From: a bacterium
Lineage (GTDB): Bacteria > Bdellovibrionota_C > UBA2361 > RFPC01
DNA: 64,000 nucleotides
Reading direction: 5' to 3'
Assembly (NCBI GenBank): GCA_030431715.1
Contig: JAUIIO010000002.1
Location: 62,001 to 126,000 of the forward strand
Shown here: piece after piece, positions 1 to 64,000 of the stretch
How positions within the stretch are numbered: position 1 is the stretch's first letter
How the letters are laid out: each line of letters starts with the position of its first letter
Notes under the pieces: generated by a model
What the model saw: the letters and a program-made list of their open reading frames with translations, nothing else
Database searches by the model: none
What the model was told of the DNA's origin: nothing
Position numbers and translations under genes: made by a program

Positions 1-104
1 TCGTCCCCGGACTGAGCGAAACCGCAGGAATACTCAAGTATTTTGAGGATTTCGGGAGGGAGGAGACGAACAAGATGGGCCAAAGATGTTTGACAAAACG
101 GTAA
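1..104 (+). CDS. Possible 3' end of a gene cut by the window edge
   Basis: Frame 3 is open from the left edge to a TAA at 102-104 and reads as 33 residues ending in CLTKR. There is no start in view and the stretch is too short to assign a family. It also contains a perfect palindrome (AATACTCAAGTATT), so a non-coding palindromic repeat is an equally good reading. No neighbour helps: the next gene is on the other strand. Confidence 0.22.
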   Translation, partial: VPGLSETAGILKYFEDFGREETNKMGQRCLTKR

Positions 105-123
105 AAATTAACTTGATGAGACA

Positions 124-558
124 CTAACTCACAGACATACCAGTCTCTGTACTGGGTTCGTATCTGATTAAAGCATCCTGTAGCGAAATGATACGGCTAT
201 TTTGAGCAACCATTACATCTGGAACTATATGCATCATCTCAGGATGAAGAACTACTCCCAGAACTCTTTTTTTCATGGCATAGGCAACAGTGAGCTGCCA
301 AAGGACGGCATTATCGATAAAGGTTGACTCTCCGATAAGACACATTACCATTGCTGACTGACGAATTCTGTCTTTTACCCTCAGAAACCACGTTGACGTA
401 AAGGGCTCATCACTAACAGATCGCAGAAATGAAAAGCTTTCAACCTGACGAGTTAGAGTTTCTTCTAAAGTATCCCTGTAGTAACCGTGGCGCATATTGT
501 GAGCACAATATATCTTCTGGCTCATCATCATCGGTGTCTTACTTGTCTCATGTGTCAT
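124..558 (-). CDS. TIR-like (DUF1863/ThsB-type fold) protein
   Basis: A 144-residue soluble protein. The middle reads like the MTH538/DUF1863 TIR-like domain: a hydrophobic strand ending in VMCLIGEST, then a helix with a conserved Trp (AVLWQLTVAYAMKK), then the strand RVLGVVLH. In that family the Trp-containing helix follows the 'IG..T' turn. Such proteins occur in Thoeris anti-phage systems (ThsB) and also as solitary genes. The start is set at 558 because an AAGGAG box sits six bases ahead of that ATG; the ATG at 576 would put the ribosome site inside the gene. No NADase or SLOG partner (ThsA) is visible to the right, and the left side lies outside the window. Function in defence is inference only. 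Confidence 0.6.
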   Translation of the reverse strand: MTHETSKTPMMMSQKIYCAHNMRHGYYRDTLEETLTRQVESFSFLRSVSDEPFTSTWFLRVKDRIRQSAMVMCLIGESTFIDNAVLWQLTVAYAMKKRVLGVVLHPEMMHIVPDVMVAQNSRIISLQDALIRYEPSTETGMSVS

Positions 559-774
559 ATCTGCTCCTTGTGGCAACTTACCCTAAATGTCATCCTCTCC
601 TACCCATATCCGCAATCAGGCCCGCAATGCTCCACCTGCCCCATAAGCGCTGTATATTCAAGTACTTAGCCGAACGCCCTGCCACCAATTGAAACTCTTA
701 AAATCAATACCTTGCAAGTTTCTAAAGTCACGGCAAAATAGCTAGGGCAATACTAAAGAAGTTAAGATTTTAAT
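559..774. other. Divergent intergenic region between TIR-like gene and cheX-like gene
   Basis: A 216-base gap between divergent genes, so both promoters should lie here. The TIR-like gene's Shine-Dalgarno occupies the left edge. I see no convincing ORF, terminator or operator. TAAAGTCA near 724 resembles a sigma28 -35 box but lacks a matching -10 at the right distance. Confidence 0.5.
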
Positions 775-1260
775 ATGAAAGCAGAGCTCATCACACCATT
801 TGTAGACGCGACTTTGAACGTAATTCAGACTATGGCTCAAATACGTGCTGAGCCTGGTAAGCCATCACAGAAAAAAGATGACAAAACGCGAGGTGAGGTT
901 ACTGGGCTGATTGGTATGGGCGGAGATGAGTTGAGCGGAAATATGATACTCAGCTTTGAAAAGGCAGCTATCTTACCAATTGTTTCGGCTATGCTCATGG
1001 AAGAATTTACTGAAATCAACCAAGATGTGATTGACGCCGTTGGTGAGCTTACAAATATGATCACAGGTGGTGCTAAGAAACTCCTTGCGGAAAAAGGATA
1101 CACCTTTGCAATGGCAACTCCGGTCATGCTTTCAGGGAGTGAGGTCGTCTTAACACAGTTAAGCCCTGCCCCCATCGTCTCTATTCCGTTTACTACTCCC
1201 TCAGGAACCTTTTGGATTGAAGCGAACCTTGCACCAGTTACAAATAGTTCGCCATCGTAA
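775..1260 (+). CDS. cheX: CheX/CheC-family chemotaxis phosphatase-like protein
   Basis: A 161-residue soluble protein. The family signature ExxN is present once, at E91-N94 in the run ELTNMITGG, in the long helix that in CheX inserts into the active site of phosphorylated CheY and positions water for dephosphorylation. The N-terminal segment (about 1-20) and the later strands (VVLTQLSPAP) match the CheX fold, which carries a single ExxN whereas CheC has two. ATG at 775 follows an A-rich stretch without a strong ribosome site. It is followed 75 bases later by a STAS-like gene on the same strand. A second CheX-like protein lies at 1804-2268 on the other strand. The genome also encodes CheZ, so CheY-P removal may be split between CheY proteins. 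Confidence 0.8.
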   Translation: MKAELITPFVDATLNVIQTMAQIRAEPGKPSQKKDDKTRGEVTGLIGMGGDELSGNMILSFEKAAILPIVSAMLMEEFTEINQDVIDAVGELTNMITGGAKKLLAEKGYTFAMATPVMLSGSEVVLTQLSPAPIVSIPFTTPSGTFWIEANLAPVTNSSPS

Positions 1261-1335
1261 TAAAAATACGCTACTTTAAGGTATCGTACTGTTCCTCTGC
1301 TGAGGATATTTGATTTCTAATTTCGCAGGATACGT

Positions 1336-1800
1336 GTGGCTGACTCGTCGAAAAACCCCATACACAGGGCAACTATACGAATTGAATCACCCATTGATAC
1401 CGATCAAGAGTTGTCTGCTCCCATTGCTGAAACGGAGATAGAGCCCAGTGCTTTAGGTGAACAGCCACAGCGCCCCACTCAAGAAGCACTCGTTATATCT
1501 GAGAAAGATGACACTTACGAATTCACTTTCCCAGACTGCTCAACTCGAACCGCACTTGATGAAGTCCTGATAGGACTTGATGATTTTTTTAGTAATACAA
1601 CGGTTAGGCAACCATGCTTGTTGTCCTTTGCCTTGGTTTCAAAAATCAGTGTGAGTGTCATAGGAGCGCTTCACGAGCATACCAAAGATATCAGACAAAA
1701 CGGAATAGATATTATCTTTGAGATCCCAATTGAAATACTGGAGAAACAGAAAGGGCTGGAAGCACTTCTCTTAAAACACTTTCAAGTGAAAAAAATCTGA
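1336..1800 (+). CDS. STAS-like domain protein
   Basis: A 154-residue soluble protein starting at GTG. The first 55 residues are polar and probably disordered. The rest (about 56-154) has the strand-helix order of a STAS/anti-sigma-antagonist domain: a central strand LLSFALVSKISVSVIGAL followed by a helix, then the strand IDIIFEIP and a C-terminal helix ending KHFQVKKI. The canonical phosphorylatable Ser after the first strand is not obvious (the equivalent region reads KISVS), so regulation by a SpoIIAB-like kinase is uncertain. It sits 75 bases downstream of the cheX-like gene and converges on a second CheX-like gene with only three bases between stops. A scaffold or regulatory role in the chemosensory group is inference. 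Confidence 0.5.
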   Translation: MADSSKNPIHRATIRIESPIDTDQELSAPIAETEIEPSALGEQPQRPTQEALVISEKDDTYEFTFPDCSTRTALDEVLIGLDDFFSNTTVRQPCLLSFALVSKISVSVIGALHEHTKDIRQNGIDIIFEIPIEILEKQKGLEALLLKHFQVKKI

Positions 1801-1803
1801 GCA

Positions 1804-2268
1804 TTAGGGCAGCTCTATTTTACAGTCATAGATACTCACACACATCTTCTGTCCACCACTATTCTTATAAAATCGGCGACAGACAAGAGCTCCTTCCTGC
1901 ACACCACTATGGGTACCTACTTGGTGAATAGTTTTGGGAGGGCTGAGAATCTGCGAATCTTCACTCAAAGACTTAATGTTGCCGCCTATCATGTTTGCCA
2001 ACTCCCGAATCGTATCGTCAATCTGCTCTCGTTCTAAGAGATCTGGCGCCGTATCAAACATTTTAGCTGCTACGCTTTTACCAAAGGGGACATCACAGTG
2101 CACCACAACAGAACGGAAGCCTGACCCAACGAGATGAACGACTCCACCATATTCAAACTCATGCACAGTAACGTCTTCAGTTTCAGATGGCGCAATAGGA
2201 ATCTCTATCATGTCGAAAAACATGCTATGGACTACTTGGTCTAACTGTTCCTCAAAGATTCCTTGCAT
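1804..2268 (-). CDS. Second CheX-like protein
   Basis: A 154-residue soluble protein. The diagnostic helix reads IRELANMIGGNIKSL, with the ExxN pair at E89 and N92 and the glycine pair typical of CheX/CheC/FliY phosphatases. The strand FRSVVVHCDVPFG (about 51-63) fits the fold. It is only distantly similar to the CheX-like protein at 775-1260. ATG at 2268 is 13 bases from the stop of the DUF115 gene (2282), so it is probably last in a minus-strand group running cheR, BNR protein, DUF115 protein, this gene. The likely role is CheY-P hydrolysis or another ExxN-dependent contact with a receiver domain; the actual partner cannot be read from the sequence. Confidence 0.7.
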   Translation of the reverse strand: MQGIFEEQLDQVVHSMFFDMIEIPIAPSETEDVTVHEFEYGGVVHLVGSGFRSVVVHCDVPFGKSVAAKMFDTAPDLLEREQIDDTIRELANMIGGNIKSLSEDSQILSPPKTIHQVGTHSGVQEGALVCRRFYKNSGGQKMCVSIYDCKIELP

Positions 2269-2281
2269 AGTATCTGATCTA

Positions 2282-2902
2282 TCATAAGGCTATGGCATCT
2301 GCATAGCTAACATATGGAAAACATGTAATATCAGTATCAGGGCTACAATTATACACCCTGACGCCTAGCTCTTCTACGATCTTTGCTCCACTGGAGAGCA
2401 TTCTTTTCATCTTGGGGAATTCTGTATCCTCATGATTTCTGGAATGGAAATCCTGGCCAAAGAAATGGGTGTTTCCTGACCGATGTTTTAAATCCAAACC
2501 AAGATAAAAAATCTCTGAGAAACCCATATATACAGCTATCTGTAACGCGAGATAAGAGATGGTGTACCCAGAGTAGATGCCCTCTGTAAGATCGTGACTG
2601 TACCCTTCACTACCAAGAAGCTTCATTGGTATGCCGTAAGGTCGGTTTTCAAGAGTAAAGAGGAAACGGGTTTTTTTCATTTCCTCACTATGGAGATCAA
2701 AGAGCCGGTGATCCATGCAGCAATGATAATGCGTCTCCGGGTAAACGAGAAATGATCTGTTAAGCCCCATTACAAGCCTGCGCTGCAGGAGGCTCAGATC
2801 GAGATCACCAAGACTCGGGCCAGACGCCAGTATAAAAAGACGCTTACCGGCATGTATCCCTTTAAAATCCTCAATCTTGTCCATAATATTCGATAAGTTC
2901 AT
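2282..2902 (-). CDS. DUF115 / MptE-like (Maf-type) protein
   Basis: A 206-residue soluble protein. Near the N-terminus a Rossmann-like strand leads into a GPSL loop (LFILASGPSLGDLD, about 22-35). The middle carries IYSGYTISYLALQIAVYMG followed by FSEIFYLGLDLKH. This order (glycine loop, GxT/SY helix, then the strand 'i.l.G.D') is typical of the 6-hydroxymethylpterin pyrophosphokinase MptE-like/DUF115 fold, which also includes Maf motility accessory factors that attach nonulosonic acids to flagellins, and GT42-like sialyltransferases. The gene overlaps the end of the BNR sialidase-like gene by 32 bases, suggesting translational coupling and joint work on a sialic-acid-like sugar. Start could also be the in-frame ATG 18 bases further in. 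Which substrate it acts on is unknown. Confidence 0.6.
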   Translation of the reverse strand: MNLSNIMDKIEDFKGIHAGKRLFILASGPSLGDLDLSLLQRRLVMGLNRSFLVYPETHYHCCMDHRLFDLHSEEMKKTRFLFTLENRPYGIPMKLLGSEGYSHDLTEGIYSGYTISYLALQIAVYMGFSEIFYLGLDLKHRSGNTHFFGQDFHSRNHEDTEFPKMKRMLSSGAKIVEELGVRVYNCSPDTDITCFPYVSYADAIAL

Positions 2903-3836
2903 CCAATGATGATTTCATATACTTAATCATTCTTCGATTATAGGAATATACTCCGTGCACAATTCCATCCTTGTCTACTCGAAAGTCAGGGTAAGACACC
3001 TCATGTTGAGAATTATCCAATGCTATTGGCTCACTCCAACCTACCCCACCATCACATGAATATGATAGACTCAGTGGATAGCGCTTATCAGATGAGTCAT
3101 TGTGGATAACCACGAGCCTTTCCTGTAAATAAAATGCCGCTATGCCTGAAAGAGGACATTTGAGCGTAGTCTGAATCGGATCAGACCACGATCTTCCACC
3201 ATCACTGCTCCCCGCTCTCCAGACAACACGTGGCTCTGTGGAAGGACGAAAGAACATGTACATGTCATCTCCGTCTCCACGCACGAGAACAGGTTGAATA
3301 AGCGGCAAGGTCGCAAACTCTCTCACAAGGAGAGAGTTCTCCATGTGCCAATTCTTCATAAGAGATGAGGAGAGCGTCTCTTCATGATAAATAGGCAAAA
3401 GATAGGATGAATCCTGATTATAGACTGCCCCGTGGCGGACCATAAAACCGGGCTCCTGCGTAAGGGTTATAGGCGCAGTCCATGTCCTGCCATCATCATC
3501 AGATTTACAGTAGTATACGATTGAATCATTCCAATACTTTCCCTTCAGGAGCACATAATAGAGTACGATCTCTCCTGTTTGAGGATTTTGAAGGAGTAGC
3601 GGATTCCCTGCTGAGTACTGGAATGGCCCTACAAGCTCCTTACTCTTCTGCCACGTGTCACTTCCTTTAGACTTCCTAGCACATATTATACGTCCTTGTT
3701 GATAATCGTGATCGCCCGGATAGGCGTACCAGACGACTAAGGTATCTCCAGAACGTAAATTGAGGAGAACCGGACAATGAGCATGTACTCCAACCCCATC
3801 TGGATTATACAGAAATTCTGTTTGCATATTTTGCAC
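2871..3836 (-). CDS. BNR-repeat (sialidase-like) protein, cytoplasmic
   Basis: A 321-residue protein with three good Asp boxes: SDDDGRTW (112-119), SSDGGRSW (210-217) and a degenerate SCDGGVGW (260-267). These mark the turns of a six-bladed sialidase/BNR propeller. RHGAVY near 134 and YLLPIYHE near 145 resemble conserved segments of the BNR_2 neuraminidase-like family, and early arginines could supply part of an Arg triad. There is no signal peptide or membrane segment, unlike secreted sialidases. Start is the GTG at 3836 or the ATG at 3827; neither has a strong ribosome site. It lies eight bases after the cheR stop and overlaps the DUF115 gene. A role in trimming or building a nonulosonic-acid glycan is inference. 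Confidence 0.72.
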   Translation of the reverse strand: MQNMQTEFLYNPDGVGVHAHCPVLLNLRSGDTLVVWYAYPGDHDYQQGRIICARKSKGSDTWQKSKELVGPFQYSAGNPLLLQNPQTGEIVLYYVLLKGKYWNDSIVYYCKSDDDGRTWTAPITLTQEPGFMVRHGAVYNQDSSYLLPIYHEETLSSSLMKNWHMENSLLVREFATLPLIQPVLVRGDGDDMYMFFRPSTEPRVVWRAGSSDGGRSWSDPIQTTLKCPLSGIAAFYLQERLVVIHNDSSDKRYPLSLSYSCDGGVGWSEPIALDNSQHEVSYPDFRVDKDGIVHGVYSYNRRMIKYMKSSLDELIEYYGQD

Positions 3837-3844
3837 CCAAGAAA

Positions 3845-4672
3845 TTAACTTTCAGAAGAAATTTCGTAGCATCCTCCACGGTTGTAGCTTCGTCTCTTAA
3901 AACTGGTATCAATATTAAGAGTGGTTTCTGCAGCACCGAGGAAGAGTTTACTGTGCGGGTACATATGCTTGCGCATATTTGCAAGGATTGTTTTCTTAAC
4001 GTCTACATCAAAATAAATAAGTACGTTACGAATAAAGATAATATCAAAAACGGGCATACCAATCCAAGGCTGGATCAGATTGAGCTCACGAAATTCAACC
4101 ATGTCTCGGATTTCTTTTGAGATCTGCCAATCTGTGCCCTCTCTTGTGAAATACTTCACAAGCATGGTTGCAGGGAGTCCACGGTTGACTTCTATCTGGG
4201 AGTAGAGTCCATTCTTTGCTTTATCAAGTGTCTCAGTAGAGATATCAGTAGCAACAAGTTTCAAATCCCAACTTAAGAGCTGCGGGAAGTGTTCCTTGAT
4301 AAGGAAGCACAGAGAGTAGATCTCCTGACCTGTTGATGCCGCCGCCGACCAGATTGATAGCTTTCTTTCATTTTTCTTCTGCTCAATAAGTTCAGGAAGA
4401 ATCTCCTCACGCATCATCTCAAATGGCTCAATGTCTCTAAAGAAAGAGGTTTCATTCGTTGTCATTGCCTCTACGACTTTACGCTTAAGTAGCATATTTG
4501 TGTTCGCACGGAGTTTATCAACGAGCTCTACGATTGACTCAAAACCATCTTTAACGGCAATAGGACCAAGCCTCGATTCAACGAGATATTCTTTCCCCTT
4601 CTCAAGAGATATTGCTGACTCCTTTCTTACAAGATCACTAATAAACTGAAAATCTCTTTCTGAAATAGCCAT
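3845..4672 (-). CDS. cheR: CheR, chemoreceptor glutamate methyltransferase
   Basis: A 275-residue protein that transfers methyl groups from S-adenosylmethionine to glutamates of chemoreceptors. It has the N-terminal helical CheR_N part (about 1-75), the signature TNETSFFRD, and the SAM-binding loop in a variant form, WSAAASTGQEIYSL, where most CheRs read 'GCSTGEEPYS'. IIFIRNVLIYFD is the conserved 'CRNVLIYF' strand. No pentapeptide-binding or TPR extension is present. It starts two bases after cheB's stop in transcription order (cheB ends at 4674), so cheY-cheB-cheR form a tight operon. The ATG at 4672 fits the family length. Confidence 0.95.
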   Translation of the reverse strand: MAISERDFQFISDLVRKESAISLEKGKEYLVESRLGPIAVKDGFESIVELVDKLRANTNMLLKRKVVEAMTTNETSFFRDIEPFEMMREEILPELIEQKKNERKLSIWSAAASTGQEIYSLCFLIKEHFPQLLSWDLKLVATDISTETLDKAKNGLYSQIEVNRGLPATMLVKYFTREGTDWQISKEIRDMVEFRELNLIQPWIGMPVFDIIFIRNVLIYFDVDVKKTILANMRKHMYPHSKLFLGAAETTLNIDTSFKRRSYNRGGCYEISSES

Positions 4673-4673
4673 A

Positions 4674-5780
4674 TCACACCCTTTGTTCTAATTTAGTAGA
4701 CGATGAAAGTACGCGTCGGTTAATTTCTCTTGCGATGTCTTTCAGAGGATAAACTCGATCAGCCAACCCAGCCTCTGCAACATAACCGGGCATTCCCCAA
4801 ACAACACTTGATGGCTTATCTTGCACAAATACTGTACCACCTTGCTCCTTTATATCCTCACAACCTCGAAGACCATCCTGTCCCATTCCGGTAAGAACGA
4901 CCCCGAGCACTTGAGAGCCAAACTCTCTCGCTACAGAGCGAAAAAGTGGATCAACTGCTGGTCGACAGGAATTTTCAGGCTGCTCCTGATTCAGATTCAA
5001 TACATACCCTGCCCCGGAACGCTTAACGATCATGTGATAGTCACCTGGTGCGATATACATATGATTCGGCTCGACAGGCATTCCATCTTGGCCCTCTAGC
5101 ACTGTGAGGGTACTGTTACTGTTGAGCCTCTCAGCTAGCATTCGTGTAAACACCGGTGGCATATGCTGTACACACACAATAGGTACATTTAATTCAGTAC
5201 TAAGTTCCGGAACGACGTCAGCGAGAGCATTGGGGCCTCCTGTCGAAACTCCAATAGCAATCATCCTTATTGTTTCAGAAGAGGTAGCAGGTTTTATCGT
5301 TGGCTTTGAGCGCGATGGCAAGCTCGTGGTAATCGTAGCAGACTGCGGAGTGTTCTGAAGTACAGGCTGCGGACGTCCGCAAAGGGCAAAAATCTTCTGT
5401 AAGAGTTCCGTCCGCACTCTCTCTCTTGCATCAGCGACACTCCCCACATTTGCGGGCTTAGTACAGTAGTCGCTGGCTCCATTCTGTAACGCTTCCATGG
5501 TAGTCTCCGCCCCTCGCTCGGTGAGAGTACTAAACATGATAACAGGAAGTTTGGGATAGCTTTCACGGATCTTGAGAAGCGTTTCCAGTCCATTCAGCTC
5601 CGGCATCTCTACATCGAGTGTGATAATATCAGGATTTACCTGTGGTATTTTTTGCAGAGCAATATTGCCATTAGCGGCTACCCCTGCAATTTCGATATCT
5701 GGATGCGTAGAAAGAGAATCAGTAACAATCTTACGAACAACGACGGCATCATCGACGACGAGTACACGAACTTTGCTCAT
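4674..5780 (-). CDS. cheB: CheB, receptor methylesterase with receiver domain
   Basis: A 368-residue two-domain protein. Residues 1-125 form a receiver domain with acidic pocket D10/D11, phospho-acceptor D56 (in ITLDVEMP) and K108 in 'CTKPA'. A Pro/Ser/Thr-rich linker (about 135-170) leads to the methylesterase domain with the catalytic triad visible as S179 (GVSTGGPNAL), H206 (VQHMPP) and D302 (GMGQDGLRG). It removes methyl groups from receptor glutamates, and probably deamidates glutamines, when phosphorylated by CheA. It begins two bases after the cheY stop, so it is translated from the same message. Length and order are ordinary for the family. Confidence 0.96.
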   Translation of the reverse strand: MSKVRVLVVDDAVVVRKIVTDSLSTHPDIEIAGVAANGNIALQKIPQVNPDIITLDVEMPELNGLETLLKIRESYPKLPVIMFSTLTERGAETTMEALQNGASDYCTKPANVGSVADARERVRTELLQKIFALCGRPQPVLQNTPQSATITTSLPSRSKPTIKPATSSETIRMIAIGVSTGGPNALADVVPELSTELNVPIVCVQHMPPVFTRMLAERLNSNSTLTVLEGQDGMPVEPNHMYIAPGDYHMIVKRSGAGYVLNLNQEQPENSCRPAVDPLFRSVAREFGSQVLGVVLTGMGQDGLRGCEDIKEQGGTVFVQDKPSSVVWGMPGYVAEAGLADRVYPLKDIAREINRRVLSSSTKLEQRV

Positions 5781-5782
5781 AA

Positions 5783-6172
5783 CTATGCATCCTGCTCAAC
5801 TTCAGAAACATCTACTCCGAGAATTTTAAACTTATCAATCACAATCTCTTTCGTGAACGGCTTCATAACGTATTCATTAGCTCCTGCTTCGAGAGCTTTT
5901 ACTACCTGTTCCATCTCCGTCTCGGTAGTGACCATCATGATTTTTAATTCATCGTATGAATTGTCTTTTCGTATGTTCTGAATTAACTCGTAGCCATTCA
6001 TTACTGGCATGTTCCAGTCTACAAGAGCGACCTGACAATCTTTATTTTCATCAAGCACAGAAAGTGCTGTAGATCCGTTATCCGCTTCAACAACGTCACA
6101 GCCTATTCCCTTCATCATCTTTGACAAGATGAATCGCGTAGCTGTTGAATCATCAACTATGAGCACTTTCAT
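5783..6172 (-). CDS. cheY: CheY-type single-domain response regulator
   Basis: A 129-residue receiver domain with no output domain. Acidic pair D7/D8 (LIVDDS), phospho-acceptor D52 (ALVDWNMP), switch Thr in MMVTTETEM (82/83) and K104 (VMKPFTKE) are all in place. It carries the phosphoryl group from CheA to the motor or serves as phosphate sink. A strong AGGAGG precedes ATG 6172. It leads the cheY-cheB-cheR operon and is separated from the upstream MCP gene by 74 bases that hold a 12-bp perfect hairpin. Similar CheY proteins lie at 13981 and 19667; which one drives the motor cannot be told from sequence. Confidence 0.93.
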   Translation of the reverse strand: MKVLIVDDSTATRFILSKMMKGIGCDVVEADNGSTALSVLDENKDCQVALVDWNMPVMNGYELIQNIRKDNSYDELKIMMVTTETEMEQVVKALEAGANEYVMKPFTKEIVIDKFKILGVDVSEVEQDA

Positions 6173-6200
6173 ACATTCCTCCTAGTAGAATGTGTAATAC

Positions 6201-6232
6201 CCGTGCTGCTCCATCTCATGGGAGCAGCACGG
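6201..6232. terminator. 12-bp perfect hairpin between MCP and cheY
   Basis: CCGTGCTGCTCC (6201-6212) and its exact complement GGAGCAGCACGG (6221-6232) flank an eight-base loop. It lies between the MCP stop and cheY start. There is no clear U-run on either strand, so it could be a weak terminator, an attenuator or an RNA-processing site that sets the ratio of MCP to CheY transcripts. Confidence 0.55.
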
Positions 6233-6246
6233 TTAGCAACGTCGGT

Positions 6247-8400
6247 TTAGTAAGTGAACTTTTCAACAAGTTCTTGCAGCGCAGCAGCCATACGAGCAAG
6301 CTCACCAGCAGCTTCTCTTGTGCTACTAACACCTTCCATCGTATTTTGCGCAGCACTGGCAACACTTCCAATGTTCGCTGCAATCTCATTACTTCCTCTT
6401 GCAGCTTCAGCTACGTTTCTACTCATTTCGTTCGTAGTCGCTGTCTGTTCTTCAACCGCGCTTGCTATAGTGTTTGAGATATCATTTATCTGATTGATAA
6501 TCCCGCTGATATTTCCGATTGCGCCTACGGCACTCTCTGTATCAGACTGGATAGCAGCAATCTTCTGGCTGATATCTTCTGTCGCTTTTGCAGTCTCTTT
6601 TGCGAGCTCTTTTACTTCATTCGCCACAACCGCAAAGCCCTTACCAGCTTCACCTGCTCTAGCCGCCTCAATAGTGGCGTTAAGAGCTAGGAGGTTCGTT
6701 TGCTCCGCGATAGAAGTAATAACTTTAATCACCGCACCAATCTCGTTACTGCTCGTACCGAGCTTGGCAACGATATTGTTCGTATCCGCTGCAATTCCAA
6801 CGGCTTCTGTTGCAACGCGTGCTGCATCATTTGCATTGGTAGCGATTTCTCGAATACTTGCAGTCATCTCTTCTGTTCCAGTTGCAACAGTTTGAACATT
6901 CTTACTCACCTGTTCAGCCGCTGCAGAAACAACTCCTGCCTGCTGAGAAGTCTCATCAGCGTTTCGAGCCATTTCTTCACTTACAGAAGTTAGTTCTTCT
7001 GAAGATGCAGCAAGGTTTTGTGAATTATCACCAATGTTACTCATGCTCTCACGGAGAGATCCAAGAAGTTGCTTAAGTCCTTCTCCCATCTGTCCAATGG
7101 CATCTTCACCTGAAACCGATACTTCCTTTGTAAGATCTCCAGTAGAAGCAGCGCTTACAACACCGAGCATTTCGTTGACTTTGCCACGAAGCTCTTCTGC
7201 CGCTTGTCGCTCACGCTCTTCTTGCTCTTTTTGAGCTTCTTGAAGACGTATCTGCTCGGTGATATCTGAGGCATATTTAACAACTTTATAAACTTTGCCT
7301 TCAGCATCAACGAGTGGGCTATAGCGAGCTTGGATCCAGACGGAACTGCCATCCTTCCCAAATCGCTCAAATTGTCCGGCCTGAGGCTCTCCTCTACCGA
7401 GCGCTGCCCAAAATTGCTTGTACTCAATGCTCTGACCGTACTCTTTCTCAACAAACATACGGTGATGTTGCCCCTGAATCTCAGAGAGCTTGTACCCAAG
7501 AGCGTTAAGGAAGTTGTCATTCGCCTTAATGATGGTTCCATCAACGTTAAATTCGATAACAGCCTGAGCCGCGCTGATAGCAGAGATCTGATTCGCATAA
7601 TCAAGGTTTCTCTCTTCCATCTTCTTCTGTTCAGTAATAACATTCCACGTAACCATTGGTCCCGTGTAATTGCCCTGTGCATCGTAGATGGCGCTTACCT
7701 GAAGGTTCGCCATTTCGGGCCCAATCTGAATATCAGCACTCATTGGAAGAAGAGAAGGATTGCTAAGAATTTTTCTCTGCTTAGAAGGATCTTTGTGGAA
7801 GATATCTACGTTAGATCCCACGACATCATCAATTTTAACTGGAAGATACTGCGCAAGAGTCTCAAGTGTCTTGCGAGATGCCGGGTTAATGTAAGTAATG
7901 TTTAAATCGAGATCCGCCATCATGATATTGATTGGCGCGTTCTCAACCATTGCTTGAATGCGGGCTTGATCTCTCTCAAGCTTTTCTTGCTGCGTGACAA
8001 CACTCCAAGTAACCATAGGCCCGATGTACTGATTGTCAGCATCATAAAGTGGGCTTACTAAGAGATTTGCCGTCTCAGGGCCAATTTGGATCTTAGTCTC
8101 AAGTGGAAGATTCTTTGGATCACTTAGGATCTTACGTTGATAGGAAGGATCCTTATGAAAGACATCAACACTAGAACCCACAACCTCATCAGGAGCAACT
8201 GGCAGGTACTGAGCGAGTGTCTCCAGAGTTTTTCTTGAGGCCGGATTGATATACGTTATGACAAGATCCTTGTCAGCTTTCATAATATTTATTGGCGCAT
8301 TCTCTACGAGCTCCATTCCAGACTCTGAGTATCCCGCCGACTTTTCAGTATCAGTCGATTTTGCGCTTCCATTTACTGATTGTCCCTGTACCATTCTCAT
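6247..8400 (-). CDS. Soluble methyl-accepting chemotaxis protein with three PAS domains
   Basis: A 717-residue chemoreceptor without signal peptide, membrane segment or HAMP domain. The first two PAS-like domains (about 25-140 and 145-260) are close duplicates: both contain [27 protein letters not shown], a VDVFHKDPS-type motif and GPMVTW. A third PAS/PAC (about 270-385) with [14 protein letters not shown] differs. The signalling hairpin fills roughly 400-717 and carries the conserved tip [18 protein letters not shown], followed by [14 protein letters not shown]. It lacks an obvious C-terminal CheR/CheB pentapeptide; it ends VEKFTY. ATG 8400 or the ATG two codons later fits the AGGAG box. It lies downstream of cheA-cheW, its likely partners, and probably senses an intracellular redox, ligand or energy signal. 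Confidence 0.95.
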
Positions 8401-8422
8401 TCTCTCCTATAGATATGATTTC

Positions 8423-8449
8423 TTAAACTTTACAAATTCCATTAAACTT
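8423..8449 (-). promoter_or_regulatory. Two direct copies of a sigma28-type -35 box ahead of the MCP gene
   Basis: Reading on the minus strand, TAAAGTTT occurs twice, 19 bases apart, in the short gap between cheW and the MCP gene. It is the exact consensus of the flagellar sigma28 -35 element, but no good GCCGATAA -10 follows either copy (the best is CTATAG-like). It could be a degenerate internal promoter or chance in A/T-rich DNA. Confidence 0.3.
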
Positions 8450-8931
8450 TATTGTAGTGTCTTCACATTCACAGCCGCCGCAATATCTAGTACAAGCATG
8501 AGATCATCTTCAAGCTTGTACACTCCCTTCACCAAACTACGAACATCACGATCCAGTGACTCGGGAGTCGACTCAAATTGTGCTGCTTCTACTTCCAATA
8601 CATCACCAATCTGATCTACCAATACGCTTACAACTTCTGCTTCACTCCGGATTACTACGTTCATTGGTAGTAATTCTTCATCAGCGGGTTTAAGCCCGAG
8701 TCTACGTCGAAGATCAATTGCTGTGATGATCTGTCCTCTCAAATTTATGAGCCCTTCGATCACAGGTGGTGCCAGCGGTACTGGGGTAAGCGTCTGATAG
8801 CGAATAATCTCCTGAACCTGCATTACATCGATGCCAAAGAGAAGCCCATCGACATAAAACGTTGCGTACTGCTCCTGCAGCCCTTTGCTCTTACCGTCTG
8901 AATCCAGTTCTCTTTCTATTAACCCGCTCAT
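8449..8931 (-). CDS. cheW: CheW coupling protein
   Basis: A 160-residue scaffold that joins chemoreceptors to CheA. It is one CheW domain (about 20-155) with the usual landmarks: FYVDGLLFGIDVMQVQEII, PLAPPVIEGLINLRGQIITA (the conserved 'G.iNlRG.iipv' strand) and the C-terminal ADDLM-type strand near KLEDDLMLVLDI. The ATG overlaps the cheA stop by four bases (ATGA), indicating translational coupling with CheA. It is followed by the MCP gene 48 bases later. The cheA-cheW-MCP order suggests a self-contained signalling unit. Confidence 0.94.
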   Translation of the reverse strand: MSGLIERELDSDGKSKGLQEQYATFYVDGLLFGIDVMQVQEIIRYQTLTPVPLAPPVIEGLINLRGQIITAIDLRRRLGLKPADEELLPMNVVIRSEAEVVSVLVDQIGDVLEVEAAQFESTPESLDRDVRSLVKGVYKLEDDLMLVLDIAAAVNVKTLQ

Positions 8932-11657
8932 ACAATCTCCATAGAACTCATCTCTTCTTCTTGAAGGAAGTTTGGCTCACGCTTCTTTAATATCTCCTGT
9001 ACGTCCAATAGATCGGTGATACTCTTCTGTATGATGGCCGATCCCTGTATTCCGGAGCACCCTTTTGAGTAGTCCACCGTGAGACGTTCTTCAACGATAT
9101 CAAGTATTTGCTCTACTACTACGCCTATGCTTCTGTGTTCGTTACTAAAAACTACTACATGTTTAACGGCATTTTCGACGCGTGGCTCAAGGTTAAAAAA
9201 CTCTTGCAGGTTAATAAGGGGCAAAATGCCACCTCTATACTGTACAACGTCTCTGCCACTGGCTCTTTCGATTTGAGCAGCTTCAAATTCTTCCAATCGG
9301 TTAACATCATTTAGTGGTATTGCAAAACGGTAGTCTGAACCGACCTGAACAAGCAGAAGTGACTGCTTCTCGCTTCCTTCAATCTCAAGAGCCGCCGCTT
9401 CACTCATACGCTCAAGTTCTTGAGATACATCAGCGGCAACATTTGCTCCGCGTGCTATTCCGAGCACATCCAAGATAAGCGCCACACGTCCATCACCCAT
9501 TATGGTAGCACCAGAAAATGTTTCGAGTTCTTTTAATTGTCTACCTAGGGGCTTCACAACAATCTCTTCTGTGTCGTGAACACGATCAACTATTAGCCCA
9601 AAATCTGTATTCTCAGCACGAACCACAACAATATTGATATCACCGGTGAGCTCTTTTTCCGTGCTCTCAAGTTTTAACTGCTCAGAGAGCTGCACGAGAG
9701 GGAGAAGATTTCCGCGTAAGCGGTAAAATTTTGAATTCCCTATCGTTTCGACATTCGTCGCAACATCATCCTTCTCAACTCTTAAGAGCTCAAGAAGACT
9801 CACTTGAGGAATCGCAAAGCGGTCATCGTTACAGGTCACAATAAGCGCTGGCACGATAGCAAGCGTAAGTGGAATTTTAATGAAAAGTGTCGTGCCCGAT
9901 CCTTTCTGGCTCTGCAAATCTACAGTACCCCCAATCCGTTCGATGTTCGATCGAACGACATCCATTCCTACTCCGCGACCTGAAACATTAGTAACCTTCT
10001 CAGCAGTAGAGAATCCAGGAGCGAAGATTAACTTTTGAAGATCACTCTCTCCCATCTTCTTCGCCTGCTCAGCCGTAATGACTCCTTTCTCGATTGCTTT
10101 ATCTCTTACCCTTTCAGCATCAATTCCAGCTCCATCATCACGAATTTCAATAATGACATGACCACCTTCGTGGTAGGCGCTGAGATGGAGTGTTCCTGCT
10201 CGTGGTTTACCTGCCTGTTCTCTGACTTCTGGAGACTCGATTCCATGATCTGCAGAGTTCCTGACAATATGAGTAAGTGGATCCTTTATCGCTTCAAGAA
10301 TTGTTTTATCGAGATCCGTGTCTTTCCCTTCCATCTCGATCTTAATATCCTTTCCGCAGCCACGCGCGATATCTCGGATGATACGAGGGAATTTATTCCA
10401 GACATTTGCAATCGGTTGCATGCGCGTCTTCATGACTCCCTCTTGGAGCTCAGACGTAATCAGATTGAGACGCTGACAGGTATTTACAAGCGCTGTATCA
10501 GTAGAACTTTTTGTGAACTGAAGTATTTGATTTCGTGCTAGTACGAGTTCGCCAACAAGGTTCATCAGAGAGTCAAGGAGAGTCACGTTAACTCTTAAAC
10601 TCGTGTCAGCAAGCTTAGATCCTCCGCCAGCTCCTCCTTCTCTTTCGAACGATGGAGAGCTTGAAGGCACGGGGGCCTTGCTTGTTAGAGGAGCTTGTTC
10701 TTCCTTATCTGCAACCGAAAGAGATTGTGTTTCCTCCACTACATCTTCTACTACGGCTACAGGCTCTTCCTGTTTCTCTGGCTGAGCGACTTTCTCAGTA
10801 ACTGGAGTCTCTTCTTTTTGCACTGGTGCCGGCTCTACAGGTTTCGCAGGTTCTGCGGCCTTTTGCTCTTCTTCAAGTTTAGCCTTCTCTTCAGGTAGTG
10901 GTTCATCACTCATCAACTCAGCGAGAAGATCCATATTAGCAACGTCGGGATCAAATTCTGTGTCACCAGCTGGTTCAGAAGCTTCGGCATCAGAAACACT
11001 CAGCGACTCCTCCGGGGCAACTTCAGTAACGGAACTCTCCTCTTCGGATGCACTACGGTGCTGATCAAGATTCTTGTCGAGCTCTTCAAGCATTTGATCA
11101 AATTTATCATCTGAAGGAGTAAGCGCGACTTCTTGCTCCACAACCTCAGCATTCTCTTCCGTATCTGATGAGAGAACTTCTTCTGCTGCGGTTTCTTCTT
11201 CAACATTTTCTACTGACGCAGATGCTTGCTCTTCAACCGGAGTGGGTTCTTCAGAAGCTTCCGGTTTTTCTCCCTTGTTAAGTGCCACAAGCGTATTTAT
11301 GAGTTCAGAGAAATCCTCACTTGATTCATTCCCAGTCTCTTCAATACAAGTCAGCGTATGGCGAATAGCATCAACCGATTTTAGAAGCGCAGTGGCAATA
11401 TCGGAATCATACGAAACTCTTCCTGAACGCAGACTATCTAGAAGTGTTTCAGCGACATGGGTAAAAGATTCAAGCTTTGAAAAGCCCAAAAATCCGCAAG
11501 TCCCCTTGATCGTATGCGCCGCACGAAAGATCTTATTAATCGTATCGATATCTTGAGGATTCTCTTCGAGCTCAACAAAGTCCTGATCAAGACTATCTAA
11601 GCTTTCAAAGCTCTCAACCAGAAACTCCTGAACGATCTCCTGGAACTCGTCACTCAT
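8928..11657 (-). CDS. cheA: CheA histidine kinase with Hpt domain and two CheW-like domains
   Basis: A 909-residue soluble kinase. Order: Hpt/P1 domain (about 1-105) with phosphorylatable H48 in AAHTIKGTCGFLGF; a long acidic, low-complexity linker (about 120-345) where a P2 domain would be expected but none is recognisable; dimerisation helices; the HATPase core with HIVRNSADHGIE (N box), DDGAGID (G1) and GRGVGMDVV (G2); then two CheW-like P5 modules, one at about 600-740 and one at about 755-890 (PLINLQEFF). Two P5 modules are unusual and shared with the second CheA here. The acidic linker could make CheY docking weaker or different. A sigma28-like promoter lies 138-165 bases upstream and cheW overlaps its end. 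Confidence 0.95.
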   Translation of the reverse strand: MSDEFQEIVQEFLVESFESLDSLDQDFVELEENPQDIDTINKIFRAAHTIKGTCGFLGFSKLESFTHVAETLLDSLRSGRVSYDSDIATALLKSVDAIRHTLTCIEETGNESSEDFSELINTLVALNKGEKPEASEEPTPVEEQASASVENVEEETAAEEVLSSDTEENAEVVEQEVALTPSDDKFDQMLEELDKNLDQHRSASEEESSVTEVAPEESLSVSDAEASEPAGDTEFDPDVANMDLLAELMSDEPLPEEKAKLEEEQKAAEPAKPVEPAPVQKEETPVTEKVAQPEKQEEPVAVVEDVVEETQSLSVADKEEQAPLTSKAPVPSSSPSFEREGGAGGGSKLADTSLRVNVTLLDSLMNLVGELVLARNQILQFTKSSTDTALVNTCQRLNLITSELQEGVMKTRMQPIANVWNKFPRIIRDIARGCGKDIKIEMEGKDTDLDKTILEAIKDPLTHIVRNSADHGIESPEVREQAGKPRAGTLHLSAYHEGGHVIIEIRDDGAGIDAERVRDKAIEKGVITAEQAKKMGESDLQKLIFAPGFSTAEKVTNVSGRGVGMDVVRSNIERIGGTVDLQSQKGSGTTLFIKIPLTLAIVPALIVTCNDDRFAIPQVSLLELLRVEKDDVATNVETIGNSKFYRLRGNLLPLVQLSEQLKLESTEKELTGDINIVVVRAENTDFGLIVDRVHDTEEIVVKPLGRQLKELETFSGATIMGDGRVALILDVLGIARGANVAADVSQELERMSEAAALEIEGSEKQSLLLVQVGSDYRFAIPLNDVNRLEEFEAAQIERASGRDVVQYRGGILPLINLQEFFNLEPRVENAVKHVVVFSNEHRSIGVVVEQILDIVEERLTVDYSKGCSGIQGSAIIQKSITDLLDVQEILKKREPNFLQEEEMSSMEIV

Positions 11658-11794
11658 TACGTATTTCTTATTTGAATTGTGTTCTTTTAAATAGCTTCCC
11701 GGTCACTTCTCCACAGGGCATTCATAACCAAAGGGAAATGTCCCTCTGCATTTGATGCCACACAACGGAGATAAGGATCTGGGTTCCGATATTG

Positions 11795-11822
11795 CTATCG
11801 CCCTTAAATCAAAAGAACTTTA
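11795..11822 (-). promoter_or_regulatory. Sigma28 (FliA)-like promoter for cheA
   Basis: On the minus strand TAAAGTTC (7 of 8 to the -35 consensus TAAAGTTT) is followed after 12 bases by GGCGATAG (6 of 8 to the -10 consensus GCCGATAA). The usual spacer is 11, so this is one base long. It lies between the free Hpt gene and cheA, giving a leader of about 130 bases. It links the cheA-cheW-MCP group to the flagellar regulon. Confidence 0.55.
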
Positions 11823-11864
11823 TAAGAATGCGCCAGAATTAATATTGTTAAGATAATGCAGGGG

Positions 11865-12245
11865 TTACTCGATCTTCTCGATGACAGCCTCAATATCGGC
11901 GTCCCCTTCTGAGCCAGTAGCTTCTATCGAGTTGAGTATAGTTCTAGTAAGATCAACAGCTTCAAGTAAGTAACTCGTTCTCTCCGGGGTAAGAGAAAGT
12001 TGCCCAGAACGAAGTTTGTCGAGGAGTGTTTCTGAACGATGACAGAGCTGCTCAAGCTTCTGGAAAGCTAAAAAACCCGCGTTTCCCTTAATAGTATGCA
12101 CTGAGCGAAATACATCATTAAGAATCTCAGCATTAGAAGGGTCATTCTCTAAGTCAACGAGATGTGACTCTACTGAGTCTAAATTCTCATAGGCCTCAAG
12201 TAAAAATAACCTCGTTTCTTCATCAAGATTTGATTCTTCAGTCAT
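11865..12245 (-). CDS. Stand-alone Hpt (phosphotransfer) protein
   Basis: A 126-residue helical protein equal to a CheA P1 domain without the rest. RSVHTIKGNAGFLAF carries the phosphorylatable H50 with the K/G pair typical of Hpt domains. It resembles the N-termini of both CheA proteins in the window (compare AAHTIKGTCGFLGF and PVHSIKGNAPFFGY), so it probably arose by duplication of a CheA P1. It could take phosphate from a CheA trans-kinase and pass it to one of the CheY-like proteins, or act as a sink. It is followed by the cheA promoter, so it may be a single-gene unit. ATG at 12245 follows a TAGGAG-type box at modest distance. Confidence 0.88.
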   Translation of the reverse strand: MTEESNLDEETRLFLLEAYENLDSVESHLVDLENDPSNAEILNDVFRSVHTIKGNAGFLAFQKLEQLCHRSETLLDKLRSGQLSLTPERTSYLLEAVDLTRTILNSIEATGSEGDADIEAVIEKIE

Positions 12246-12413
12246 ATTACCCCCGAAAAGCTCTCCTAAATGTAGCTGCCCTTAAAGAATTCTGCAATAT
12301 GCAGATGCCCAATAAGGATTGCCTTATTCACATTTCCTTAATCAGTATTCTCTTTTTTCGAACTTCTGCCCTAAAATCCTCATCTTAAAAGAGTACTCTA
12401 CCGTCACGAAATT

Positions 12414-13949
12414 ATGTCTCTATTTGAGCAACTCTCCAGAAATCTCGAATTGGCTAAACTCGGCCTCCAGCTCAGTCAGAATCGGGCAGAGTCTGAACTG
12501 CCCGAGCACGTACTGGACGCCATGGCGAGTTTAAAAGGGTTACCGCAAAAATTTGCCCAAGTCCTTAGCATTAAGGGTATGAATAGCGATTCAAATCCTT
12601 ACCTCGAACTCACAGAGAGTCGTCGCATCGCTCCATTTGAGCAGTATCTCGAGTGGCTACACTCAGCACTCGGTGAAGAAGCAATGGCGAAGTTTGAATC
12701 TCTATCTCCAGAAGGTTCAGCCGCCTCAATAGGTCAAGTTCATAGCGCAATTCTTAAAAGCGGCGAAAAAGTCGCTGTGAAGGTGCAATATCCAAAGGTT
12801 AAATCAGCCATTGAATCAGATCTTAACGCTATAGGATGGCTATCGGCTCCTATTGCAGGTAGAGCTCACAAGTTCTCTCTGGAGGCATACAAAAGCGAAC
12901 TACGAAGATCCCTACTCCTTGAGACAGATTACAGGAACGAGCTCAAGACTCTATTGCGCTTCTCCAGATATCTCAAAAACATGGATTCCGTCGTTGTTCC
13001 AAAACCAATCGAAGAGCTCTCATCAGATAGAGTTCTTACAATGAGCTGGATACAAGGAGCGCACATTAATGAAGTACGAAACTGGTCTGAAGAGGCCCGT
13101 ACCCAGGTGGCGAAGACACTTCTCTCACTCTATCTACATTCATGGCTTGTCTGGGGAGAAGGACATGCGGATCCTCATCCCGGCAACTACCGGTTTCGAA
13201 AACTTCCAAGCGGCATCCAAATCGGGGTACTTGATTTTGGATGTACGCTCACGTTAGCCGACTCTGCACGTAGTGCTTTATATAGGCTCATCGAACCAGA
13301 TATCACTCTGAATGAAGTTGATGCCGTTGAGACATTTAAGGCACTCGGATTTAACGCAGAAATACTCAATCCACTGTCTAAGAAACTCTTGGGTGTCGCA
13401 AAAATCCTTCGGATGCCATTTGCGGCCAGTGGCAGTTTTGATATCAGCACTTGGAGGCTCTCTGAACGCATAAGTGAGCATCTGGGGGAAGAAAAGTGGA
13501 ATTTTCGTTATGCTGGGCCCGCCCAACTCATCGGCTTTATCAGGGCAACAGTAGGCCTTATTCAGTACTTAAAAGGTCTAGAGATGAACATTTCTTGGGC
13601 TGATATTTTAAAACAGGTCTCTGATAATGCTTCTAATTATGAAAGCATAAAGCACCACGGGGAGCAGCAAACTCAAATTTTAGAAACCAACCACAACTTC
13701 TCTCGGGATGCTTCTCACCTAAAGATTCAGGTAACGCAGGATAATAAAACGAAGGTTCAAATTACCCTTCCTGCCTCCGCAGCTTACGAACTGTACGAAA
13801 TAATACCAGAGGAAGTTGCTGCATCAATTCTAAAGCAGGGCAATAATCTTGACGAAATAATTCTAGGGATAAAAAAAGAAGGTTTGCGAAAGCGGCTACT
13901 CTTTCAGTCGGAATATACTGACAAGAGGGTGAGTATTGAGCTCATATAA
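12414..13949 (+). CDS. ABC1/UbiB (AarF/ADCK) family atypical kinase
   Basis: A 511-residue protein-kinase-like protein. Motifs in order: a variant of the KxGQ motif, KFAQ (in LPQKFAQVLS), the Ala-rich nucleotide loop with GSAASIGQVH, the lysine in KVAVKVQYP, the ETDYRNE helix, the catalytic GHADPHPGN and the DFG-equivalent LDFGCT. Members support ubiquinone biosynthesis or lipid handling and generally act as ATPases. Usual UbiB C-terminal membrane helices are not evident; instead there is a soluble tail of about 110 residues. It sits alone on the plus strand among minus-strand chemotaxis genes, with a receiver gene 31 bases downstream, so its metabolic partner is not given by context. Confidence 0.85.
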   Translation: MSLFEQLSRNLELAKLGLQLSQNRAESELPEHVLDAMASLKGLPQKFAQVLSIKGMNSDSNPYLELTESRRIAPFEQYLEWLHSALGEEAMAKFESLSPEGSAASIGQVHSAILKSGEKVAVKVQYPKVKSAIESDLNAIGWLSAPIAGRAHKFSLEAYKSELRRSLLLETDYRNELKTLLRFSRYLKNMDSVVVPKPIEELSSDRVLTMSWIQGAHINEVRNWSEEARTQVAKTLLSLYLHSWLVWGEGHADPHPGNYRFRKLPSGIQIGVLDFGCTLTLADSARSALYRLIEPDITLNEVDAVETFKALGFNAEILNPLSKKLLGVAKILRMPFAASGSFDISTWRLSERISEHLGEEKWNFRYAGPAQLIGFIRATVGLIQYLKGLEMNISWADILKQVSDNASNYESIKHHGEQQTQILETNHNFSRDASHLKIQVTQDNKTKVQITLPASAAYELYEIIPEEVAASILKQGNNLDEIILGIKKEGLRKRLLFQSEYTDKRVSIELI

Positions 13950-13980
13950 CGCAAATTCAGGCTAAACACAGGGGCTAATC

Positions 13981-14388
13981 ATGAAAATGCTAATCGTCGA
14001 AGACGACCAGATATCACAAAAAATGTTGCAGGATATTCTCAAGCAGTTGGGAGAATGCGAGCTTGCCTCAGACGGAAAGGAAGCTATCTCTAAATTTGAT
14101 GAAGCTCTTAAAGCGAGCTCTCCATTTGATATGGTCTTTCTCGACATTATGATGCCAGAGGTTTCGGGAATGGATGCACTCGAGAAGATACGCTCTCTCG
14201 AAGAAGAAAATGGTATCATGGGCCTTGATGGCACAAAGATTATTATGATTTCTGCTCTTTCAGACAAAGAGCACGTTCTTGGGTCATTTAAGAAAGGCTG
14301 TGAAGCATATATCAACAAGCCTTACAACCGCGATGAAATCCTAAAGAAAGTAAACGACATCGTTGCTCAGTACCAGAAAGCAGACTAA
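13981..14388 (+). CDS. Single-domain response regulator (CheY-like)
   Basis: A 135-residue receiver domain alone. It starts MKMLIVEDDQ; E8/D9/D10 supply the acidic pocket, VFLDIMMPEVSG gives the phospho-acceptor Asp, IMISALS the switch Ser, and YINKPYNRDE the Lys. An AGGGGC box precedes the ATG. Two insertions lengthen the loops relative to motor CheY (SSPFDMVF and EEENGIMGLDG), a pattern seen in phosphorelay receivers. It is 31 bases downstream of the UbiB-like gene and may share its transcript. Its likely donors are CheA proteins or the free Hpt protein nearby. Confidence 0.88.
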   Translation: MKMLIVEDDQISQKMLQDILKQLGECELASDGKEAISKFDEALKASSPFDMVFLDIMMPEVSGMDALEKIRSLEEENGIMGLDGTKIIMISALSDKEHVLGSFKKGCEAYINKPYNRDEILKKVNDIVAQYQKAD

Positions 14389-14410
14389 CCAGTACTTATT
14401 CTATTTCCCT

Positions 14411-14541
14411 CCGCGCCCTCCGCGTTCTCCTGTGTTATATCCTTTATTTGGATAGAACATCCCCTCATACCGCCGAAGCAGCTATAGAAATTATGTCGGT
14501 CTAAAAAACAAAACACTGGAGCCCGCGGAGAACGAGGAGGG
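14411..14541. repeat. Long-arm imperfect inverted repeat between convergent genes
   Basis: CGCCCTCCGCGTTCTCC near 14414 is matched by the near-complement GGAGAACGAGGAGGGCG near 14535, followed inwards by TGTGTT/AACACT. The arms are about 90 bases apart and flank an unremarkable spacer between two convergent genes. It may be a bidirectional terminator or the remnant of a small palindromic element. Confidence 0.4.
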
Positions 14542-14544
14542 CGA

Positions 14545-17190
14545 TCACACTCTTAGTCTGCTCGCACTGATAGTACGGTTGTGCTCAATCAGTCCCGAGA
14601 GAGACAAAATGTCAGTAGCTCTATCTGAGATGATTGCCGTGCCAGTAATGTGTGGAGCTTCGTCTCCTATTTTCTGAGTATCGACACGGTCTTCTACGAT
14701 ATCAAGAATACTATCGACCACGATTCCTACAGGCTTTCCATCACACTCAGATACCACAACTTGAAGCATTTCTCGCTTCTGGAGTTCTTCCAATGATTGT
14801 TTCGTCACAGGAAAGAGCGGCATAATTGTTTCACGGTACTGTACTGCTGGTCTCCCATTCGAAAGTTCAAGACTTTCTCCAGTTATTTTTTCAAGACGAT
14901 GGACATCCGCTAGAGGAATAGCTGCAGAGCGACCTCCATCAATTTCAACGAGGACAAGCGATTGAAGCTCTCCTGTTTTCTCTATTCCATCACTATTGGA
15001 TTGATTTCCATTCTCATCACGAGTAATCACTTTTGCTCTATTTGCCAAGTTATTCACATCATACCCATCACAGAACTTATCGGCATCTAATATAAGAGCG
15101 ATCTGACCATCTCCAATGAGGGCACCACCGGTAAAGACATCTCCGTCGACACTAAGATGTGAGATGCCCTTATGCACAACCTGCTGCACCGCCACGACCT
15201 CATCTACAAGAAGCGCCATGTCACGCTTACATGCCTTCACGGTAAGGACGTGCTGTGCGTCACATTTGTCTTTCCTTTCTGCATCCAATGAAAGGATGCT
15301 GTACGCTGGTACGATAGGAAGTATCTTATCATTACGGCAAACATACCTGTCTGAGCCCGTTGCCGAGAAGATATCAACTGGGTCACAAGAAAAGACCTCT
15401 CGAACTCTATCGATTGGGAGGACAAAGAAACGATCTTCTACACGGAACACGAAACCTTCTACGATATCTGTGGTCACAGACTTCATGAGATGAACTTGGA
15501 AAGTAGTTCCATTTCCTGCCGTACTCTCTACCTGAATAGATCCGCCATTTTGCTCGATCGCTTTTTTTACAACATCCATTCCAACACCACGGCCAGATAC
15601 GTCTGTCACCTTTTCAGCTGTAGAAACACCTGCCTGAAAGAGGAGGTCTACGAGTTGATCTTTTGATAGTTTTTCACCGGGTCTTATGATATTAAGTGAT
15701 TCTGCCTTCCCACGGATAGCGTCGTAGTTCAGCCCCGCACCATCATCAGTGACGGTAAGAACAATGAACTTATCCTCTTCCCGTACAGAGATAGATATAT
15801 TTCCAGCCTCACTTTTACCATTTTCTACACGTTTCTCTGGTGTTTCTATCCCGTGGTCAGCCGCGTTTCGGACCATATGTGTTAGAGGCGCATCGATAAG
15901 TTCGATAAGGCTCTTATCTACCTCTACGTCCTCTCCTTCAATATGAACTTGTATGTCTTTTCCTCGAGCAGAAGCGATATCACGGACCAAACGCGGAGCC
16001 TTCTGAAGCGTACTCTTCACAGCTACTTTACGCACAGACATTAAGCTCTTCTTAAGATTATGTGAGAGGATACTAAAGGATTCAATCAGGCGGTGAAATT
16101 CAAACTCGATCTCGTTGGAACCAAGGGTTCCGGTAACTCGTCTTTCAAGATAAGACAACATCTCCCCAAATATAAAAAGCTCACCTACATATGATAGAAA
16201 TGTGTCAATATGCTCTTCTGACACACGCATCGATTTGTGAGACTCCTGACGTCGGCTCTCACTCTCCTTGCCTGTTTTCTGCTTAGAAGTCTCCTGCTCT
16301 GGCTCTGAGACCGTTTCTGACGATGACGCCTCAGCGCTCTCAGCTACAGGTTCCTCACCAAATGGATTCTTTAATTCCATAAAATCAGCAATTGCTTTAT
16401 CCACCGTTTCAAGGAGGAGCTGATCAAATCCAATGCTCACGATAAATGGCCCTACATCCTCTTGAAGCTTTGAGGCAAGTGATTCTGCGTCTTGTCCCTG
16501 CGCAGCTTCTTCGATTTCGACCAGTGATTTTTCAACAAGCTCAACAAGGCTCTCATCTTCGGGTTTCTCAATACCCGCAACGACTACGTCTCGAAGTTTC
16601 TTTAGTGGTGCAGGATACGCTTCTACATCTTCCTCTTCTCCACTTGGTGCGAGAACTTCAAGAAGCTCTTTTAGCTCTCTGTAAGAAGTTACCGCTTCCT
16701 CTTCTCCAGAGGAGATATATTCAGAGAGGGTCGCCATAAGTTTCTTGACTTTCGACCAAGCTTCTTTCTGATCACCTGCTGTGTCCGATTGAAAATCAAC
16801 AACTTTTTGCAAAAGTTGATTAAATTTTTGCTCATCAATAAGTTCAGGCTGATTGTTCGAGGCACGATCGAGAATTGCCCGAATCTCATCAATCCCCTCA
16901 AGAAGAAGCGTCGTAAGACTTTTATCAACACGTCTCGTACCATCACGCACCTGAGCAAGGATGGTTTCTAACTCATGAGCGAGGTTTCTAAGCTTTGTAT
17001 ATCCAAAGAATGGGGCATTTCCCTTGATGGAATGAACAGGCCTAAAAATCGCATTGATAATATCTTGATCTGTAGGATTACTCTCGAGCTCGACAAGAGC
17101 CGCATCAACTTCTCCTAAAAGCTCTCTTGACTCATCAAGGAATCCAAAGAGCAGATCGTCATCAACTCCAATATCTTCAATATCAGACAT
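14545..17190 (-). CDS. Second CheA-family kinase with two CheW-like domains
   Basis: An 881-residue soluble kinase related to, but distinct from, the CheA at 8928. Hpt domain (about 1-110) with H53 in RPVHSIKGNAPFFGY; a long linker with acidic helical stretches (about 130-330, rich in EEE and SS); HATPase core with HMVRNAADHGIE, DDGAGLN and GRGVGMDVV; then P5 modules at about 575-710 and 725-865. The first P5 contains KACKRDMALLVDEVV. It overlaps the start of the receiver gene at 17183 by eight bases and belongs to an operon hybrid kinase, receiver, CheA2 in transcription order. It lacks its own cheW and MCP here, so it may serve non-motor signalling or share receptors. Confidence 0.93.
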   Translation of the reverse strand: MSDIEDIGVDDDLLFGFLDESRELLGEVDAALVELESNPTDQDIINAIFRPVHSIKGNAPFFGYTKLRNLAHELETILAQVRDGTRRVDKSLTTLLLEGIDEIRAILDRASNNQPELIDEQKFNQLLQKVVDFQSDTAGDQKEAWSKVKKLMATLSEYISSGEEEAVTSYRELKELLEVLAPSGEEEDVEAYPAPLKKLRDVVVAGIEKPEDESLVELVEKSLVEIEEAAQGQDAESLASKLQEDVGPFIVSIGFDQLLLETVDKAIADFMELKNPFGEEPVAESAEASSSETVSEPEQETSKQKTGKESESRRQESHKSMRVSEEHIDTFLSYVGELFIFGEMLSYLERRVTGTLGSNEIEFEFHRLIESFSILSHNLKKSLMSVRKVAVKSTLQKAPRLVRDIASARGKDIQVHIEGEDVEVDKSLIELIDAPLTHMVRNAADHGIETPEKRVENGKSEAGNISISVREEDKFIVLTVTDDGAGLNYDAIRGKAESLNIIRPGEKLSKDQLVDLLFQAGVSTAEKVTDVSGRGVGMDVVKKAIEQNGGSIQVESTAGNGTTFQVHLMKSVTTDIVEGFVFRVEDRFFVLPIDRVREVFSCDPVDIFSATGSDRYVCRNDKILPIVPAYSILSLDAERKDKCDAQHVLTVKACKRDMALLVDEVVAVQQVVHKGISHLSVDGDVFTGGALIGDGQIALILDADKFCDGYDVNNLANRAKVITRDENGNQSNSDGIEKTGELQSLVLVEIDGGRSAAIPLADVHRLEKITGESLELSNGRPAVQYRETIMPLFPVTKQSLEELQKREMLQVVVSECDGKPVGIVVDSILDIVEDRVDTQKIGDEAPHITGTAIISDRATDILSLSGLIEHNRTISASRLRV

Positions 17191-17617
17191 TACCAGACCT
17201 CCCGCCGCTCTTCATCTTACGTAAATCTGACAGCACTTCTATCCATCGCTTAATAGTACCAAGCGAATTCTCTACGGCCCGATCGAGCTCAGTAAGATCA
17301 TTAAGTGGTTTAAAAAGACAGTTATCGGCTCCACGTCTTAAGCAAGCCAGTGCATTTTCCAGCGTAACAAATCCACTGATCATGATAACCCGTGTCATCG
17401 GGAAATCTTTTTTGATCTGCTTACAGAGATCGGTCCCATCCATTACTGGCATCCGTATGTCAGAGACGACAATATCTGTTTTTTTATCCTGCATCTTTTT
17501 GAGAGCATCCTCACCATTCTCAGCAGTCTCAACTGAGTAGCCCTTAAATTGAAAGTGCCGTGATAGCATCTCTCGGATCTCTTCTTCATCATCGACTACC
17601 AGAATATGTGGCTTCAT
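17183..17617 (-). CDS. Single receiver-domain response regulator
   Basis: A 144-residue receiver with D9/D10 (LVVDDEE), phospho-acceptor D53 (VVSDIRMPVMDG), switch Ser/Thr in MISGFVTLEN, and KPLND as the Lys motif. A Lys/Gly-rich tail (KMKSGGRSGNV) follows. It overlaps the hybrid kinase gene upstream by four bases and the CheA2 gene downstream by eight, so all three are co-translated. It is a likely phosphate acceptor of one or both of these kinases and has no DNA-binding output. Confidence 0.92.
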   Translation of the reverse strand: MKPHILVVDDEEEIREMLSRHFQFKGYSVETAENGEDALKKMQDKKTDIVVSDIRMPVMDGTDLCKQIKKDFPMTRVIMISGFVTLENALACLRRGADNCLFKPLNDLTELDRAVENSLGTIKRWIEVLSDLRKMKSGGRSGNV

Positions 17618-18891
17618 TTCTCTTCTCCATGGTCAGTCAGCGGTTCAATCTGGGACTCTTCACTTACAGGTAATTTGATGGTGAAGCAGGCTCCTCCCTC
17701 ATCAGTATTTGATGCTGAGATCTTCCCATCATGTTCTTCGACAATATTCCTACAAATATAAAGGCCTAGTCCGGTACCTTTTCCAACTTCTTTCGTAGTA
17801 AAGAACGGCGTCCAGAGCCTTGAGAGCATTTTGTCCGGTATTCCCGGGCCATTATCCTGAATATCTATAGTAACCCCCTGTTCCATGGCTCGTGCGGCTA
17901 CCTTGAGAACTGGTTCTTTTACGTCCTCCATAGCGTGAGAGGCATTTACGAGGATATTTACTATAACCTGTTCAAGCTTCAGAAAGTCTCCCGCTGGCTC
18001 TGGGAGCTGGTCCTCAAGTTCAACGAGAATAGTGATATCTTTGCGCATATTCGTTTTTGAGAGCTCTAGAGAGTCTTGAATGAGCTTCTCTATGTTGCAA
18101 CGCTCCTGCTTATTCCCCTTTACATGAGAGTAAGTCTTAAGGCTCTTCACGATCTTAGATATTCGCTCTACTCCCTTCTGAATGCCTGCAATCGCTTTAG
18201 GCGCTCCTTCCATGACAAAATCAAACTTCTCCTTATCTGTAATCTCGTCTGGTGGGAGAGAACGAAGCTGCGGCTCTAGATACTCCCAATAGGTTTCAAG
18301 GTTTTGAACATTGCCTGAGATAAATGCTGTTGGATTATTAATCTCATGCGCGATTCCAGCAGACATTGTACCGAGCGTTACCATACGATCAGCATCTACG
18401 AGCTGCTTTGCTTGCTCCTGTACGAGCGATTCCATCTGCGAGGCATGAAGACTTAGATAATTCTGCTCAACTATAAGTTCTAATTCTCTCTGCATAAATC
18501 GTTCAGCGCTCTTCATACGACAGCGCAACAGTTCAGGAACTACAGGTTTTTCGAGAAAATCATCAACGCCGGCATCAAAGGCCTCAACCGTATTCTCTAT
18601 GGTAGCGTGAGAGGTGATCATAATCAGGTAACTGTAAAAGTGTTCACTCCTTGATTTGATAAGTTTCGTGAGCTTAATGCCGTCTAACACCGGCATGCTC
18701 CAATCAAGAAATATAACAGCTGGAGTCTTTTGCTTTTCAAGGGCGAGCCAAGCTTCCTTTGAGTCAAGAAATGTATCTGCACAAAAATTGTCTTTCGAAA
18801 GAAGGCTCTCAATAAGCTTCAGCGTCACACGATCATCATCGATGACGTAAATGTCAAAACTTTCATTATGACACTGTGCTGAAAAATTCAT
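17614..18891 (-). CDS. Receiver-histidine kinase hybrid (REC-HisKA-HATPase)
   Basis: A 425-residue soluble protein whose receiver is N-terminal: pocket D18-D20 (IDDD), phospho-acceptor D63 (FLDWSMP) and K115 (LEKPV). A coiled-coil linker (about 130-170) leads to the HisKA box with H182 in GIAHEINNPTAF, then N, G1 (DNGPGIPD) and G2 (GKGTGLGLYICRNI) boxes of the HATPase. Such REC-first kinases are controlled by phosphorylation of their own receiver rather than by a membrane sensor. It heads the operon with a receiver protein and CheA2. This suggests a relay from CheA2 to this receiver that alters its kinase activity, which is inference. Confidence 0.92.
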   Translation of the reverse strand: MNFSAQCHNESFDIYVIDDDRVTLKLIESLLSKDNFCADTFLDSKEAWLALEKQKTPAVIFLDWSMPVLDGIKLTKLIKSRSEHFYSYLIMITSHATIENTVEAFDAGVDDFLEKPVVPELLRCRMKSAERFMQRELELIVEQNYLSLHASQMESLVQEQAKQLVDADRMVTLGTMSAGIAHEINNPTAFISGNVQNLETYWEYLEPQLRSLPPDEITDKEKFDFVMEGAPKAIAGIQKGVERISKIVKSLKTYSHVKGNKQERCNIEKLIQDSLELSKTNMRKDITILVELEDQLPEPAGDFLKLEQVIVNILVNASHAMEDVKEPVLKVAARAMEQGVTIDIQDNGPGIPDKMLSRLWTPFFTTKEVGKGTGLGLYICRNIVEEHDGKISASNTDEGGACFTIKLPVSEESQIEPLTDHGEEK

Positions 18892-18930
18892 TAGCTGCTA
18901 CCCAAAGAATGCGATTATGACCCTGAGTAT

Positions 18931-18957
18931 CTATCGGAATTTACTTAAAAAGCATTG
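18931..18957 (-). promoter_or_regulatory. Weak sigma28-like promoter ahead of the hybrid kinase operon
   Basis: On the minus strand TCCGATAG matches the -10 consensus GCCGATAA at six of eight positions; the sequence 11 bases upstream, CAATGCTT, matches the -35 at only five of eight. It lies between the cheZ stop and the kinase start. Reported because two better copies occur in the same locus. Confidence 0.22.
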
Positions 18958-18979
18958 AGTTATTCTTTGCGGAAAAATG

Positions 18980-19660
18980 CTAAAAACCACAATCTTTCAG
19001 CACGGAGTCTACATCTCCCTGATCAAGCTTATTCTCATCTAACGCTTGCTCGCTCTCCTGCGCAACCTGTACCGGAGGGAGATCTTCAGCTCCAAAAATC
19101 TCGATGAGTGCTGAAATATTATCTTTCATTCCCTGAACGAGCTTAATGACCTTCTTAAGAGCTTGGCCTGTTAAGTCTTGAAATTCTTGAGTCATCATAA
19201 TTTCGTTGTTTATGGCAAGAGAACGCTCAACTCTCTCCCTCTCGGCCTCTAGCATCTCTTTAAGTGTGGTTCGAACCGTTTCATCAGGAATATTATCAGG
19301 CTTAAGTGTCTCAAGCGCTTCACCTAACGCTTCATAGCTTGAAGAGAGTATTGTATTCTGCTCCTCTACGGAATTTAGTGTTTTATCTGCAGCCTGGAAT
19401 GTGACTTTCAGTACCTCCTCAAGCTTATCAACGGCATCTGGAAGAGTCGTTGAATGCATAGTAACGTTTTCTGAAGACATGCTCTGATTAAATTCGAGCA
19501 GAGTGCGGTGAAGCTCACGAGCCATTGTACCAATACGCTCATAAACATTGCTGTGTGACTTAATTTCGAGTTGATTGAGAAGTTCTTGGATGCGCCCTTC
19601 GTCACCTTTTCCGAGGGCATCTACCAACTCTTGCAGGGCGTGTTCTTTGTCCGGACTCAT
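18980..19660 (-). CDS. cheZ: CheZ, CheY-P phosphatase
   Basis: A 226-residue helical protein. The catalytic signature QDLTGQ is present at 161-166; in Escherichia coli CheZ the Asp and Gln of this motif act on CheY-P, corresponding to D162 and Q166 here. The preceding helix and the following LKKVIKLVQGMKDN match the four-helix bundle. The C-terminal tail ends VDSVLKDCGF, resembling the CheY-tethering helix of CheZ ('DdLLdsLGF'). It starts six bases after the cheY gene, so the pair cheY-cheZ is co-transcribed. Having CheZ together with two CheX-like proteins is unusual and suggests separate phosphatases for separate CheY pools. Confidence 0.94.
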   Translation of the reverse strand: MSPDKEHALQELVDALGKGDEGRIQELLNQLEIKSHSNVYERIGTMARELHRTLLEFNQSMSSENVTMHSTTLPDAVDKLEEVLKVTFQAADKTLNSVEEQNTILSSSYEALGEALETLKPDNIPDETVRTTLKEMLEAERERVERSLAINNEIMMTQEFQDLTGQALKKVIKLVQGMKDNISALIEIFGAEDLPPVQVAQESEQALDENKLDQGDVDSVLKDCGF

Positions 19661-19666
19661 AGAGAG

Positions 19667-20068
19667 CTATACCAGTTTCTTAAAAATAGCTTCCATCTTT
19701 GTCGTTAAGGTATCACTATCGAAAGGCTTGATAATGTAATTTGAAACACCAGCCTGAGCAGCTGCTATAATGTTTTCTTTCTGCGCCTCGGCTGTAACCA
19801 TAAGAAATGGGATAGTCTTTAATTCTTCATCTGCACGAACAGCTTTAAGGAGATCAATTCCCATCATATTTGGCATATTCCAGTCAGAAACAATAAAATC
19901 GAATTTTTCTTGCTTTAAAGTGTCGTAAGCCTGAGCCCCGTCCACCGCTTCTTTTACATTCGTAAAGCCAAGCTGCTTAAGGCAGTTTCTCACAATACGG
20001 CGCATGGTTGAAAAGTCATCAACTACCAGAATACGCATATTTTTGTCTACTTTTGAGAGCGCTGACAT
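19667..20068 (-). CDS. cheY: CheY response regulator paired with CheZ
   Basis: A 133-residue receiver protein. D17/D18 ([11 protein letters not shown]), phospho-acceptor D62 ([14 protein letters not shown]), switch T in [12 protein letters not shown] and K113 ([10 protein letters not shown]) match classical motor-binding CheY much better than the other receivers here (the segment after the switch is diagnostic of enterobacterial-type CheY). A strong AGGGGAG precedes the ATG. It is followed six bases later by cheZ, and a sigma28-like promoter lies 48-75 bases upstream. This is the best candidate for the CheY that acts on the flagellar switch. Confidence 0.93.
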
Positions 20069-20115
20069 GGCTTCTCCCCTTATCTCTTAATTATATTCCC
20101 CTACATCTCATTATG

Positions 20116-20143
20116 CATTCGGCGCATACGCAAAAAAACTAAA
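20116..20143 (-). promoter_or_regulatory. Sigma28-like promoter for cheY-cheZ
   Basis: On the minus strand TTTAGTTT (6 of 8 to TAAAGTTT) is followed after 12 bases by GCCGAATG (5-6 of 8 to GCCGATAA). It occupies the 100-base gap upstream of cheY and has the same 12-base spacer as the copy ahead of cheA, which makes each more credible. Confidence 0.42.
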
Positions 20144-20168
20144 GGAGATACCCCTTCTTTCGTGCTCC

Positions 20169-20468
20169 TCATGACTCAAGACCATCATTTGGTTCAGTAA
20201 ACTCAAGAACACACTGTCGCCCTTCAACAAGAGCTTTCCACTTCTCTTCATCAGTAAGTGGTTTGCCAGCTTCCTCTTTATGCATCCAGTAAAGTGGAAG
20301 CTCACTAGAGTTCTTCGGATGAAGCGGTGTGCGGCAAAGAGCATCTCCGACTTCAGCGATATACGTGAGCCAGTACTTGGCCTTCTTCATATCATCTGAT
20401 ACAAAAACGGCTTCCAGCTTTCCATTCTCAACAATACGGTATACGCAAAATGGCTTATTCCAATCCAT
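20169..20468 (-). CDS. Small soluble protein of unknown function
   Basis: A 99-residue acidic protein with five Trp/Tyr-rich segments, for example MKKAKYWLTYIAEVGDALC and LPLYWMHKEEAG. No signal peptide, membrane helix or recognised motif. The N-terminal part (strand CVYRIVENGKLEAVFVSDD, then a helix) suggests a compact alpha/beta fold. An AGGAG box lies just ahead of ATG 20468, supporting that it is real. It is upstream of the cheY-cheZ promoter on the same strand; whether it belongs to the chemotaxis regulon is unknown. Confidence 0.6.
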   Translation of the reverse strand: MDWNKPFCVYRIVENGKLEAVFVSDDMKKAKYWLTYIAEVGDALCRTPLHPKNSSELPLYWMHKEEAGKPLTDEEKWKALVEGRQCVLEFTEPNDGLES

Positions 20469-20936
20469 CCTCTACATATCTCCTCATTCTATTCTTCCTT
20501 ACGAATCTTGTTATCGGTGTATTGGCTTAATGAACTTTAGTGCCAGTTACAAAAAATGATTATTCCACATAAAATCAAACGCTTAGGGCAATCTGAGCTG
20601 CATTTAGAAGACCACTTATCTTTCGCCCGGTAAGTCACACAATCTCCTAAGGAGTAATAATGAGAGTGTGGGGAATAATTGAGGGATGGTAGAGTCCAAG
20701 AATAGGGACATAATTAGAAAAAAGTCCTTTTATTTTGCGTACCTTACCCCACCTGTGTATAATCCTCTCACCTTCTGATATGAGGTTTGATCTCAGCAAC
20801 TGCAGCCCAATCTGCGGTCTTTCGCCAGGAATTTTTACCATATTCGGGTTTTAGCAGGTTCTTCTGAATCAGAAGTGCATGAAATCCTGATATATCTCAG
20901 AGGGGAGATATTGTAATTACAGGTAGTACAAAAATA
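20469..20936. other. Intergenic region upstream of the haem peroxidase gene
   Basis: A 468-base gap. On the plus strand a strong AAGGAG precedes an 11-codon ORF at 20660-20692 that reads MRVWGIIEGW and stops; two of ten residues are Trp, leader-peptide-like, but no terminator/antiterminator pair is obvious. Closer to the peroxidase start there are three consecutive palindromes: CTTCTGAATCAGAAG (20861-20875), ATATCTC/GAGATAT (20892-20911) and TGTAATTACA (20912-20921). These could be operators. An apparent minus-strand ORF at 20647-20841 has no ribosome site and is not called. Confidence 0.45.
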
Positions 20937-22757
20937 ATGCGGTATCATAAACTTTCTAATCCTCAAAACTTTTTTTGCTCGCTTACACTCGCTGCTAGCC
21001 TCATCCTTTTTTCGCCTTATAGCGCTCTCTCTCAAAAACGTCCGGACGGGCTCAAGCTCAGAAGTGCTGAAATAGATGCGGCTCTTAATGCCGCTGAGAT
21101 TCTGGAAAGCGAAGAACCTCCCACCGTCAACACACGACGAAGAAGACTCACTGGAAGAAGGATTTCAAAACGATCAAAACGCTTACGTAAGATGCTTGGG
21201 AGAAAAGGAAGAAAGTTTTCCCGTGAATATCCGTCCATTGATGGATCAAACAACAATCTTCAACATGCAACTTGGGGAAAAGCGTTTACTCCATTTAAGA
21301 GACTGGCTCAGGCAACATATGCTGACGGCATCTCTGCAATGAATGACTCAGAATTGCCATCTCCCCGAGAAATTAGCAATCTGTGTTTCGATCAATCTGA
21401 TGACAATCCAAATCACTATAGCGCCACTGACTTTCTCTGGCAGTGGGGACAATTTTTAGACCACGACATTACCCTAACCCCGGTGCTTGAGCCTGCGGAG
21501 ACAGCAAAGATTGCTATACCATCGGGAGATATGTTTTTTGACCCATTTGCTACCGGCGCAAAAGAGATGGGATTCTCTCGCTCCGCGCATGTACTGGTGG
21601 GTGGTGTGAGACAACAGATGAATGCCATTACGGCATTTGTTGATGCTTCACAAGTATATGGCTCTGACAGGCACAGACAACTAGAGCTTCGTACGCTCGA
21701 TGGTACCGGAAGGCTTAAGGAAAGCGCTGGCCGGCTCCTTCCGTTTAACACCAATCTTATCGAGAATGATAACCCTGGAGATGATCTCGACCCCACATTT
21801 TTCTTGGCAGGTGATATCCGTGCAAATGAGCAAGTAGGTCTTACCACCATGCATGTCCTATTTGTCAGAGAACATAATTTCTGGGCTGACTACCTTGCAC
21901 AAGCGTTTCCTAGAGCTGACGGAGAGCGTATCTATCAGATGGCTCGAGGGATTGTTGCAGGAGAGATGCAGGCAATCACCTACAATGAATACCTTCCTTT
22001 TCTCCTCGGGCAAGATGCTATCCCCCCATATCAGGGATATGACCGCAATGTGGACCCATCGATCTCAAATGAGTTTGCTACCGCCGCTTATCGCGTTGGC
22101 CATACAATGCTTTCATCATTTATTCCGCGTTTGAATGCCAATCAGCAAATAGTGGCGGAAGGTCACCTCCTCCTCCGAGATGCCTTCTTTAAACCAGAAC
22201 GGCTGATAAATGAGGGCGGCATAGAACCTGTCCTTCGTGGATTGGCCTCTCGCCGCTCTCAATCAATTGACAATAAACTCGTTGATGATATCAGAAACTT
22301 TCTATTCGGCCCTCCGGGTGCAGGCGGATTTGATCTTGCATCGCTCAATATCCAACGAGGACGTGATCACGGACTCCCCTCCTACAACGATGTGCGCAGA
22401 GCCATGGGGCTTACTCCTGCTAGCTCATTTAGTGACATTACATCAAACCCTGAGGTCGCCTCTGGCTTAAGCTCAGTATATAACTCAATTGAAGATGTTG
22501 AACTCTGGGTGGGAGGACTTCACGAAGATCATGTAGATGGGGCTATGGTAGGAGAAACGTTCCGAGCCATTCTCCTTGATCAATTTGTCCGCCTTCGTGA
22601 CGGAGATAGATTTTGGTATGAACGGCATCTTCCTGGAAGACTGCGTAATATGGTTTCAAAACAAACACTCTCAAAAGTCATTCGAAGAAACACATCTATT
22701 AAAAAGCAAGAGATACAAGCAAATGTTTTCAAGCTACGTGCGATCACCCCGCCATAA
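20937..22757 (+). CDS. Secreted animal-type haem peroxidase
   Basis: A 606-residue protein of the peroxidase-cyclooxygenase (animal haem peroxidase) superfamily. A signal peptide spans about 1-31 (LAASLILFSPYSALS). Distal site QWGQFLDHDITLTP holds the distal His and the Ca-binding Asp; RVGHTMLSSFIPRL holds the proximal haem-ligand His with the conserved Arg/Asn surroundings; IQRGRDHGLPSYNDVR is the family signature. The N-terminal 40 residues after cleavage are very basic (RRRRLTGRRISKRSKRLRK), which could bind nucleic acid or the cell surface. No extra binding domains follow. Such enzymes use hydrogen peroxide to oxidise halides or phenolics outside the cytoplasm; the substrate is not predictable. 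It is monocistronic by position. Confidence 0.9.
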   Translation: MRYHKLSNPQNFFCSLTLAASLILFSPYSALSQKRPDGLKLRSAEIDAALNAAEILESEEPPTVNTRRRRLTGRRISKRSKRLRKMLGRKGRKFSREYPSIDGSNNNLQHATWGKAFTPFKRLAQATYADGISAMNDSELPSPREISNLCFDQSDDNPNHYSATDFLWQWGQFLDHDITLTPVLEPAETAKIAIPSGDMFFDPFATGAKEMGFSRSAHVLVGGVRQQMNAITAFVDASQVYGSDRHRQLELRTLDGTGRLKESAGRLLPFNTNLIENDNPGDDLDPTFFLAGDIRANEQVGLTTMHVLFVREHNFWADYLAQAFPRADGERIYQMARGIVAGEMQAITYNEYLPFLLGQDAIPPYQGYDRNVDPSISNEFATAAYRVGHTMLSSFIPRLNANQQIVAEGHLLLRDAFFKPERLINEGGIEPVLRGLASRRSQSIDNKLVDDIRNFLFGPPGAGGFDLASLNIQRGRDHGLPSYNDVRRAMGLTPASSFSDITSNPEVASGLSSVYNSIEDVELWVGGLHEDHVDGAMVGETFRAILLDQFVRLRDGDRFWYERHLPGRLRNMVSKQTLSKVIRRNTSIKKQEIQANVFKLRAITPP

Positions 22758-22845
22758 GCCGTAGTTCGCCCCCCTTGCCCTACAGAGACAGAGCTCATAC
22801 CAGACTGGCGATTGCTTGCGAGATATTCTAGTCTTTTATACTGGA

Positions 22846-22925
22846 GGACATTGAAAAATGTCCGTAAGTCCCCCGGAGGGACAATAAATACTGCCCGTAG
22901 GAAACTGCAAAAGCGATCAGCTTTT
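22846..22925 (+). ncRNA. Candidate structured leader of arsS: three successive hairpins
   Basis: Ahead of arsS three perfect hairpins follow each other: GGACATT (22846-22852) with AATGTCC around a GAAA (GNRA) tetraloop; GTCCC (22868-22872) with GGGAC (22878-22882); AAAAGC (22909-22914) with GCTTTT (22920-22925). The CCGGAGG run recurs at 22873 and 22927. A leader or riboswitch-like element is plausible, but I recognise no known class, and the reading frame of arsS is open through it. Confidence 0.4.
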
Positions 22926-23012
22926 ACCGGAGGAAGTGGCAAAGAACTGGTTGATTGCCATAACTCTTCGTCAGCATCTGAACGGGGCATCTTGAATGAC
23001 GGACAGTATAAT

Positions 23013-23987
23013 ATGACGGATACATCTCCTCAAAGAGACTTTCTAAAAACTCTCACCGAGCATCACTGCGATCTTAAGCGTACGACACCATCTACCTTAC
23101 AGATCAACGTGGGAAAATACTGCAATCAAGCGTGTCTTCACTGTCACGTTGAAGCGGGCCCCAAACGTACAGAGAAAATGTCTCATGACACGGCATCAAA
23201 AATAATAGCACTCCTTCACAAGACCCCATCAATCCAAACGGTTGACATTACTGGTGGAGCGCCAGAGTTACATGCTGAATTCAAGTATCTTGTCAAAGAA
23301 GCTCATGCAGCAGGCAAAGAGATTATCGATCGCTGTAACTTGACAGTGTTTTTTGAAGCGAACCAAGAAGAGACCCCTCGCTTCTTAGCAGATCATGGTG
23401 TTCGCGTTATTGCTTCACTTCCATGTTATTCAAAAGAAAATGTCGAGAAGCAGCGAGGTGGCGGTGTTTTTGGAAAAAGTATCAAAGCTCTTCAAATCCT
23501 AAACGATCTCGGTTACGCACGCAAAGGTTCGGGGCTTACACTCGACCTCGTTTTTAATCCTCTTGGGGCATCACTTCCTCCGAATCAATCTTCACTTGAG
23601 CACGACTACAAGATAAGACTCAGAGAAGATTTCCGGATAGAGTTCAATCAACTTCTAACCATAACGAACATGCCAATCAAACGCTTTTTACACGATCTCC
23701 AAAAGCAAAATCGATATGAGGAATATATGAATCTTCTCGTGCAAAGCTTTAATCCAGGAGCCGTAAGTCAGCTGATGTGTCGAGATACCATCTCTATTGG
23801 CTGGGACGGTAAACTGTATGACTGCGATTTTAATCAGATGCTTGATATCCCTATGAACTGGAAGTTACGAACCATCCATGATATAGACTCCTTTGATGAG
23901 TTGGCTTCAGGAGATATCGCTTTCGGGGACCACTGCTATGGCTGTACCGCGGGCTCTGGTAGCTCCTGTACTGGAGCATTAACATGA
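23013..23987 (+). CDS. arsS: ArsS-type radical SAM enzyme (arsenosugar biosynthesis family)
   Basis: A 324-residue radical SAM protein. The iron-sulfur motif CxxxCxxC is C37-C41-C44 in the run KYCNQACLHCHVEAGPKR, followed by DITGGAPEL (the 'GGE'-like SAM motif). CRDTISIGWDGKLYDCDFN and the C-terminal HCYGCTAGSGSSCTG supply extra cysteines typical of the ArsS/DUF3641 family, in which the enzyme attaches the 5'-deoxyadenosyl group of SAM to methylated arsenic. The start is placed at 23013; the frame continues open 67 codons upstream through hairpins without family similarity. The stop is 13 bases ahead of the mtnP start. No arsM methyltransferase is visible, so the substrate is inferred from family only. 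Confidence 0.85.
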   Translation: MTDTSPQRDFLKTLTEHHCDLKRTTPSTLQINVGKYCNQACLHCHVEAGPKRTEKMSHDTASKIIALLHKTPSIQTVDITGGAPELHAEFKYLVKEAHAAGKEIIDRCNLTVFFEANQEETPRFLADHGVRVIASLPCYSKENVEKQRGGGVFGKSIKALQILNDLGYARKGSGLTLDLVFNPLGASLPPNQSSLEHDYKIRLREDFRIEFNQLLTITNMPIKRFLHDLQKQNRYEEYMNLLVQSFNPGAVSQLMCRDTISIGWDGKLYDCDFNQMLDIPMNWKLRTIHDIDSFDELASGDIAFGDHCYGCTAGSGSSCTGALT

Positions 23988-24000
23988 TGGGCAGGACAAT

Positions 24001-24846
24001 ATGACAAAAGTAGGAATTATTGGTGGAACTGGACTTTACGAGTTAGATGGCCTGAGCAACGTTCAAGAGCAAACTCCCGATACCCCATTTGGACCCCCAT
24101 CTTCACCAATCATTACAGCTGAGCTCGGAGATACACCTGTCGTATTTCTTGCAAGACACGGAAAGAGTCATGAACTCCTCCCATCTGAAGTGCCATACCG
24201 CGCTAATATCTATGCTCTTAAGCAGGCCGGCGCACGTTCGATACTTACGGTAAATGCCGTAGGTAGCTTACGAGAAGAGCTTGAGCCCGGAGATATTGTG
24301 TGTCCCAGACAATTTATTGACCTTACCAAAGGGATACGGGAACACACCTTTTTTGGCGCAGGGCTCAGTGCGCATATAAGCTCTGCAGACCCCGTATGTT
24401 CTGAGTTACACCAGACCTTACCCAAAGCTTCTTCACGAATTGGTATCACCGTAAAAAATGAAGCAACATACATATGTGTAGAAGGACCGAGGTTGGGCAC
24501 CAGAGCTGAGAGCCATATGCTACGCGGATTTGGTGGTGACATTGTTGGCATGACAGCTATTCCTGAGGTCTTCCTAGCACGCGAAGCAAGCCTTTGCTAC
24601 AGCAGCCTCTGTGTAGTGACTGATTATGATTGTTGGAAGGAAGGTCTTTCAACTGATACCTTTGATGTTCTTGAAAACTATAAAAAGAGCATGGATAAGG
24701 TAAAGCAGCTCCTCAGTGTTGTCATACAAGAGGGACTTGCTTTAAGAGATTGTGAATGCGCCAATGCGCTTGACAGGGCACTTCTTGGTGACCCCGGCTC
24801 ACACTCAGCCGAGCAACAGGAACTCCTCGCCTTTCTTCGCTCTTGA
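24001..24846 (+). CDS. mtnP: S-methyl-5'-thioadenosine phosphorylase
   Basis: A 281-residue member of nucleoside phosphorylase family 2. Phosphate site GGTGLYELDG (about 9-18), ARHGKSHELLPSEVPYRANIYA, VNAVGSL, EATYICVEGPRLGTRAE and VTDYDCW are all typical of MTA phosphorylases (MtnP/MTAP); the NDYD/TDYDCW end marks 6-aminopurine specificity. It cleaves 5'-methylthioadenosine to adenine and 5-methylthioribose-1-phosphate. Here it directly follows arsS, whose product is an arsenic-linked 5'-deoxyadenosine, so this enzyme may depurinate that nucleoside to an arsenosugar phosphate. That step is inference; ordinary MTA salvage is the default. No other methionine-salvage genes are nearby. Confidence 0.92.
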   Translation: MTKVGIIGGTGLYELDGLSNVQEQTPDTPFGPPSSPIITAELGDTPVVFLARHGKSHELLPSEVPYRANIYALKQAGARSILTVNAVGSLREELEPGDIVCPRQFIDLTKGIREHTFFGAGLSAHISSADPVCSELHQTLPKASSRIGITVKNEATYICVEGPRLGTRAESHMLRGFGGDIVGMTAIPEVFLAREASLCYSSLCVVTDYDCWKEGLSTDTFDVLENYKKSMDKVKQLLSVVIQEGLALRDCECANALDRALLGDPGSHSAEQQELLAFLRS

Positions 24847-24900
24847 ATTTGATTAGACAGCTATTCTCTGCGATGCTTGTAAAGTAGGAGAACTCAGATC

Positions 24901-25266
24901 ATGGCTTTTGTAGCAAATCATTTAGAACTCTCAACCAAGCAGGGACAAGACAGAGCGTGTATGCCTCTTACGACTCTTAAAGAGGAGCTCATGTCATCTG
25001 ACCCTCGCGTGTCTTCTCAGGCCTACAGCACTATGCTAGATCGGGTTACAAAAACTACAGAAGAGATCTTGAGCAAGGAGCCACTTGATGGTGGCAAGTT
25101 TATGGATCAAAGGCTTTCAGAGATCATTAAGGCTGCGAGAACAGTTCGTGACAACGCACATCCAACTGGCACTGTCGACTGGCAGAAGATGAACACTCAG
25201 ATTATCTCCCTAACATGTCATATTGCTAGCCTCCCCTACCATCACACCTGGCGTAATGTCTCATAG
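24901..25266 (+). CDS. Hypothetical small helical protein
   Basis: A 121-residue protein with no family I recognise. Predicted mostly helical (TTLKEELMSSDPRVSSQAYS, DRVTKTTEEILSKEP, DQRLSEIIKAARTVRDNAH), no signal or membrane segment. AGGAGAACTCAGATC lies upstream of ATG 24901 at a reasonable distance. It is 54 bases after mtnP and may be in its operon. The last eight codons run into a tandem 15-base repeat. Confidence 0.5.
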   Translation: MAFVANHLELSTKQGQDRACMPLTTLKEELMSSDPRVSSQAYSTMLDRVTKTTEEILSKEPLDGGKFMDQRLSEIIKAARTVRDNAHPTGTVDWQKMNTQIISLTCHIASLPYHHTWRNVS

Positions 25267-25280
25267 CGTAATGTCACATA
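25251..25280. repeat. Short tandem duplication (two 15-base units)
   Basis: GCGTAATGTC is followed by TCATA and then repeats as GCGTAATGTC ACATA. The duplication spans the stop codon of the hypothetical gene (the first copy is coding). Probably slippage. Confidence 0.6.
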
Positions 25281-25365
25281 AGAACATCCTCACGTTACAG
25301 AAGTGAGAAGCCTACACACCTAGACATACTAAGGAAACTGCCTCCAAGACAGCTCTTCCTCTTTC

Positions 25366-26241
25366 ATGCTATCCTGTGCGTCAGCGCTTATGACTACTCG
25401 CAATCAAACCATATCCGAGATTGGCAATCTTTACCGGAGTGTCCTTTTTGAATGTCAGCAGATCTCTCCAAAAGATTTTGATCATGCAATCTCTCTCTTT
25501 GAAAATACTGCACAAGAACTTCAGATACCCGGGCTTTCTTTTGCCGCAAAGAGAATGAAACATTTTCGCTCTTCAGGGATCTCAAGTATCAATATCGGCG
25601 GAACCATGGGCTCTGGAAAGTCTTCGCTCGGAGAACGTATAGCGAATGAACTTGGATTTCAGTTTCGAGATTCTGACAGCTTTCACTCTGATGCGAACAA
25701 GTCCAAGATGGCAAAGGGCCATCCTCTTAACGATAACGATCGGTTTAGCTTCTTAAAGGGCGTACAGGAATATCTGAGACATAGAAGTTGTTTAAGTACA
25801 TGCTCTGCGCTAACAGATCTTTACCGTGCCATTCTTGCCGGACAAGATGCAAGTTGCTTAAAGACGCCGACGCACCTTGCTCATACTTCACCTTGGAGTA
25901 TCGAGCAACCAAACTACGGCCTCTTGCAAGTCATGATCATTAAGCCTTATGAACAAGCTCTTGATGAACTCGACCACGCTAACTCCGGAGGAGCTCCAAG
26001 GATGCTTGACAACGAACAACACTTTATAACGGTTACGAGAAAGAGTGAGGAAGACGCTATACAAAGCGGTAAGACCCCCCTTCTGCGCAATCAATATGAC
26101 CTTTTTAATGCGCACCCTCCAATGCCATGGGATGCACTTCTACTTGAATCAGAAACTTTTCGAACGGATAACGGATACGAACTGGAGATTCTACTTGAAG
26201 ACGTTCGCAAACTTCCTTTCTCAGGAAGTAGCGTCAGTTAA
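25366..26241 (+). CDS. Gluconokinase-like P-loop kinase with N-terminal extension
   Basis: A 291-residue protein. After a 75-residue helical extension, residues about 75-160 match the gluconate kinase family: Walker A GGTMGSGKSSLG, then FRDSDSFHSDANKSKMAKGHPLNDNDRFSFL (in GntK 'DgDdfHp..N..KM..G.PLtD.DR.pwL') and TCSALTDLYRAIL ('sCSALkr.YRd.LR'). The second half (about 170-291) is unlike GntK and has lost the 'HF' and lid region, so the substrate may differ. The start may be ATG 25366 or ATG 25390; neither has a clear ribosome site. No gluconate pathway genes are nearby. Confidence 0.6.
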   Translation: MLSCASALMTTRNQTISEIGNLYRSVLFECQQISPKDFDHAISLFENTAQELQIPGLSFAAKRMKHFRSSGISSINIGGTMGSGKSSLGERIANELGFQFRDSDSFHSDANKSKMAKGHPLNDNDRFSFLKGVQEYLRHRSCLSTCSALTDLYRAILAGQDASCLKTPTHLAHTSPWSIEQPNYGLLQVMIIKPYEQALDELDHANSGGAPRMLDNEQHFITVTRKSEEDAIQSGKTPLLRNQYDLFNAHPPMPWDALLLESETFRTDNGYELEILLEDVRKLPFSGSSVS

Positions 26242-26331
26242 TTACAGATGCAACCTTAGAAAAGGTTATTGAAGTCCCCGCGTCTCCTCACTATGATCCT
26301 CGTGTATAGACCTTAAGGAGTGTTGCTTGAC

Positions 26332-26574
26332 ATGACATACGTAGTCGTCTCTCTTTTCATAATTATTGTGCTCATCTCTTCCTTTTCGAAGGCTCACACA
26401 CGAAAGCAAAAAGATATCCGAAGCAGATTCCTCATAAATGAGGATGAACCAACAGATGACGATATAAAAAGAGTCCTTGATGCAGGTCACAAGATCTATG
26501 CTATTAAACTTTATAGAACAAAACATGGCTGTGGCTTAAAGGAGGCGAAAGAAGCCGTGGAGAGGATTGGGTAG
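26332..26574 (+). CDS. Small membrane protein with L7/L12-like C-terminal motif
   Basis: An 80-residue protein. An N-terminal membrane helix (VVVSLFIIIVLISSF) is followed by a charged linker and a segment KIYAIKLYRTKHGCGLKEAKEAVERIG that matches the start of the ribosomal L7/L12 C-terminal fold ('...IK.vRe.tGLgLKEAKdlVe'). Proteins with a membrane helix plus this domain are common hypothetical proteins in Gram-negatives. ATG 26332 is 11 bases after AAGGAG at 26315-26320; a GTG at 26320 would overlap that box. A similar domain forms the N-terminus of the 690-residue protein at 36855. Function unknown. Confidence 0.65.
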   Translation: MTYVVVSLFIIIVLISSFSKAHTRKQKDIRSRFLINEDEPTDDDIKRVLDAGHKIYAIKLYRTKHGCGLKEAKEAVERIG

Positions 26575-26603
26575 AGCGATTGGGTTGGAGAGGAAGGCAG
26601 GAG

Positions 26604-26651
26604 AAAGTGCAAGTGCAAGAGGAAGAGGAAGAGGATGAGGATGAGGATGAG
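26604..26651. repeat. Purine-rich microsatellite
   Basis: AAGTGC twice, then AGAGGA-type units three times, then GAGGAT units three to four times. Simple-sequence slippage tract; it lies right after the small membrane-protein gene and codes for nothing. Confidence 0.75.
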
Positions 26652-26676
26652 TTTACTGTAATTGGGGTATGTAAAT

Positions 26677-26715
26677 AAAAAAAGACGGATGCAGGTAGAT
26701 ACTCTACATCCGTCT
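26677..26715 (-). terminator. Rho-independent terminator of a minus-strand transcript
   Basis: On the minus strand AGACGGATG pairs with CATCCGTCT, with an inner GTAGA/TCTAC stem, followed by seven Ts (plus-strand A-run 26677-26683). No annotated minus-strand gene of normal size precedes it, so it must end a small RNA or small-peptide transcript from 26.7-27.0 kb. Confidence 0.8.
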
Positions 26716-26723
26716 CGTTAAGA

Positions 26724-26793
26724 ATGGTGGTGTCTTTTATTCACCCGGTAGGATTCTCGCCCTCAGGAATATATCCTGATTGGCTACCACCAT
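26724..26793. repeat. Inverted repeat enclosing an inner hairpin
   Basis: ATGGTGGT (26724-26731) and ACCACCAT (26786-26793) are exact complements 70 bases end to end and enclose CAGGA/TCCTG (near 26764-26778). The fold is cloverleaf-like in outline but has no T-arm or anticodon arm, so it is not a tRNA. On the minus strand it lies between the small ORF and the terminator. Confidence 0.55.
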
Positions 26794-26809
26794 GGAGTTA
26801 CTACAGCTC

Positions 26810-26890
26810 TTAGATGACTCCGTGAGGAGAAACAATCGCTGCAAAAACATCCAATTTATCACTACCTAGTATATCGGAATTATCGTTCAT
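26810..26890 (-). CDS. Candidate 26-residue small peptide gene
   Basis: ATG at 26890 is preceded by AAGGAGGTGATC (26896-26907), a 12-base match to the anti-Shine-Dalgarno end of 16S rRNA, with 10 bases between box and ATG. The ORF encodes 26 residues starting MNDNSDILGS and ending VSPHGVI, acidic at the N-terminus and hydrophobic at the C-terminus. The transcript ends at the terminator at 26677-26715. A second frame (26737-26793, 18 codons) lies between but has no ribosome site. I recognise no RiPP, PqqA or toxin family. It could be a precursor peptide, a leader or a small regulatory protein. Confidence 0.5.
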   Translation of the reverse strand: MNDNSDILGSDKLDVFAAIVSPHGVI

Positions 26891-26959
26891 GAGCTGATCA
26901 CCTCCTTAAGAAAATGGTTTATAGGCTTTGATAGGACTAATTCCCTGCGAGGCCATTAG

Positions 26960-27000
26960 CGTTTCTTACCGAAGGAGTCCGCACCCCAAAAAAAGAAACG
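26960..27000. repeat. Inverted repeat upstream of the small-peptide gene
   Basis: CGTTTCTT (26960-26967) and AAGAAACG (26993-27000) are exact complements separated by 25 bases. It lies 70 bases upstream of the small ORF on the minus strand and could be part of its 5' leader. The interior has an A-run (plus) next to the right arm, so it could also terminate minus-strand RNA entering from the right. Confidence 0.4.
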
Positions 27001-27190
27001 GCAATAAAGCGTCATCAAGAGAACTCTCCCTGTGCGAATATGTTTAGTTTAGCATCCATAGAGCAAAGGCAAAAGCAAAATATGAGCACAACAGATCGTG
27101 ACCTCTCCAGCACCCGCCTCTCCTAGGTACACATATCTCAAACTGAAGTCTTTTTTCTGCGCTCACAGACTGATAGAGTAACGAGGATAA

Positions 27191-28042
27191 ATGAAAGGTG
27201 ATACTGTTATGAAGATTATTAAGATTCTACTTGGAATTGGGGTAGCCATCGCACTCTTTGTTGGTGGGATTTTCTACCTGACAAGTGGCTTAGCCGAGAG
27301 TGCCGATACGTTCTTCACACAAGTACGAGAGGGACATATCCAAAAAGCCTATGACAATCTCTCTCAGGCTTTCAAAAACAACACCAGCCTTGATGGACTC
27401 AAGAGATTTCTCGAAGCAAACTCTCTACAAGATATTACGGAAACTTCCTGGACCTCGCGCTCTTTTGAGAATAACTCAGGAGAACTCATAGGATCGGTAA
27501 CTACGAAAGATGGAGCGACTGTCCCCCTCGAAATTGCACTCGTTAAAGAAGCTGGCTCATGGAAGATTCTTGGGATTACTACTCCTCGTAAAGGTATAAG
27601 TGACACACAAGAAAAGTCTGCTCCGCTCCCACCTATGGAGATACCATCTAATGATCAACTCGTAGAACTTGTTCGAGAAACAACGGCTGCTTTCGGCAAA
27701 GCAGTTGATGGAAAAGACATGTCTGTCTTTCACCGTTACATTTCTAAGCTCTGGCAAAATCAGTACTCGGTCCAACAACTTGAAGACGCCTATTCCAGCC
27801 TATATAAACTTGACGCGAAATGGGCCTCGCTTGAGAACTTAAGCCCAATCTTCCATCAGGCACCTCTAAAAAACGAGGATGGAGTTCTGATTATTCAGGG
27901 ACACTACCCTACAAAACCCGATCTCTTAACATTTCAGTACAAATATATACCTGAGGGACTCGCATGGAAACTCTTGGGACTCAGTGTCAAATTGGTAAAG
28001 CCTGAAAAGCTGCAACAAGCTATGACGGCTAGCTCCTCTTAA
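27191..28042 (+). CDS. Membrane-anchored protein with two DUF4864/DUF4878-like (NTF2-like) domains
   Basis: A 283-residue protein. One N-terminal helix (IIKILLGIGVAIALFVGGIFYL) anchors it, probably facing the periplasm. Two similar domains follow, about 35-135 and 155-270: each opens with a helix of the type ADTFFTQVREGHIQKAYDNLS or TAAFGKAVDGKDMSVFHRYIS, continues with a second helix (LDGLKRFLEA; VQQLEDAYSS), and ends in WKILGIT or WKLLGLS. This fits cystatin/NTF2-like small domains seen in DUF4864/DUF4878 proteins of unknown role. GAGGATAA precedes ATG 27191 by five bases. No operon partner. Confidence 0.6.
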   Translation: MKGDTVMKIIKILLGIGVAIALFVGGIFYLTSGLAESADTFFTQVREGHIQKAYDNLSQAFKNNTSLDGLKRFLEANSLQDITETSWTSRSFENNSGELIGSVTTKDGATVPLEIALVKEAGSWKILGITTPRKGISDTQEKSAPLPPMEIPSNDQLVELVRETTAAFGKAVDGKDMSVFHRYISKLWQNQYSVQQLEDAYSSLYKLDAKWASLENLSPIFHQAPLKNEDGVLIIQGHYPTKPDLLTFQYKYIPEGLAWKLLGLSVKLVKPEKLQQAMTASSS

Positions 28043-28092
28043 GACCATAAGTGAGTTAGATCTGTCAGACTCGCGCGGCAGATTGATTTATG

Positions 28093-28108
28093 ATATGAAT
28101 TCACATAT
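28093..28108. promoter_or_regulatory. Palindromic operator-like site upstream of the ArsR-family gene
   Basis: ATATG and CATAT are complementary across six bases (ATATGAATTCACATAT). ArsR-family regulators often bind such AT-rich dyads near their own promoters. ATTCACATAT (28099-28108) recurs exactly at 32795-32804, ahead of the exporter operon. Confidence 0.45.
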
Positions 28109-28149
28109 TATAAGACTTTAAGTTAACATCTCTCCCATCGCGGTGCATT

Positions 28150-28509
28150 GTGTCAGAACGTAAAATTGTTGCTCAAGAACTCGGTAAGCTTTTTTCTGTA
28201 CTCTCTAACCCCGATAGAATACGAATCATTGAGGAGCTCAGACGTGAAGAGCTCGATGTGCAGTCCCTTTCTGAGCTCTTAGAAATTTCACCTTCCCGTG
28301 TATCACAACACCTAGGGCAACTTCGCGCCATGCGCTTGGTGGAAGATGTTCGTGATGGCAAGCGTCACATATACCATCTTGTAAAAGAAGATGTTGCTGC
28401 ATGGATACTTGATGGTCTTCATTTCACAGAGATAGGACTTGTTGACACAAGTAATTTCAATAAAGCCGTTCGCAAGGCAAGAAAAATCTGGGAAACACGC
28501 GAAGATTAA
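28150..28509 (+). CDS. ArsR-family transcriptional regulator (no metal-site cysteines)
   Basis: A 119-residue winged-helix protein. KLFSVLSNPDRIRIIEELRREE is the family start, LSELLEISPSRVSQHLGQLRAMRLV the recognition helix-turn-helix, and VRDGKRHIYHLV the wing. The alpha3 metal box (ELCVCDL in arsenic sensors) is replaced by ELDVQSL; there is no cysteine anywhere, so thiol or metal-thiolate sensing is unlikely. Start is GTG 28150, chosen for length. It is convergent with the TolC-type gene (22 bases between stops) and close to an operator shared with the exporter operon, so it may control that operon. The signal is unknown. Confidence 0.85.
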   Translation: MSERKIVAQELGKLFSVLSNPDRIRIIEELRREELDVQSLSELLEISPSRVSQHLGQLRAMRLVEDVRDGKRHIYHLVKEDVAAWILDGLHFTEIGLVDTSNFNKAVRKARKIWETRED

Positions 28510-28531
28510 GTCTCGAGAGTAAGGGCTCCCC

Positions 28532-29965
28532 TTAGCCGTTACACTTTACATCTCTATCAAGAGTATGCTTAAAGCTCCCAGAAGCGACTAAAAGATCGTT
28601 GTAAGCAATGTTATTCTCTAACATTCCCTCAAGCACCTCAACCTGAGCCTGTCCTCGGTTAGACTCGCGAAGAGCTAGAAAGAGCAGATTACTATCACCT
28701 GAATCAAATTTCACGTGCTCCGCACTCTCAACGTCTCTTGCTGCCTGAACTTCCTGACGAGAGGCCTCTATCCGGTGCGAAGACCTGAGTAGCCTTGCAT
28801 ATGCCTTATCAACGTCTGTCTGTATCCGTTGTTTAAGGAATCTCCTTTGATCTTTAAGTCGCTTTTTCTTGAGTTCTATCTGGGTTAAAGCTCCTCTCTG
28901 CTCTCTAAGACGAAGTGGAACTTTTACCTCCATCATCACCTTCCACTCCGTTTCATCTCGACTGGCTGTTCCGCGGCCATAGTCTTGGGAGAGTGTCGAG
29001 TTCAGATCAAGTACGGGTAAAATCTGATTCTCGGCTAGAGCAATCTCGGCTTCTAGCTTCTTCTTGTGGTAATTTAAAATACAAAGCTCCGGGCGGCCGT
29101 GCAGCGCCCGATCCTTGTATTCCTTTCGTGACACACGTGGAACTTTGACTTCAGGAAGATCTTTAAGAAAGTGAGTTTTTTGGGGCTCTTTAGGCTCCCC
29201 ATCCTGATCGTAGTAAAAGAGACTGAGCTCATAAGAGGCAACATCAAATTCAGCTTGCTGCTGCTGAAGCAAGGCTTTCCTGCGCATAAGTGCTCTCTCG
29301 TTATCTCTAAGCTCTACAGCTGCAAGGTCCCCAGCCTCAACCTGACGTTTCATAACGCCCTGCCTTTTCTCTGAGAGGTCGAGTAGATCTTCATAGACAA
29401 GAAGTTTTTGCCCAGCAATAACCCACTTCCAATAGGCGCGCGCTGCCTGCTGCATCATGTATTGTTGCTGTTTCACAATTTCCGGAGCAGCCGCATCCTG
29501 AAGGAGCTCGGCAACAGCAAGCTCTTGGCGACGAGCGTCAATCGATCTGCCTCGCAAAAGAGAAATCTTAAATCCTCCTAAGAGCTCTCCCCCATCCTGT
29601 GTAACATACTCATCTTCATAGACAGGAAATGTTCCTTCACCAAGACGATAACCACCGTATATTTCTGCACCAAGTGGCCCAAGTGGTTGCCTTATTTTTG
29701 TGTCTGTTACACTTCCGGTATAGTACCCTTCCGCGTACGTGGAGTTCTTGCTAACAAGTTCGGGGTCAAATCCGCCCTCTTTTTCTAACACATAGGCATC
29801 CGCCATCTTCGCTTCAGTAAGTTTTACCTGATAGAGAGGGTGATGCTCAAAGAGCGAGTCCAACACTTCTTGCAATTCGAGCTCTTGTTCACTGGCCAAC
29901 AGCGGAAGAGTTCCCGCGAGGAGGTAAAGGCAAAGGGGCAGAATTTTTAAAAGTACTGAAATCAT
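28532..29965 (-). CDS. TolC-family outer-membrane efflux protein
   Basis: A 477-residue protein with a signal peptide (ISVLLKILPLCLYLLAGTLPLLASE). It has the two-fold repeat of long helices typical of OEP/TolC proteins: for example the coiled-coil stretches around 165-235 (YMMQQAARAYWKWVIAGQKL; RQVEAGDLAAVELRDNERAL) and 340-440 (IELKKKRLKDQRRFLKQRI; HRIEASRQEVQAARDVESAE). Strands between them would form the beta barrel. It is the outer-membrane channel of the tripartite exporter: its start overlaps the stop of the HlyD-type gene by four bases. Last gene of the operon ABC exporter, HlyD, TolC. Substrate unknown. Confidence 0.88.
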   Translation of the reverse strand: MISVLLKILPLCLYLLAGTLPLLASEQELELQEVLDSLFEHHPLYQVKLTEAKMADAYVLEKEGGFDPELVSKNSTYAEGYYTGSVTDTKIRQPLGPLGAEIYGGYRLGEGTFPVYEDEYVTQDGGELLGGFKISLLRGRSIDARRQELAVAELLQDAAAPEIVKQQQYMMQQAARAYWKWVIAGQKLLVYEDLLDLSEKRQGVMKRQVEAGDLAAVELRDNERALMRRKALLQQQQAEFDVASYELSLFYYDQDGEPKEPQKTHFLKDLPEVKVPRVSRKEYKDRALHGRPELCILNYHKKKLEAEIALAENQILPVLDLNSTLSQDYGRGTASRDETEWKVMMEVKVPLRLREQRGALTQIELKKKRLKDQRRFLKQRIQTDVDKAYARLLRSSHRIEASRQEVQAARDVESAEHVKFDSGDSNLLFLALRESNRGQAQVEVLEGMLENNIAYNDLLVASGSFKHTLDRDVKCNG

Positions 29966-31038
29966 AATGAATGACCAGAGAAATCCTTCTGTTTCTTTTG
30001 CTGCTCACTCACTGTAGGAGGAAATCCATTTAAACGCCGCCAAAATTCCCATCCAAGTGGCACAGTATCAAGGAGGACCCAACCGACAACACGAACTCCC
30101 TGCCTCAAATAGTTACCAGACGGCCATGGGTTTGGCTCATCCGGATCTGGGAATACGATAATACGATAATTCCCATGACCATCATCTACCGCATCCACAA
30201 ATCTAACAACACCTCCGAACGTACCAACAGCTACTGAAGGCCAACCAGAAAATTGGACCGCCGGCCACCCCTCAAACTGCAGTCTCACCTTTCGTCCCGG
30301 AGTGATGAGAGGGAGATCGTTTCCTGGAATAAGAAGCTCAACCACACGGTCTTCCGTGTCAGGTACAAGCGTAGCAAGAGCGTCACCAGCCTTAACGAGA
30401 ACTCCACCTTCTGGTGCCAGAATGCGAACCACTACCCCATCCTGATCGGCGGTGATGGTCTGAGAGGACTGCCTAGCGAGTTTGGTTTGAATCTCAGCTT
30501 CTTTCGCTTGCGCAGAAGAGAGCTCAGACTGGTGCTTGCTCACTTCAATTTGAGCAAGCTCATACTTTCGCTGTGAGCTTAATCCCTTATTGGCAAGCCT
30601 CTCCTGACGCTCAAGGTTTTTCTGAGAATACTCCAGTGCTTTCTCTGCAGCTTTTACAGCATATATAGCGGCCTGCATCTGATTTTCCAGACGATTCATA
30701 ATCTGTGGATCAATATCAGCAATTTCAACAAGCGCTTCACCCTTCTTCACTGGTTGTCCTTCACGTACATTCCAGCGCTTAATCCTTCCTGCTATCGGTG
30801 CTTCAATCGACTGTTGTCGATTCGTAGGAGAGTATGCTGCTACTTTTCCACTCCCCACACTGGTCTGCTGCCAAGGAACAAAAATGAGCGCGAAAAAAAA
30901 GAGCATTAATAGAAATATGACCGATTTCGTAAAGGTTCTTACCAAACCAGGGGTCGCTGTCTCCTCAAGCGTCGCACAACACCCTGCTGTTGAAGTTAGC
31001 CTAAGCGAGGAAAGCGAAGGGAGTTCAGTTTCTGACAT
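29962..31038 (-). CDS. HlyD-family membrane-fusion (periplasmic adaptor) protein
   Basis: A 358-residue protein with one N-terminal membrane helix (SVIFLLMLFFFALIFVPW), a lipoyl half-motif (GRIKRWNVREGQPVKKGEAL), a long alpha-helical hairpin (about 120-190: NQMQAAIYAVKAAEKALEYS ... LAQIEVSKHQSELSSAQAKE), the second lipoyl half (TADQDGVVVRILAPEGGVLV) and a beta-barrel part (KVRLQFEGWPAVQFSGWPSV). It links the inner-membrane exporter to the TolC-type channel. Start is set at 31038 because AGGAG lies seven bases ahead and the exporter gene ends 14 bases inside; the longer start at 31104 would overlap 80 bases. The C-terminus includes WEFWRRLNGFPPTVSEQ. Confidence 0.88.
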   Translation of the reverse strand: MSETELPSLSSLRLTSTAGCCATLEETATPGLVRTFTKSVIFLLMLFFFALIFVPWQQTSVGSGKVAAYSPTNRQQSIEAPIAGRIKRWNVREGQPVKKGEALVEIADIDPQIMNRLENQMQAAIYAVKAAEKALEYSQKNLERQERLANKGLSSQRKYELAQIEVSKHQSELSSAQAKEAEIQTKLARQSSQTITADQDGVVVRILAPEGGVLVKAGDALATLVPDTEDRVVELLIPGNDLPLITPGRKVRLQFEGWPAVQFSGWPSVAVGTFGGVVRFVDAVDDGHGNYRIIVFPDPDEPNPWPSGNYLRQGVRVVGWVLLDTVPLGWEFWRRLNGFPPTVSEQQKKQKDFSGHSL

Positions 31039-32743
31039 AGGGCTCTCCTGATTCTGTTGTCTGATGTGACGAATAGTTTTGTATACGTCCTCCTGATAGG
31101 CCATACACGTTACTAAAGAAAGGAAGATGAGATCTATCGTGCGTTAGCAGAATAAAGGTGAAGCGACGATCTGAGGAGGAGAGAAGACTTATAATTGCCT
31201 GAAGTGACTCATCATCGATACCATCAAGACTTTGATCAAGTATCAGGAGCCGAGGTTCCTTCAGGAGCCCACGAGCGAGAGCAAACCTGACCTGCTCCCC
31301 TTTTGAGAAGAAGGTATTTCCTGGCCCAACAAGAGTAGCAAGCTCATCAGGCAATGAGCTTACTTTTTCCTCGAGTCCTACAGTTGAAAGAACTTCACGT
31401 AACCTCTTTAAGCTCACTTCCTCCCTTCCGAGCCTAAGATTCTCTTCTATTGTACCGTGAAAAAAGTCAGCCTCTCCGATCAGGACAACATCACGTCTGA
31501 GAGAACCCCGGCGTATATCCTGCACAGAATAGCCATCGAGTCTTATACTACCTGCGCTACACGGAATAAGCCCATAAAGGCAATACGCGATGAGACTCTT
31601 CCCCGCTCCGTTAGGGCCGTAAATAGCGACCGATTCTCCCGGCGATATCTTGAGATTAACGCCCTCCATCAGACACGATCCGTCTGCACGCTCGCCGAGG
31701 GAAACATTCTTCATCTCGATCTCCATTGGAGCAGAAGAAGGAGGAATGTCATCCCCCCACTCATCATCAAGCTCAACTTGCAGCATCTTTTGAACTTTGC
31801 CTGCTGAAGCAACAAAGTCATAGACACTTGAAAGGTACTTACCAAACTTCGTAAGACCAGTAAGCGCCGAGTTCATCACTAATTCAGCCGCCACAAGCTG
31901 CCCCAATGTGAGCTGATTCTGTATTACAAGGTATCCGCCGAGACCAAGAAGCAATCCACTTCCAAGGGCATGCATCACAAAGGATGCTATATTTTGACGA
32001 AAAACAATTGCGAAATGAGTTTTTCTTTTTCGCAACCACTCTCTTGTTACCTCGTCTGCCTTCTGAACACCGTACTGCAGCCCCTGCTGCGTTCTAAAAA
32101 CAAGCGGCATTCGTGCCATGTCTTCTAGCCAAATAAGAACATCGTACTTGGCTGAACACTCTTCATCCGCTGATTGTATTGACCCCATTCCGAGAACGAA
32201 AAAAATAATAAAAATTGCGGCTAGAAGCACCATTGAGGCTGCTAGCAACAGAGGATGATAAAACGCAAGAAGGAGTAACCCAACGAGAACCTGAAAGAAG
32301 AGACCTATCCCCCCGAGAAGGATACTCCAGAGAGTGCTGTGTAAGCTTGAGATTTCTAGAAACGGATTGAGAAACTCAGGTCCATATCGATTTCTCGTTG
32401 AATGGGTCGTATACCTCGGTATCCGCTCTGCCAAAGAGAGCGAAAGCCGAATAAAGAGCCTTCGCTGCAATAACTCAACCGTGTAAATAAGTAATGCATT
32501 GAGCAGAGATGAAAAGCTTAGCACCGCAATGACGATTAACGTCAAAATTACTAACTGCTGCCCAAGCCCACCGAGCGCCACTGAGTTCACAAGAGACTGC
32601 ACCGTAACCGGCACAACAAGGGATAAGAGTGAAACGAGCACTGAATAAAGGATAACGGCGTAGAGATCCGTGCGTTCACCGCTCAGCAGGAAGCGTGTCC
32701 TTTTTAAAATCTCTGCTAACTCTGAACGCGTCAGGCTTATCAT
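31025..32743 (-). CDS. ABC exporter half-transporter with atypical ATPase motifs
   Basis: A 572-residue fusion of a six-helix membrane domain (about 25-300) and a nucleotide-binding domain. Walker A is GPNGAGKS; the signature is SKGEQ instead of LSGGQ; Walker B reads LLILDQS, so the catalytic glutamate of the usual 'LDE' is a glutamine; the switch His is in LLTHDRSH. Confirmed by codons GAT CAA. There is no N-terminal C39 peptidase domain. Start is ATG 32743 with AGGAG six bases upstream. It heads the operon with HlyD and TolC partners. If homodimeric, both catalytic glutamates would be absent, which predicts slow or altered ATP hydrolysis. Type-1-secretion-like export of an unknown substrate is likely. 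Confidence 0.88.
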   Translation of the reverse strand: MISLTRSELAEILKRTRFLLSGERTDLYAVILYSVLVSLLSLVVPVTVQSLVNSVALGGLGQQLVILTLIVIAVLSFSSLLNALLIYTVELLQRRLFIRLSLSLAERIPRYTTHSTRNRYGPEFLNPFLEISSLHSTLWSILLGGIGLFFQVLVGLLLLAFYHPLLLAASMVLLAAIFIIFFVLGMGSIQSADEECSAKYDVLIWLEDMARMPLVFRTQQGLQYGVQKADEVTREWLRKRKTHFAIVFRQNIASFVMHALGSGLLLGLGGYLVIQNQLTLGQLVAAELVMNSALTGLTKFGKYLSSVYDFVASAGKVQKMLQVELDDEWGDDIPPSSAPMEIEMKNVSLGERADGSCLMEGVNLKISPGESVAIYGPNGAGKSLIAYCLYGLIPCSAGSIRLDGYSVQDIRRGSLRRDVVLIGEADFFHGTIEENLRLGREEVSLKRLREVLSTVGLEEKVSSLPDELATLVGPGNTFFSKGEQVRFALARGLLKEPRLLILDQSLDGIDDESLQAIISLLSSSDRRFTFILLTHDRSHLPFFSNVYGLSGGRIQNYSSHQTTESGEPYVRN

Positions 32744-32794
32744 AGCACTCCTCATACACTATGACGCAGGCTCAGAAGTGAACTTACATCACAC

Positions 32795-32822
32795 ATTCAC
32801 ATATAATGATATATTAATATAT
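32795..32822. promoter_or_regulatory. AT-rich palindromic operator ahead of the exporter operon
   Basis: ATTCACATAT (32795-32804) is identical to the sequence in the dyad ahead of the ArsR-family gene, and the perfect 14-base palindrome ATATATTAATATAT (32809-32822) lies next to it. The site is 50-80 bases upstream of the exporter start on the minus strand, where a repressor would act. Confidence 0.5.
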
Positions 32823-32876
32823 GCAGGTATTGTCAAGTTTTTTCACACTTCACAAGCCACATCAAGTACTTACATA

Positions 32877-34328
32877 TTACTTAATCTGGCCACATGCACA
32901 ACGTAAACCGCCTCGAAAGAGCATCAGGAGGTTTGCGAGACGTCCTGACTGCGAGAGTGGCAGCGGTTCGCACCCTGCATTTCGGTAACACTTCTCCGCT
33001 AAACCATCGAGTTGTGGAATCCCGTAAGGGAGGTAAAGCACTGAGGGCGTATCAGCTACCCTCGCTGGAAGAACGTTACAATAGATAAAGTCAAGATTTC
33101 TGGTACTAAAGAGATTATCCTGAGGATCTATTCTCAGATCGGGAACTTCAAAGATAGAATATCCACAAGAACGGAGCGTACTGTTATACCGTTCCAGCTT
33201 TGCTATGCGCTCTTCGGCATAAGACTTGTATTCAAATTCAATGACACGTCTTGCCTCTTCTTCACTTAGATAATGTTCAGCCGTAAGCTTTTTTGTACTG
33301 AGAATTTGAGAGAGCACAGAAAAGGCAACTGAAGGCGAGGCAAGCATCGCCACTGGATCTGCTTCATTATGAATCTTGCCGGGCAATGAAAGATCGAGAT
33401 CAATATGAAATGAAGCTTGCCCGGAGTCAAAGCCCCTAAAGTCGTCCGTTACAAAAGAAGATGTAAGCACTTCGCCGAGCACGTTTACCTCTTGCCCGAA
33501 CTCAGCACAAAAGAGCTCTTCAACTTGCAGCCGGGTTAATCCCAGTCGAACCATATTCTCATGTATTGAATCAGCTCCTACGAAGAGATTGGTACCATCA
33601 TGTAAAATATTACCTCCCTCCCAGAACAGTTGAGAACGAAAAATTGGCACTCCACAGACGTTATCTAGCCCCTGCCTTAGGAGATCATCCCTTGAGCGTC
33701 CTCGTTCTTGGCGAAAGCCACGCGGTACGTGTAGCACCGGGCTGCCCGTCTGCAAACATTTCGCTCCGCGGGCATTGTCCTGCGCAAAGAGTGAAGACGT
33801 TTCAAGCTCATATACCTGTACCCTCTCCCGCGCATTGTCATGAAGCCCAAAGATAAGATCTGAAATCGCCTCCACATTTCCACCAGGCTCCACCGCAACT
33901 TGGAAATGCGTAGCTGACCCAAGCGTCTCTAGAAGGCGACGAAGTAACAGTAAGGCAGCGCTTAACGTGGCAGAAAAAGGCGATAGCTGTAATCGTAGGA
34001 TCTGAATCTCAGTATTTGCACCAATTGCAGAGAGCGTTAGGTTACTCTGCTTAGGTTGAAAGCCTTCCTGTGAGGCTACTTTCCAAGCCGGAAAAGAGGA
34101 CAAGATATCTACAGGCACTTCAAGAAGCGACATCTCCTCAAGGGAGATAGCGTACTGATTGTTGAGAACGGAAGCGACTTCCACAAGATGTGCAGCCTGA
34201 AGAGCAGACTTTGTCCACTGATGGATGTCGCTGATAAATCGAGCGTGCTCTAAGAGCTCAGAGAAGCGAGTTCCTTTGCCAGCACCTTCAGTTATGCTTT
34301 TTAGCTGTTGAGCGAGTTGATTGTCCAG
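32877..34328 (-). CDS. Arginine/agmatine-deiminase-like protein of the guanidino-modifying superfamily
   Basis: About 483 residues if the frame starts at CTG 34328; the first conventional start is GTG 34184 (435 residues). Superfamily landmarks are visible: FWEGGNILHDGTNLFVGAD ('EGGN' strand), SFHIDLDLSLPG (catalytic HxD), and the C-terminal MLFRGGLRCACGQ, where the Cys of 'GG(IL)HC' is kept but the His before it is Arg. These residues build the propeller active site of agmatine deiminases, arginine deiminases and PADs. The 47 codons upstream of GTG 34184 look coding, yet hold no ATG, GTG or TTG; an in-frame ATG at 34379 is cut off by a TGA at 34335-34337. Non-standard start or frameshift remains open. 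Neighbours give no pathway. Confidence 0.65.
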   Translation of the reverse strand: MDNQLAQQLKSITEGAGKGTRFSELLEHARFISDIHQWTKSALQAAHLVEVASVLNNQYAISLEEMSLLEVPVDILSSFPAWKVASQEGFQPKQSNLTLSAIGANTEIQILRLQLSPFSATLSAALLLLRRLLETLGSATHFQVAVEPGGNVEAISDLIFGLHDNARERVQVYELETSSLFAQDNARGAKCLQTGSPVLHVPRGFRQERGRSRDDLLRQGLDNVCGVPIFRSQLFWEGGNILHDGTNLFVGADSIHENMVRLGLTRLQVEELFCAEFGQEVNVLGEVLTSSFVTDDFRGFDSGQASFHIDLDLSLPGKIHNEADPVAMLASPSVAFSVLSQILSTKKLTAEHYLSEEEARRVIEFEYKSYAEERIAKLERYNSTLRSCGYSIFEVPDLRIDPQDNLFSTRNLDFIYCNVLPARVADTPSVLYLPYGIPQLDGLAEKCYRNAGCEPLPLSQSGRLANLLMLFRGGLRCACGQIK

Positions 34329-34415
34329 ATGTCCTCAAAGATAGATAGGGTACCAGACAACATTTAAATCAAAATCCATCTTTAGAACAGACAAAATAAT
34401 CGGAGAGTCCCAATA

Positions 34416-35582
34416 CTATATCCGACTCGGAGGTTCTGGTATCTCATAGGCCAGCTTGTAGAGCTCTCGAAGCTCAAGCTTTACATCATCTGGCAAAGAT
34501 GTTCCGGCACTTCCTGAGAACTGTACCACCATATTACGCTGATAAAGGTTATAGCACCTTCTCGCATCCTTGGTTCCGGGATACTCGCGAATACACTCTT
34601 GGAGAAATTGTCCGGGAAGTTCATGAGCAAGCATTTGTGGGAGATTACTATACGCCTTACCAAGTAAATACGTCACGTGACCACGCTCCTCTTTGGGCAA
34701 AGTGGCGTTCTGGAGAAGAGCGTGCAGCATCGAAGTCGCTCGCAGAAGTTCTACGAGGCCACTACCGTCACTCTTAGAATCTTCCATCTGAAGCCCCTGA
34801 TTTATGAGGTTTTCAGCACGACGCACATTGCTCTGCTTTCGCACAGAGCTCCCTTCGTTCTTCCAGCGGCGTAGCGACTGAATCCAACCGTAGATCTCCT
34901 CATCTTCATAAGGTGCCAGATCAATGTCCTTACGTATTTTATTGAGCTCACGAAGCGCACCTGAAGGATCAGGATAGACTCTTGTGTAGATTAAGAGCCA
35001 TTTTCTGAGAGAGAGAATACGGTCTGAAGCAGCATCCTCAGCCCTAGCGACTTTCATAAACTGCTCGCTGGCCTTTTGGAACTGGCGGGTAGCAAAATAA
35101 AACTCAGCCTGTTCAAGCGGCGTAAGGCTTTTATCTTTTATAGTTACTCCAGTAAAATCAGAAGAAACCTTAAAACGAGAGTGACAGCTAATACAATAAT
35201 CAGGCAACGCTCTCATCCTCCAGAGAGCATATCTTTTGTTTCCTGAATTAAAACGATATTGAATATCATCTAGAAGATCCTTAACCAGATCGAGTGTAGC
35301 ACTATAGCCGGGATCAGATTCATATTTGGAATCAATTAGGTTTTCACCGTTAAAATGGACCCGAAGCTCTGTAAGAAGCTGCTTAATGTCGCGATCGTTT
35401 TTCTTACTTAAAAAATCCTCTTCGTTTGTGGCGTACTCAAAGAGCTGCTGATAAGCAACGTAGACTTTATCCATCTGCTGCTTCACCGTGAGCTTCTCTG
35501 CAGACACTGACAACACCGGTACCATGAGCGAAGCCGCGCAAAGAACCAAAAACTGAATGATATAAACCAAAGGTGACTTCAT
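34416..35582 (-). CDS. Secreted protein with one c-type haem motif
   Basis: A 388-residue protein with a signal peptide (VYIIQFLVLCAASLMVPVLSVSA). A single CxxCH, CISCH, is at about residue 131 in LPDYCISCHSRF, so one covalently bound haem is predicted in the periplasm. The remainder (about 155-388) is helical and TPR-like (QAEFYFATRQFQKASEQFMK; AENLINQGLQ; YLLGKAYSNLPQ), suggesting a scaffold. No full cytochrome domain with a distal Met is evident, though M144 regions could serve. No redox partner is nearby; the gene stands alone between the deiminase-like gene and dprA. Confidence 0.7.
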   Translation of the reverse strand: MKSPLVYIIQFLVLCAASLMVPVLSVSAEKLTVKQQMDKVYVAYQQLFEYATNEEDFLSKKNDRDIKQLLTELRVHFNGENLIDSKYESDPGYSATLDLVKDLLDDIQYRFNSGNKRYALWRMRALPDYCISCHSRFKVSSDFTGVTIKDKSLTPLEQAEFYFATRQFQKASEQFMKVARAEDAASDRILSLRKWLLIYTRVYPDPSGALRELNKIRKDIDLAPYEDEEIYGWIQSLRRWKNEGSSVRKQSNVRRAENLINQGLQMEDSKSDGSGLVELLRATSMLHALLQNATLPKEERGHVTYLLGKAYSNLPQMLAHELPGQFLQECIREYPGTKDARRCYNLYQRNMVVQFSGSAGTSLPDDVKLELRELYKLAYEIPEPPSRI

Positions 35583-35646
35583 TTCTTTCCCCTACAATAC
35601 GTATCAGGAATTTAACAAAAAAAAGGACAGAGGTCGATGATCATGA

Positions 35647-36837
35647 TCATCCTGTTCGAAGAAATTGCATCCCCGGCAGTCTTTTAATGAAGCCACCCAG
35701 CTCAAGCTCCAAAAGACACTGTCCGAGCACTTCCTCATCAGAGACTATGTTCTGCAATTCCTCATAGCTTAACTGACCGCTCCTCTTAAATGCCTCATAG
35801 AGTCCCCTGAACCTGACATCTTCTAATCCTTGCTGACTCCCAGAGATATCCCCACTGCCAGAAACGTCGGGATAGATCTCTCTGAGCTCTTGGAGAAGCT
35901 GCATCGGAGTAGTAATCAGTGAAGCGCCCTGCCTGATGAGTTCATGCGAGCCCTCATAGAGCGTTGAATCAAATGGGCCTGGGACAACAAAAACCTCCCT
36001 GCCCTCATCTCTAGCGTGCCGGGCAGTTGAGAGTGAACCACTACGCGATGTGGCCTGAACAATAAGCGTGACCATGCTTAAGCCTGCTACGATCCTGTTC
36101 CTGTTTAGGAAGTTAGACGGAAAAGCTGGAGTATCAGGTAAAAAATGACTGAGCAAGCATCCTCCCTGCTCAAGAATATTATTGGCGAGCTTCCTGTTTG
36201 AGGCCGGATACACCGGCTGTGCTAGGCCATGCCCGAGAACGGCAATTGTCGGCAGCAAGCTTCCAGCTCCTCCTTGCAAAGCCCCGGTGTGTGCCGCCGC
36301 ATCTATGCCGTAGGCCAGACCACTCACCACGACTGCTCCTGCCGCTGCTGAAAGAGAAGCAAGCTGGGAGGCCAAAGCACGACCAGCCCTATCAGCCTTA
36401 CGTGATCCGACCACTGATAGCGCAGCTCTTGTACTTATTTCGCCAGGATGTGTGCCACGGTAGAAGAGAATCTCAGGCGCGAGAGCAATTCTGCTTAAAA
36501 GAGGCGGATAATTTGTTTCCTCTTTCAAGCAGACTAAAATCCCCTCGCGACAACACTGTTCGAGTATACGCTCTGCCTGAGATAGAGCGTAATCTGGAAT
36601 ACGCTCATCCTGCTCCTTGTCCGTCTCTGACAGCTGAACCAACGTATTTTTACGTCGCTTTCCATCACTTTTTTTTATACACAAGCGCGCAAGAACCTCT
36701 AACGCCTTCATTTCCCTGTCATTTCCATATGTTATAGCCATATTCTGTCTCTCCATATCGACTTCTTCGAAAAGAAAAGGGAAAAGTTGCTCACGTATTC
36801 TGTCGATACTCATGATGGGAAGCAAAACATTGAACAC
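35647..36837 (-). CDS. dprA: DprA, DNA-processing protein
   Basis: A 396-residue protein. The Rossmann core (about 135-320) shows SVVGSRKADRAGRALASQLA, VVSGLAYGIDAAAHTGAL, TIAVLGHGLAQPVYPASNRKLA, FPSNFLNRNRIVAGLS, VTLIVQATSRSGSLSTARHA and VFVVPGPFDS, all classic DprA landmarks ('SGlA.GID..AH.gAL', 'vYP..n..la', 'RNRiIagLs'). A C-terminal winged-helix part (FKRSGQLSYEELQNIVSDEE) follows. DprA loads RecA on incoming single-stranded DNA during transformation. It starts at GTG 36837 or ATG 36813 and is divergent, 17 bases away, from the 690-residue protein. No competence genes are adjacent. Confidence 0.92.
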   Translation of the reverse strand: MFNVLLPIMSIDRIREQLFPFLFEEVDMERQNMAITYGNDREMKALEVLARLCIKKSDGKRRKNTLVQLSETDKEQDERIPDYALSQAERILEQCCREGILVCLKEETNYPPLLSRIALAPEILFYRGTHPGEISTRAALSVVGSRKADRAGRALASQLASLSAAAGAVVVSGLAYGIDAAAHTGALQGGAGSLLPTIAVLGHGLAQPVYPASNRKLANNILEQGGCLLSHFLPDTPAFPSNFLNRNRIVAGLSMVTLIVQATSRSGSLSTARHARDEGREVFVVPGPFDSTLYEGSHELIRQGASLITTPMQLLQELREIYPDVSGSGDISGSQQGLEDVRFRGLYEAFKRSGQLSYEELQNIVSDEEVLGQCLLELELGGFIKRLPGMQFLRTG

Positions 36838-36854
36838 CGCCGGAAAACCTTTGT

Positions 36855-38927
36855 ATGGAACATCAACCGTATCGACTCGTATTTGAAGGGCCAGCTGACG
36901 AGAAAGAAGAAACTCTCAGAAACCTTAAGGCAACATTCATAGCTGAACTCGATTATTCGATATCTGAGGTACAGGAGGCTCTTCTAAATGCACCTGTTAC
37001 CCTTAGAAGTGCAGATGGTGAAGAAGAACTTGAGCACTGCTACCAAGCATTAAAGGGAGCCGGCGCAAGTGTTCTTATTGTTAGGCCAGAATCAGAAGAT
37101 GTTGAGCTTGAACCAGAGGAAGAACAATCAGACGAGATAGCTGCTTCAGACACGGTACAAGAATCACCATCAGAAAAAGAAGAGGATTCTGAAGACGACC
37201 TCATCTTTGAACTTGAAGTCGATGATCTTCTCGAAGAACCTTCCCCTGAAAAGAAACAACCAAAGAACACCACTTATAGTCTCGATTTTAACCCCGATGA
37301 TGCCACCGCACTTCAAGAGGAGATGAGCAGCTCAAACTCAAATGGAATATCACCATCAGAAACAATCACTGAAGACTCTGAGCTATCATTTGAAACAGAG
37401 GATGTTGAACCACCTCTAGTAGCTGAAGAGAAAAGTGAAGAGCCAGCAGAGACTGTAGAAGAACCTGAACTTGACCTCTCTTTTGATGAACCAGATATAA
37501 CAAACGAAGACGAAGAGGATAAGGATTTCTTACCTGAAACCGAAGAAGTTTTACCTGATAGTGATCAGGAATCTGATGACGAACTCTCGCTAAGCTTTGA
37601 GGACACAACACCTGATCCCGAGGCACACGAAGAACCAGTAGCGGAAAAGACAACGTACGAGGATCTGAGTGTCCCAGATGAACCACTTTTTGCCTTTGAT
37701 GAAGATAGTGAAGAGCAGAAAGTCGACAAGGAAGAGGCAAAAGGCTCTGAGCAAGACACCGAAGTAGATCTCTCCATACCAGATGAACCACTCTTTGCCT
37801 TCGATGAGGAGGACACTCATACTGAGAAGCTTGAGGAACAAGATACAGCGCCTGCCGAACCAGAGCATGCGGTACAGGAAGAGCCTACAAGCTCATTGTT
37901 ATTTGAAGAAGAAGAGGAGCAAGGCGAAGACGAAGAAAGTCTTGAAGCAGCATCAGAATTGCATCCCGCAGAGGGAATTGAAGACTCCTCTGATGAAAGT
38001 CACGTGGATGAAGAACAAATACTTGAAGCCCTCGGGTCAATAGATCAGGCCTTTGAGGATTCGATAAGAGAAGAGAGCGAGATTCCAGAAACTGAAACGT
38101 CAACTTCTGAACCAATAGCTGCTAACGACGTCACAGAGGAAGCACCACTTACCGTAGAAGAGAAAGATACTGAAGAACCTCATTATGCGGATACGCCTCC
38201 AGCACCGAAAGCGAATAACAGTTCTCAAGCGCATAACCCATTAGCTATTGTGCTACTGGTAATCATCTTCTCCGCTTCGGCTTTTCTCATCTACTTAAAC
38301 TTTCTAAGGGACCCAGCTCAAAATGGGCTTACTGAAGAAGCAATTGCTAAAGCTATTCAATCTAGTGCTTTGGCAGCAAAAAAGCAGCTAAAAGAAGAGA
38401 AGGTTGCTGAAAAGAAGGCAAAGGAGCAAGCAGCAAAAGCTCAGAATCTTACATTTCGAAAGCTTGAATCGCACGTTGAGAGCGAGCAGATAGATACCGC
38501 TTGGTCACTTACCGCTAGAGGGCCACGAATCATATCGGGTTCAATGAAAATCGAAACACCTAAGCCACCAGAACTAACTCCTGAAGAGATCGTTCGTGGC
38601 ACACAAGAACGGGTGTGGCTGCGCAAAGTAGATCTCTTTAGTCTCAATTTTTCATCGACTGACGGCAAGACCTACACCGAGTCAACACAAGCAAGGGCCT
38701 ATATAGAGCAGGGAGAATTAAGAAGAAGGGTTGTTGCTCATGCTGATATTACTCTTGAATTTGACCCAGAAAAGGATCTCCTCACGGGGGCAATCGAACT
38801 TAAATATCCAGAAGACTTATCTGAGAAAACGGGACCACTGTCTCTTGAGCGAACGAAAGGAAAGTTCGAGCTTTATTTAAAATATGAGTTTAGCGGAACA
38901 GCTGGTGGCAAAGTCCCTGAGGAATAG
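36855..38927 (+). CDS. Acidic single-pass membrane protein with L7/L12-like N-terminal domain
   Basis: A 690-residue protein. The first 80 residues (RNLKATFIAELDYSISEVQE, then LLNAPVTLRS, then the helix LEHCYQALKGAGASVLIV) match the ribosomal L7/L12 C-terminal fold ('LKeaKdlVe.aP..lk.....eAe..k..Le.aGa.vel'). Residues 85-455 are very acidic and disordered, with repeated DLSVPDEPLFAFDE (two near-identical copies) and DLSFDEP units. A membrane helix (NPLAIVLLVIIFSASAFLIYL) near 465 separates it from a basic, coiled-coil (KKQLKEEKVAEKKAKEQAAK) and a compact extracytoplasmic domain. It is 14 bases upstream of nadD. Function unknown; the cytoplasmic acidic part might bind a basic partner. Confidence 0.7.
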   Translation: MEHQPYRLVFEGPADEKEETLRNLKATFIAELDYSISEVQEALLNAPVTLRSADGEEELEHCYQALKGAGASVLIVRPESEDVELEPEEEQSDEIAASDTVQESPSEKEEDSEDDLIFELEVDDLLEEPSPEKKQPKNTTYSLDFNPDDATALQEEMSSSNSNGISPSETITEDSELSFETEDVEPPLVAEEKSEEPAETVEEPELDLSFDEPDITNEDEEDKDFLPETEEVLPDSDQESDDELSLSFEDTTPDPEAHEEPVAEKTTYEDLSVPDEPLFAFDEDSEEQKVDKEEAKGSEQDTEVDLSIPDEPLFAFDEEDTHTEKLEEQDTAPAEPEHAVQEEPTSSLLFEEEEEQGEDEESLEAASELHPAEGIEDSSDESHVDEEQILEALGSIDQAFEDSIREESEIPETETSTSEPIAANDVTEEAPLTVEEKDTEEPHYADTPPAPKANNSSQAHNPLAIVLLVIIFSASAFLIYLNFLRDPAQNGLTEEAIAKAIQSSALAAKKQLKEEKVAEKKAKEQAAKAQNLTFRKLESHVESEQIDTAWSLTARGPRIISGSMKIETPKPPELTPEEIVRGTQERVWLRKVDLFSLNFSSTDGKTYTESTQARAYIEQGELRRRVVAHADITLEFDPEKDLLTGAIELKYPEDLSEKTGPLSLERTKGKFELYLKYEFSGTAGGKVPEE

Positions 38928-38941
38928 TCTATACTTCCTCC

Positions 38942-39586
38942 ATGCTGACCCCTTCTTCGATCAATGACTTTACCCTGCTTACGGGAAAAACCGGAATCCT
39001 TGGCGGCACTTTCGATCCCATTCAGAATGCACATATTCAAATAGCAAAGCGCGCACAAGAACACCTCTCCCTTGATCAAGTAATCTTTGTACCTGCTTAC
39101 ATGAATCCTCTAAAGGATAAATCCTGTGCTACGCCGGAGCAGAGGCTTGAGATGACCCAAATTGCACTTGAAGATAATCCCGAATTTCTTGTTAGCAATC
39201 GAGAACTCATACAGCCTGAACCTTCATACACTTGGAACACTATTGAGTTCATACAGTCTCAGACTCAGGTTCCGCTCTATTTCATTTGTGGCGCCGATTG
39301 CCTCACCTCACTCCACCGGTGGTACCGAATACATGACCTGCTTGAAGCCATACCATTCTGCGTTACGGCGCGCGATACTGAGCTAACGGCTGAAACATTT
39401 CAGAGCTTGGAAAATCACTTCTCTCAGGAAGAAATTCAGAAACTTCTTTCTCATATGATACCTGGCGAACCGATTCCCGGATCTGCAACTGAAGCCCGAA
39501 AGAAATTCATGTCTGGCGAAAAACCCGAAGGACTCGTGCCCGCAAAAGTTCTAGATTACATTGAAAAGCATCGAATCTATCAGTGA
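38942..39586 (+). CDS. nadD: NadD-family nicotinate-nucleotide adenylyltransferase, divergent
   Basis: A 214-residue nucleotidyltransferase. GILGGTFDPIQNAHIQIAKR is the NadD start, but the catalytic HxGH is QNAH, so the first His and the Gly are replaced. VIFVPAYMNPLKD and FICGADCLTSLHRWYR are typical; the C-terminal 'ISSTEIR' is weak (GSATEARKKF) while PEGLVPAKVLDYIEKH matches 'YLVPEaVaeYI'. NadD makes nicotinic acid adenine dinucleotide in NAD synthesis. The substitutions raise the question whether the enzyme is slow or changed in substrate. It directly follows the acidic membrane protein gene and is followed by the truncated HNH element. Confidence 0.85.
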   Translation: MLTPSSINDFTLLTGKTGILGGTFDPIQNAHIQIAKRAQEHLSLDQVIFVPAYMNPLKDKSCATPEQRLEMTQIALEDNPEFLVSNRELIQPEPSYTWNTIEFIQSQTQVPLYFICGADCLTSLHRWYRIHDLLEAIPFCVTARDTELTAETFQSLENHFSQEEIQKLLSHMIPGEPIPGSATEARKKFMSGEKPEGLVPAKVLDYIEKHRIYQ

Positions 39587-39624
39587 TTGTTCGTTGATAA
39601 TTGTAAGGTGCAGGGCATAAGTTC

Positions 39625-39710
39625 GTGGCGCTGAGCGCTCGACCGGGCGTGCGCGCACCCAGAAGGCTTGTCCGACCATAGCTTAAGCGACGGCTGATAC
39701 GCAGCAGCGG
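39625..39710 (+). repeat. 86-bp terminal repeat (copy 1) of the HNH element
   Basis: Starts GTGGCGCTGAGCG and ends TACGCAGCAGCGG. It matches the repeat at 54448-54532 in about 80 of 85 positions, in the same strand. It is followed by an N-terminal fragment of an HNH-type protein. Confidence 0.8.
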
Positions 39711-40004
39711 AGGCGATCCCACTCCACCACTGTGTTGGCTACGAAGTCATGATTTTTTTCACTCCACCAGTAGCTGGTGCGTGATCTTAAGTACTCTGAT
39801 GGAGAAGCCAACAGGAGAATTAGAGCGGCAAGGCTTTATCTTAAAAGACCAGAGGTGTGTGAACTTCTTAAAAGAAGAGAGGTCTCGCTTTGTACACTGA
39901 GTGAGATCCTTGATGAGCCTGAGATGCTGTCATTGCGAGGAGCTGAGGCGTTAGCCGAACGACGAAGCAATCTCCTCACTCCGGTATATGTGGCTGAGCA
40001 ATGA
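39711..40004 (+). pseudogene. Truncated N-terminal fragment of a DUF222-like HNH endonuclease
   Basis: The frame 39777-40004 encodes 75 residues beginning with YSDGEANRRIRAARLYLKRP and EVCELLKRREVSLCTLSEIL. This is the conserved N-terminal helical region of multi-copy HNH proteins ('lgYSe.aA.RRI.AarL...Pev...l..g.lslstl'). The last 25 codons run into a palindromic insert and stop. No HNH catalytic part follows. The second copy at 55425 is about 90% identical in protein. Dead element remnant. Confidence 0.75.
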
Positions 40005-40050
40005 GATTGCTTCGTCACTCATCTTGCGGCTTTGCGCTCCTCGCAATGAC
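39930..40050. mobile_element. Palindromic MITE-like insert (TCATTGCGAGGAGC...GCTCCTCGCAATGA)
   Basis: The ends are TCATTGCGAGGAGC and its complement GCTCCTCGCAATGA, and inside lie CGAAGCAATCTC and GAGATTGCTTCG. Similar palindromes with 'CATTGCGAGGAGCG...CGAAGCAATCTC' occur in many bacterial genomes as non-coding repeats. It interrupts the HNH fragment at the same codon as the copy at 55061-55183. Confidence 0.8.
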
Positions 40051-40182
40051 ATCTTAGTAGTGATTTGTTGTTGTGAAAAAAGGCTGTAGACTAGAAAAGA
40101 CTATTTTCCACTCCACCCCGGTAACGTTCTGTGTCTCTGCGTATTTAGCGGATTCTGCGGCTAATACTTTTTTCAGAAGGAA

Positions 40183-40716
40183 TTAAGCGCGCTTCTTAGA
40201 CTTAGACTTGGATTTTGCTTTCGTCTTGGCTTTAGACTTTGCAGCTGAAGTTGGGCGCTTCTTCGGCGTTGCTGTCGCCTTCTTGGCTTTAGTCTTTTTC
40301 GCAGTAGCCTTCTTTGGAGTTGATTTCTTAGCGGCTGTTTTCTTTTTCGCTGCGGTCTTTTTCTTTGCAGGAGCTTTTTCCTTGCTTGTTGCCTTCTTCT
40401 TCGTCTCAGTTTTCTTTTGAGGCTTAGAGGCTTTTTTCTCTGCAACTTGCTTCTGCTCAGTTTCTTGCTTTTTCTCAGCTTCGCGTTTTTTACGAGCAGC
40501 ATCTCGCTTCTCTTTAAGCTTCTTGCGCTTACTACTATCGACTGTTCCGGACTTAATTTCACCAAAAGTCACGCGATTGGCATCATGGCGTTCTTGTATA
40601 TCTTCGAGCTCATCCTTGCGTGATGACCAAGTAGCGCCATCCAAGCTGTAGAGCTCAAGCTCTTTTCCGTTGAACTTGACCGTTTTTTTTATATATTTTG
40701 GGCGTTTAGCGTTCAT
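40183..40716 (-). CDS. Lys/Ala-rich histone H1-like protein
   Basis: A 177-residue very basic protein. The first 65 residues are a small folded part (KTVKFNGKELELYSLDGATW), then a coiled basic helix (KKLKEKRDAARKKREAEKKQ), then a tail of KK/AA/TK repeats (AAKKKTAAKKSTPKKATAKK) like the C-terminal domain of eukaryotic histone H1 and bacterial Hc1/AlgP-type proteins. It probably binds DNA or RNA non-specifically. It has no signal peptide. Start ATG 40716 is the only good choice. It is divergent from the adenosine-deaminase-family gene, with a 106-base gap. Confidence 0.75.
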   Translation of the reverse strand: MNAKRPKYIKKTVKFNGKELELYSLDGATWSSRKDELEDIQERHDANRVTFGEIKSGTVDSSKRKKLKEKRDAARKKREAEKKQETEQKQVAEKKASKPQKKTETKKKATSKEKAPAKKKTAAKKKTAAKKSTPKKATAKKTKAKKATATPKKRPTSAAKSKAKTKAKSKSKSKKRA

Positions 40717-40822
40717 TTTTGCTATCTGTGTGTTTACTTCACTCCATAATATGATGTACCTAATGGTAACCTGGTTTCTAAAAACTCATCGTAAAAACCA
40801 GTGAGATAACCATTATTTAGCA

Positions 40823-41983
40823 GTGGTAGCCCTTATGACCAAGATTGACCCTAAAAAACTGGAAAGCTGGAATGCAATTAAGTGGCCGGAAGCAGCAACG
40901 GAGCTTCACGTACACCTCGGTGGTTCAGTGCCACTACACCGACTGTGGGAGATAGCCATCGCTCGCGGTATCCGCGGCATGGGAAATGGCTATGAAGAAT
41001 TTGTGAATCTCGTTAAACGTGAAGGAGACAAGATTACCGATCTGGATAGCTATCTTGAGATCTATGATCGGATCGAACTTATTCAATCAGGTCCTGATGC
41101 AGTACGCGAAAGTGTTATCATTGCTATTCACCGCGCCTTTCTTACCGGCGGACATATCCAATCAGGTCCAGGGATTGAAGAACACTCTGAAGCTCCCCTC
41201 TTTCGTATCGGCTCACTTGAGCTCCGATTTAATCCCCTAAAACGCACCGGTGCAGTATTTCTTAAGGGAGAGCATGCTGGGCTCTATGATGTCGATAGAG
41301 TTATTCGCGCCGCTTGTAACGCTGTAGAAGATGTAGCTATAGGGTTTAAAAACCGAATCCGAGCAGGTCTTATCATTTGCTTTGGTAGAGATATGACATT
41401 TGATGCCAATATGATTCTCGCCAATAAGGTGAGAGAGTGGCTTGACCTCGGACTCGATGTAGTAGGTCTTGATCTTGCAGGTTCAGAGAAAACCAACCCC
41501 CTCTCCGATCCCCAAAAGCTCAAAGAGATGAAAGAGGTCTTTGATACGGTTGGAACTGACATAGGTAGAACAATACATGTAGGTGAAACACCATATATTG
41601 ATGTAGACACTTTTGTTAATACGGTAGAGGCTCTTAATCCAGTACGTGTCGCCCACCCGATAGCAGCCCTTAGAGCTTATTGGGAGAAAAATGACGACCG
41701 TGGGCTTAAAGTGCTTAAAGAACGTAATATCGCTTGTGAGCTTTGTGTTAAATCAAACTTACTTACTGGTGCCGTAAAAGATCTGGATGAATATGGGAAG
41801 GTTATTTCAACTTTTGATGACTTCGAGATCCCATATACGTTTTCCACAGACGCTCCAAGCCTTCAAGGAACAAGCCTCGCCAGCGAGCTTCAATTGTTGT
41901 ATCTTCATGGCAGCATCCAAGAAGAACAGATTCTCAGGGCCCTACAGGTCGCCGAAGATGTGACCTTTCTTAATCAGAAGTAG
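40823..41983 (+). CDS. Adenosine-deaminase superfamily amidohydrolase
   Basis: A 386-residue TIM-barrel amidohydrolase. Motif 1 is HVHLGGS ('HxH' metal ligands; adenosine deaminases read HLHLDGS or HIHLDGA), VGLDLAGSE is the strand near the substrate, IHVGET carries the His/Glu pair, VAHPIAA the next catalytic His, CELCVKSN the 'E.CP.SN' strand, and STDAPSL the final Asp. All metal and proton-transfer residues are thus present, while specificity residues differ (G for D in motif 1, P after H). It may deaminate adenosine or a related nucleoside or aminopurine. Start is GTG 40823 or ATG 40835. It lies 41 bases upstream of pyruvate kinase. Confidence 0.8.
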   Translation: MVALMTKIDPKKLESWNAIKWPEAATELHVHLGGSVPLHRLWEIAIARGIRGMGNGYEEFVNLVKREGDKITDLDSYLEIYDRIELIQSGPDAVRESVIIAIHRAFLTGGHIQSGPGIEEHSEAPLFRIGSLELRFNPLKRTGAVFLKGEHAGLYDVDRVIRAACNAVEDVAIGFKNRIRAGLIICFGRDMTFDANMILANKVREWLDLGLDVVGLDLAGSEKTNPLSDPQKLKEMKEVFDTVGTDIGRTIHVGETPYIDVDTFVNTVEALNPVRVAHPIAALRAYWEKNDDRGLKVLKERNIACELCVKSNLLTGAVKDLDEYGKVISTFDDFEIPYTFSTDAPSLQGTSLASELQLLYLHGSIQEEQILRALQVAEDVTFLNQK

Positions 41984-42024
41984 GCTTTTTGCAGCGCTTG
42001 AGATAAATAAGAAAACGAGGAACT

Positions 42025-43446
42025 ATGACTACCAGAAAAACAAAAATAGTCGCGACTGTTGGACCGGCTTCACGTTCACCTGAAACGCTCCGTCGCCTTA
42101 TTAAGGCTGGCGTGAATGTATTTAGACTCAACTTCTCACACGGTAGCCACGAAGAACATACTGAGAACTTCAACAATATACGCGAAGCTTCGAGCGAGCT
42201 CGGAATGCCGGTGGCTATTCTTCAAGATCTCTCAGGTCCTAAGATACGAATATCTGAGGTCGTAGACACCTATCAAAACATTCAAGACGGGGAATTTCTC
42301 TATCTCAAAAAGTCAGATGGTGGCATGAGTACACCACAGGAGATTCTCGTAGAGCTTCTCGATCCAGCCGCCTTTGTAAAACCGGGCGAGACGGTACTTA
42401 TGGCCGATGGCATAATTACGCTTGAAGTTAGTGCCATTGAAGGTGACCGGGTGAAGTGTCAAATCATGAAGGGGGGGCGAATTCGCTCACGTGTTGGAAT
42501 TGCATTTCCTGATAGTGATTACGACCTTCCGGCTACTACTGAAAAAGATTTTAAGGATATCGCATGGGGGATTAAAAACGGCGTAGATTATGCTGCTATA
42601 TCTTTCGTTAACGATGCAAATGATATTGAACGTCTCCGTGACGAGCTAAAGAAGTCTGACAGCCATATTCAGATCATCTCTAAGATCGAACGCAAGAGTG
42701 CGATTAAAAATATAGACGAAATAGTTGAGGCCAGTGATGGGCTGATGGTTGCTCGAGGAGATCTCGGACTTGAGTTTCCTCTTGAGAAGCTCCCACGTAT
42801 ACAAAAACAACTCATTGAGAAAGCAAACTTTAAAGGTATACCGGTGATCGTAGCAACTCAGATGCTTCATTCCATGATCACCTCCGTTCGCCCTACCAGA
42901 GCCGAAGTCTCCGACATTGCCACTGCCGTCATGAGTGGTGCTGACGCTGTTATGTTGTCTGAAGAGACTGCAATAGGTGAACACCCAATCTTTGCGGTTG
43001 AATATTTGGGGAAAGTTGCTGCTGAAGCTGAGCGCGAATTTGACTTTGAAGAGTATCGACCGAGGCTAAAAAAAGCAGACAGCGCTTCAGTCCCAGATGC
43101 TGTTTCGTATGCCGCCGCAGCTGCTTCTATCAAGGTTCAAGCCGTGGCTGTCATTGCGTGCACTGAAACCGGGAACTCAGCTCGACTTGTCGCCAAGTAT
43201 CGTCCTCAACTTCCGCTCTTTGGAGCATCGAGTCGTGAAGAAGCTCTACGCAGAATGTGTCTCTTTTGGGGCATACAACCTCTTCCATTTAATGCACCTA
43301 AAGATCACGCTGATGAGCTTGAAACCGCACTCGCCAACGTTAAAGAAGTTGGAGGATTTCAAACCGGAGACTCCGTTGTTATCACAGCAGGACTCAGCGT
43401 GAGAACTCCCGGGGCAACCAGCGTTATGCAGATACGCACCCTGTAG
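42025..43446 (+). CDS. pyk: Pyruvate kinase
   Basis: A 473-residue glycolytic enzyme converting phosphoenolpyruvate and ADP to pyruvate and ATP. Visible landmarks: KIVATVGPASRSPETLRRLI, GVNVFRLNFSHGSHEEH, ILQDLSGPKIRI, SKIERKSAIKNIDEIVEASD (catalytic Lys region), VARGDLGLEFP, TQMLHSMITSVRPTRAEVSD and SGADAVMLSEETAIGEHP. The C-terminal allosteric domain is complete, ending TSVMQIRTL. ACGAGGAAC precedes ATG 42025. It follows the adenosine-deaminase-family gene closely, perhaps in one transcript, with no other glycolysis genes beside it. Confidence 0.97.
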   Translation: MTTRKTKIVATVGPASRSPETLRRLIKAGVNVFRLNFSHGSHEEHTENFNNIREASSELGMPVAILQDLSGPKIRISEVVDTYQNIQDGEFLYLKKSDGGMSTPQEILVELLDPAAFVKPGETVLMADGIITLEVSAIEGDRVKCQIMKGGRIRSRVGIAFPDSDYDLPATTEKDFKDIAWGIKNGVDYAAISFVNDANDIERLRDELKKSDSHIQIISKIERKSAIKNIDEIVEASDGLMVARGDLGLEFPLEKLPRIQKQLIEKANFKGIPVIVATQMLHSMITSVRPTRAEVSDIATAVMSGADAVMLSEETAIGEHPIFAVEYLGKVAAEAEREFDFEEYRPRLKKADSASVPDAVSYAAAAASIKVQAVAVIACTETGNSARLVAKYRPQLPLFGASSREEALRRMCLFWGIQPLPFNAPKDHADELETALANVKEVGGFQTGDSVVITAGLSVRTPGATSVMQIRTL

Positions 43447-43700
43447 CCCCCCTCTAGCGGAAGGTACTCATCTCCAGAGCATCACTCAGCTACTCTCCCA
43501 AGAACACTAGGGATCCCCTACTCGTTTTCGCTAACTCGCGAATAGCCAAACCGCGTTTTCCTAATTCCTAGAATCAAACCCGCCGTCTCGATTCAGTACT
43601 TTGCACTCAGATGCGATTTCACGGCATCAAATTAGATTGTAACCCTTCGTATATACTCAAGTACGCGAAGTGAAAGATACACTTTAAAAAGGAACAAACA
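43447..43700. other. Intergenic region between pyk and the FecR/TPR gene
   Basis: A 254-base gap. Only a short dyad (TTCGCTAACTCGCGAA near 43526) and AT-rich promoter-like sequence near 43640-43690 are visible. No terminator with a T-run and no ORF are convincing. Confidence 0.4.
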
Positions 43701-46700
43701 ATGAAACGGGTATCAACTCACCTCCTCATAGTCTTAGCTCTTACTGTGATCACCCTTTCAGCAACCGAAGCACAAGAAGTTGCTAAAATATATTCACTGC
43801 AGGGGAGCGTCGAAGTAAAACCACACGGGCAGTCGTCGTGGAAGCAAGGCGCAAAAGGCCTCACATTAGGCTTAAAGGACGAGATTCGTACAGGATTAAA
43901 GTCGCGAGCTGGTATTCGCTTTAGCGCAGGAAAACTTTTACGACTACGTGAAAACTCACATCTTGTAATTGAAGAACCAAAGCGTGGACAGAAAGAGAGT
44001 GGCAGCCTGAGTCTCACAAAAGGCGCACTCCACCTTTTCTCTAGAAAGTCTCAAGACTTTCCAAATGTACATACTCCAGAGGTCAGCGCTTCGATTCGTG
44101 GTACAGAATTCGTTGTTGCAACTGAAATGAATAATACTACCATCACAGTCCTGCAAGGTATCGTTCAAATGGAAAACTCACACGGCAGTATTACCCTTGC
44201 AAAAAATGATGAAGGGCAAGCAAGTAAGAACTCAGCTCCCATCAAGCGCGTTCTGGTAGATACGGAAGATGCCGTACAGTGGACCTTTCGTATTCCACAA
44301 GTTCTCTCTAGAAAGGACCTTGGGACACTCACACAAAATGAAGAAAAGGCTTATTCAAAGCTGGGTTTTAGCAATGTAACCGGCGCTCAAAAGTTATTAA
44401 GCTCCGAAAAGAGCCCTTCTGTTGGCGGTAACTATTTAAAAGCCTATACTGCTCTTCTTTCAGGGCAGTTCGAAGAAGGGAAAAAGATATTGAGCTCTCT
44501 TGAGAAATCAAGCTCACCGTCAGAAAGAGAGCGTAGTCTTTACGCCGCAACAAGAGCGCTTCTTGAACTTGCTTCAAATGATACCTCTTCAGCAAAAGAA
44601 CTTGCTGAGCAAGCTACAGCGAGTAACGAGCCTGCTACTGCTGCATACCTCATACAATCGCTTACAGCACAGAGCAGCGGTGACCTTGAAACTGCCCTAG
44701 AGTCAACGTTTCTAGCGGTAAAGGAAGACCCTCAAAACAGCTATGCTCAAGCAAGACTCGCAGAGCTTCATCTCGGTAAGGGGGACACGAAGAAAGCGCT
44801 CGAACTCGCTCAAAAGGCAGTGGCGCTCTCCCCTCACGATGCATACGCTCGTGGAGTATTAGGATTTGCCTATCTTTCACGGCTTAAGTCTAAGGAAGCG
44901 ATTAAGACGTTTGAAGACGGACTCAAACTTGAAGATCACAACGGTTTACTTCATCTCGGTCTTGGCCTCGGTATGATCAACCAAGGCTCTCTTCAGGAAG
45001 GACGAGAAGAGATTGAGAAAGCCGTCCACCTAGAACCAAACATATCACTGTACAGAAGTTATTTAGGGAAAGCGTTTTTTGAAGAAGAGGATGAAGACCT
45101 TGCTTCAAATGAATACGAGATGGCGATTGCTCTCGATCCAGAGGATCCAACACCCTATTTATACCGCGCTTTTAATAAACTTTCACAAAACAGAGTCCCT
45201 GGAGCTCTTAAGGATGTTGAAGAGTCAATTAAACGTAATGATGCCAGAGCTGTATACCGATCTAAGCTGCTTCTTGATCAAGATACCTCAGTTCGAACAA
45301 CAAGCCTTGCGGAAGTCTTTAATCAACTGGGATTCTCACAAGTTGCACGTCTAGAAGCTATAAAGTCTATAAATTCAGACTACACAAACTTTGCGGCACA
45401 CAGACTCTATGCAGACAGTTTAGAAGGCTCGTTCCTCTCGGATGCTCGATTTACTCAAAATGTTATTGCGGACCTTCTATCACCTGTGAGTTTTAACGTC
45501 TTTCAGAGTTTTAATGGATTTTCAAACGATCCATCGCTCAATGACTATGCAGCACTCTTTGATCGCCCAGGACACCGCGGTGAGTATACCTTCTCAGGCA
45601 CGAATCAGGATGACCTCTATAAGGGAAGCACTGTTCAAACCGGAAAGATTGGCGATCTGGGATATCTTGCGAGTTACGCTACTGACTATGCTCGTGGTCA
45701 TAAGTCCGGGGGAGACTACCTGCGAGCACATCGCTTTCAGCTCGGTGGGAATTATCAACTCAGCCCGGATGATAGAGTTATCGTACAATCAGCCTATATT
45801 CGGAGAGAAGATAACAATCAAGAATACGGTGCACTCCTTGAGGATTTTGAAGCAAGCATAGGTTCCTACCACAAACTCTCAGCGCAATCAGAACTTGTTA
45901 CCCGTTTTGAGTACCTAAACAGAAATTTTGATAATTTTGACAATGGCATTTATGAGGATGCTCATCAGGAGATCATTGCTGATGGAGTTATTTTTCCATT
46001 CGATGATACTGAGCTCTTTCTTAACCAGATGACAGATGAGGATCAAAGAACTCTGAGAGGAAGTTTGCAGCATATCTTTCAATCAGAATCGTTCAACCTT
46101 GTTACCGGTGGTCAGTACCTGTACTCACGTGGTGATGGAGACGAAGAGAGTGTTATCCTTGAAGATAGCCTTGATTATTTTACTGGCCTTGACCGCGAAA
46201 GAAACTCAGAAGCTGGGTTCAACTCGGATTCGTATTCACTTTATTCTTACTCAACTGTCCATTTGAGTGAGTATGCTGATTTTAATGCTGGACTTAATTT
46301 TACAGAAATTCAACTACCAGGCTACGATGTTCTAGCTCCATTTGTAGATGGAGAAAGAAGTGAGCATAAACTCCTTCCGAAGATAGGACTAACTCTCTAT
46401 CCTGAGGAACATACTATTATTCGTAGTGCCTATTTTCAGACACTTGGGATATCAAACGTAAGTGATATCGGAACTATTGAACCTACTCTTGTAGGGAGCT
46501 TTAATCAGGTATTTGGCGATCTCCCAGGGGCGAAAGCTGAGAACTTTGGAATAGGTATCGATAGAAAAGACCCGTCCAATATCTATTACGGAGCGCAATA
46601 TATCTACCGTGACATAGACCGAATGGGCCTGACAACTGAATCTCTTTTTACCTTCGATGCAGACACACTGGCCGATACACAGTCATTTGTCACCAGCGAA

Positions 46701-47123
46701 GCTCCTGAGAGCGAGATAGAGCATATCTTCAACACATATTTTTATGCGCTTTTAAGTGACTCTTCGAGTGCAACATTTGATTACGAGCGAATCATGTTAG
46801 AGGCAGGAGATATTGATGAGACGAATGAAACAGATCGTGTGCGAGCACGTTTAAATTACTTCTCACCGCAGCGCTGGTTCGCTTTCGGTCAGGCTTCTTT
46901 TTATAATCAATATCTTAAAAATGTTGATGGGTATACTGATGGAAGCAACGATTTCTGGTTGATAGATATAGGCCTCGGATATCGACTGCCGAAGCGGCAT
47001 GGGGCGGTTCAGTTCGTACTTAAAAATCTACTCGATCAGGATTTTGAGTTCGCAGATCGTGGACGAATAGATCCTATAACGAATGAACTCACTGGAGTTC
47101 TTGAATTCTCCGTTAACTTCTAA
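43701..47123 (+). CDS. FecR-domain / TPR / beta-barrel outer-membrane fusion protein
   Basis: An 1140-residue protein. A signal peptide (LLIVLALTVITLSATEA) is followed by a FecR-like domain (about 30-170: LQGSVEVKPHGQSSWKQG, DEIRTGLKSRAGIRFSAGKL, SIRGTEFVVATEMNNTTITV), then about ten TPR-like repeats (250-560: NSYAQARLAELHLGKGDTKK, SPHDAYARGVLGFAYLSRLK, EPNISLYRSYLGKAFFEEED), then a long strand-rich part (about 590-1140) ending in a TonB-receptor-like C-terminus (LEFSVNF, terminal Phe). It is probably in the outer membrane with periplasmic FecR/TPR parts. It is 54 bases ahead of a CHASE2-cyclase gene, a common pairing, so the two may sense and signal across the envelope. Confidence 0.85.
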   Translation: MKRVSTHLLIVLALTVITLSATEAQEVAKIYSLQGSVEVKPHGQSSWKQGAKGLTLGLKDEIRTGLKSRAGIRFSAGKLLRLRENSHLVIEEPKRGQKESGSLSLTKGALHLFSRKSQDFPNVHTPEVSASIRGTEFVVATEMNNTTITVLQGIVQMENSHGSITLAKNDEGQASKNSAPIKRVLVDTEDAVQWTFRIPQVLSRKDLGTLTQNEEKAYSKLGFSNVTGAQKLLSSEKSPSVGGNYLKAYTALLSGQFEEGKKILSSLEKSSSPSERERSLYAATRALLELASNDTSSAKELAEQATASNEPATAAYLIQSLTAQSSGDLETALESTFLAVKEDPQNSYAQARLAELHLGKGDTKKALELAQKAVALSPHDAYARGVLGFAYLSRLKSKEAIKTFEDGLKLEDHNGLLHLGLGLGMINQGSLQEGREEIEKAVHLEPNISLYRSYLGKAFFEEEDEDLASNEYEMAIALDPEDPTPYLYRAFNKLSQNRVPGALKDVEESIKRNDARAVYRSKLLLDQDTSVRTTSLAEVFNQLGFSQVARLEAIKSINSDYTNFAAHRLYADSLEGSFLSDARFTQNVIADLLSPVSFNVFQSFNGFSNDPSLNDYAALFDRPGHRGEYTFSGTNQDDLYKGSTVQTGKIGDLGYLASYATDYARGHKSGGDYLRAHRFQLGGNYQLSPDDRVIVQSAYIRREDNNQEYGALLEDFEASIGSYHKLSAQSELVTRFEYLNRNFDNFDNGIYEDAHQEIIADGVIFPFDDTELFLNQMTDEDQRTLRGSLQHIFQSESFNLVTGGQYLYSRGDGDEESVILEDSLDYFTGLDRERNSEAGFNSDSYSLYSYSTVHLSEYADFNAGLNFTEIQLPGYDVLAPFVDGERSEHKLLPKIGLTLYPEEHTIIRSAYFQTLGISNVSDIGTIEPTLVGSFNQVFGDLPGAKAENFGIGIDRKDPSNIYYGAQYIYRDIDRMGLTTESLFTFDADTLADTQSFVTSEAPESEIEHIFNTYFYALLSDSSSATFDYERIMLEAGDIDETNETDRVRARLNYFSPQRWFAFGQASFYNQYLKNVDGYTDGSNDFWLIDIGLGYRLPKRHGAVQFVLKNLLDQDFEFADRGRIDPITNELTGVLEFSVNF

Positions 47124-47177
47124 GAGGAGTTTTATAGCAGGATTAACTCTCGTAGTAGGAACCTGATATGGCAAGTT

Positions 47178-49136
47178 ATGAAAAAGCGCATTTTTCTCAT
47201 TATCGCTGCTCTTTGTATCACGTTCCTCCACGCCACGTTCTATAACTCCAAGTGGGGAGAGCAGTTTGAGGTAGGTGCTCTGGACCTTTGGTTTCATTTT
47301 AGAGGGCCTATTGACCCACCCGAAGATGTCATCTTGGTCGCAATCGACGAAGATAGCTATCAGGAACTCGGCGTTCCAATGGATAAGGCGTGGCCTAGAA
47401 GCTTACACGCTCAGTTACTTCAACGACTGAGTAGAGCTGGAGTTCGGCGTGCAATCTTTGATGTTCTTTTTCTGGGCCCAAGTGATAGTAGTGAGGCAGA
47501 TCAAGAATTGGCAGAGGCGCTTCATTCGCTCCCTACCGTTATCGGGGCTGACTACGGTGTTTCATTGGGCGCTTTTGAAACTCATCAACTGCTTCTCCCG
47601 TATGAGCCTTTCCGAGAGCAGGTTGAATCTGTCGCTCTTGTTGGCTTTCCTGAAGATGCTGGCGTAGTGAGACGATTTAAGACTCTTCGCTCTGAACTCT
47701 CTGAAGGTTACCCCTCTCTGGCAGAGAGTGGTGCCGGCTACTCAACACCAGTGTATCCCCCTGCCTCTCAGGATTTTATCTCTTTCTACGGTCCGGCAGG
47801 TGCCATTCCAACCTACTCATACTTTGAGGTCCTTGATGAGGAGCTCGTTTGGGACGAAGAGCTCCAAGGCAAAACTGTCTACATAGGACTCATTATGAGA
47901 ACAGCACTTGGCCCAGCTCAGAAAGATAGTTTTGTAACCCCATACTGGCGTCAAGGAAGAACCTTCGGAGTCGAGATTCACGCAACAGCAGCAGCGAATC
48001 TTATGAGTGGGAATTGGATTACTAGGAGCGATCGCAGGCGTGAGCTCCTCTACCTGAGCCTTTTTGTATTTCTCAGTAGCTATCTCGTGCTCTCTCTATC
48101 ACCACTTGTCGGATTTGGACTCATTCTCTTCATGATTCCTGCTTGGGGAGTAATTTCTTATTATGCATTTCTTAACCACTCGTTTTTTGTTCCTGGAGTA
48201 CTTCTTCACACAATCATAATTCCGAGTGTATTCTTGGTATCTACCCTCATCTATTATTTTGTTACCTATCGCTCGCAAAAGCGCACACAGAAAGCATTTG
48301 AGCACTATCTTTCCCCACACATGGCTCGTGAAGCTGCGCAAAATCCTGAACTTCTACAACTTGGTGGTAAGAAGATGCATGCCACAGCACTCTTTACCGA
48401 CATCGCAAATTTCACCTCTATATCTGAGTCTATGAGCGCTGAAGAGGTCTCACGAATGCTCAATACGTATTTTACAGAAGTCATGGACGTTGTGTTTGAA
48501 AATGGTGGAACGCTCATTAAGTTTATTGGAGATGCGATCTTTGCGGTATGGGGAGCCCCAAAGATTATACCTGATCACCCCGAACAAGCTCTCAAAAGTG
48601 CTATCCAGATTGCAAAACAGGTTGAAATCTTTAATGCCAGTGGTGATTTTCCACCACTACACACACGTATCGGTCTTCATAGCGGTGATATGCTCATAGG
48701 AAATCTTGGTTCTGCCAGACGATTCGATTACACCGCAGTCGGAGATTCCGTAAACCTCGCAGCTCGACTTGAAAGTTTAAACAAATACTTCGGCACAACA
48801 ATACTCTTTAGTGAAAGTGTCAGATCAGAACTTCAAGAGCAATACCGAAGCCTCTGTATCGGGGCGGTAAAAGTTGTAGGGAAAAATGATAGCGTCCAGA
48901 TCTTTACAATCCTTTCTGATAACCTGGATAGTATCTGGGATAAAACATGGGAATGGGCACGTGAAGCCTTCGTTGCAAAAGACTGGTCAAATGCTAAGGA
49001 GCTCTTTACACAAATCGCTGAATCTGAGAACCAGCTTTCAACCGCTGCAAGATTCTACCTTGAGCAAATTGCGGAAAAGGAACGAAATGCGCCACTCCAG
49101 GACTGGAACGGGGAAATATCTTTTTTGACCAAGTAA
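47178..49136 (+). CDS. CHASE2-domain class III adenylate/guanylate cyclase
   Basis: A 652-residue membrane protein. After an N-terminal helix a CHASE2 sensor domain (about 30-290: ILVAIDEDSYQELG, WPRSLHAQLLQRLSRAGVRR, IFDVLFLGP) faces the periplasm. Three membrane helices (about 290-360) lead to a class III cyclase domain with ALFTDIANFTS (metal-binding Asp), KFIGDAIFAVWGAP (second metal Asp), and FDYTAVGDSVNLAARLESL, the part with the conserved Asn/Arg pair. Metal and transition-state residues look intact, so cAMP or cGMP is likely made. A short TPR-like tail ends the protein. The upstream FecR/TPR protein is its probable sensory partner. Confidence 0.92.
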   Translation: MKKRIFLIIAALCITFLHATFYNSKWGEQFEVGALDLWFHFRGPIDPPEDVILVAIDEDSYQELGVPMDKAWPRSLHAQLLQRLSRAGVRRAIFDVLFLGPSDSSEADQELAEALHSLPTVIGADYGVSLGAFETHQLLLPYEPFREQVESVALVGFPEDAGVVRRFKTLRSELSEGYPSLAESGAGYSTPVYPPASQDFISFYGPAGAIPTYSYFEVLDEELVWDEELQGKTVYIGLIMRTALGPAQKDSFVTPYWRQGRTFGVEIHATAAANLMSGNWITRSDRRRELLYLSLFVFLSSYLVLSLSPLVGFGLILFMIPAWGVISYYAFLNHSFFVPGVLLHTIIIPSVFLVSTLIYYFVTYRSQKRTQKAFEHYLSPHMAREAAQNPELLQLGGKKMHATALFTDIANFTSISESMSAEEVSRMLNTYFTEVMDVVFENGGTLIKFIGDAIFAVWGAPKIIPDHPEQALKSAIQIAKQVEIFNASGDFPPLHTRIGLHSGDMLIGNLGSARRFDYTAVGDSVNLAARLESLNKYFGTTILFSESVRSELQEQYRSLCIGAVKVVGKNDSVQIFTILSDNLDSIWDKTWEWAREAFVAKDWSNAKELFTQIAESENQLSTAARFYLEQIAEKERNAPLQDWNGEISFLTK

Positions 49137-49169
49137 ACTTTTAACTATATAGTTACGACACGATAGAAT

Positions 49170-49703
49170 ATGAATACAGCACATATTATAACTGGAACAC
49201 CTGCCGCAGGGAAAACGACATTTGCCAAGCGTTATGGCACGCAGCACGCTCTCCCTCTTATTGACATCGACACCGTCACCGGGCGGCTCATACAACGATC
49301 CTTGAAAGTCACGGGGAAGGACCCAAACGATAGAGATAGTAAAGAATTTAAAGATACCTTCCGGGAAGATATCTACGAGACACTTTTTGATGTGGCGCGA
49401 GAAAATCTCGAATGGATGGATGTCATTATCGTCGGGCCGTTCACACGTGAGATCCGTGATCCGGAGTGGCCAGCTAAGCTTCAGAAGAGACTTCATGCCA
49501 ATATTGAGGTCTATTATATGTATTGTCCCCCCGAACTGCGTGTCCAACGTATGAAAGAGCGAGCAAGCCCGAGAGATATTTTGAAATTTCAAAACTGGGA
49601 AGAGATTAATGCTACCTACGGTGATGAAGCACCACCACCATTTGAGCACAATTTTATCGATACCTCCAAAGAGGAAAATATCGCTACATACTTGCAACGC
49701 TAG
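49170..49703 (+). CDS. P-loop kinase-like protein (AAA_33/zeta-type fold)
   Basis: A 177-residue protein. Walker A is GTPAAGKTTFAK at about 9-20; DIDTVTG is the second-strand Asp region seen in small kinases; VIIVGPF is a Walker-B-like strand; YYMYCPPELRVQRMKERA supplies a lid Arg, as in zeta-toxin/gluconokinase-type kinases. No substrate-specific signature is clear. It converges with and overlaps the next minus-strand gene by 20 bases. It lies 33 bases after the cyclase gene and may be in its transcript. Confidence 0.7.
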   Translation: MNTAHIITGTPAAGKTTFAKRYGTQHALPLIDIDTVTGRLIQRSLKVTGKDPNDRDSKEFKDTFREDIYETLFDVARENLEWMDVIIVGPFTREIRDPEWPAKLQKRLHANIEVYYMYCPPELRVQRMKERASPRDILKFQNWEEINATYGDEAPPPFEHNFIDTSKEENIATYLQR

Positions 49704-50079
49704 TTGGTAGCGGCTCAAGGCACTTTCGTGCATATTCTTCGAGGCGATCTTCGTTCATTGGAAGGGTGAGATAGTAGTCTATAGCACTGTGCACTCGTTC
49801 CACACTGTCCTCAGAGAGCACAATGAATGAAACACCTACTCCATCATCATCTATTCCCTTCTCAAGGAATGCTTTCATGGTAGAATCCTTAAATTCACAA
49901 TCAGTGATAACGAGTTTTATATCTCGATTTTCAGCCAGAAGTGAAGGAGCACACTCAATGTCATCAACTGAAAAGGTAGGATAGCCGTATGACTCCATCT
50001 TGAGCTTGATATCTTGCCGACACCCTGCATCTTTACAGCTCACAAGAACTTTCGGACGTTGATAGTCACATACATACAT
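49684..50079 (-). CDS. Degenerate receiver-like protein
   Basis: A 131-residue protein with the strand-helix order of a receiver domain: PKVLVSCKDAGCRQDIKLKM, IKLVITDCEFKD (the strand with the candidate phospho-Asp), VSFIVLSEDS (switch strand) and DYYLTLPMNEDRL where the conserved Lys is replaced (LTLP for 'l.KP'). The acidic pair after strand 1 is missing (CKD). Probably a phosphorylation-independent pseudo-receiver. Start is ATG 50079 with GGAGG upstream; an earlier GTG would include this box. Its last 20 bases overlap the convergent kinase-like gene. Confidence 0.6.
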   Translation of the reverse strand: MYVCDYQRPKVLVSCKDAGCRQDIKLKMESYGYPTFSVDDIECAPSLLAENRDIKLVITDCEFKDSTMKAFLEKGIDDDGVGVSFIVLSEDSVERVHSAIDYYLTLPMNEDRLEEYARKCLEPLPTSVASM

Positions 50080-50148
50080 TGGTAATATTCCTCCACTGAA
50101 CACACTTATAAGTCTGATGTCGACAGAGAGGCACTAATGCTAAAGTGC

Positions 50149-53100
50149 TTATTTGATTTTTAGAGGAAGTGAATCATTATCTTGGCCATCTTTCACTCTT
50201 GCCCGCCAGCAATACTTCCCGCTTCGAACTTTCCGAGTAAGTTTAGGGCCTACGACTTCATACGTTTTGGCCTTCTCCCAAGCCTCATCCGATTTTTTCT
50301 TACATTTTCGTCGATTCACTTTTTTACGAGATTTTAGGAGATCAACTTCATACTTCGTAATATCAGTAGCGCTTTCTGGCGCATCCCATGTGAAGCGTAC
50401 ACGCTTTTTCTTCTGCCTACTGGATTTTTTCTTGCGATCTCGAACTTTGCGCGATTTAAAGCTTGTACAAAGTGACTCTCGCGCTTCTTTAATATAATCA
50501 ACAATACTTCCCCATATTGAGAAGTGTCTGATACTCGAAGTACATACTGACACAGTGCCATCATCAGCGCGCCTGACCGTGGTATCAACTTCTTCTTTAG
50601 ACCACGTTCCGGTTTCCTCATTATAGCTGGCTATATAAATAGAGTCCGCATCCGTACCATACTTGCTTTGAATATCATCTTCATCTACTGGGAAGCAGAT
50701 CGATGCGCCTGAATCAAGTTCCTCGACGTTTTCTCCGTTTACGATAAATGATATATCCATCGCCTGTACTACTTTTGCGTTCGTAGGGGATCGATATCCT
50801 TTTGCTGTTCCAGACTTGATGAGAGCAGTAGATGACTGAGGGAGAGCTCCTTTAGGGATCCCTAACTCTACACCACCAGCAATTCTAATCTCAGCATCAG
50901 TTGTTGAGTTAAACGTCTTAGACTCCTCTTCATAAAAAGCTCCTTCATCAATGAGCGTTAGATCTAGAGTTCCAGACGTAGCTTGTCTCTTTGGTCGATG
51001 TATCGTCTCACCAAAATAGAAACGGTACTCATCATCTTCTAAAATGATGCCATGACAGTGAATATTCCATTTTTCAGGCTTCTTTGGTTTCGCAACTAAG
51101 AGCTTCAGTGCAACACTTTCTGTGCCATAACCATGAGCAAACTGGTCATTCGCATTATTCGCGTAGCAATAGACTTCCTGAGTACTCAGTACTCCAGCAC
51201 CATCTCCTTCAGCTATAACCGGAAGGACGGTAAGAGTGTAGTTTGGTGGAACTACTGAAAAGTTTAAGGAAACTGTTTCCCCGGTTGCAGGAGTAACCGT
51301 CTGCGGTGCAGGTGGAAATTCTTCTCCTGTATCACTCGTATAAGGAAAAACGCGTACTTCATATTTTTTATCACCTATCACCGAAACGCGAGCTGAGCCA
51401 TTCACAATATCAGCTCCGTAATAAAGATCTTCAATAGGGCCATTTTCTGCGCCAACAATTGGGGAAGCAGGAGTAGGAGCCGCAGAAGCTGACGGGCTCG
51501 GTGAAGGAGCTGTTTCTGCTTCCTTATTAAATGAGTAATGTTCTACTGACACCCATCCGGCAGTAACAGGATTCCCATTCTTATCTTTCGCTGAAATATT
51601 TAGAAACGTAGTAAGTGGCACAAGTTCAATCTCAATGGTCTGTGAGCCACTTTCACTGGCTGTGAATTCTACAAAGTTTCTTTTTACCCCATAGTCTATT
51701 CCATCAGCGGTAATGAATCCATCGCGAGCAAAGTCTGCAGCTGAACCAGCGCCTTCATCACCCAGGATGTAGAGTGAAGCGGTATAATCGAGATTTCCTA
51801 TAAGAGAAAAGGTTGCCTCCCCAGTGCTGTTGGTAGAAAAACGGTAATCACTTTGCCCACTAGGGCTGATTGATGACACATTGTACTCAATGCTCACTCC
51901 TGAAACCCTCTGCCCAGTAGTCGTATCAACCGCTCTAATGGTTACTGAGGTATCTCTGACTGGCTGATAGTAGTTCAATGTCTTCGTCTGACTGGCAGCA
52001 ATGGTAATGCGCTGATCGGCACCTATGCTCGCGCCCTGCGAAATCATACAATCATACGTACCGGGAGCAACTCTCAGTGTCGCTGAGGAGAAATTAGGCT
52101 TAAATTCCTTATAGGAAGGCTCCCCACTTACCGTATTGTAACAGTTAATAGCAGCATATTCACCGCTCTGAAGTGGAGTAGCGGTGCCACTGCTATTTCG
52201 TAGAGTAGCTACAATGTTAGCGGATCTGTTTACTACCGTGTAGCTCACTGTACTCGTACTATTTGCCGCTACGGTAATATACTCGAGGTAGCCTCCCATT
52301 CCGTCATAGGTTACGAAACAGTAGTATGAGCCAGCCGCTACTTCCATTGATGTAGAGCTATATCCAGGATGAATCACTTTCTCGTAGTGCCGCGTGTAAT
52401 TGACGTCATCACAGGTGAGGTGCGCTGTTTCACCTGCTTGCAGCGAATACGCCGCATTACTGCTGTTAACCAATGCCCCTCGAATAGTCGCGTCAGTAGG
52501 TACTACTGTAAAATCGAAGCTCTCAGTGGAGCTACCATATACATATATATACTGATCAAAACCACGAGTATTTTTATACTTTACATGACATTCAAATGAA
52601 CCCTCGCCAACATCTAGCGTTGCTGATGATGTTCCTGAGACAAAGACTTTTGTATAAGTGGTATCTTCATAAGAGCTATAGCATTCAAGAGCTGCATACT
52701 CATTTGGCTGTAAGTAGTAAACTGCACCATTTGAATCTTTCAGATTGGCTGTAATTTGTGAATTCAGATCTGGAACAGTTTCAGATATTGCTCCTGTACC
52801 AGAAGCAGGCACACTTATAAAGTAAGGGTATCCTGCGAGACCATTTATAGTATAAGTACAATCATAATCACTCGCCACAACGTTGAGGTACACATAATCG
52901 TATCCTTCCTCAATTATGCCTGTGTATTGCGTGGTAGAATATCGGTCTTCACACTTCACAGAGATCGTATCGTCATCAGTTGCGAAGTAAGGATTCCCAT
53001 ACTGGTCATAGAGAGATGCCGATATATATGCATCCGTTTGACCTAGTGATACGGTTACTACGGTAGAAGTACTTCCGGCACTGGCTGAAACAACATTATA

Positions 53101-53727
53101 ATACGAATCATAGTAGCCGCTCATATCCCACGCAGAGATATCCATCGGATCATTGTCGCCCAGCTCCAATCCTATATACGCTTCCCCTATTGAATTTGTA
53201 GATGTGTAAACAAAGAAATCAGGGTTTGTATCTCGATACGCATTTACTATATATCCACTAATCGGGGAAACACCATCATCAACAATCACTTTAATATATC
53301 TTGCAAAAACAGTAAGGCGGTACTGCGAGACCACATACTCATCTCCACCGCCATCATACTCAGAATCTGTCTTGAAAGGAGTAAACTTAATGAGTTTGTT
53401 TCTGTAGAGCCCTCCGTCTTCCAGATCCGGACTTCTACGAGGAATAAGTTCTAGAGTATATTCTATTCCTTCTTGAATACCGTAGTCATATTCGATCTCC
53501 CCGGCACTATCAGTAGTCTCAAATCCGATATAATTGCCACCTTCATATATGTTGATCTCTAATCCTTCCGCAGGCGTTGTATTATCCGGATGAACAACAT
53601 TAAACTTAAGCTTTGAAATTGTATCTGCTACCACCATGGTTGGCAGGAGAAGCAAAAGACACAGTACTAGATTGAAAAGTTGCACAGATCTTTTAGAAAC
53701 TGAGCTCTCTGATTTACATGACTTCAT
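50149..53727 (-). CDS. Giant secreted repeat protein
   Basis: A 1192-residue protein with a signal peptide (QLFNLVLCLLLLLPTMVVADT). Carboxypeptidase-regulatory/Ig-like beta modules fill about 35-720; four of them (roughly 230-590) are tandem repeats of about 90 residues with a conserved Cys pair (for example YAALECYSS ... FECHVKYK, and TAHLTCDD ... YYCFVTYD). A Pro/Ser/Ala linker with PSPSPSASAAPTPASP follows, then further beta modules, and a C-terminal basic part (RKVRDRKKKSSRQKKKRVRF) with a fibronectin-III-like module. It may be a surface or extracellular adhesin-like protein, retained by unknown means. The start could be ATG 53799, giving 24 more residues. Confidence 0.7.
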   Translation of the reverse strand: MKSCKSESSVSKRSVQLFNLVLCLLLLLPTMVVADTISKLKFNVVHPDNTTPAEGLEINIYEGGNYIGFETTDSAGEIEYDYGIQEGIEYTLELIPRRSPDLEDGGLYRNKLIKFTPFKTDSEYDGGGDEYVVSQYRLTVFARYIKVIVDDGVSPISGYIVNAYRDTNPDFFVYTSTNSIGEAYIGLELGDNDPMDISAWDMSGYYDSYYNVVSASAGSTSTVVTVSLGQTDAYISASLYDQYGNPYFATDDDTISVKCEDRYSTTQYTGIIEEGYDYVYLNVVASDYDCTYTINGLAGYPYFISVPASGTGAISETVPDLNSQITANLKDSNGAVYYLQPNEYAALECYSSYEDTTYTKVFVSGTSSATLDVGEGSFECHVKYKNTRGFDQYIYVYGSSTESFDFTVVPTDATIRGALVNSSNAAYSLQAGETAHLTCDDVNYTRHYEKVIHPGYSSTSMEVAAGSYYCFVTYDGMGGYLEYITVAANSTSTVSYTVVNRSANIVATLRNSSGTATPLQSGEYAAINCYNTVSGEPSYKEFKPNFSSATLRVAPGTYDCMISQGASIGADQRITIAASQTKTLNYYQPVRDTSVTIRAVDTTTGQRVSGVSIEYNVSSISPSGQSDYRFSTNSTGEATFSLIGNLDYTASLYILGDEGAGSAADFARDGFITADGIDYGVKRNFVEFTASESGSQTIEIELVPLTTFLNISAKDKNGNPVTAGWVSVEHYSFNKEAETAPSPSPSASAAPTPASPIVGAENGPIEDLYYGADIVNGSARVSVIGDKKYEVRVFPYTSDTGEEFPPAPQTVTPATGETVSLNFSVVPPNYTLTVLPVIAEGDGAGVLSTQEVYCYANNANDQFAHGYGTESVALKLLVAKPKKPEKWNIHCHGIILEDDEYRFYFGETIHRPKRQATSGTLDLTLIDEGAFYEEESKTFNSTTDAEIRIAGGVELGIPKGALPQSSTALIKSGTAKGYRSPTNAKVVQAMDISFIVNGENVEELDSGASICFPVDEDDIQSKYGTDADSIYIASYNEETGTWSKEEVDTTVRRADDGTVSVCTSSIRHFSIWGSIVDYIKEARESLCTSFKSRKVRDRKKKSSRQKKKRVRFTWDAPESATDITKYEVDLLKSRKKVNRRKCKKKSDEAWEKAKTYEVVGPKLTRKVRSGKYCWRARVKDGQDNDSLPLKIK

Positions 53728-53952
53728 GAACGTATCACACACGCGAAAAATTAAAGGCCGTACGATTCTCTCGTATAGTGTAATACGGCTGATCCTCATC
53801 AGAGCTTAATGATAAAAAGCCGGTAATTTCCGTGATTTATCTCACAATAATGACATAACTAGCTGTATTCACAGCGCTTTTATTAAGAACTCCTCCCTCC
53901 TTTCAGCGCATCTTTATAAGAGAAGATAAATGGCGCATAGAGGAACAATAAA

Positions 53953-54417
53953 ATGCTACGCACAGGATTAACGCTCTTACTCTTATCCACACTTTCCCTA
54001 GCTGGTTGCGGCAGCAGCGGATCTGATACTGCAACAACTCGGTCATTCAACGGCCTCTGGGAAGTCTTTTACAATATCGTGGTAGACGATTGTGGGCTAC
54101 TTGAACAGGACGAGATCTCATTTGAAGACGAGCATCAGATTACTGAAAACGCTAATACTATTATGCTAGATACTACTCAACTTCTGAGCGCTAGTTATGA
54201 AGGTGCATTGCGTTCTGAGGATTCCTTCACTGCAAGCTCAAGTATCGATGGTGACATATTCGGTGTAGGCATCAACTGCACCCTAACTGAAGACGTCGCG
54301 TATAACGATCTCAAAGATGACACCGCCTCAACTATCTACAACGTTAGAATCAAGTGTGATGATGGCACTGTATGCGACAGCTTTACTCGCGGAACAGCAG
54401 TGAAAGTTGCAGAATAG
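53953..54417 (+). CDS. Small lipoprotein
   Basis: A 154-residue protein. The signal peptide ends in a lipobox, LAGC (TLLLLSTLSLAGCGSSG), so it is lipidated at C18. The mature part is acidic with four or more Cys (DDCGLL; INCTLT; IKCDDGTVCDS) that may form disulfides. No family recognised. It is divergent from the giant secreted protein and followed by the left terminal repeat of the HNH element 31 bases after its stop. Confidence 0.75.
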   Translation: MLRTGLTLLLLSTLSLAGCGSSGSDTATTRSFNGLWEVFYNIVVDDCGLLEQDEISFEDEHQITENANTIMLDTTQLLSASYEGALRSEDSFTASSSIDGDIFGVGINCTLTEDVAYNDLKDDTASTIYNVRIKCDDGTVCDSFTRGTAVKVAE

Positions 54418-54447
54418 TAAAGAAAACGTGAGGGAACGCAGCACCCA

Positions 54448-54532
54448 GTGGCGCTGAGCGCTCGACCGGGCCTGCGAGCATCCAGAAGGCTTGTCCGGCC
54501 ATAGCTTAAGCGACGGCTGATACGCAGCAGCG
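54448..54532 (+). repeat. Left terminal repeat of the HNH element (copy 2)
   Basis: 85 bases, nearly identical to 39625-39710 with about five mismatches; it lies just downstream of the HNH gene's stop (54545), in inverted orientation to the right repeat. Confidence 0.8.
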
Positions 54533-54544
54533 TTTCTCTCCTAA

Positions 54545-55425
54545 TTACCGAATAAGCCCCGCATCTCTAGCCATAAGCTGATTGTGATTCCGACAAAGCA
54601 GCCTCAAATTCTCAACCGAACTCACTCCACCAACCGCCACAGGCTTAATATGATCAAACTCAACACTCCACCGGGAGCCACACACAGAACCATCCTTATT
54701 CCTATAAGTACAACAGCCCCCATCTCTCTCAAGCACTTCTTTCTTAACTTTCGGTGAAATATACCGCCTGTTCTTACTCCCTCTCTCCTTACGAGTTCCC
54801 ATCTTCTCTTTCTTAGACCCCTCAGCTGCCAGTATTTGCTCAATCCCCTCAAGAAAGAGCTCCTCAATACTCACTCCCTTACCGGAGTACTTACGTGACA
54901 GTATCTCTCGAGCCTGTTCAATCTTCGCACTCTTTTCTCTGGAGTAAGAAAAGGTAACCTTGAGCCGCTCCTCAAGCACCACTTCCTGACGAATCACCAC
55001 CGGTGGTGGAGTGACACGATTCTCACCTGCTGGTGGAGTAGGAAAACTCGCGACTCAAATGTCATTGCGAGGAGCGCAAAGCCGCAGGCTGAGTGACGAA
55101 GCAATCTCACTGCTCAACCACATATAGCCGGGGCAAGGAGATTGCTTCGTCGTTCGGCTAACGCCTCAGCTCCTCGCAATGACAGCATCTCAGGCTCATC
55201 AAGGATCTCACTCAGTGTACAGAGCGATACCTCTCTTCTCCTAAGAAGCTCACACACCTCTGGTCTTTTAAGATAAAGCCTTGCCGCTCTAATTCTCCTG
55301 TTGGCTGCTCCATCAGAATACTTAAGCCCACGCACCAGATAATGGTGGAGTGAGGAAATCATTATACCGTAGCCACCAAGGTGGTGGAGTGCTACCGCTG
55401 CTGCGTACCAACTGGATGCTCGCAC
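54545..55425 (-). pseudogene. DUF222-like HNH endonuclease gene split by a palindromic insert
   Basis: Two pieces of one protein. The N-terminal piece (from 55425) contains YSDGAANRRIRAARLYLKRP and ends in a 123-base palindrome (55061-55183). The C-terminal piece resumes after it in an open frame (SFPTPPAGENRVTPPP), then VTFSYSREKSAKIEQAREIL and the HNH motif region: YISPKVKKEVLERDGG, CTYRNKDGSVCG (zinc-type Cys), FDHIKPVAVGG and NLRLLCRNHNQLMA. The catalytic HNH residues (DHIKP, NLRLLC.NHN) are intact, so the short ORF starting GTG 55000 could still yield a nuclease domain alone. The ancestral gene read through both pieces. Family members are often multi-copy in their genomes. Confidence 0.7.
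55061..55183. mobile_element. Palindromic MITE-like insert inside the HNH gene
   Basis: Ends GTCATTGCGAGGAGCG and its near-complement CTCCTCGCAATGAC; inside are GACGAAGCAATCTC and GAGATTGCTTCGTC. Same family and same insertion point as the copy at 39930-40050, so the insert preceded duplication of the HNH element. Confidence 0.8.
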
Positions 55426-55478
55426 ATGTCTTGCGTAGCCTTGGCGAAGGGGGAAGTCGCTTGTACGCTCAGCGCCAC
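55395..55478 (-). repeat. Right terminal repeat of the HNH element
   Basis: Read on the minus strand it starts GTGGCGCTGAGCG, then has an unrelated 40-base core, then GCGAGCATCCAG, TTGG and TACGCAGCAGCGG. It leads into the N-terminal HNH fragment as copy 1 does at 39625-39710. Confidence 0.7.
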
Positions 55479-55553
55479 AAACTCATTTACTCCATAACTT
55501 TCACTACTAACAATACTAGCTGGTGTTTTTCGCAGTTTCCTACTTAATAGCGC

Positions 55554-57125
55554 CTAAAGCGCTCCCTCTAAGATGAGAGTGGAACAGTCTCCTGTTTCAC
55601 TAATTCCTATAGCAGATACTTCATCAAGATCGCTATTTATCAACACAAGTTGAGACATCTCATTCTTCAAAGCTTCGCTGTCGGTAAACTCAAGTAAACC
55701 AAAGGATCCCGTTTCATCAGTTTCTATTACGAGTTTCGTAGCGATAGCCTCATTATCGAGACAAACTGTATATTCACCGTCGCTCAGGTCTTTCACTCGG
55801 ACACTACCAAAGGTAAATCCACCAGATCGAGGCTCAATACAACCAGTACCCTCACCACTATCTCCGCTTAGAGCCACACACTTTCTTGAGGTCTCACCAA
55901 TATTTGCAGCATCCCCACAAACAAGTCTCCCATACGCCTTGGTTGACACATCTCCCTTACAGGTATCTGAGATATAAAGAGAGGTTGAGGACTGTGGATC
56001 AAAGCTTAACCACTTAAATACATCTTCATTCACATTAGCTGTAGCGCTCACATCAGCTGCAGCCATCAATAATGATCTTCTACTTGCTCCTTCTCGTTTA
56101 TCTCTCCTTCTTTTTCTTCTCCTCTTTCGGTTCCCTTTCTTCGTTGCCTTGCTCGCAGATTGTCCTCCGATACCAAGGTTTACCTGAGAAAGGTTTGGCA
56201 CAAATGAAATATTCGAATCAAAAGCAGTATCACCAATAGTGAGGTCTCTTAGCAGATCATAACTGTAATCGATCTTCTTATCATCAAACTCTCCCTGCTC
56301 AGCTTCATCTAAATCACCATAAATTTCGGCATCAGTAGTATTCGCGTCATAAGAACGGAATTGAAGCATCTGTCGATACCTTCCTACCCCACTTAAGGCG
56401 CAGGCACGTAAGGTACGATCGGTGGGTAATCCTGTAAAACTCATATGAAAGTGCGCATCCCCTTCGGTACCATATCCTTCGGGATTAAAATGTCCTTTTC
56501 CTGTCACCTCAGAAGTCTCTTCGGCAGGTATAAAATTACAAAGTGTTCGTACAGATCTACTGTTTCTCGCAAGACTCTCCTCGTCATTGATAAACTTTCC
56601 AAGGCAGTAGTCTTTTCCCTCCTTGCCTCTTCTTAGAGAGATGTTGATTACCTGTTGTTCGAAATTAAAGATTTGCTTGATTTTAGAGTAGCGACTGGTT
56701 TCTTCCTGTTCTTCTCCCAAGGGGTTCTTGAAGATCTTGAGCTCACCTTCGCAAACTTCACTACCTTCTGTGAGAGTCCCGGGGCACTGTATATTGGTGA
56801 CCTTTCTTTCTGTAACTGTCCCCTTCTCTACCAGTCCATCAACAAAGAAGAGACTCATCTTCTTGGCAGGGCTCTGCCCATCAAACGTTATGGTAAATCC
56901 CATCTGAAAATTTTCAGATATGCCAATTCGCATAGAGGCTGTAAGCCCACTATCACAATAGAGCGGGAAAAAGGTCTCCTCTATCTTGTCCTGGCAAAGA
57001 GCTGTGGTAGCAGATAGAGTCAGAAAAATGAGAATTGATAGAAATCGCACGCACAACCTTATGTCAAAGTTTACGTCCAAAAGAATCGTCAAGTGATGGG
57101 AAATACTAAAGAGGTTGCTGGGCAA
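55554..57125 (-). CDS. Secreted protein of unknown function
   Basis: About 500 residues. A signal peptide is present near VRFLSILIFLTLSATTALC; the formal start TTG 57125 is earlier, and GTG 57047 is an alternative that removes the odd N-terminal part. The body is rich in Cys and beta structure (YCDSGLTAS; VTNIQCPGTLTEGSEVCEG; TGCIEPRSGGF). A basic run KKGNRKRRRKRRRDKREGAS in the middle (about 340-360) may be a proteolytic cleavage site or a surface-binding stretch and splits the protein into two halves. GTEGDAHFHMSFTGLP resembles CHRD-type modules. No neighbour suggests a role. Confidence 0.55.
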   Translation of the reverse strand: MPSNLFSISHHLTILLDVNFDIRLCVRFLSILIFLTLSATTALCQDKIEETFFPLYCDSGLTASMRIGISENFQMGFTITFDGQSPAKKMSLFFVDGLVEKGTVTERKVTNIQCPGTLTEGSEVCEGELKIFKNPLGEEQEETSRYSKIKQIFNFEQQVINISLRRGKEGKDYCLGKFINDEESLARNSRSVRTLCNFIPAEETSEVTGKGHFNPEGYGTEGDAHFHMSFTGLPTDRTLRACALSGVGRYRQMLQFRSYDANTTDAEIYGDLDEAEQGEFDDKKIDYSYDLLRDLTIGDTAFDSNISFVPNLSQVNLGIGGQSASKATKKGNRKRRRKRRRDKREGASRRSLLMAAADVSATANVNEDVFKWLSFDPQSSTSLYISDTCKGDVSTKAYGRLVCGDAANIGETSRKCVALSGDSGEGTGCIEPRSGGFTFGSVRVKDLSDGEYTVCLDNEAIATKLVIETDETGSFGLLEFTDSEALKNEMSQLVLINSDLDEVSAIGISETGDCSTLILEGAL

Positions 57126-57236
57126 TGACGGCAGAATCTAAGGAGACTCACCTGCAAATAGTTCTAAATACTCTGTTTTGTATTTAAGCGACGTGAGCGC
57201 AGAGTGGGAAAGTCCCCTTTAAAAGTGTGACTTTTC

Positions 57237-57944
57237 TCACTTTTTTCCATGATCAATAGAGTTTGATCTCGCAACTGGCTCCTTTTGCGGCTCTACAAAT
57301 CCTAACCATTCAAGAGTCGCTCTCACCGGGGAACGCTTCTCATGAGTAATGAGCTGACGTAGCGTCTGTGTTTCAGCAAGTAGGAGCAGCTGGTCTCTCT
57401 CTGCCTTTTGCTCAAGTCGCTCTACACGTTCACGCAACCAGTCCCGTTCTTTGCGAACTTCTTTCAGCTGCTCATCACGCATATCAAGGATTTTCTCTTG
57501 GATATCAATGATGTTTTGCATACGCGCTAGCTCTCCATCTAGCACTGGCGTATCCCCTGTAGCATTTTTTTCAGCTTGAATATCTTGTCCTTGAACTGGC
57601 TCCTCAAGGCCTTCTTCGAAGGACTCTGACTCTACCTGTTCCACCGGGGCAGGCTTTTGAATGATATCCGCATCCTCTTTTTTTGAAGGAAATTGAATGA
57701 CGGAGCTCTGTGAGGAGACAACTTCAGGGGCGTCATGTGATTCCTCAACTTTTCTGGCCAGAGACCCCTCAGAAATCCCAAAAACTGAAGTTATATCGTC
57801 ACGCGAGTAGCTTCTCTCACCTTCTGAAGACGTCTCAACGGTGAGGTATCCAGCCTCCGCGAATCTGCTAAGGGTTTGAACAGAGACGCCAGAGAATGTT
57901 GCGGCTTCAGGCTCAGTTAAGAAGGATTTATTGGACATAGACAT
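57237..57944 (-). CDS. MerR-like helix-turn-helix protein with coiled coil
   Basis: A 235-residue soluble protein. Residues 8-58 form a MerR-type DNA-binding unit (TEPEAATFSGVSVQTLSRFA, EAGYLTVE, RSYSRDDI). An acidic, Pro/Ser-rich linker (about 65-125) leads to a long coiled coil (about 128-200: NIIDIQEKILDMRDEQLKEV, RKERDWLRERVERLEQKAER). It lacks a ligand-binding domain, so it may regulate by dimerisation or bind another protein. It ends VARSNSIDHGKK. It is monocistronic or paired with the PhoD gene upstream in transcription (43 bases). Confidence 0.7.
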   Translation of the reverse strand: MSMSNKSFLTEPEAATFSGVSVQTLSRFAEAGYLTVETSSEGERSYSRDDITSVFGISEGSLARKVEESHDAPEVVSSQSSVIQFPSKKEDADIIQKPAPVEQVESESFEEGLEEPVQGQDIQAEKNATGDTPVLDGELARMQNIIDIQEKILDMRDEQLKEVRKERDWLRERVERLEQKAERDQLLLLAETQTLRQLITHEKRSPVRATLEWLGFVEPQKEPVARSNSIDHGKK

Positions 57945-57987
57945 CAGCTCAAAAATTGAAGTTCAAACAGAGTTTAACCTGCTGTCA

Positions 57988-59049
57988 CTATTCTTTAAAG
58001 ACCATAGCGTGCGATAAACGAGTTTTCCCAGTGCGATCCTTAATTTCAGCCCGGAGTGACACCTGAGATGGTAAGTATCTGACTGTAACTACAGCATAAT
58101 TGTGGTGACCAAGAAATATCCCCTGTCGATTGTTCTCCTCCACCACTTTGGACTTCGGAGCCACCTCTGAGCTCAAAGGAGATGACGTCACCTCCAGAAT
58201 CGGCCACTTTCCACCGGCCTCCCAGAGAAGAATCTCAGCATAGTGAGTATCCCCACTCAAGATCACGGTGGGCACCTCTACAGCCTGAAGCACGTGGCGG
58301 AGAACTTCAAAATCGCGGCTATACTGCCTAGCATGCTCATAGTTGGGGTTAGATGATGTTACCTGATTCCCACTTACTAAGAATTGGATCTTCCCTTTCT
58401 TACTGCTCAGAGCATCGGAAATCCAAGAGAGCTGCTTAGCACCAAACAGAGTGGGGTTCTTCTTATCGGGATTCTCCCGGAACGTTCGGTTATCCGTCAG
58501 CACGAAAAGAGCATCTTTGAGTAATAACTCTTGATGTACCCCTTGCGTAAACCCGTGCGGCCTTTCCGGTATCGGCAAATGACTTCTAAAAATCTTCTCA
58601 GACTCTTTCGCAAAAACAAAGCTTGAATCGGCATCCTGTGGTCCAAAATCGTGATCATCCCATATGAAAGAAACGGGCATTGTCTTGAGAAACGCAGTGA
58701 GACCATTAGACTTCATACGCGTTGCGAAGGCAGCTTTCATTGTCTCGACACTCTTGAAATCGGAGTTCTGGTAATAGATAGCATCTCCTAGAATCAAGAA
58801 ATGATCGAGATCCTCTCGCACTATGGATTGAAACATCTCAGGATCTGACTTCGAGATACACGAGCCGAATCCAAACCTGAGACGTTTTGAGCGCTCCTCT
58901 GCGAGCCCTGAATGAGGGGAGAGGAGGAATGCAAAGAACACCCATACGAAAATTAATGAAAAGGCATAGGAATATATGGCTTTTTGCGAAGAGTGTGACT
59001 CAAAACCTATTGGTAAAAAGAATACTCGTCGATGAAATACTCGGGTCAT
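57988..59049 (-). CDS. PhoD-type metallophosphatase/phosphodiesterase
   Basis: A 353-residue exported protein with a membrane/signal helix (YSYAFSLIFVWVFFAFLLSP). Metal-site motifs: FGFGSCISKSDP, LILGDAIYYQNSD (Asp ligand), FIWDDHDFGPQDADSS (the DDHD motif of PhoD), FLVSGNQVTSSNPN and VILSGDTHYAEIL (His-Asp ligands). PhoD enzymes release phosphate from phosphomono- or diesters outside the cytoplasm. It is shorter than Bacillus PhoD and lacks its long insert. The start ATG 59049 is only 23 bases from the divergent HDOD gene, so the two share a promoter region. No Pho-box-like repeat is visible in that short gap. Confidence 0.85.
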   Translation of the reverse strand: MTRVFHRRVFFLPIGFESHSSQKAIYSYAFSLIFVWVFFAFLLSPHSGLAEERSKRLRFGFGSCISKSDPEMFQSIVREDLDHFLILGDAIYYQNSDFKSVETMKAAFATRMKSNGLTAFLKTMPVSFIWDDHDFGPQDADSSFVFAKESEKIFRSHLPIPERPHGFTQGVHQELLLKDALFVLTDNRTFRENPDKKNPTLFGAKQLSWISDALSSKKGKIQFLVSGNQVTSSNPNYEHARQYSRDFEVLRHVLQAVEVPTVILSGDTHYAEILLWEAGGKWPILEVTSSPLSSEVAPKSKVVEENNRQGIFLGHHNYAVVTVRYLPSQVSLRAEIKDRTGKTRLSHAMVFKE

Positions 59050-59072
59050 AGCAGTTACACACAGGGGAACAC

Positions 59073-60587
59073 TTGGACGAACACAACGAAATAAATACTA
59101 CGCAACTTCCTATAGACAAGCAAACCTGCTCAAAAGTACTGGGGTTACTAGAGGATGAGTCTGTAAGTGTAAACGTACTTGAAGCAGCCATCTCAAAAGA
59201 TCCTGCAATTGTACTGGCAATCTTTCAAGAAGGGATACAGTCTCAAACACTTACCAGCAGCAAGGGCAGCCTCGATATTAAAGACGCCATTGTTTCTATC
59301 GGCCAGACAAGGCTCAAAGAACTCCTAGAGGAATTCACCGTCTCACTTTCTCCTGTACCTGATGAGTATGAGACGTGGGTAAAGATCATTAAGCACAAGT
59401 GTGGAAAGTGCTCGGATGTTGCTCAAATCATCGCTATGCGTTGTAATCGCTCTGTTACCACACAAGTTAAGGCAATAGGCTTGCTGGCTTATACACCTGA
59501 GCTTCACGCCCTTATTAAGCTCAAAGACCGATACACTGCGCTACTTGAAAACGGCTATGGCAAGGCTAAGCTCCGATACAAACTTTCTCAAGAGCACAAA
59601 TTTGATTTCGATCATGAAGCTAAGAAATTCTATAAAAGTGTTGGACTCGGTGAAAAAACGATCTCTCTTCTTGACTACGACTCCTCCCTCTCTGATGAGG
59701 AGCTCTTACTAAAGAAAGCGATACTCCTCTCAGCAATAGAGTTTGTAGATGCTTTTCTAGAGGACAGAATCGAAAACCTCTCTGCTGAGAAGGCTATCCC
59801 CCCAAAAAGCTCACGTCGTCTCCTTGGACTTACCAAAGAAAATTATCGTGGACTTTATGAGGCTGTATCAGATTACTTAAAAAGTGGAAAGCTGGAAGAG
59901 TTTTCCCTGAGCGAAGAAGAAGTAGTAGAAGAAGAAGCTGAGGAAGATACTGTTGAGACTGTAAAAGAGGGAGCTTCAAGCACCGAGTCTGAAATCGACA
60001 AGACTGTGCCCATCGCCCCACAAGAACCTCAAGTAGCGCCCCCCGCTCTCAGGCAGAAGAAAACAAAGGTCACTGAACAAACGCTTAATAAGATCATCGG
60101 GCTCTTTGAAGGAGCTGAAGAAGTACAGGAACTCCTTCTCTCTCTACTCGATATGCTCATTAAAGATGGACCCTTTAAGAGAACAGCTCTTCTTGTAGTT
60201 TCTCCTGAAGAGCGAAGGGCAGCACCACTATTGTTCCGAGGAGAGGAAACCGAAGTCATTACGGAACTCACTATTGATAACCCTCTCTCTCCCCTACTTA
60301 ATCTCCAAAGCAAGGTGGTATCGTGCTCTCGAAAAAAGAGTGATATTTCACCGTTTGGATGTGGAACCTATGCAATGGCACCACTTGAAGTAAATTACGA
60401 TAGTCCCGTTGTCCTGTACGCAGATTGTGGAGATGGGACGGTGATAAACTTTGAAGCGAGAAGACTCTTTCGTCGATCGGTAACACTTCTTAATCAGATG
60501 CTACCGGATATGGACGGTACAATTTCGGCTGAGGGAAGAACCACGAAAAATACTGAACCAGAAACGACAAACGGGGCAGCAGGATGA
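59073..60587 (+). CDS. HDOD-domain signalling protein with C-terminal GAF-like part
   Basis: A 504-residue soluble protein. Residues about 8-215 form an HDOD/HD-related domain (KVLGLLEDESVSVNVLEAAI, SKDPAIVLAIFQEGI, DIKDAIVSIGQTRLKELLEE, then helices with HKCGKCSDVAQII). No complete HD metal motif is visible, as expected for HDOD. An acidic linker (about 280-325, VVEEEAEEDTVETVKEG) separates a C-terminal part (about 335-480) with a GAF-like pattern (DGPFKRTALLVVSPEERRAA, CGTYAMAPLEV). Start is TTG 59073, five bases after AGGGGA. A strong hairpin overlaps the stop. HDOD proteins are often regulators near motility or second-messenger systems; a precise role is unknown. Confidence 0.75.
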   Translation: MDEHNEINTTQLPIDKQTCSKVLGLLEDESVSVNVLEAAISKDPAIVLAIFQEGIQSQTLTSSKGSLDIKDAIVSIGQTRLKELLEEFTVSLSPVPDEYETWVKIIKHKCGKCSDVAQIIAMRCNRSVTTQVKAIGLLAYTPELHALIKLKDRYTALLENGYGKAKLRYKLSQEHKFDFDHEAKKFYKSVGLGEKTISLLDYDSSLSDEELLLKKAILLSAIEFVDAFLEDRIENLSAEKAIPPKSSRRLLGLTKENYRGLYEAVSDYLKSGKLEEFSLSEEEVVEEEAEEDTVETVKEGASSTESEIDKTVPIAPQEPQVAPPALRQKKTKVTEQTLNKIIGLFEGAEEVQELLLSLLDMLIKDGPFKRTALLVVSPEERRAAPLLFRGEETEVITELTIDNPLSPLLNLQSKVVSCSRKKSDISPFGCGTYAMAPLEVNYDSPVVLYADCGDGTVINFEARRLFRRSVTLLNQMLPDMDGTISAEGRTTKNTEPETTNGAAG

Positions 60588-60604
60588 CTCCTTACTGCCC
60601 CGTT
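60570..60604. terminator. Strong hairpin overlapping the HDOD stop codon
   Basis: AACGGGGCAG (60570-60579) pairs exactly with CTGCCCCGTT (60595-60604), and an inner AGGA/TCCT extends it. There is no T-run, so it may be a Rho-independent terminator of reduced strength or a 3' stabiliser between convergent genes. A second 8-bp dyad, TCAGTAAG/CTTACTGA, lies at 60620-60640 by the ompA-type stop. Confidence 0.6.
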
Positions 60605-60633
60605 ACGAGGTTTACTGTATCAGTAAGCTAGTC

Positions 60634-61422
60634 TTACTGAACACCTTCTGGCATTACGGCTTCAGTGTTTGAATCAAGATGAATTTGAACACGCCTGTTA
60701 ACCGCACGAGCCCAATCTGCTTCCTGCGGAAGGAGGGGCTGTGATTTACCGAATGTTACCGTAGATAATCTATCTGGCGAAATACCTAGGGCGATGAGTT
60801 CTTTACGAACTGCCTCTGCTCTGGTCATCCCTAGCTTCTCATTATACTTATCATCACCGATGTAATCCGCGTGACCTTCAAGAACGATTCTCATACCAGG
60901 CTCTTGCTCAAGAAGTTTGGCTATCTGATAAGAACGGCCTTTTCCAAGATCAGTAAGCTTTCCTTTGTCAAAATCAAAGTTTACGTCAGGAAAATATACC
61001 TGACGGACTGGAGCTTCTCCCATTTCTTCAGCCACAACTTCCTCTACTTCAAGAGGAGCAGCAACAGCACCGTAGTTAAAAGGCGCTACGGAACGACAAT
61101 CCGGAACACTGTCATCAGCAGAAAAGCACTCTGGCTGACGATAGTCATACGGTTCACGGTAACCGAAAACACTTTTTCTTGTTTCACTTGAAGATACGAA
61201 ATAACTAAATGGGCGGAAAAGCACTTCCCTTGCTACCCATCCTATTGGGTGAACAATATACCCTAGTATTCTGAGTGGATGAGTCTCACTATCACGGTAA
61301 CGCGGTGAAGTGTGATACGTGGCAAGCCCGTTATCATTCGGCAACACGTCTTGGGCGACTGCCGATTGAACAGTTGCAACAACGAGAAGAGCTGCGACTA
61401 AAACTGTTAAAATATTTCTCAT
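60634..61422 (-). CDS. OmpA-family outer-membrane / peptidoglycan-binding protein
   Basis: A 262-residue protein. Signal peptide ILTVLVAALLVVATVQSAVAQ; a short N-terminal region (about 25-135) with no clear barrel; then an OmpA_C domain (about 145-255): VNFDFDKGKLTDLG, GMRIVLEGHADYIGDDKYNE, LGMTRAEAVRKELIALGISP, and AVNRRVQIHL. The domain's peptidoglycan-contact residues (D..G..., R near the end) are in place. Start is ATG 61422 with GAGGG upstream rather than ATG 61449. It probably tethers the outer envelope to the wall; not a full eight-strand OmpA porin. Confidence 0.85.
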   Translation of the reverse strand: MRNILTVLVAALLVVATVQSAVAQDVLPNDNGLATYHTSPRYRDSETHPLRILGYIVHPIGWVAREVLFRPFSYFVSSSETRKSVFGYREPYDYRQPECFSADDSVPDCRSVAPFNYGAVAAPLEVEEVVAEEMGEAPVRQVYFPDVNFDFDKGKLTDLGKGRSYQIAKLLEQEPGMRIVLEGHADYIGDDKYNEKLGMTRAEAVRKELIALGISPDRLSTVTFGKSQPLLPQEADWARAVNRRVQIHLDSNTEAVMPEGVQ

Positions 61423-61449
61423 GTCTAAGTAACCCTCGTTAAAAAACAA

Positions 61450-61792
61450 AATAAAATCTTAAATAACCAAATAGTAAGGGAACACCCTTATAGCACTGTA
61501 TAACACAGGCTTTGAAACAGGTGCTATACCAATTATTTGGACGTTCTACAGGGTAAATCGATTCATAGAATCTCTTACTTGAGCAAATCCTCACCTTACC
61601 TGATGAAGTCCGGCAGACCGCCAGCTTAAGTACCTGCAATAAATAGGCAATTTTAATGTATACCTGCTTACCCCTCAGATCATATCAAAAACATCTCGCC
61701 AAGCCCTAAATATAACGACGTTTCCGCTCCTTTGTGCAAAAAGCTGCATCTACTACTCTAGAGCTACGATTTCCGTTTAAACGGGCGCATAT
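61450..61792. other. Divergent intergenic region before the hybrid kinase
   Basis: A 343-base gap between the OmpA-type gene (minus) and the kinase (plus), so both promoters should lie here. Pyrimidine-rich and AT-rich, with no dyad, repeat or ORF that I can support; the apparent minus-strand ORF at 61439-61639 has no ribosome site. Confidence 0.4.
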
Positions 61793-64000
61793 ATGGGCAA
61801 CACACAGAAAACATTCATCTCCGCTATCGCACTTGGAACGTGTGCGCTCTTTATGAGTATGTTTTTCACATACTATGTCCCGGCATCAGCAGCCCAACTT
61901 TCATATGTGTTTCTCTTTATCGCAGCGAACACATGCTCTGTTCCTGGCACACTGCTGGCATCAATGGTTGCAATCTTACCTGAGGCTTTCATCAGTGGAG
62001 ATTACATTAACGCCGCTCAGATGATCTCGTTTTTCTCTGTGGTCTGTGCGTTCTCAAGACGTTACCCCAAAATGCCTTCACATATATTCGTTTTTCTTCT
62101 CTGGATGATCGTCATTCTCCCGGCTGCTTTTATCTTGCAGGGAGAGACTGCCTTCTTAAGCACCCTTATGGTACGCGCTACTGGAAATATGTTTGTGTGT
62201 GCGCTAAGCGAAGCACTACTCTTACACACCACACTCTGGAATCTCTTTACTGGAAGAACACGAGTCGTATCAAATCATCAGGCTCTTTCACCTATCTTTA
62301 TTGCCGTTGCCAGTGGAGCCGTTCTCCTCTCTCTTGCCCCTCTCCTCAGCAACAATGAACATGGACTTCTCTCCTCGATGTCCCTCGATCATCTTTTTAT
62401 GATCTTTGTGGCAGTCACCATTGTCCCCAGCTACATCTCATGGAGACTTGCTGTTTATTTCCGAGACCTTCCTGAACAAGGCATTCTCAGACGAAACTAC
62501 CATCAGCCGGAAAAAGAGGAAGAAAGCAACGAAGCTGCAGAGTCAGAGCTCGCCCCGCGTGATAGTGGCGCGGTTCAGGTACGACACGAAGAGGGCTTCT
62601 GTACCTTAAATGCTCAGCATCAAATCATTCATATGAATAAGTCTTTTCGTACCTTTGCTGAAGTGCGAGACGGTGACTTTACTAATAAAACACTCGCTAC
62701 CATCTGCATGGATCCAGATCTACGTGAACAACTCAAAATACTTGATGAGCAGGTACCCTCCGGAGATCAACACAACTCAGAGTATGGAAGAATGCGCGAT
62801 GACAAAGTCAGTCGCTTCTTCCGTATCGGAATCAATAAGCGAAGTAAAGATCGTTTCACCACCATCACTCTCAAAGACATCACCGATCAGAGGCGTGTTG
62901 AAAGTCATCTTCTTCAAGCGCAGAAAATGAAGTCGCTCGGATCTATTGTTCGTGGAGTTGCCCATTCTTTTAACAACGCACTTACTACAATTATTGGGAA
63001 TGCAAGTCTTGTGAAAGGCTCGGGGAATTCTGACAAATATGAGGAAGCTCTGGAGGAAATAATCACGGTCGCAACAAGCGCAGGTGAACTCGCTTGGTCC
63101 CTCCTCGATTATGCTCAGAAAAAACCATCTCTCATGAGAGATCAGGATCTTAATAGACTCATCGATTCAAATATCCCTCTTTTGCGAAACATGATTGGGG
63201 AAAACTACGAGCTTACCTATAAGGAAGACGACCAGCCACTCGGAGTTTTAGCTGACGGAAATCTCCTTACACAACTCCTCTCTAATTTAATTATCAATGC
63301 GAGCGAATCGTATAATGGTAAGCCAGGAAAGATTATTCTTTCAACAGCAACAGAGGAGATGGACGAACAGATCGCAAGACTCCATCCTGGAGCACGTCCC
63401 GGAACGTTTGCACGTATACAGGTACAAGATTTCGGATGTGGTATGTCTCCCGATACTCTGGCAAGGGCATTTGATCCCCTTTTTACGACGAAGAAAAAGG
63501 AGGGGCATTCAGGGCTTGGACTCTCGATTGTTTTCGCTATCTTGAGAGCACACGATGGGTTCCTTACGGTGGATAGCTTTCCTGAAAAAGGAACAACCTT
63601 TTCACTCTACATCCCTCTTCGGCCTAGCGACGGAGCCCGCTCTTCATCTGAGGAAGAGGTAGAAGAAGAACTGAAACCGTCCGCTCCTGAAAGTGAGGAT
63701 CGATCAATACTTGTGGTAGATGATGAGCCCGGTATACGTAGCCTGCTTGAGAGAATGCTTTCTCAGCTCGGATACTCTGTCCAGTGCTGCGCTGATGGCG
63801 AGGCTGCCCTTAAACTCTATGAAACAAGTACATTCGATCTCATAGTCACGGATCAAACCATGCCTTCTATGAGTGGCTCTGATCTGGCAGAAGAAATTCG
63901 CAAAAAAGATGCTACGGCTAAAATACTCGTTATGACTGGCGCCGCCCCGGATGAACAGAGCCCGGAAAAATCTCTCTTACTCACAAAGCCGTTTGACATC
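61793..64000 (+). CDS. Membrane hybrid histidine kinase (MASE-like TM, HisKA, HATPase, REC), partial
   Basis: At least 736 residues; the gene runs off the right edge in frame. The first 220 residues contain about six membrane helices (FISAIALGTCALFMSMFF; YVFLFIAANTCSVPGTLLAS; IFVFLLWMIVILPAAFILQ) without a periplasmic sensor loop. A PAS-like segment (about 265-365) precedes the HisKA box, where the phospho-His is in GVAHSFNNALTTIIGNASLV. HATPase boxes are QVQDFGCGMS (G1) and HSGLGLSIVFAIL (G2). An acidic linker leads to a receiver domain with LVVDDEPGIR, LIVTDQTMPSMSG (phospho-Asp), VMTGAAP and LLTKPFD. The protein needs a downstream Hpt and response regulator, which would lie outside the window. 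Confidence 0.9.
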   Translation, partial: MGNTQKTFISAIALGTCALFMSMFFTYYVPASAAQLSYVFLFIAANTCSVPGTLLASMVAILPEAFISGDYINAAQMISFFSVVCAFSRRYPKMPSHIFVFLLWMIVILPAAFILQGETAFLSTLMVRATGNMFVCALSEALLLHTTLWNLFTGRTRVVSNHQALSPIFIAVASGAVLLSLAPLLSNNEHGLLSSMSLDHLFMIFVAVTIVPSYISWRLAVYFRDLPEQGILRRNYHQPEKEEESNEAAESELAPRDSGAVQVRHEEGFCTLNAQHQIIHMNKSFRTFAEVRDGDFTNKTLATICMDPDLREQLKILDEQVPSGDQHNSEYGRMRDDKVSRFFRIGINKRSKDRFTTITLKDITDQRRVESHLLQAQKMKSLGSIVRGVAHSFNNALTTIIGNASLVKGSGNSDKYEEALEEIITVATSAGELAWSLLDYAQKKPSLMRDQDLNRLIDSNIPLLRNMIGENYELTYKEDDQPLGVLADGNLLTQLLSNLIINASESYNGKPGKIILSTATEEMDEQIARLHPGARPGTFARIQVQDFGCGMSPDTLARAFDPLFTTKKKEGHSGLGLSIVFAILRAHDGFLTVDSFPEKGTTFSLYIPLRPSDGARSSSEEEVEEELKPSAPESEDRSILVVDDEPGIRSLLERMLSQLGYSVQCCADGEAALKLYETSTFDLIVTDQTMPSMSGSDLAEEIRKKDATAKILVMTGAAPDEQSPEKSLLLTKPFDI

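Follow-up and report, generated by a model that had tools for sequence, protein, structure and literature searches.

The window, by which we mean the whole 64,000-nucleotide stretch of DNA analysed here, carries two genes on the same strand that lie 13 bases apart. The first, arsS (23013..23987, + strand), starts with the ATG at 23013, stops with a TGA ending at 23987 and encodes 324 amino acids. In a profile search, its product matched positions 2–303 of the 303-position TIGR04167 model, scoring 440.3 bits against a cut-off of 300, and both a Radical_SAM (PF04055) and a DUF3641 (PF12345) domain were recognized. The translation revealed an intact CX3CX2C motif, which reads CNQACLHC, and an intact C-terminal cysteine motif (CYGCTAGSGSSC). 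The predicted product is a radical SAM enzyme that would be expected to join 5'-deoxyadenosine to dimethylarsenite.

Variant forms of ArsS were seen in other genomes. One in-frame TGA is read through in 13 of the 18 Chloroflexota matches, fitting the selenoprotein form of ArsS, whereas the window copy has none. ArsS also occurs inside open frames of ~670–706 residues, twice the usual length, at locus L057 (590-2689) and in the matches of genomes G265, G649, G599, and G601, suggesting that these long frames are fusions.

The second gene, mtnP (24001..24846, + strand), encodes an MtnP-type phosphorylase of 281 amino acids, for which we propose a phosphate-dependent release of adenine from the product of ArsS. 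Its product scored 293.6 bits against TIGR01694 (cut-off 274.85) and 146.8 bits against PNP_UDP_1, and fell under the cut-offs of the finer NCBI MTA phosphorylase (MTAP) equivalogs, for example PRK08564 (294.1 against 382). The AlphaFold model of MtnP (mean pLDDT 86.1) matched solved MTA phosphorylases with a best Z of 37.7 and an rmsd of 1.8 over 279 aligned residues; the fold match to purine nucleoside phosphorylases (PNPs) was clearly weaker (Z ~26). Asp208, Asp210, Arg52, and His53 are conserved in the alignment, and we take the two aspartates to be the adenine-binding pair of MTA phosphorylase and Arg52/His53 to be its phosphate site. Judged from the model, MtnP would thus have the trimeric-PNP fold together with the adenine- and phosphate-contacting residues of MTA phosphorylase.

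The pocket differs from that of most MTAPs at two positions. The segment that reads GPxFSTRAES in most MTAPs, and in which human MTAP has its base-stacking Phe, reads GPRLGTRAES in the enzymes of the window and of Cupriavidus. Leu165 in the window MtnP replaces the usual Phe (human Phe177), and Asn85 replaces the usual Ser/Thr. We considered such residues as a signature of a link to ArsS and rejected them as too weak: Leu165 was found in 3/5 ArsS-linked and 3/22 other MTAPs, and Asn85 in the window enzyme alone among the five ArsS-linked ones. The position of human Val233 was left out of this comparison because the alignment there is unreliable.

The intergenic gap (23988..24000, + strand) contains an AGGA shortly 5' of the mtnP ATG, a possible ribosome-binding site. 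A simple scan detected no terminator-like site between the two genes, and its promoter-like and terminator-like matches across 22500-26500 were at chance level. The adjacency and the 13-base spacing given in a preliminary description of this DNA were therefore confirmed, both genes being full length and over their family cut-offs (TIGR04167 and TIGR01694).

On the same strand, 255 bases upstream of arsS, lies a gene for a 606-aa animal-type haem peroxidase (20937-22757; PF03098, 552 bits). The region 3' of mtnP (24901-26241) encodes a 121-aa protein that matched no family, followed by a 291-aa protein with a gluconokinase-like P-loop segment that scored below cut-off. An ArsR/SmtB-type gene at 28150-28509 was examined as a candidate arsenic regulator and set aside: with no cysteine, its product does not stand out as an arsenic sensor, and the gene precedes an oppositely directed TolC-type gene.

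Arsenic and MTA genes elsewhere in the genome

The genome to which the window belongs comprises 3.97 Mb in 56 contigs and is 94.6% complete. The preliminary description had noted that no arsM is visible at the locus and that the arsenic source must lie elsewhere, and this was borne out: a single arsM over the NF008823 cut-off was found on contig C16 (67253-68056, 341 bits), arsS being on contig C42. The encoded ArsM has cysteines in the expected places. For TIGR04283, no match over cut-off was present in this 94.6% complete assembly. Nor did any protein reach the TIGR04282 cut-off of 134 bits; the best match, at 78 bits, was a 249-aa DUF2064-like protein encoded on contig C11. By its gene content, the window organism has the predicted enzymes of the first two known arsenosugar steps and a candidate for the third, without recognised genes for later ones.

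Such a gene set could also point in the opposite sense, with adenine being taken up or recycled from arsenic nucleosides as a form of detoxification and no downstream arsenosugar being made in the window organism. The missing over-cut-off matches to TIGR04283 and TIGR04282 fit this explanation, as does a genome from another family of the same phylum (G013, described below), in which TIGR04282 matches were below cut-off only. However, plasmid clusters hold mtnP together with the downstream genes, and the diverged DUF2064 protein is present in the window genome; we regard this explanation as very improbable.

The window mtnP was the only TIGR01694 match in its genome, and it must therefore also meet any need for the removal of MTA or 5'-deoxyadenosine. 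As the cell's only MTAP, this gene may be engaged in ordinary salvage, either alongside a function with arsS or in its place. This raises a housekeeping explanation, in which the cell relies on one MTA phosphorylase, which also disposes of the 5'-deoxyadenosine produced by radical SAM enzymes in general, and the proximity of its gene to arsS is accidental. Besides the sole match, which is over the MTAP cut-off, the location of MTAP on a different contig from arsS in most related arsS genomes speaks for it. We found no match to mtnA (TIGR00512) in the window genome; mtnA was present in 4 of the 17 genomes searched, and several of the mtnA-less relatives (13/17 genomes lacked it) retain an MTAP. 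Because MTAP without mtnA is common in the window phylum, the absence of mtnA is not discriminating and is no argument against a housekeeping function. We nevertheless consider chance placement of a housekeeping gene rather unlikely, on account of the comparative evidence that follows.

MTAP genes in other ArsS neighbourhoods

We compared 95 ArsS neighbourhoods, comprising 17 from the window phylum, 2 from the phylum of genome G050, 12 from named genomes, 17 from Chloroflexota, 41 from the Leptospira phylum, and 6 from plasmid genera. The source genomes numbered 45 for the window phylum (16 with ArsS), 400 for Chloroflexota, and 392 for the Leptospira phylum, and plasmids were represented by one per genus. 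An MTAP-type gene was present in five neighbourhoods: those of the window, G013 (locus L060), Cupriavidus sp. KK10, Burkholderia glumae BGR1, and Acinetobacter portensis JNE5. It was absent from the other 90, including 0/17 in Chloroflexota, 0/41 in the Leptospira phylum, and 0/12 in the named genomes, although neighbours may have been missed since most non-plasmid flanks reach no further than ~6 kb or the end of the contig, and at 11 of the 17 loci of the window phylum one or both sides are short by at least ~1.5 kb. The Acinetobacter mtnP lies ~6.5 kb from arsS and would escape a strict 6 kb limit. MTAP adjacency to arsS is thus rare, and the conservation across taxa that the preliminary description had proposed to look for was mostly wanting. 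Given that 90/95 neighbourhoods are without MTAP, most arsenosugar clusters manage without an adjacent one; these may depend on an MTAP encoded elsewhere in the cell's genome or on a different enzyme.

Among the neighbourhoods without MTAP, that of genome G684 (locus L160, 5852-7773) contains a PNP rather than an MTAP (PRK08202 score 322 bits, cut-off 218). The PNP gene begins inside or directly at the end of arsS, so that a phosphorylase of another type is also coupled to arsS. The remaining 89/95 neighbourhoods yielded no member of the phosphorylase superfamily at the sensitivity used. A tblastn search (E 1e-3) with E. coli MtnN and RihC revealed no homologue near arsS in the 95 neighbourhoods, a setting at which distant families are missed.

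Rare as it is, the proximity of MTAP to arsS exceeds chance. At one MTAP per 3.5 Mb, ~0.33 MTAP neighbours would be expected per 95 neighbourhoods, against 5 observed, or 4/94 without the window; the probability of at least four in the 94 is ~3e-4 under this simple model, in which neither common descent nor truncated flanks are taken into account. This excess argues against the housekeeping explanation, as does the gene order in the other genomes. In G013, the adjacency is reversed: mtnP, arsS, and arsM follow one another on the same strand, separated by 45 and 8 bases, the ArsM having its best match to NF008823 at 192.6 bits (under the cut-off of 263). In plasmids of three genera, mtnP lies in the arsS region. 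The Cupriavidus order is phosphate-transporter-like gene-arsM-AhpD-arsS-FAD oxidoreductase-VTT-TIGR04282-mtnP, in which mtnP overlaps or abuts its neighbour and the TIGR04282 protein scored 201.5 bits (cut-off 134). In B. glumae BGR1, mtnP-TIGR04283-TIGR04282-FAD oxidoreductase lie on one strand, with arsS 6 kb off. Acinetobacter portensis pJNE5-X3 carries arsS-VTT/FAD-DUF547-TIGR04283-TIGR04282-arsM-PiT in one run, followed by a convergent mtnP. In two of these three clusters, mtnP directly adjoins TIGR04282/TIGR04283 genes.

Co-occurrence in plasmids was evaluated in PLSDB, where arsS was found in 52 records and MTAP in 70 at 1e-30 and 72 at 1e-20. The MTAP list includes 49 of the 52 arsS records (47 from Burkholderia, with Cupriavidus and Acinetobacter); the 47 Burkholderia records nearly all have the same identity values. 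We therefore discarded a record-level Fisher value, for which these almost identical B. glumae records would each count as an independent case, and used the genus count of 3/6. By contrast, two Azospirillum plasmid MTAPs that we examined adjoin mtnA, and one Sphingomonas MTAP adjoins efflux genes. On the megaplasmid of Mycetohabitans rhizoxinica (locus L237, 3980-5484), the run of genes that includes mtnP also comprises nudK and genes for a fatty acid desaturase, HAD hydrolases, and an aminotransferase, a setting that looks biosynthetic rather than one of salvage.

In the phylogenetic tree, the window MtnP was sister to the enzyme of the Cupriavidus cluster (support 100/98, 51% identity), the closest relative found; that this relative sits in an arsenosugar cluster again counts against a housekeeping gene placed by chance. 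The B. glumae and Acinetobacter MTAPs formed a pair (99/98), and the G013 MTAP fell among ordinary MTAPs. A single specialised clade was therefore rejected as a description of the five ArsS-linked MTAPs, which do not form one group in the tree; the one-clade test gave p 0.10, which leaves a common origin neither established nor rejected. As the five do not group, MTAPs are likely to have joined the arsenosugar genes more than once, and repeated recruitment speaks for a function in these clusters.

We also considered that the phosphorylase might remove 5'-deoxyadenosine arising from uncoupled ArsS turnover and leave the arsenic product alone. The excerpted text of PMC8102628 describes cleavage by MtnP of 5'-deoxyadenosine, an inhibitor of radical SAM enzymes, and a clean-up role of this kind would account for the position of mtnP beside arsS. 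In B. glumae and Cupriavidus, however, mtnP adjoins TIGR04282/TIGR04283 genes, not arsS. Moreover, in a control drawn from 57 relatives and inspected by eye, 0/76 other radical SAM matches adjoined MTAP and 1/76 lay within 6 kb of one, compared with 2/18 adjoining ArsS copies (Fisher 0.035; 0.18 without the window). This count makes a general clean-up role for radical SAM enzymes less likely, being weakly significant and not significant without the window, and it weighs in the same direction against the housekeeping explanation. Clean-up of uncoupled turnover appears improbable to us.

A proposed route to arsenosugars

Arsenosugars are a main organic arsenic form in marine life. According to excerpts of PMC12159101 and PMC8552651, arsenite is methylated by ArsM, and the methylated arsenic then receives the 5'-deoxyadenosyl group through ArsS. 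In the excerpted part of a review (PMC10456119), the subsequent loss of adenine is drawn as an 'adenosyl nucleosidase' with no gene named. In searches of the open-licence PMC literature, we found no link between ArsS or arsenosugars and MTA phosphorylase, nor a gene assigned to the phosphorolytic removal of adenine. The excerpted text of PMC8102628 reports that Synechococcus elongatus MtnP cleaves 5'-deoxyadenosine in a strictly phosphate-dependent reaction to 5-deoxyribose-1-phosphate, from which it follows that the MtnP family can accommodate substrates that differ at their 5' end.

We propose, as a somewhat probable reading, that arsS-mtnP is a short operon for arsenosugar formation in which the phosphorylase strips adenine from the ArsS product. 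The distant arsM would supply dimethylarsenite, to which ArsS, by the activity known for it from the literature, would add the 5'-deoxyadenosyl group of SAM, giving 5'-deoxy-5'-dimethylarsinoyl-adenosine. The MTAP-type enzyme would then release adenine with phosphate and leave 5-deoxy-5-dimethylarsinoyl-ribose-1-phosphate. In the plasmid clusters, family resemblance suggests that this sugar-1-phosphate could be activated to a nucleotide sugar by the CofC/DUF2064-like TIGR04282 protein (TIGR04282 being related to the CofC guanylyltransferase), and that the TIGR04283 GT2 protein could then transfer the activated sugar. In the window genome, the product might be used by the diverged DUF2064 protein, or be dephosphorylated and exported. 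Formation of a sugar-1-phosphate by MtnP would explain why TIGR04282 adjoins mtnP in two plasmid clusters. In genome G050 (locus L074, 12812-14008), TIGR04282 and TIGR04283 are fused in one protein of 398 aa, which fits a nucleotidyltransferase-like protein and a transferase acting in sequence.

A broader proposal, which we advance more tentatively, is that MTAPs have been recruited repeatedly as the adenine-removing enzyme of arsenosugar synthesis, yielding 5-dimethylarsinoyl-5-deoxyribose-1-phosphate that passes to TIGR04282 and TIGR04283 via an activated arsenic-sugar nucleotide. The 90/95 neighbourhoods without MTAP are a strong counter-count to a fixed partnership. The functional link envisaged in the preliminary description thus gains from the mtnP-arsS-arsM order of G013, from the plasmid clusters of three genera, and from the Cupriavidus sister enzyme, and loses by the absence of MTAP from those 90; overall, we judge a functional link likelier than adjacency by chance, and the wider evidence turns what was speculation into a testable proposal. 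MTAP-type enzymes in arsenic-sugar clusters of unrelated bacteria point to a missing step in the making of arsenosugars. An MTAP within or beside complete clusters is a named candidate for adenine removal and predicts a sugar-1-phosphate intermediate, which would give the TIGR04282 and TIGR04283 proteins a chemical role.

Compared with known systems, arsS-mtnP brings known enzyme families together in a new arrangement; it is not a new kind of system. The window ArsS resembles TIGR04167 ArsS in spanning the whole model, in both cysteine motifs, and in its DUF3641 domain, but it lacks an adjoining arsM or glycosyltransferases and is followed by an MTAP. The window MtnP is likewise an MtnP/MTAP (TIGR01694; PDB codes: 4glf, 1v4n, 1cb0) in exceeding the cut-off, in its fold (Z 35-38), and in its retained adenine and phosphate residues; it differs in Leu165 and Asn85, in falling below the finer equivalogs, and in having arsS rather than mtnA as its neighbour. 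The mtnA expected with a methionine (MTA) salvage operon was not found in the window genome, an absence that does not discriminate. In the salvage described in the excerpted text of PMC8102628, S. elongatus MtnP also acts phosphate-dependently on a 5'-modified adenosine derived from SAM radical chemistry, but its substrate there is a byproduct and not an arsenic nucleoside. The canonical arsenosugar cluster differs in its extent, since the window has arsS and mtnP alone, with arsM on another contig and the glycosyltransferase families without an over-cut-off match. With the clusters of the type arsS-arsM-FAD/VTT-DUF547-TIGR04283-TIGR04282, such as that of pJNE5-X3, the window has arsS in common, and three such plasmid clusters also hold an MTAP.

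Follow-up and report, generated by a model that had tools for sequence, protein, structure and literature searches.

The window, a 64,000-nucleotide stretch of bacterial DNA that forms a piece of contig C42 of its host assembly (3.97 Mb, 56 contigs), holds remnants of an HNH nuclease gene at two sites. The larger, copy A, lies on the minus strand at 54448-55478. It starts with a 5' terminal inverted repeat (TIR; 55396-55478), continues with an N-terminal remnant of the gene (codons ~37-103, 55171-55374, 91% identity to the intact protein), a palindrome (55060-55184) and a C-terminal part (codons ~142-307, 54545-55045, 91% identity, PF01844), and ends with a 3' TIR (54448-54532) that can be aligned with 12 other element ends. 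At the palindrome ~120 bp of the gene are gone in comparison with the intact copy on contig C38. The C-terminal frame runs from a GTG at 55000, its own start being absent, and codes for an HNH domain that Pfam recognises above cut-off (PF01844, E 6e-6, frame 54545-55000). An earlier sequence-only reading had described a DUF222-like HNH gene bracketed by repeats at this place; the HNH domain is real, but the gene is defective and Pfam calls no DUF222 in its protein.

Copy B (39625-40117, plus strand) is shorter. Its 5' TIR (39625-39709) is followed by an N-terminal remnant that begins past an internal deletion (codons ~39-102, 39750-39938, 86% identity to the intact protein), by the palindrome (39928-40050) and by a short mid-gene remnant (40067-40117, 74.5% over 51 nt to C38), the HNH C-terminus and the 3' TIR being lost. 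Here one repeat was said to precede an N-terminal fragment only, which is right as to the absent right-hand TIR and leaves out the palindrome and the mid-gene remnant. An 85-bp direct repeat is present, as reported, at 39625-39709 and 54448-54532, and its two examples are 95% identical; they do match on the same strand, but they are opposite ends of their elements, 39625 marking a 5' TIR and 54448 a 3' TIR. The 5' TIR of copy B finds its nearest counterpart in the 3' TIR of copy A. An 85-bp inverted copy ending at 55478, also proposed, does not exist as such: the two ends of copy A share three separate inverted blocks, GTGGCGCTGAGCG (13/13), TGCGAGCATCCAG (13/13) and TGATACGCAGCAGCG (15 nt, 93%), and the left repeat at 54448 contains a ~31-bp insertion that is missing from the right one, which holds another ~31-bp insertion instead.

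Both copies have the palindrome at one and the same HNH codon, as had been noticed; the two examples are 93.5% identical, and their left junctions agree exactly (GCTGTC followed by ATTGCGAGG). The palindrome was thought to belong to the composite unit, but it is a separate REP-like repeat, spread across the genome and unrelated to the element: genome-wide, its 13-mer has 149 matches, against none for the reversed control. The repeat is ~125 bp long, of the type TCATTGCGAGGAGC...GCTCCTCGCAATGA, often arranged as facing pairs ~100 bp apart; in the window, TCATTGCGAGGAGC occurs four times with up to two mismatches against 0.59 expected, and the example at 55060-55184 folds far better than shuffled sequences (-75.9 kcal/mol, z -10.2). 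Such dispersal resembles that of REP/REPIN sequences mobilised by RAYT proteins, and two Y1 transposase genes are present in the host genome. Neither Y1 locus matches the palindrome, however, and mobilisation by these two local transposases was rejected. In a diverged HNH gene on contig C26 (378 aa, L008:223-1359) two half-palindromes are read through in frame as longer linkers.

The two copies have more than the palindrome in common. Aligned with the intact C38 copy, both lack the same ~375 bp, comprising the promoter, the start codon and the first ~36 codons; the junction, at 55340-55356 on the minus strand in copy A, is identical in the two. The deletion likely arose by recombination or slippage between direct repeats, since TCACTCCACCA is found at both of its edges. 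On the right-hand side of the palindrome the copies differ, copy A having lost the ~120 bp mentioned above and copy B less at that point with everything beyond gone, and their flanks are unrelated. As deletion and palindrome site are shared, copies A and B probably descend from a single copy that was already defective, and the simplest history is that this copy was itself copied later, in agreement with the earlier view that a palindrome-bearing copy had been duplicated. The deletion may instead have happened more than once at the direct repeat, but this leaves the common palindrome site unexplained. A common defective ancestor in turn suggests that movement took place in trans.

Copies elsewhere in the host genome were located by sequence search. 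The HNH protein, with its C-terminal part as query, gives 10 matches, and counting distinct 5' ends, of which there are seven, yields at least seven copies of the element. Degraded copies are common; the gene is intact in two, on contigs C46 and C38, and these do encode a full HNH protein, 307 aa from ATG, as a check on intact copies had been meant to establish. Eight contigs (C10, C12, C38, C42, C44, C46, C48 and C52) start or stop inside copies, as happens when an assembly fails to bridge a repeat. As reconstructed from the intact copies, the full element is about 1.4 kb long. A composite 5' TIR is followed by a pair of CACTCCACC-type sites, spaced by 39 bp, and by ~260 bp of upstream sequence; then comes the HNH gene, and ~12 bp past its stop codon the 3' TIR starts. 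In an alignment of 13 element ends two blocks, CGCTGCTGCGTACCTTCTGGATGCTCGCA and GCGCTCAGCGCCAC, are conserved, and TIRs are common to many copies, as is asked of an insertion sequence. Beyond the TIRs the flanks differ and the sites are unrelated. Some copies have ~31-bp insertions between or within the TIR blocks, one of which makes up part of the 85-bp repeat. The idea of a small mobile unit with terminal repeats is supported, but not in the form of uniform 85-bp repeats. Two distinct ~31-bp modules, TCAGCCGTCGCTTAAGCTATGGCCGGACAAG and ATGTCTTGCGTAGCCTTGGCGAAGGGGGAAG, were seen at fixed points of some TIRs and are absent from other TIRs (54498-54517, 55425-55455 and L010:1524-1560 in the alignment of ends).

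We are highly confident that, in this genome, we are dealing with a mobile, multicopy, TIR-bounded HNH element. The two sites in the window are decayed, non-autonomous members of this insertion-sequence-like element, whose sole gene codes for the HNH nuclease. The association of TIRs and gene is old, because a diverged copy on contig C26 that encodes a protein only 53% identical still has the 5' TIR; no recognisable 3' TIR was found in that copy.

In an AlphaFold2 model (pLDDT 84.6, pTM 0.49) the HNH protein has an N-terminal domain made of helices, a middle part of strand-helix-helix type, which may bind DNA, and the HNH domain at its C-terminus. Searches against solved structures returned weak matches to the HNH domain alone. 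Across 22 relatives the catalytic DH...N...H residues and the main cysteines are invariant, and DUF222 is matched weakly in seven of them (best E 1.5e-4). Between intact or nearly intact copies in the host genome dN/dS is 0.11-0.13; in three genomes with relatives, called here JAKFYM, JACPWY and G011, its median is 0.07 (66 pairs), 0.17 and 0.21, respectively, all of these being simple pairwise estimates made without a tree on intact or nearly intact copies. By this measure intact copies are under purifying selection in four genomes (0.07-0.21), which by itself does not prove a role in mobility. It would also suit a host function, and REP-like repeats are abundant in the host genome, so one could picture an ordinary family of host genes whose many copies arose by segmental duplication and around which such repeats accumulated. 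We find this very improbable, given that the flanks differ outside the TIRs, that many copies are degraded and that all five other genomes of the host's taxonomic family lack the gene family. Two further candidates were tried and rejected. PADLOC gave no match for the intact protein and weak nuclease-domain matches in relatives only, which disposes of a defence gene; as for a phage or plasmid origin, there was no phage match, and the match of four plasmid records is limited to the HNH domain.

Copies A and B are also rich in a short repeated sequence. Across the window there are 10 occurrences of the nonamer GGTGGAGTG, where 0.43 would be expected, and most are within these two copies; five of the sites are in copy A, at 54623, 54664, 55005, 55344 and 55383 (range 54623-55391). 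The 1.3-kb C38 element has seven occurrences of ACTCCACC, which fall on either strand, in each of the three reading frames and also upstream of the gene; in none of 200 first-order Markov shuffles did the top 8-mer reach more than four copies. In the diverged copy on C26 the repeated motif is another one, though related (CCACCAGTA / ACCGCCACC). It is attractive to regard the repeated motif as a subfamily-specific candidate binding site for the encoded protein.

The genome was searched with the 85-bp repeat, which gave 10 places, and with the inner TIR block at up to three mismatches, which gave seven, for a union of 12 distinct places. All 12 adjoin HNH sequence, the HNH upstream region or HNH remnants, so the scattering of repeats without HNH genes, which would have spoken against such a unit, is not what the genome contains. 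None of the 12 has a transposase next to it, in line with the earlier remark that no transposase was visible. Models of Pfam and NCBIfam tell the same: none for an insertion-sequence transposase matched, and HNH models alone exceeded the cut-off. A transposase could be missing from the data, since the assembly is 94.6% complete, and on this ground the HNH gene might be a passenger, serving itself or the host in some other way, inside MITE-like TIRs recognised by a transposase encoded elsewhere. The apparent movement of the defective copies A and B, which implies that the ends can work in trans, would suit this explanation as well. We nevertheless think it somewhat unlikely. No element carrying both these TIRs and a transposase was found in the host genome, the pairing of TIRs and HNH gene predates the divergence of proteins to 53% identity, and other genomes show this one-gene arrangement again, there between TIRs of unrelated sequence, which would take repeated capture.

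A profile of six proteins found 63 loci. They include metagenome-assembled genomes of Bdellovibrionales, Oligoflexia, Bacteriovorax, Myxococcales, Eisenbacteria and Elusimicrobia, and identities are 26-37%. Dispersal in many copies is seen in several genomes (10-36 matches per genome), four of the genomes with relatives having 14-36 matches each; within the window's phylum, only six of the 46 genomes examined have the family. G011, which belongs to this phylum and matches the LJ_bin-2050 genome, has 17 matches. Its copies terminate on both sides in CCCACAGATTCTGCGGAGGAGCC-type sequence with a 57-bp inverted repeat further in, and those of JACPWY (NC_groundwater_823) have a ~30-bp TIR of the type GGTTCTTTCT at both ends. 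HNH copies in relatives without the border repeats had been named as evidence against the unit, and to the letter they exist; but the TIRs of G011 and JACPWY, unlike those of the host genome, are their own, and a third genome, JAKFYM (ND5_Bin_65, 28 matches), shows no TIR above background. The 5' regions and genes of JAKFYM are conserved as far as about the stop codon. Directly after the HNH stop codon, long imperfect palindromes with ends like AAGCGGTCGCAAAAA were observed there (L079:3802-4000, L082:1020-1219), and its 3' modules vary from copy to copy.

A trace of the insertion event itself may be preserved in G011. There, CTGATTCT abuts the element in the outward flanks of two contigs, C169 (5' end) and C164 (3' end), and these flanks are complementary to each other over ~31 bp, with a score that was reached by none of 300 shuffles and by no other pair of ends. 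This is most simply read as a single insertion into a hairpin loop with an 8-bp target duplication, a single case in which the contigs were paired by that very evidence. Pairing of contig ends in the host genome revealed no target duplication, the only matches being of 6-9 nt and away from the ends, and an empty site at nadD could not be recovered from relatives in the taxonomic family, which are too distant (25-38% protein identity). HNH is the classic domain of homing nucleases, and a freestanding gene of that sort could cut related sites and spread as the breaks are repaired by recombination between copies; the end repeats would then be no more than common flanking homology. The shuffling of TIR variants among copies, exemplified by the 5' TIR of copy B, would be natural under gene conversion, and in M. 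tuberculosis the REP13E12 loci are gene-conversion hotspots (PMC13061034). We consider this explanation improbable, as the copies occupy unrelated sites with different flanks and the 8-bp duplication of G011, single as it is, fits transposition rather than homing.

The mechanism that we favour, and hold with middling confidence, is an insertion sequence whose own HNH nuclease takes part in its mobility. We infer that the protein would bind the element ends, perhaps via the repeated CACTCCACC sites, and would cut DNA at the ends or at the target, and in this way carry the element elsewhere; defective copies whose ends are still in place would be moved in trans by the protein of intact ones. The occurrence in distant bacteria of related elements with inverted repeats of their own and no recognisable transposase raises the possibility that the HNH nuclease moves its own DNA. 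It is a tentative idea that the nuclease itself is the transposase of TIR-bounded insertion sequences in several bacterial phyla, a class of DNA-moving enzyme outside the DDE, HUH, tyrosine, serine and Cas1 groups.

To our knowledge, no function is known for DUF222-HNH genes, which are common and multicopy and include those of the M. tuberculosis REP13E12 repeats. The closest known system is this mycobacterial DUF222-HNH repeat (13E12 family), listed by DIVE among repetitive elements (PMC10589994). The resemblance is one in kind: both are multicopy interspersed units around an HNH gene. Weak DUF222 matches occur in some relatives, and the window's protein itself has none. The element described here has defined ends. 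With classical insertion sequences it shares a length of ~1.4 kb, a single gene, TIRs, multiple copies and non-autonomous derivatives; it differs in having no recognisable transposase, and a target duplication was observed in just one instance, which comes from a relative. IscB and IshB are HNH proteins of IS200/IS605-type elements, and in NCBIfam the HNH domain studied here is nearest to IscB and Cas9. The match is confined to the HNH part, however, and does not extend to the RuvC and PLMP domains, with 22.4 bits against a cut-off of 175, and the element has TIRs instead. A guide RNA of the OMEGA type was considered and rejected (no Rfam match, upstream fold not unusual at z +0.8). KolobokP is a DNA transposon with a His-Me finger (HNH-like) nuclease (PMC9587614), but it also encodes a DDD/E transposase, and none was found here. 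Our searches of the open-access literature turned up no description of HNH-only insertion sequences. Given defined ends, an apparent target duplication and non-autonomous derivatives, what passed for a "repeat of unknown function" can now be tested as a mobile element, and one gene with two ends makes a minimal construct for asking whether an HNH nuclease can be a transposase; if so, this would be categorically new.

As to the ends, a loose ACTAYCAACT-like motif is observed ~25-35 bp outside the conserved TIR in several copies (outside 39625 and 55478, and before the TIRs of L004, L005, L006 and L010 in the alignment of ends). The motif might mark where the element really ends, or else reflect a preference for certain targets.
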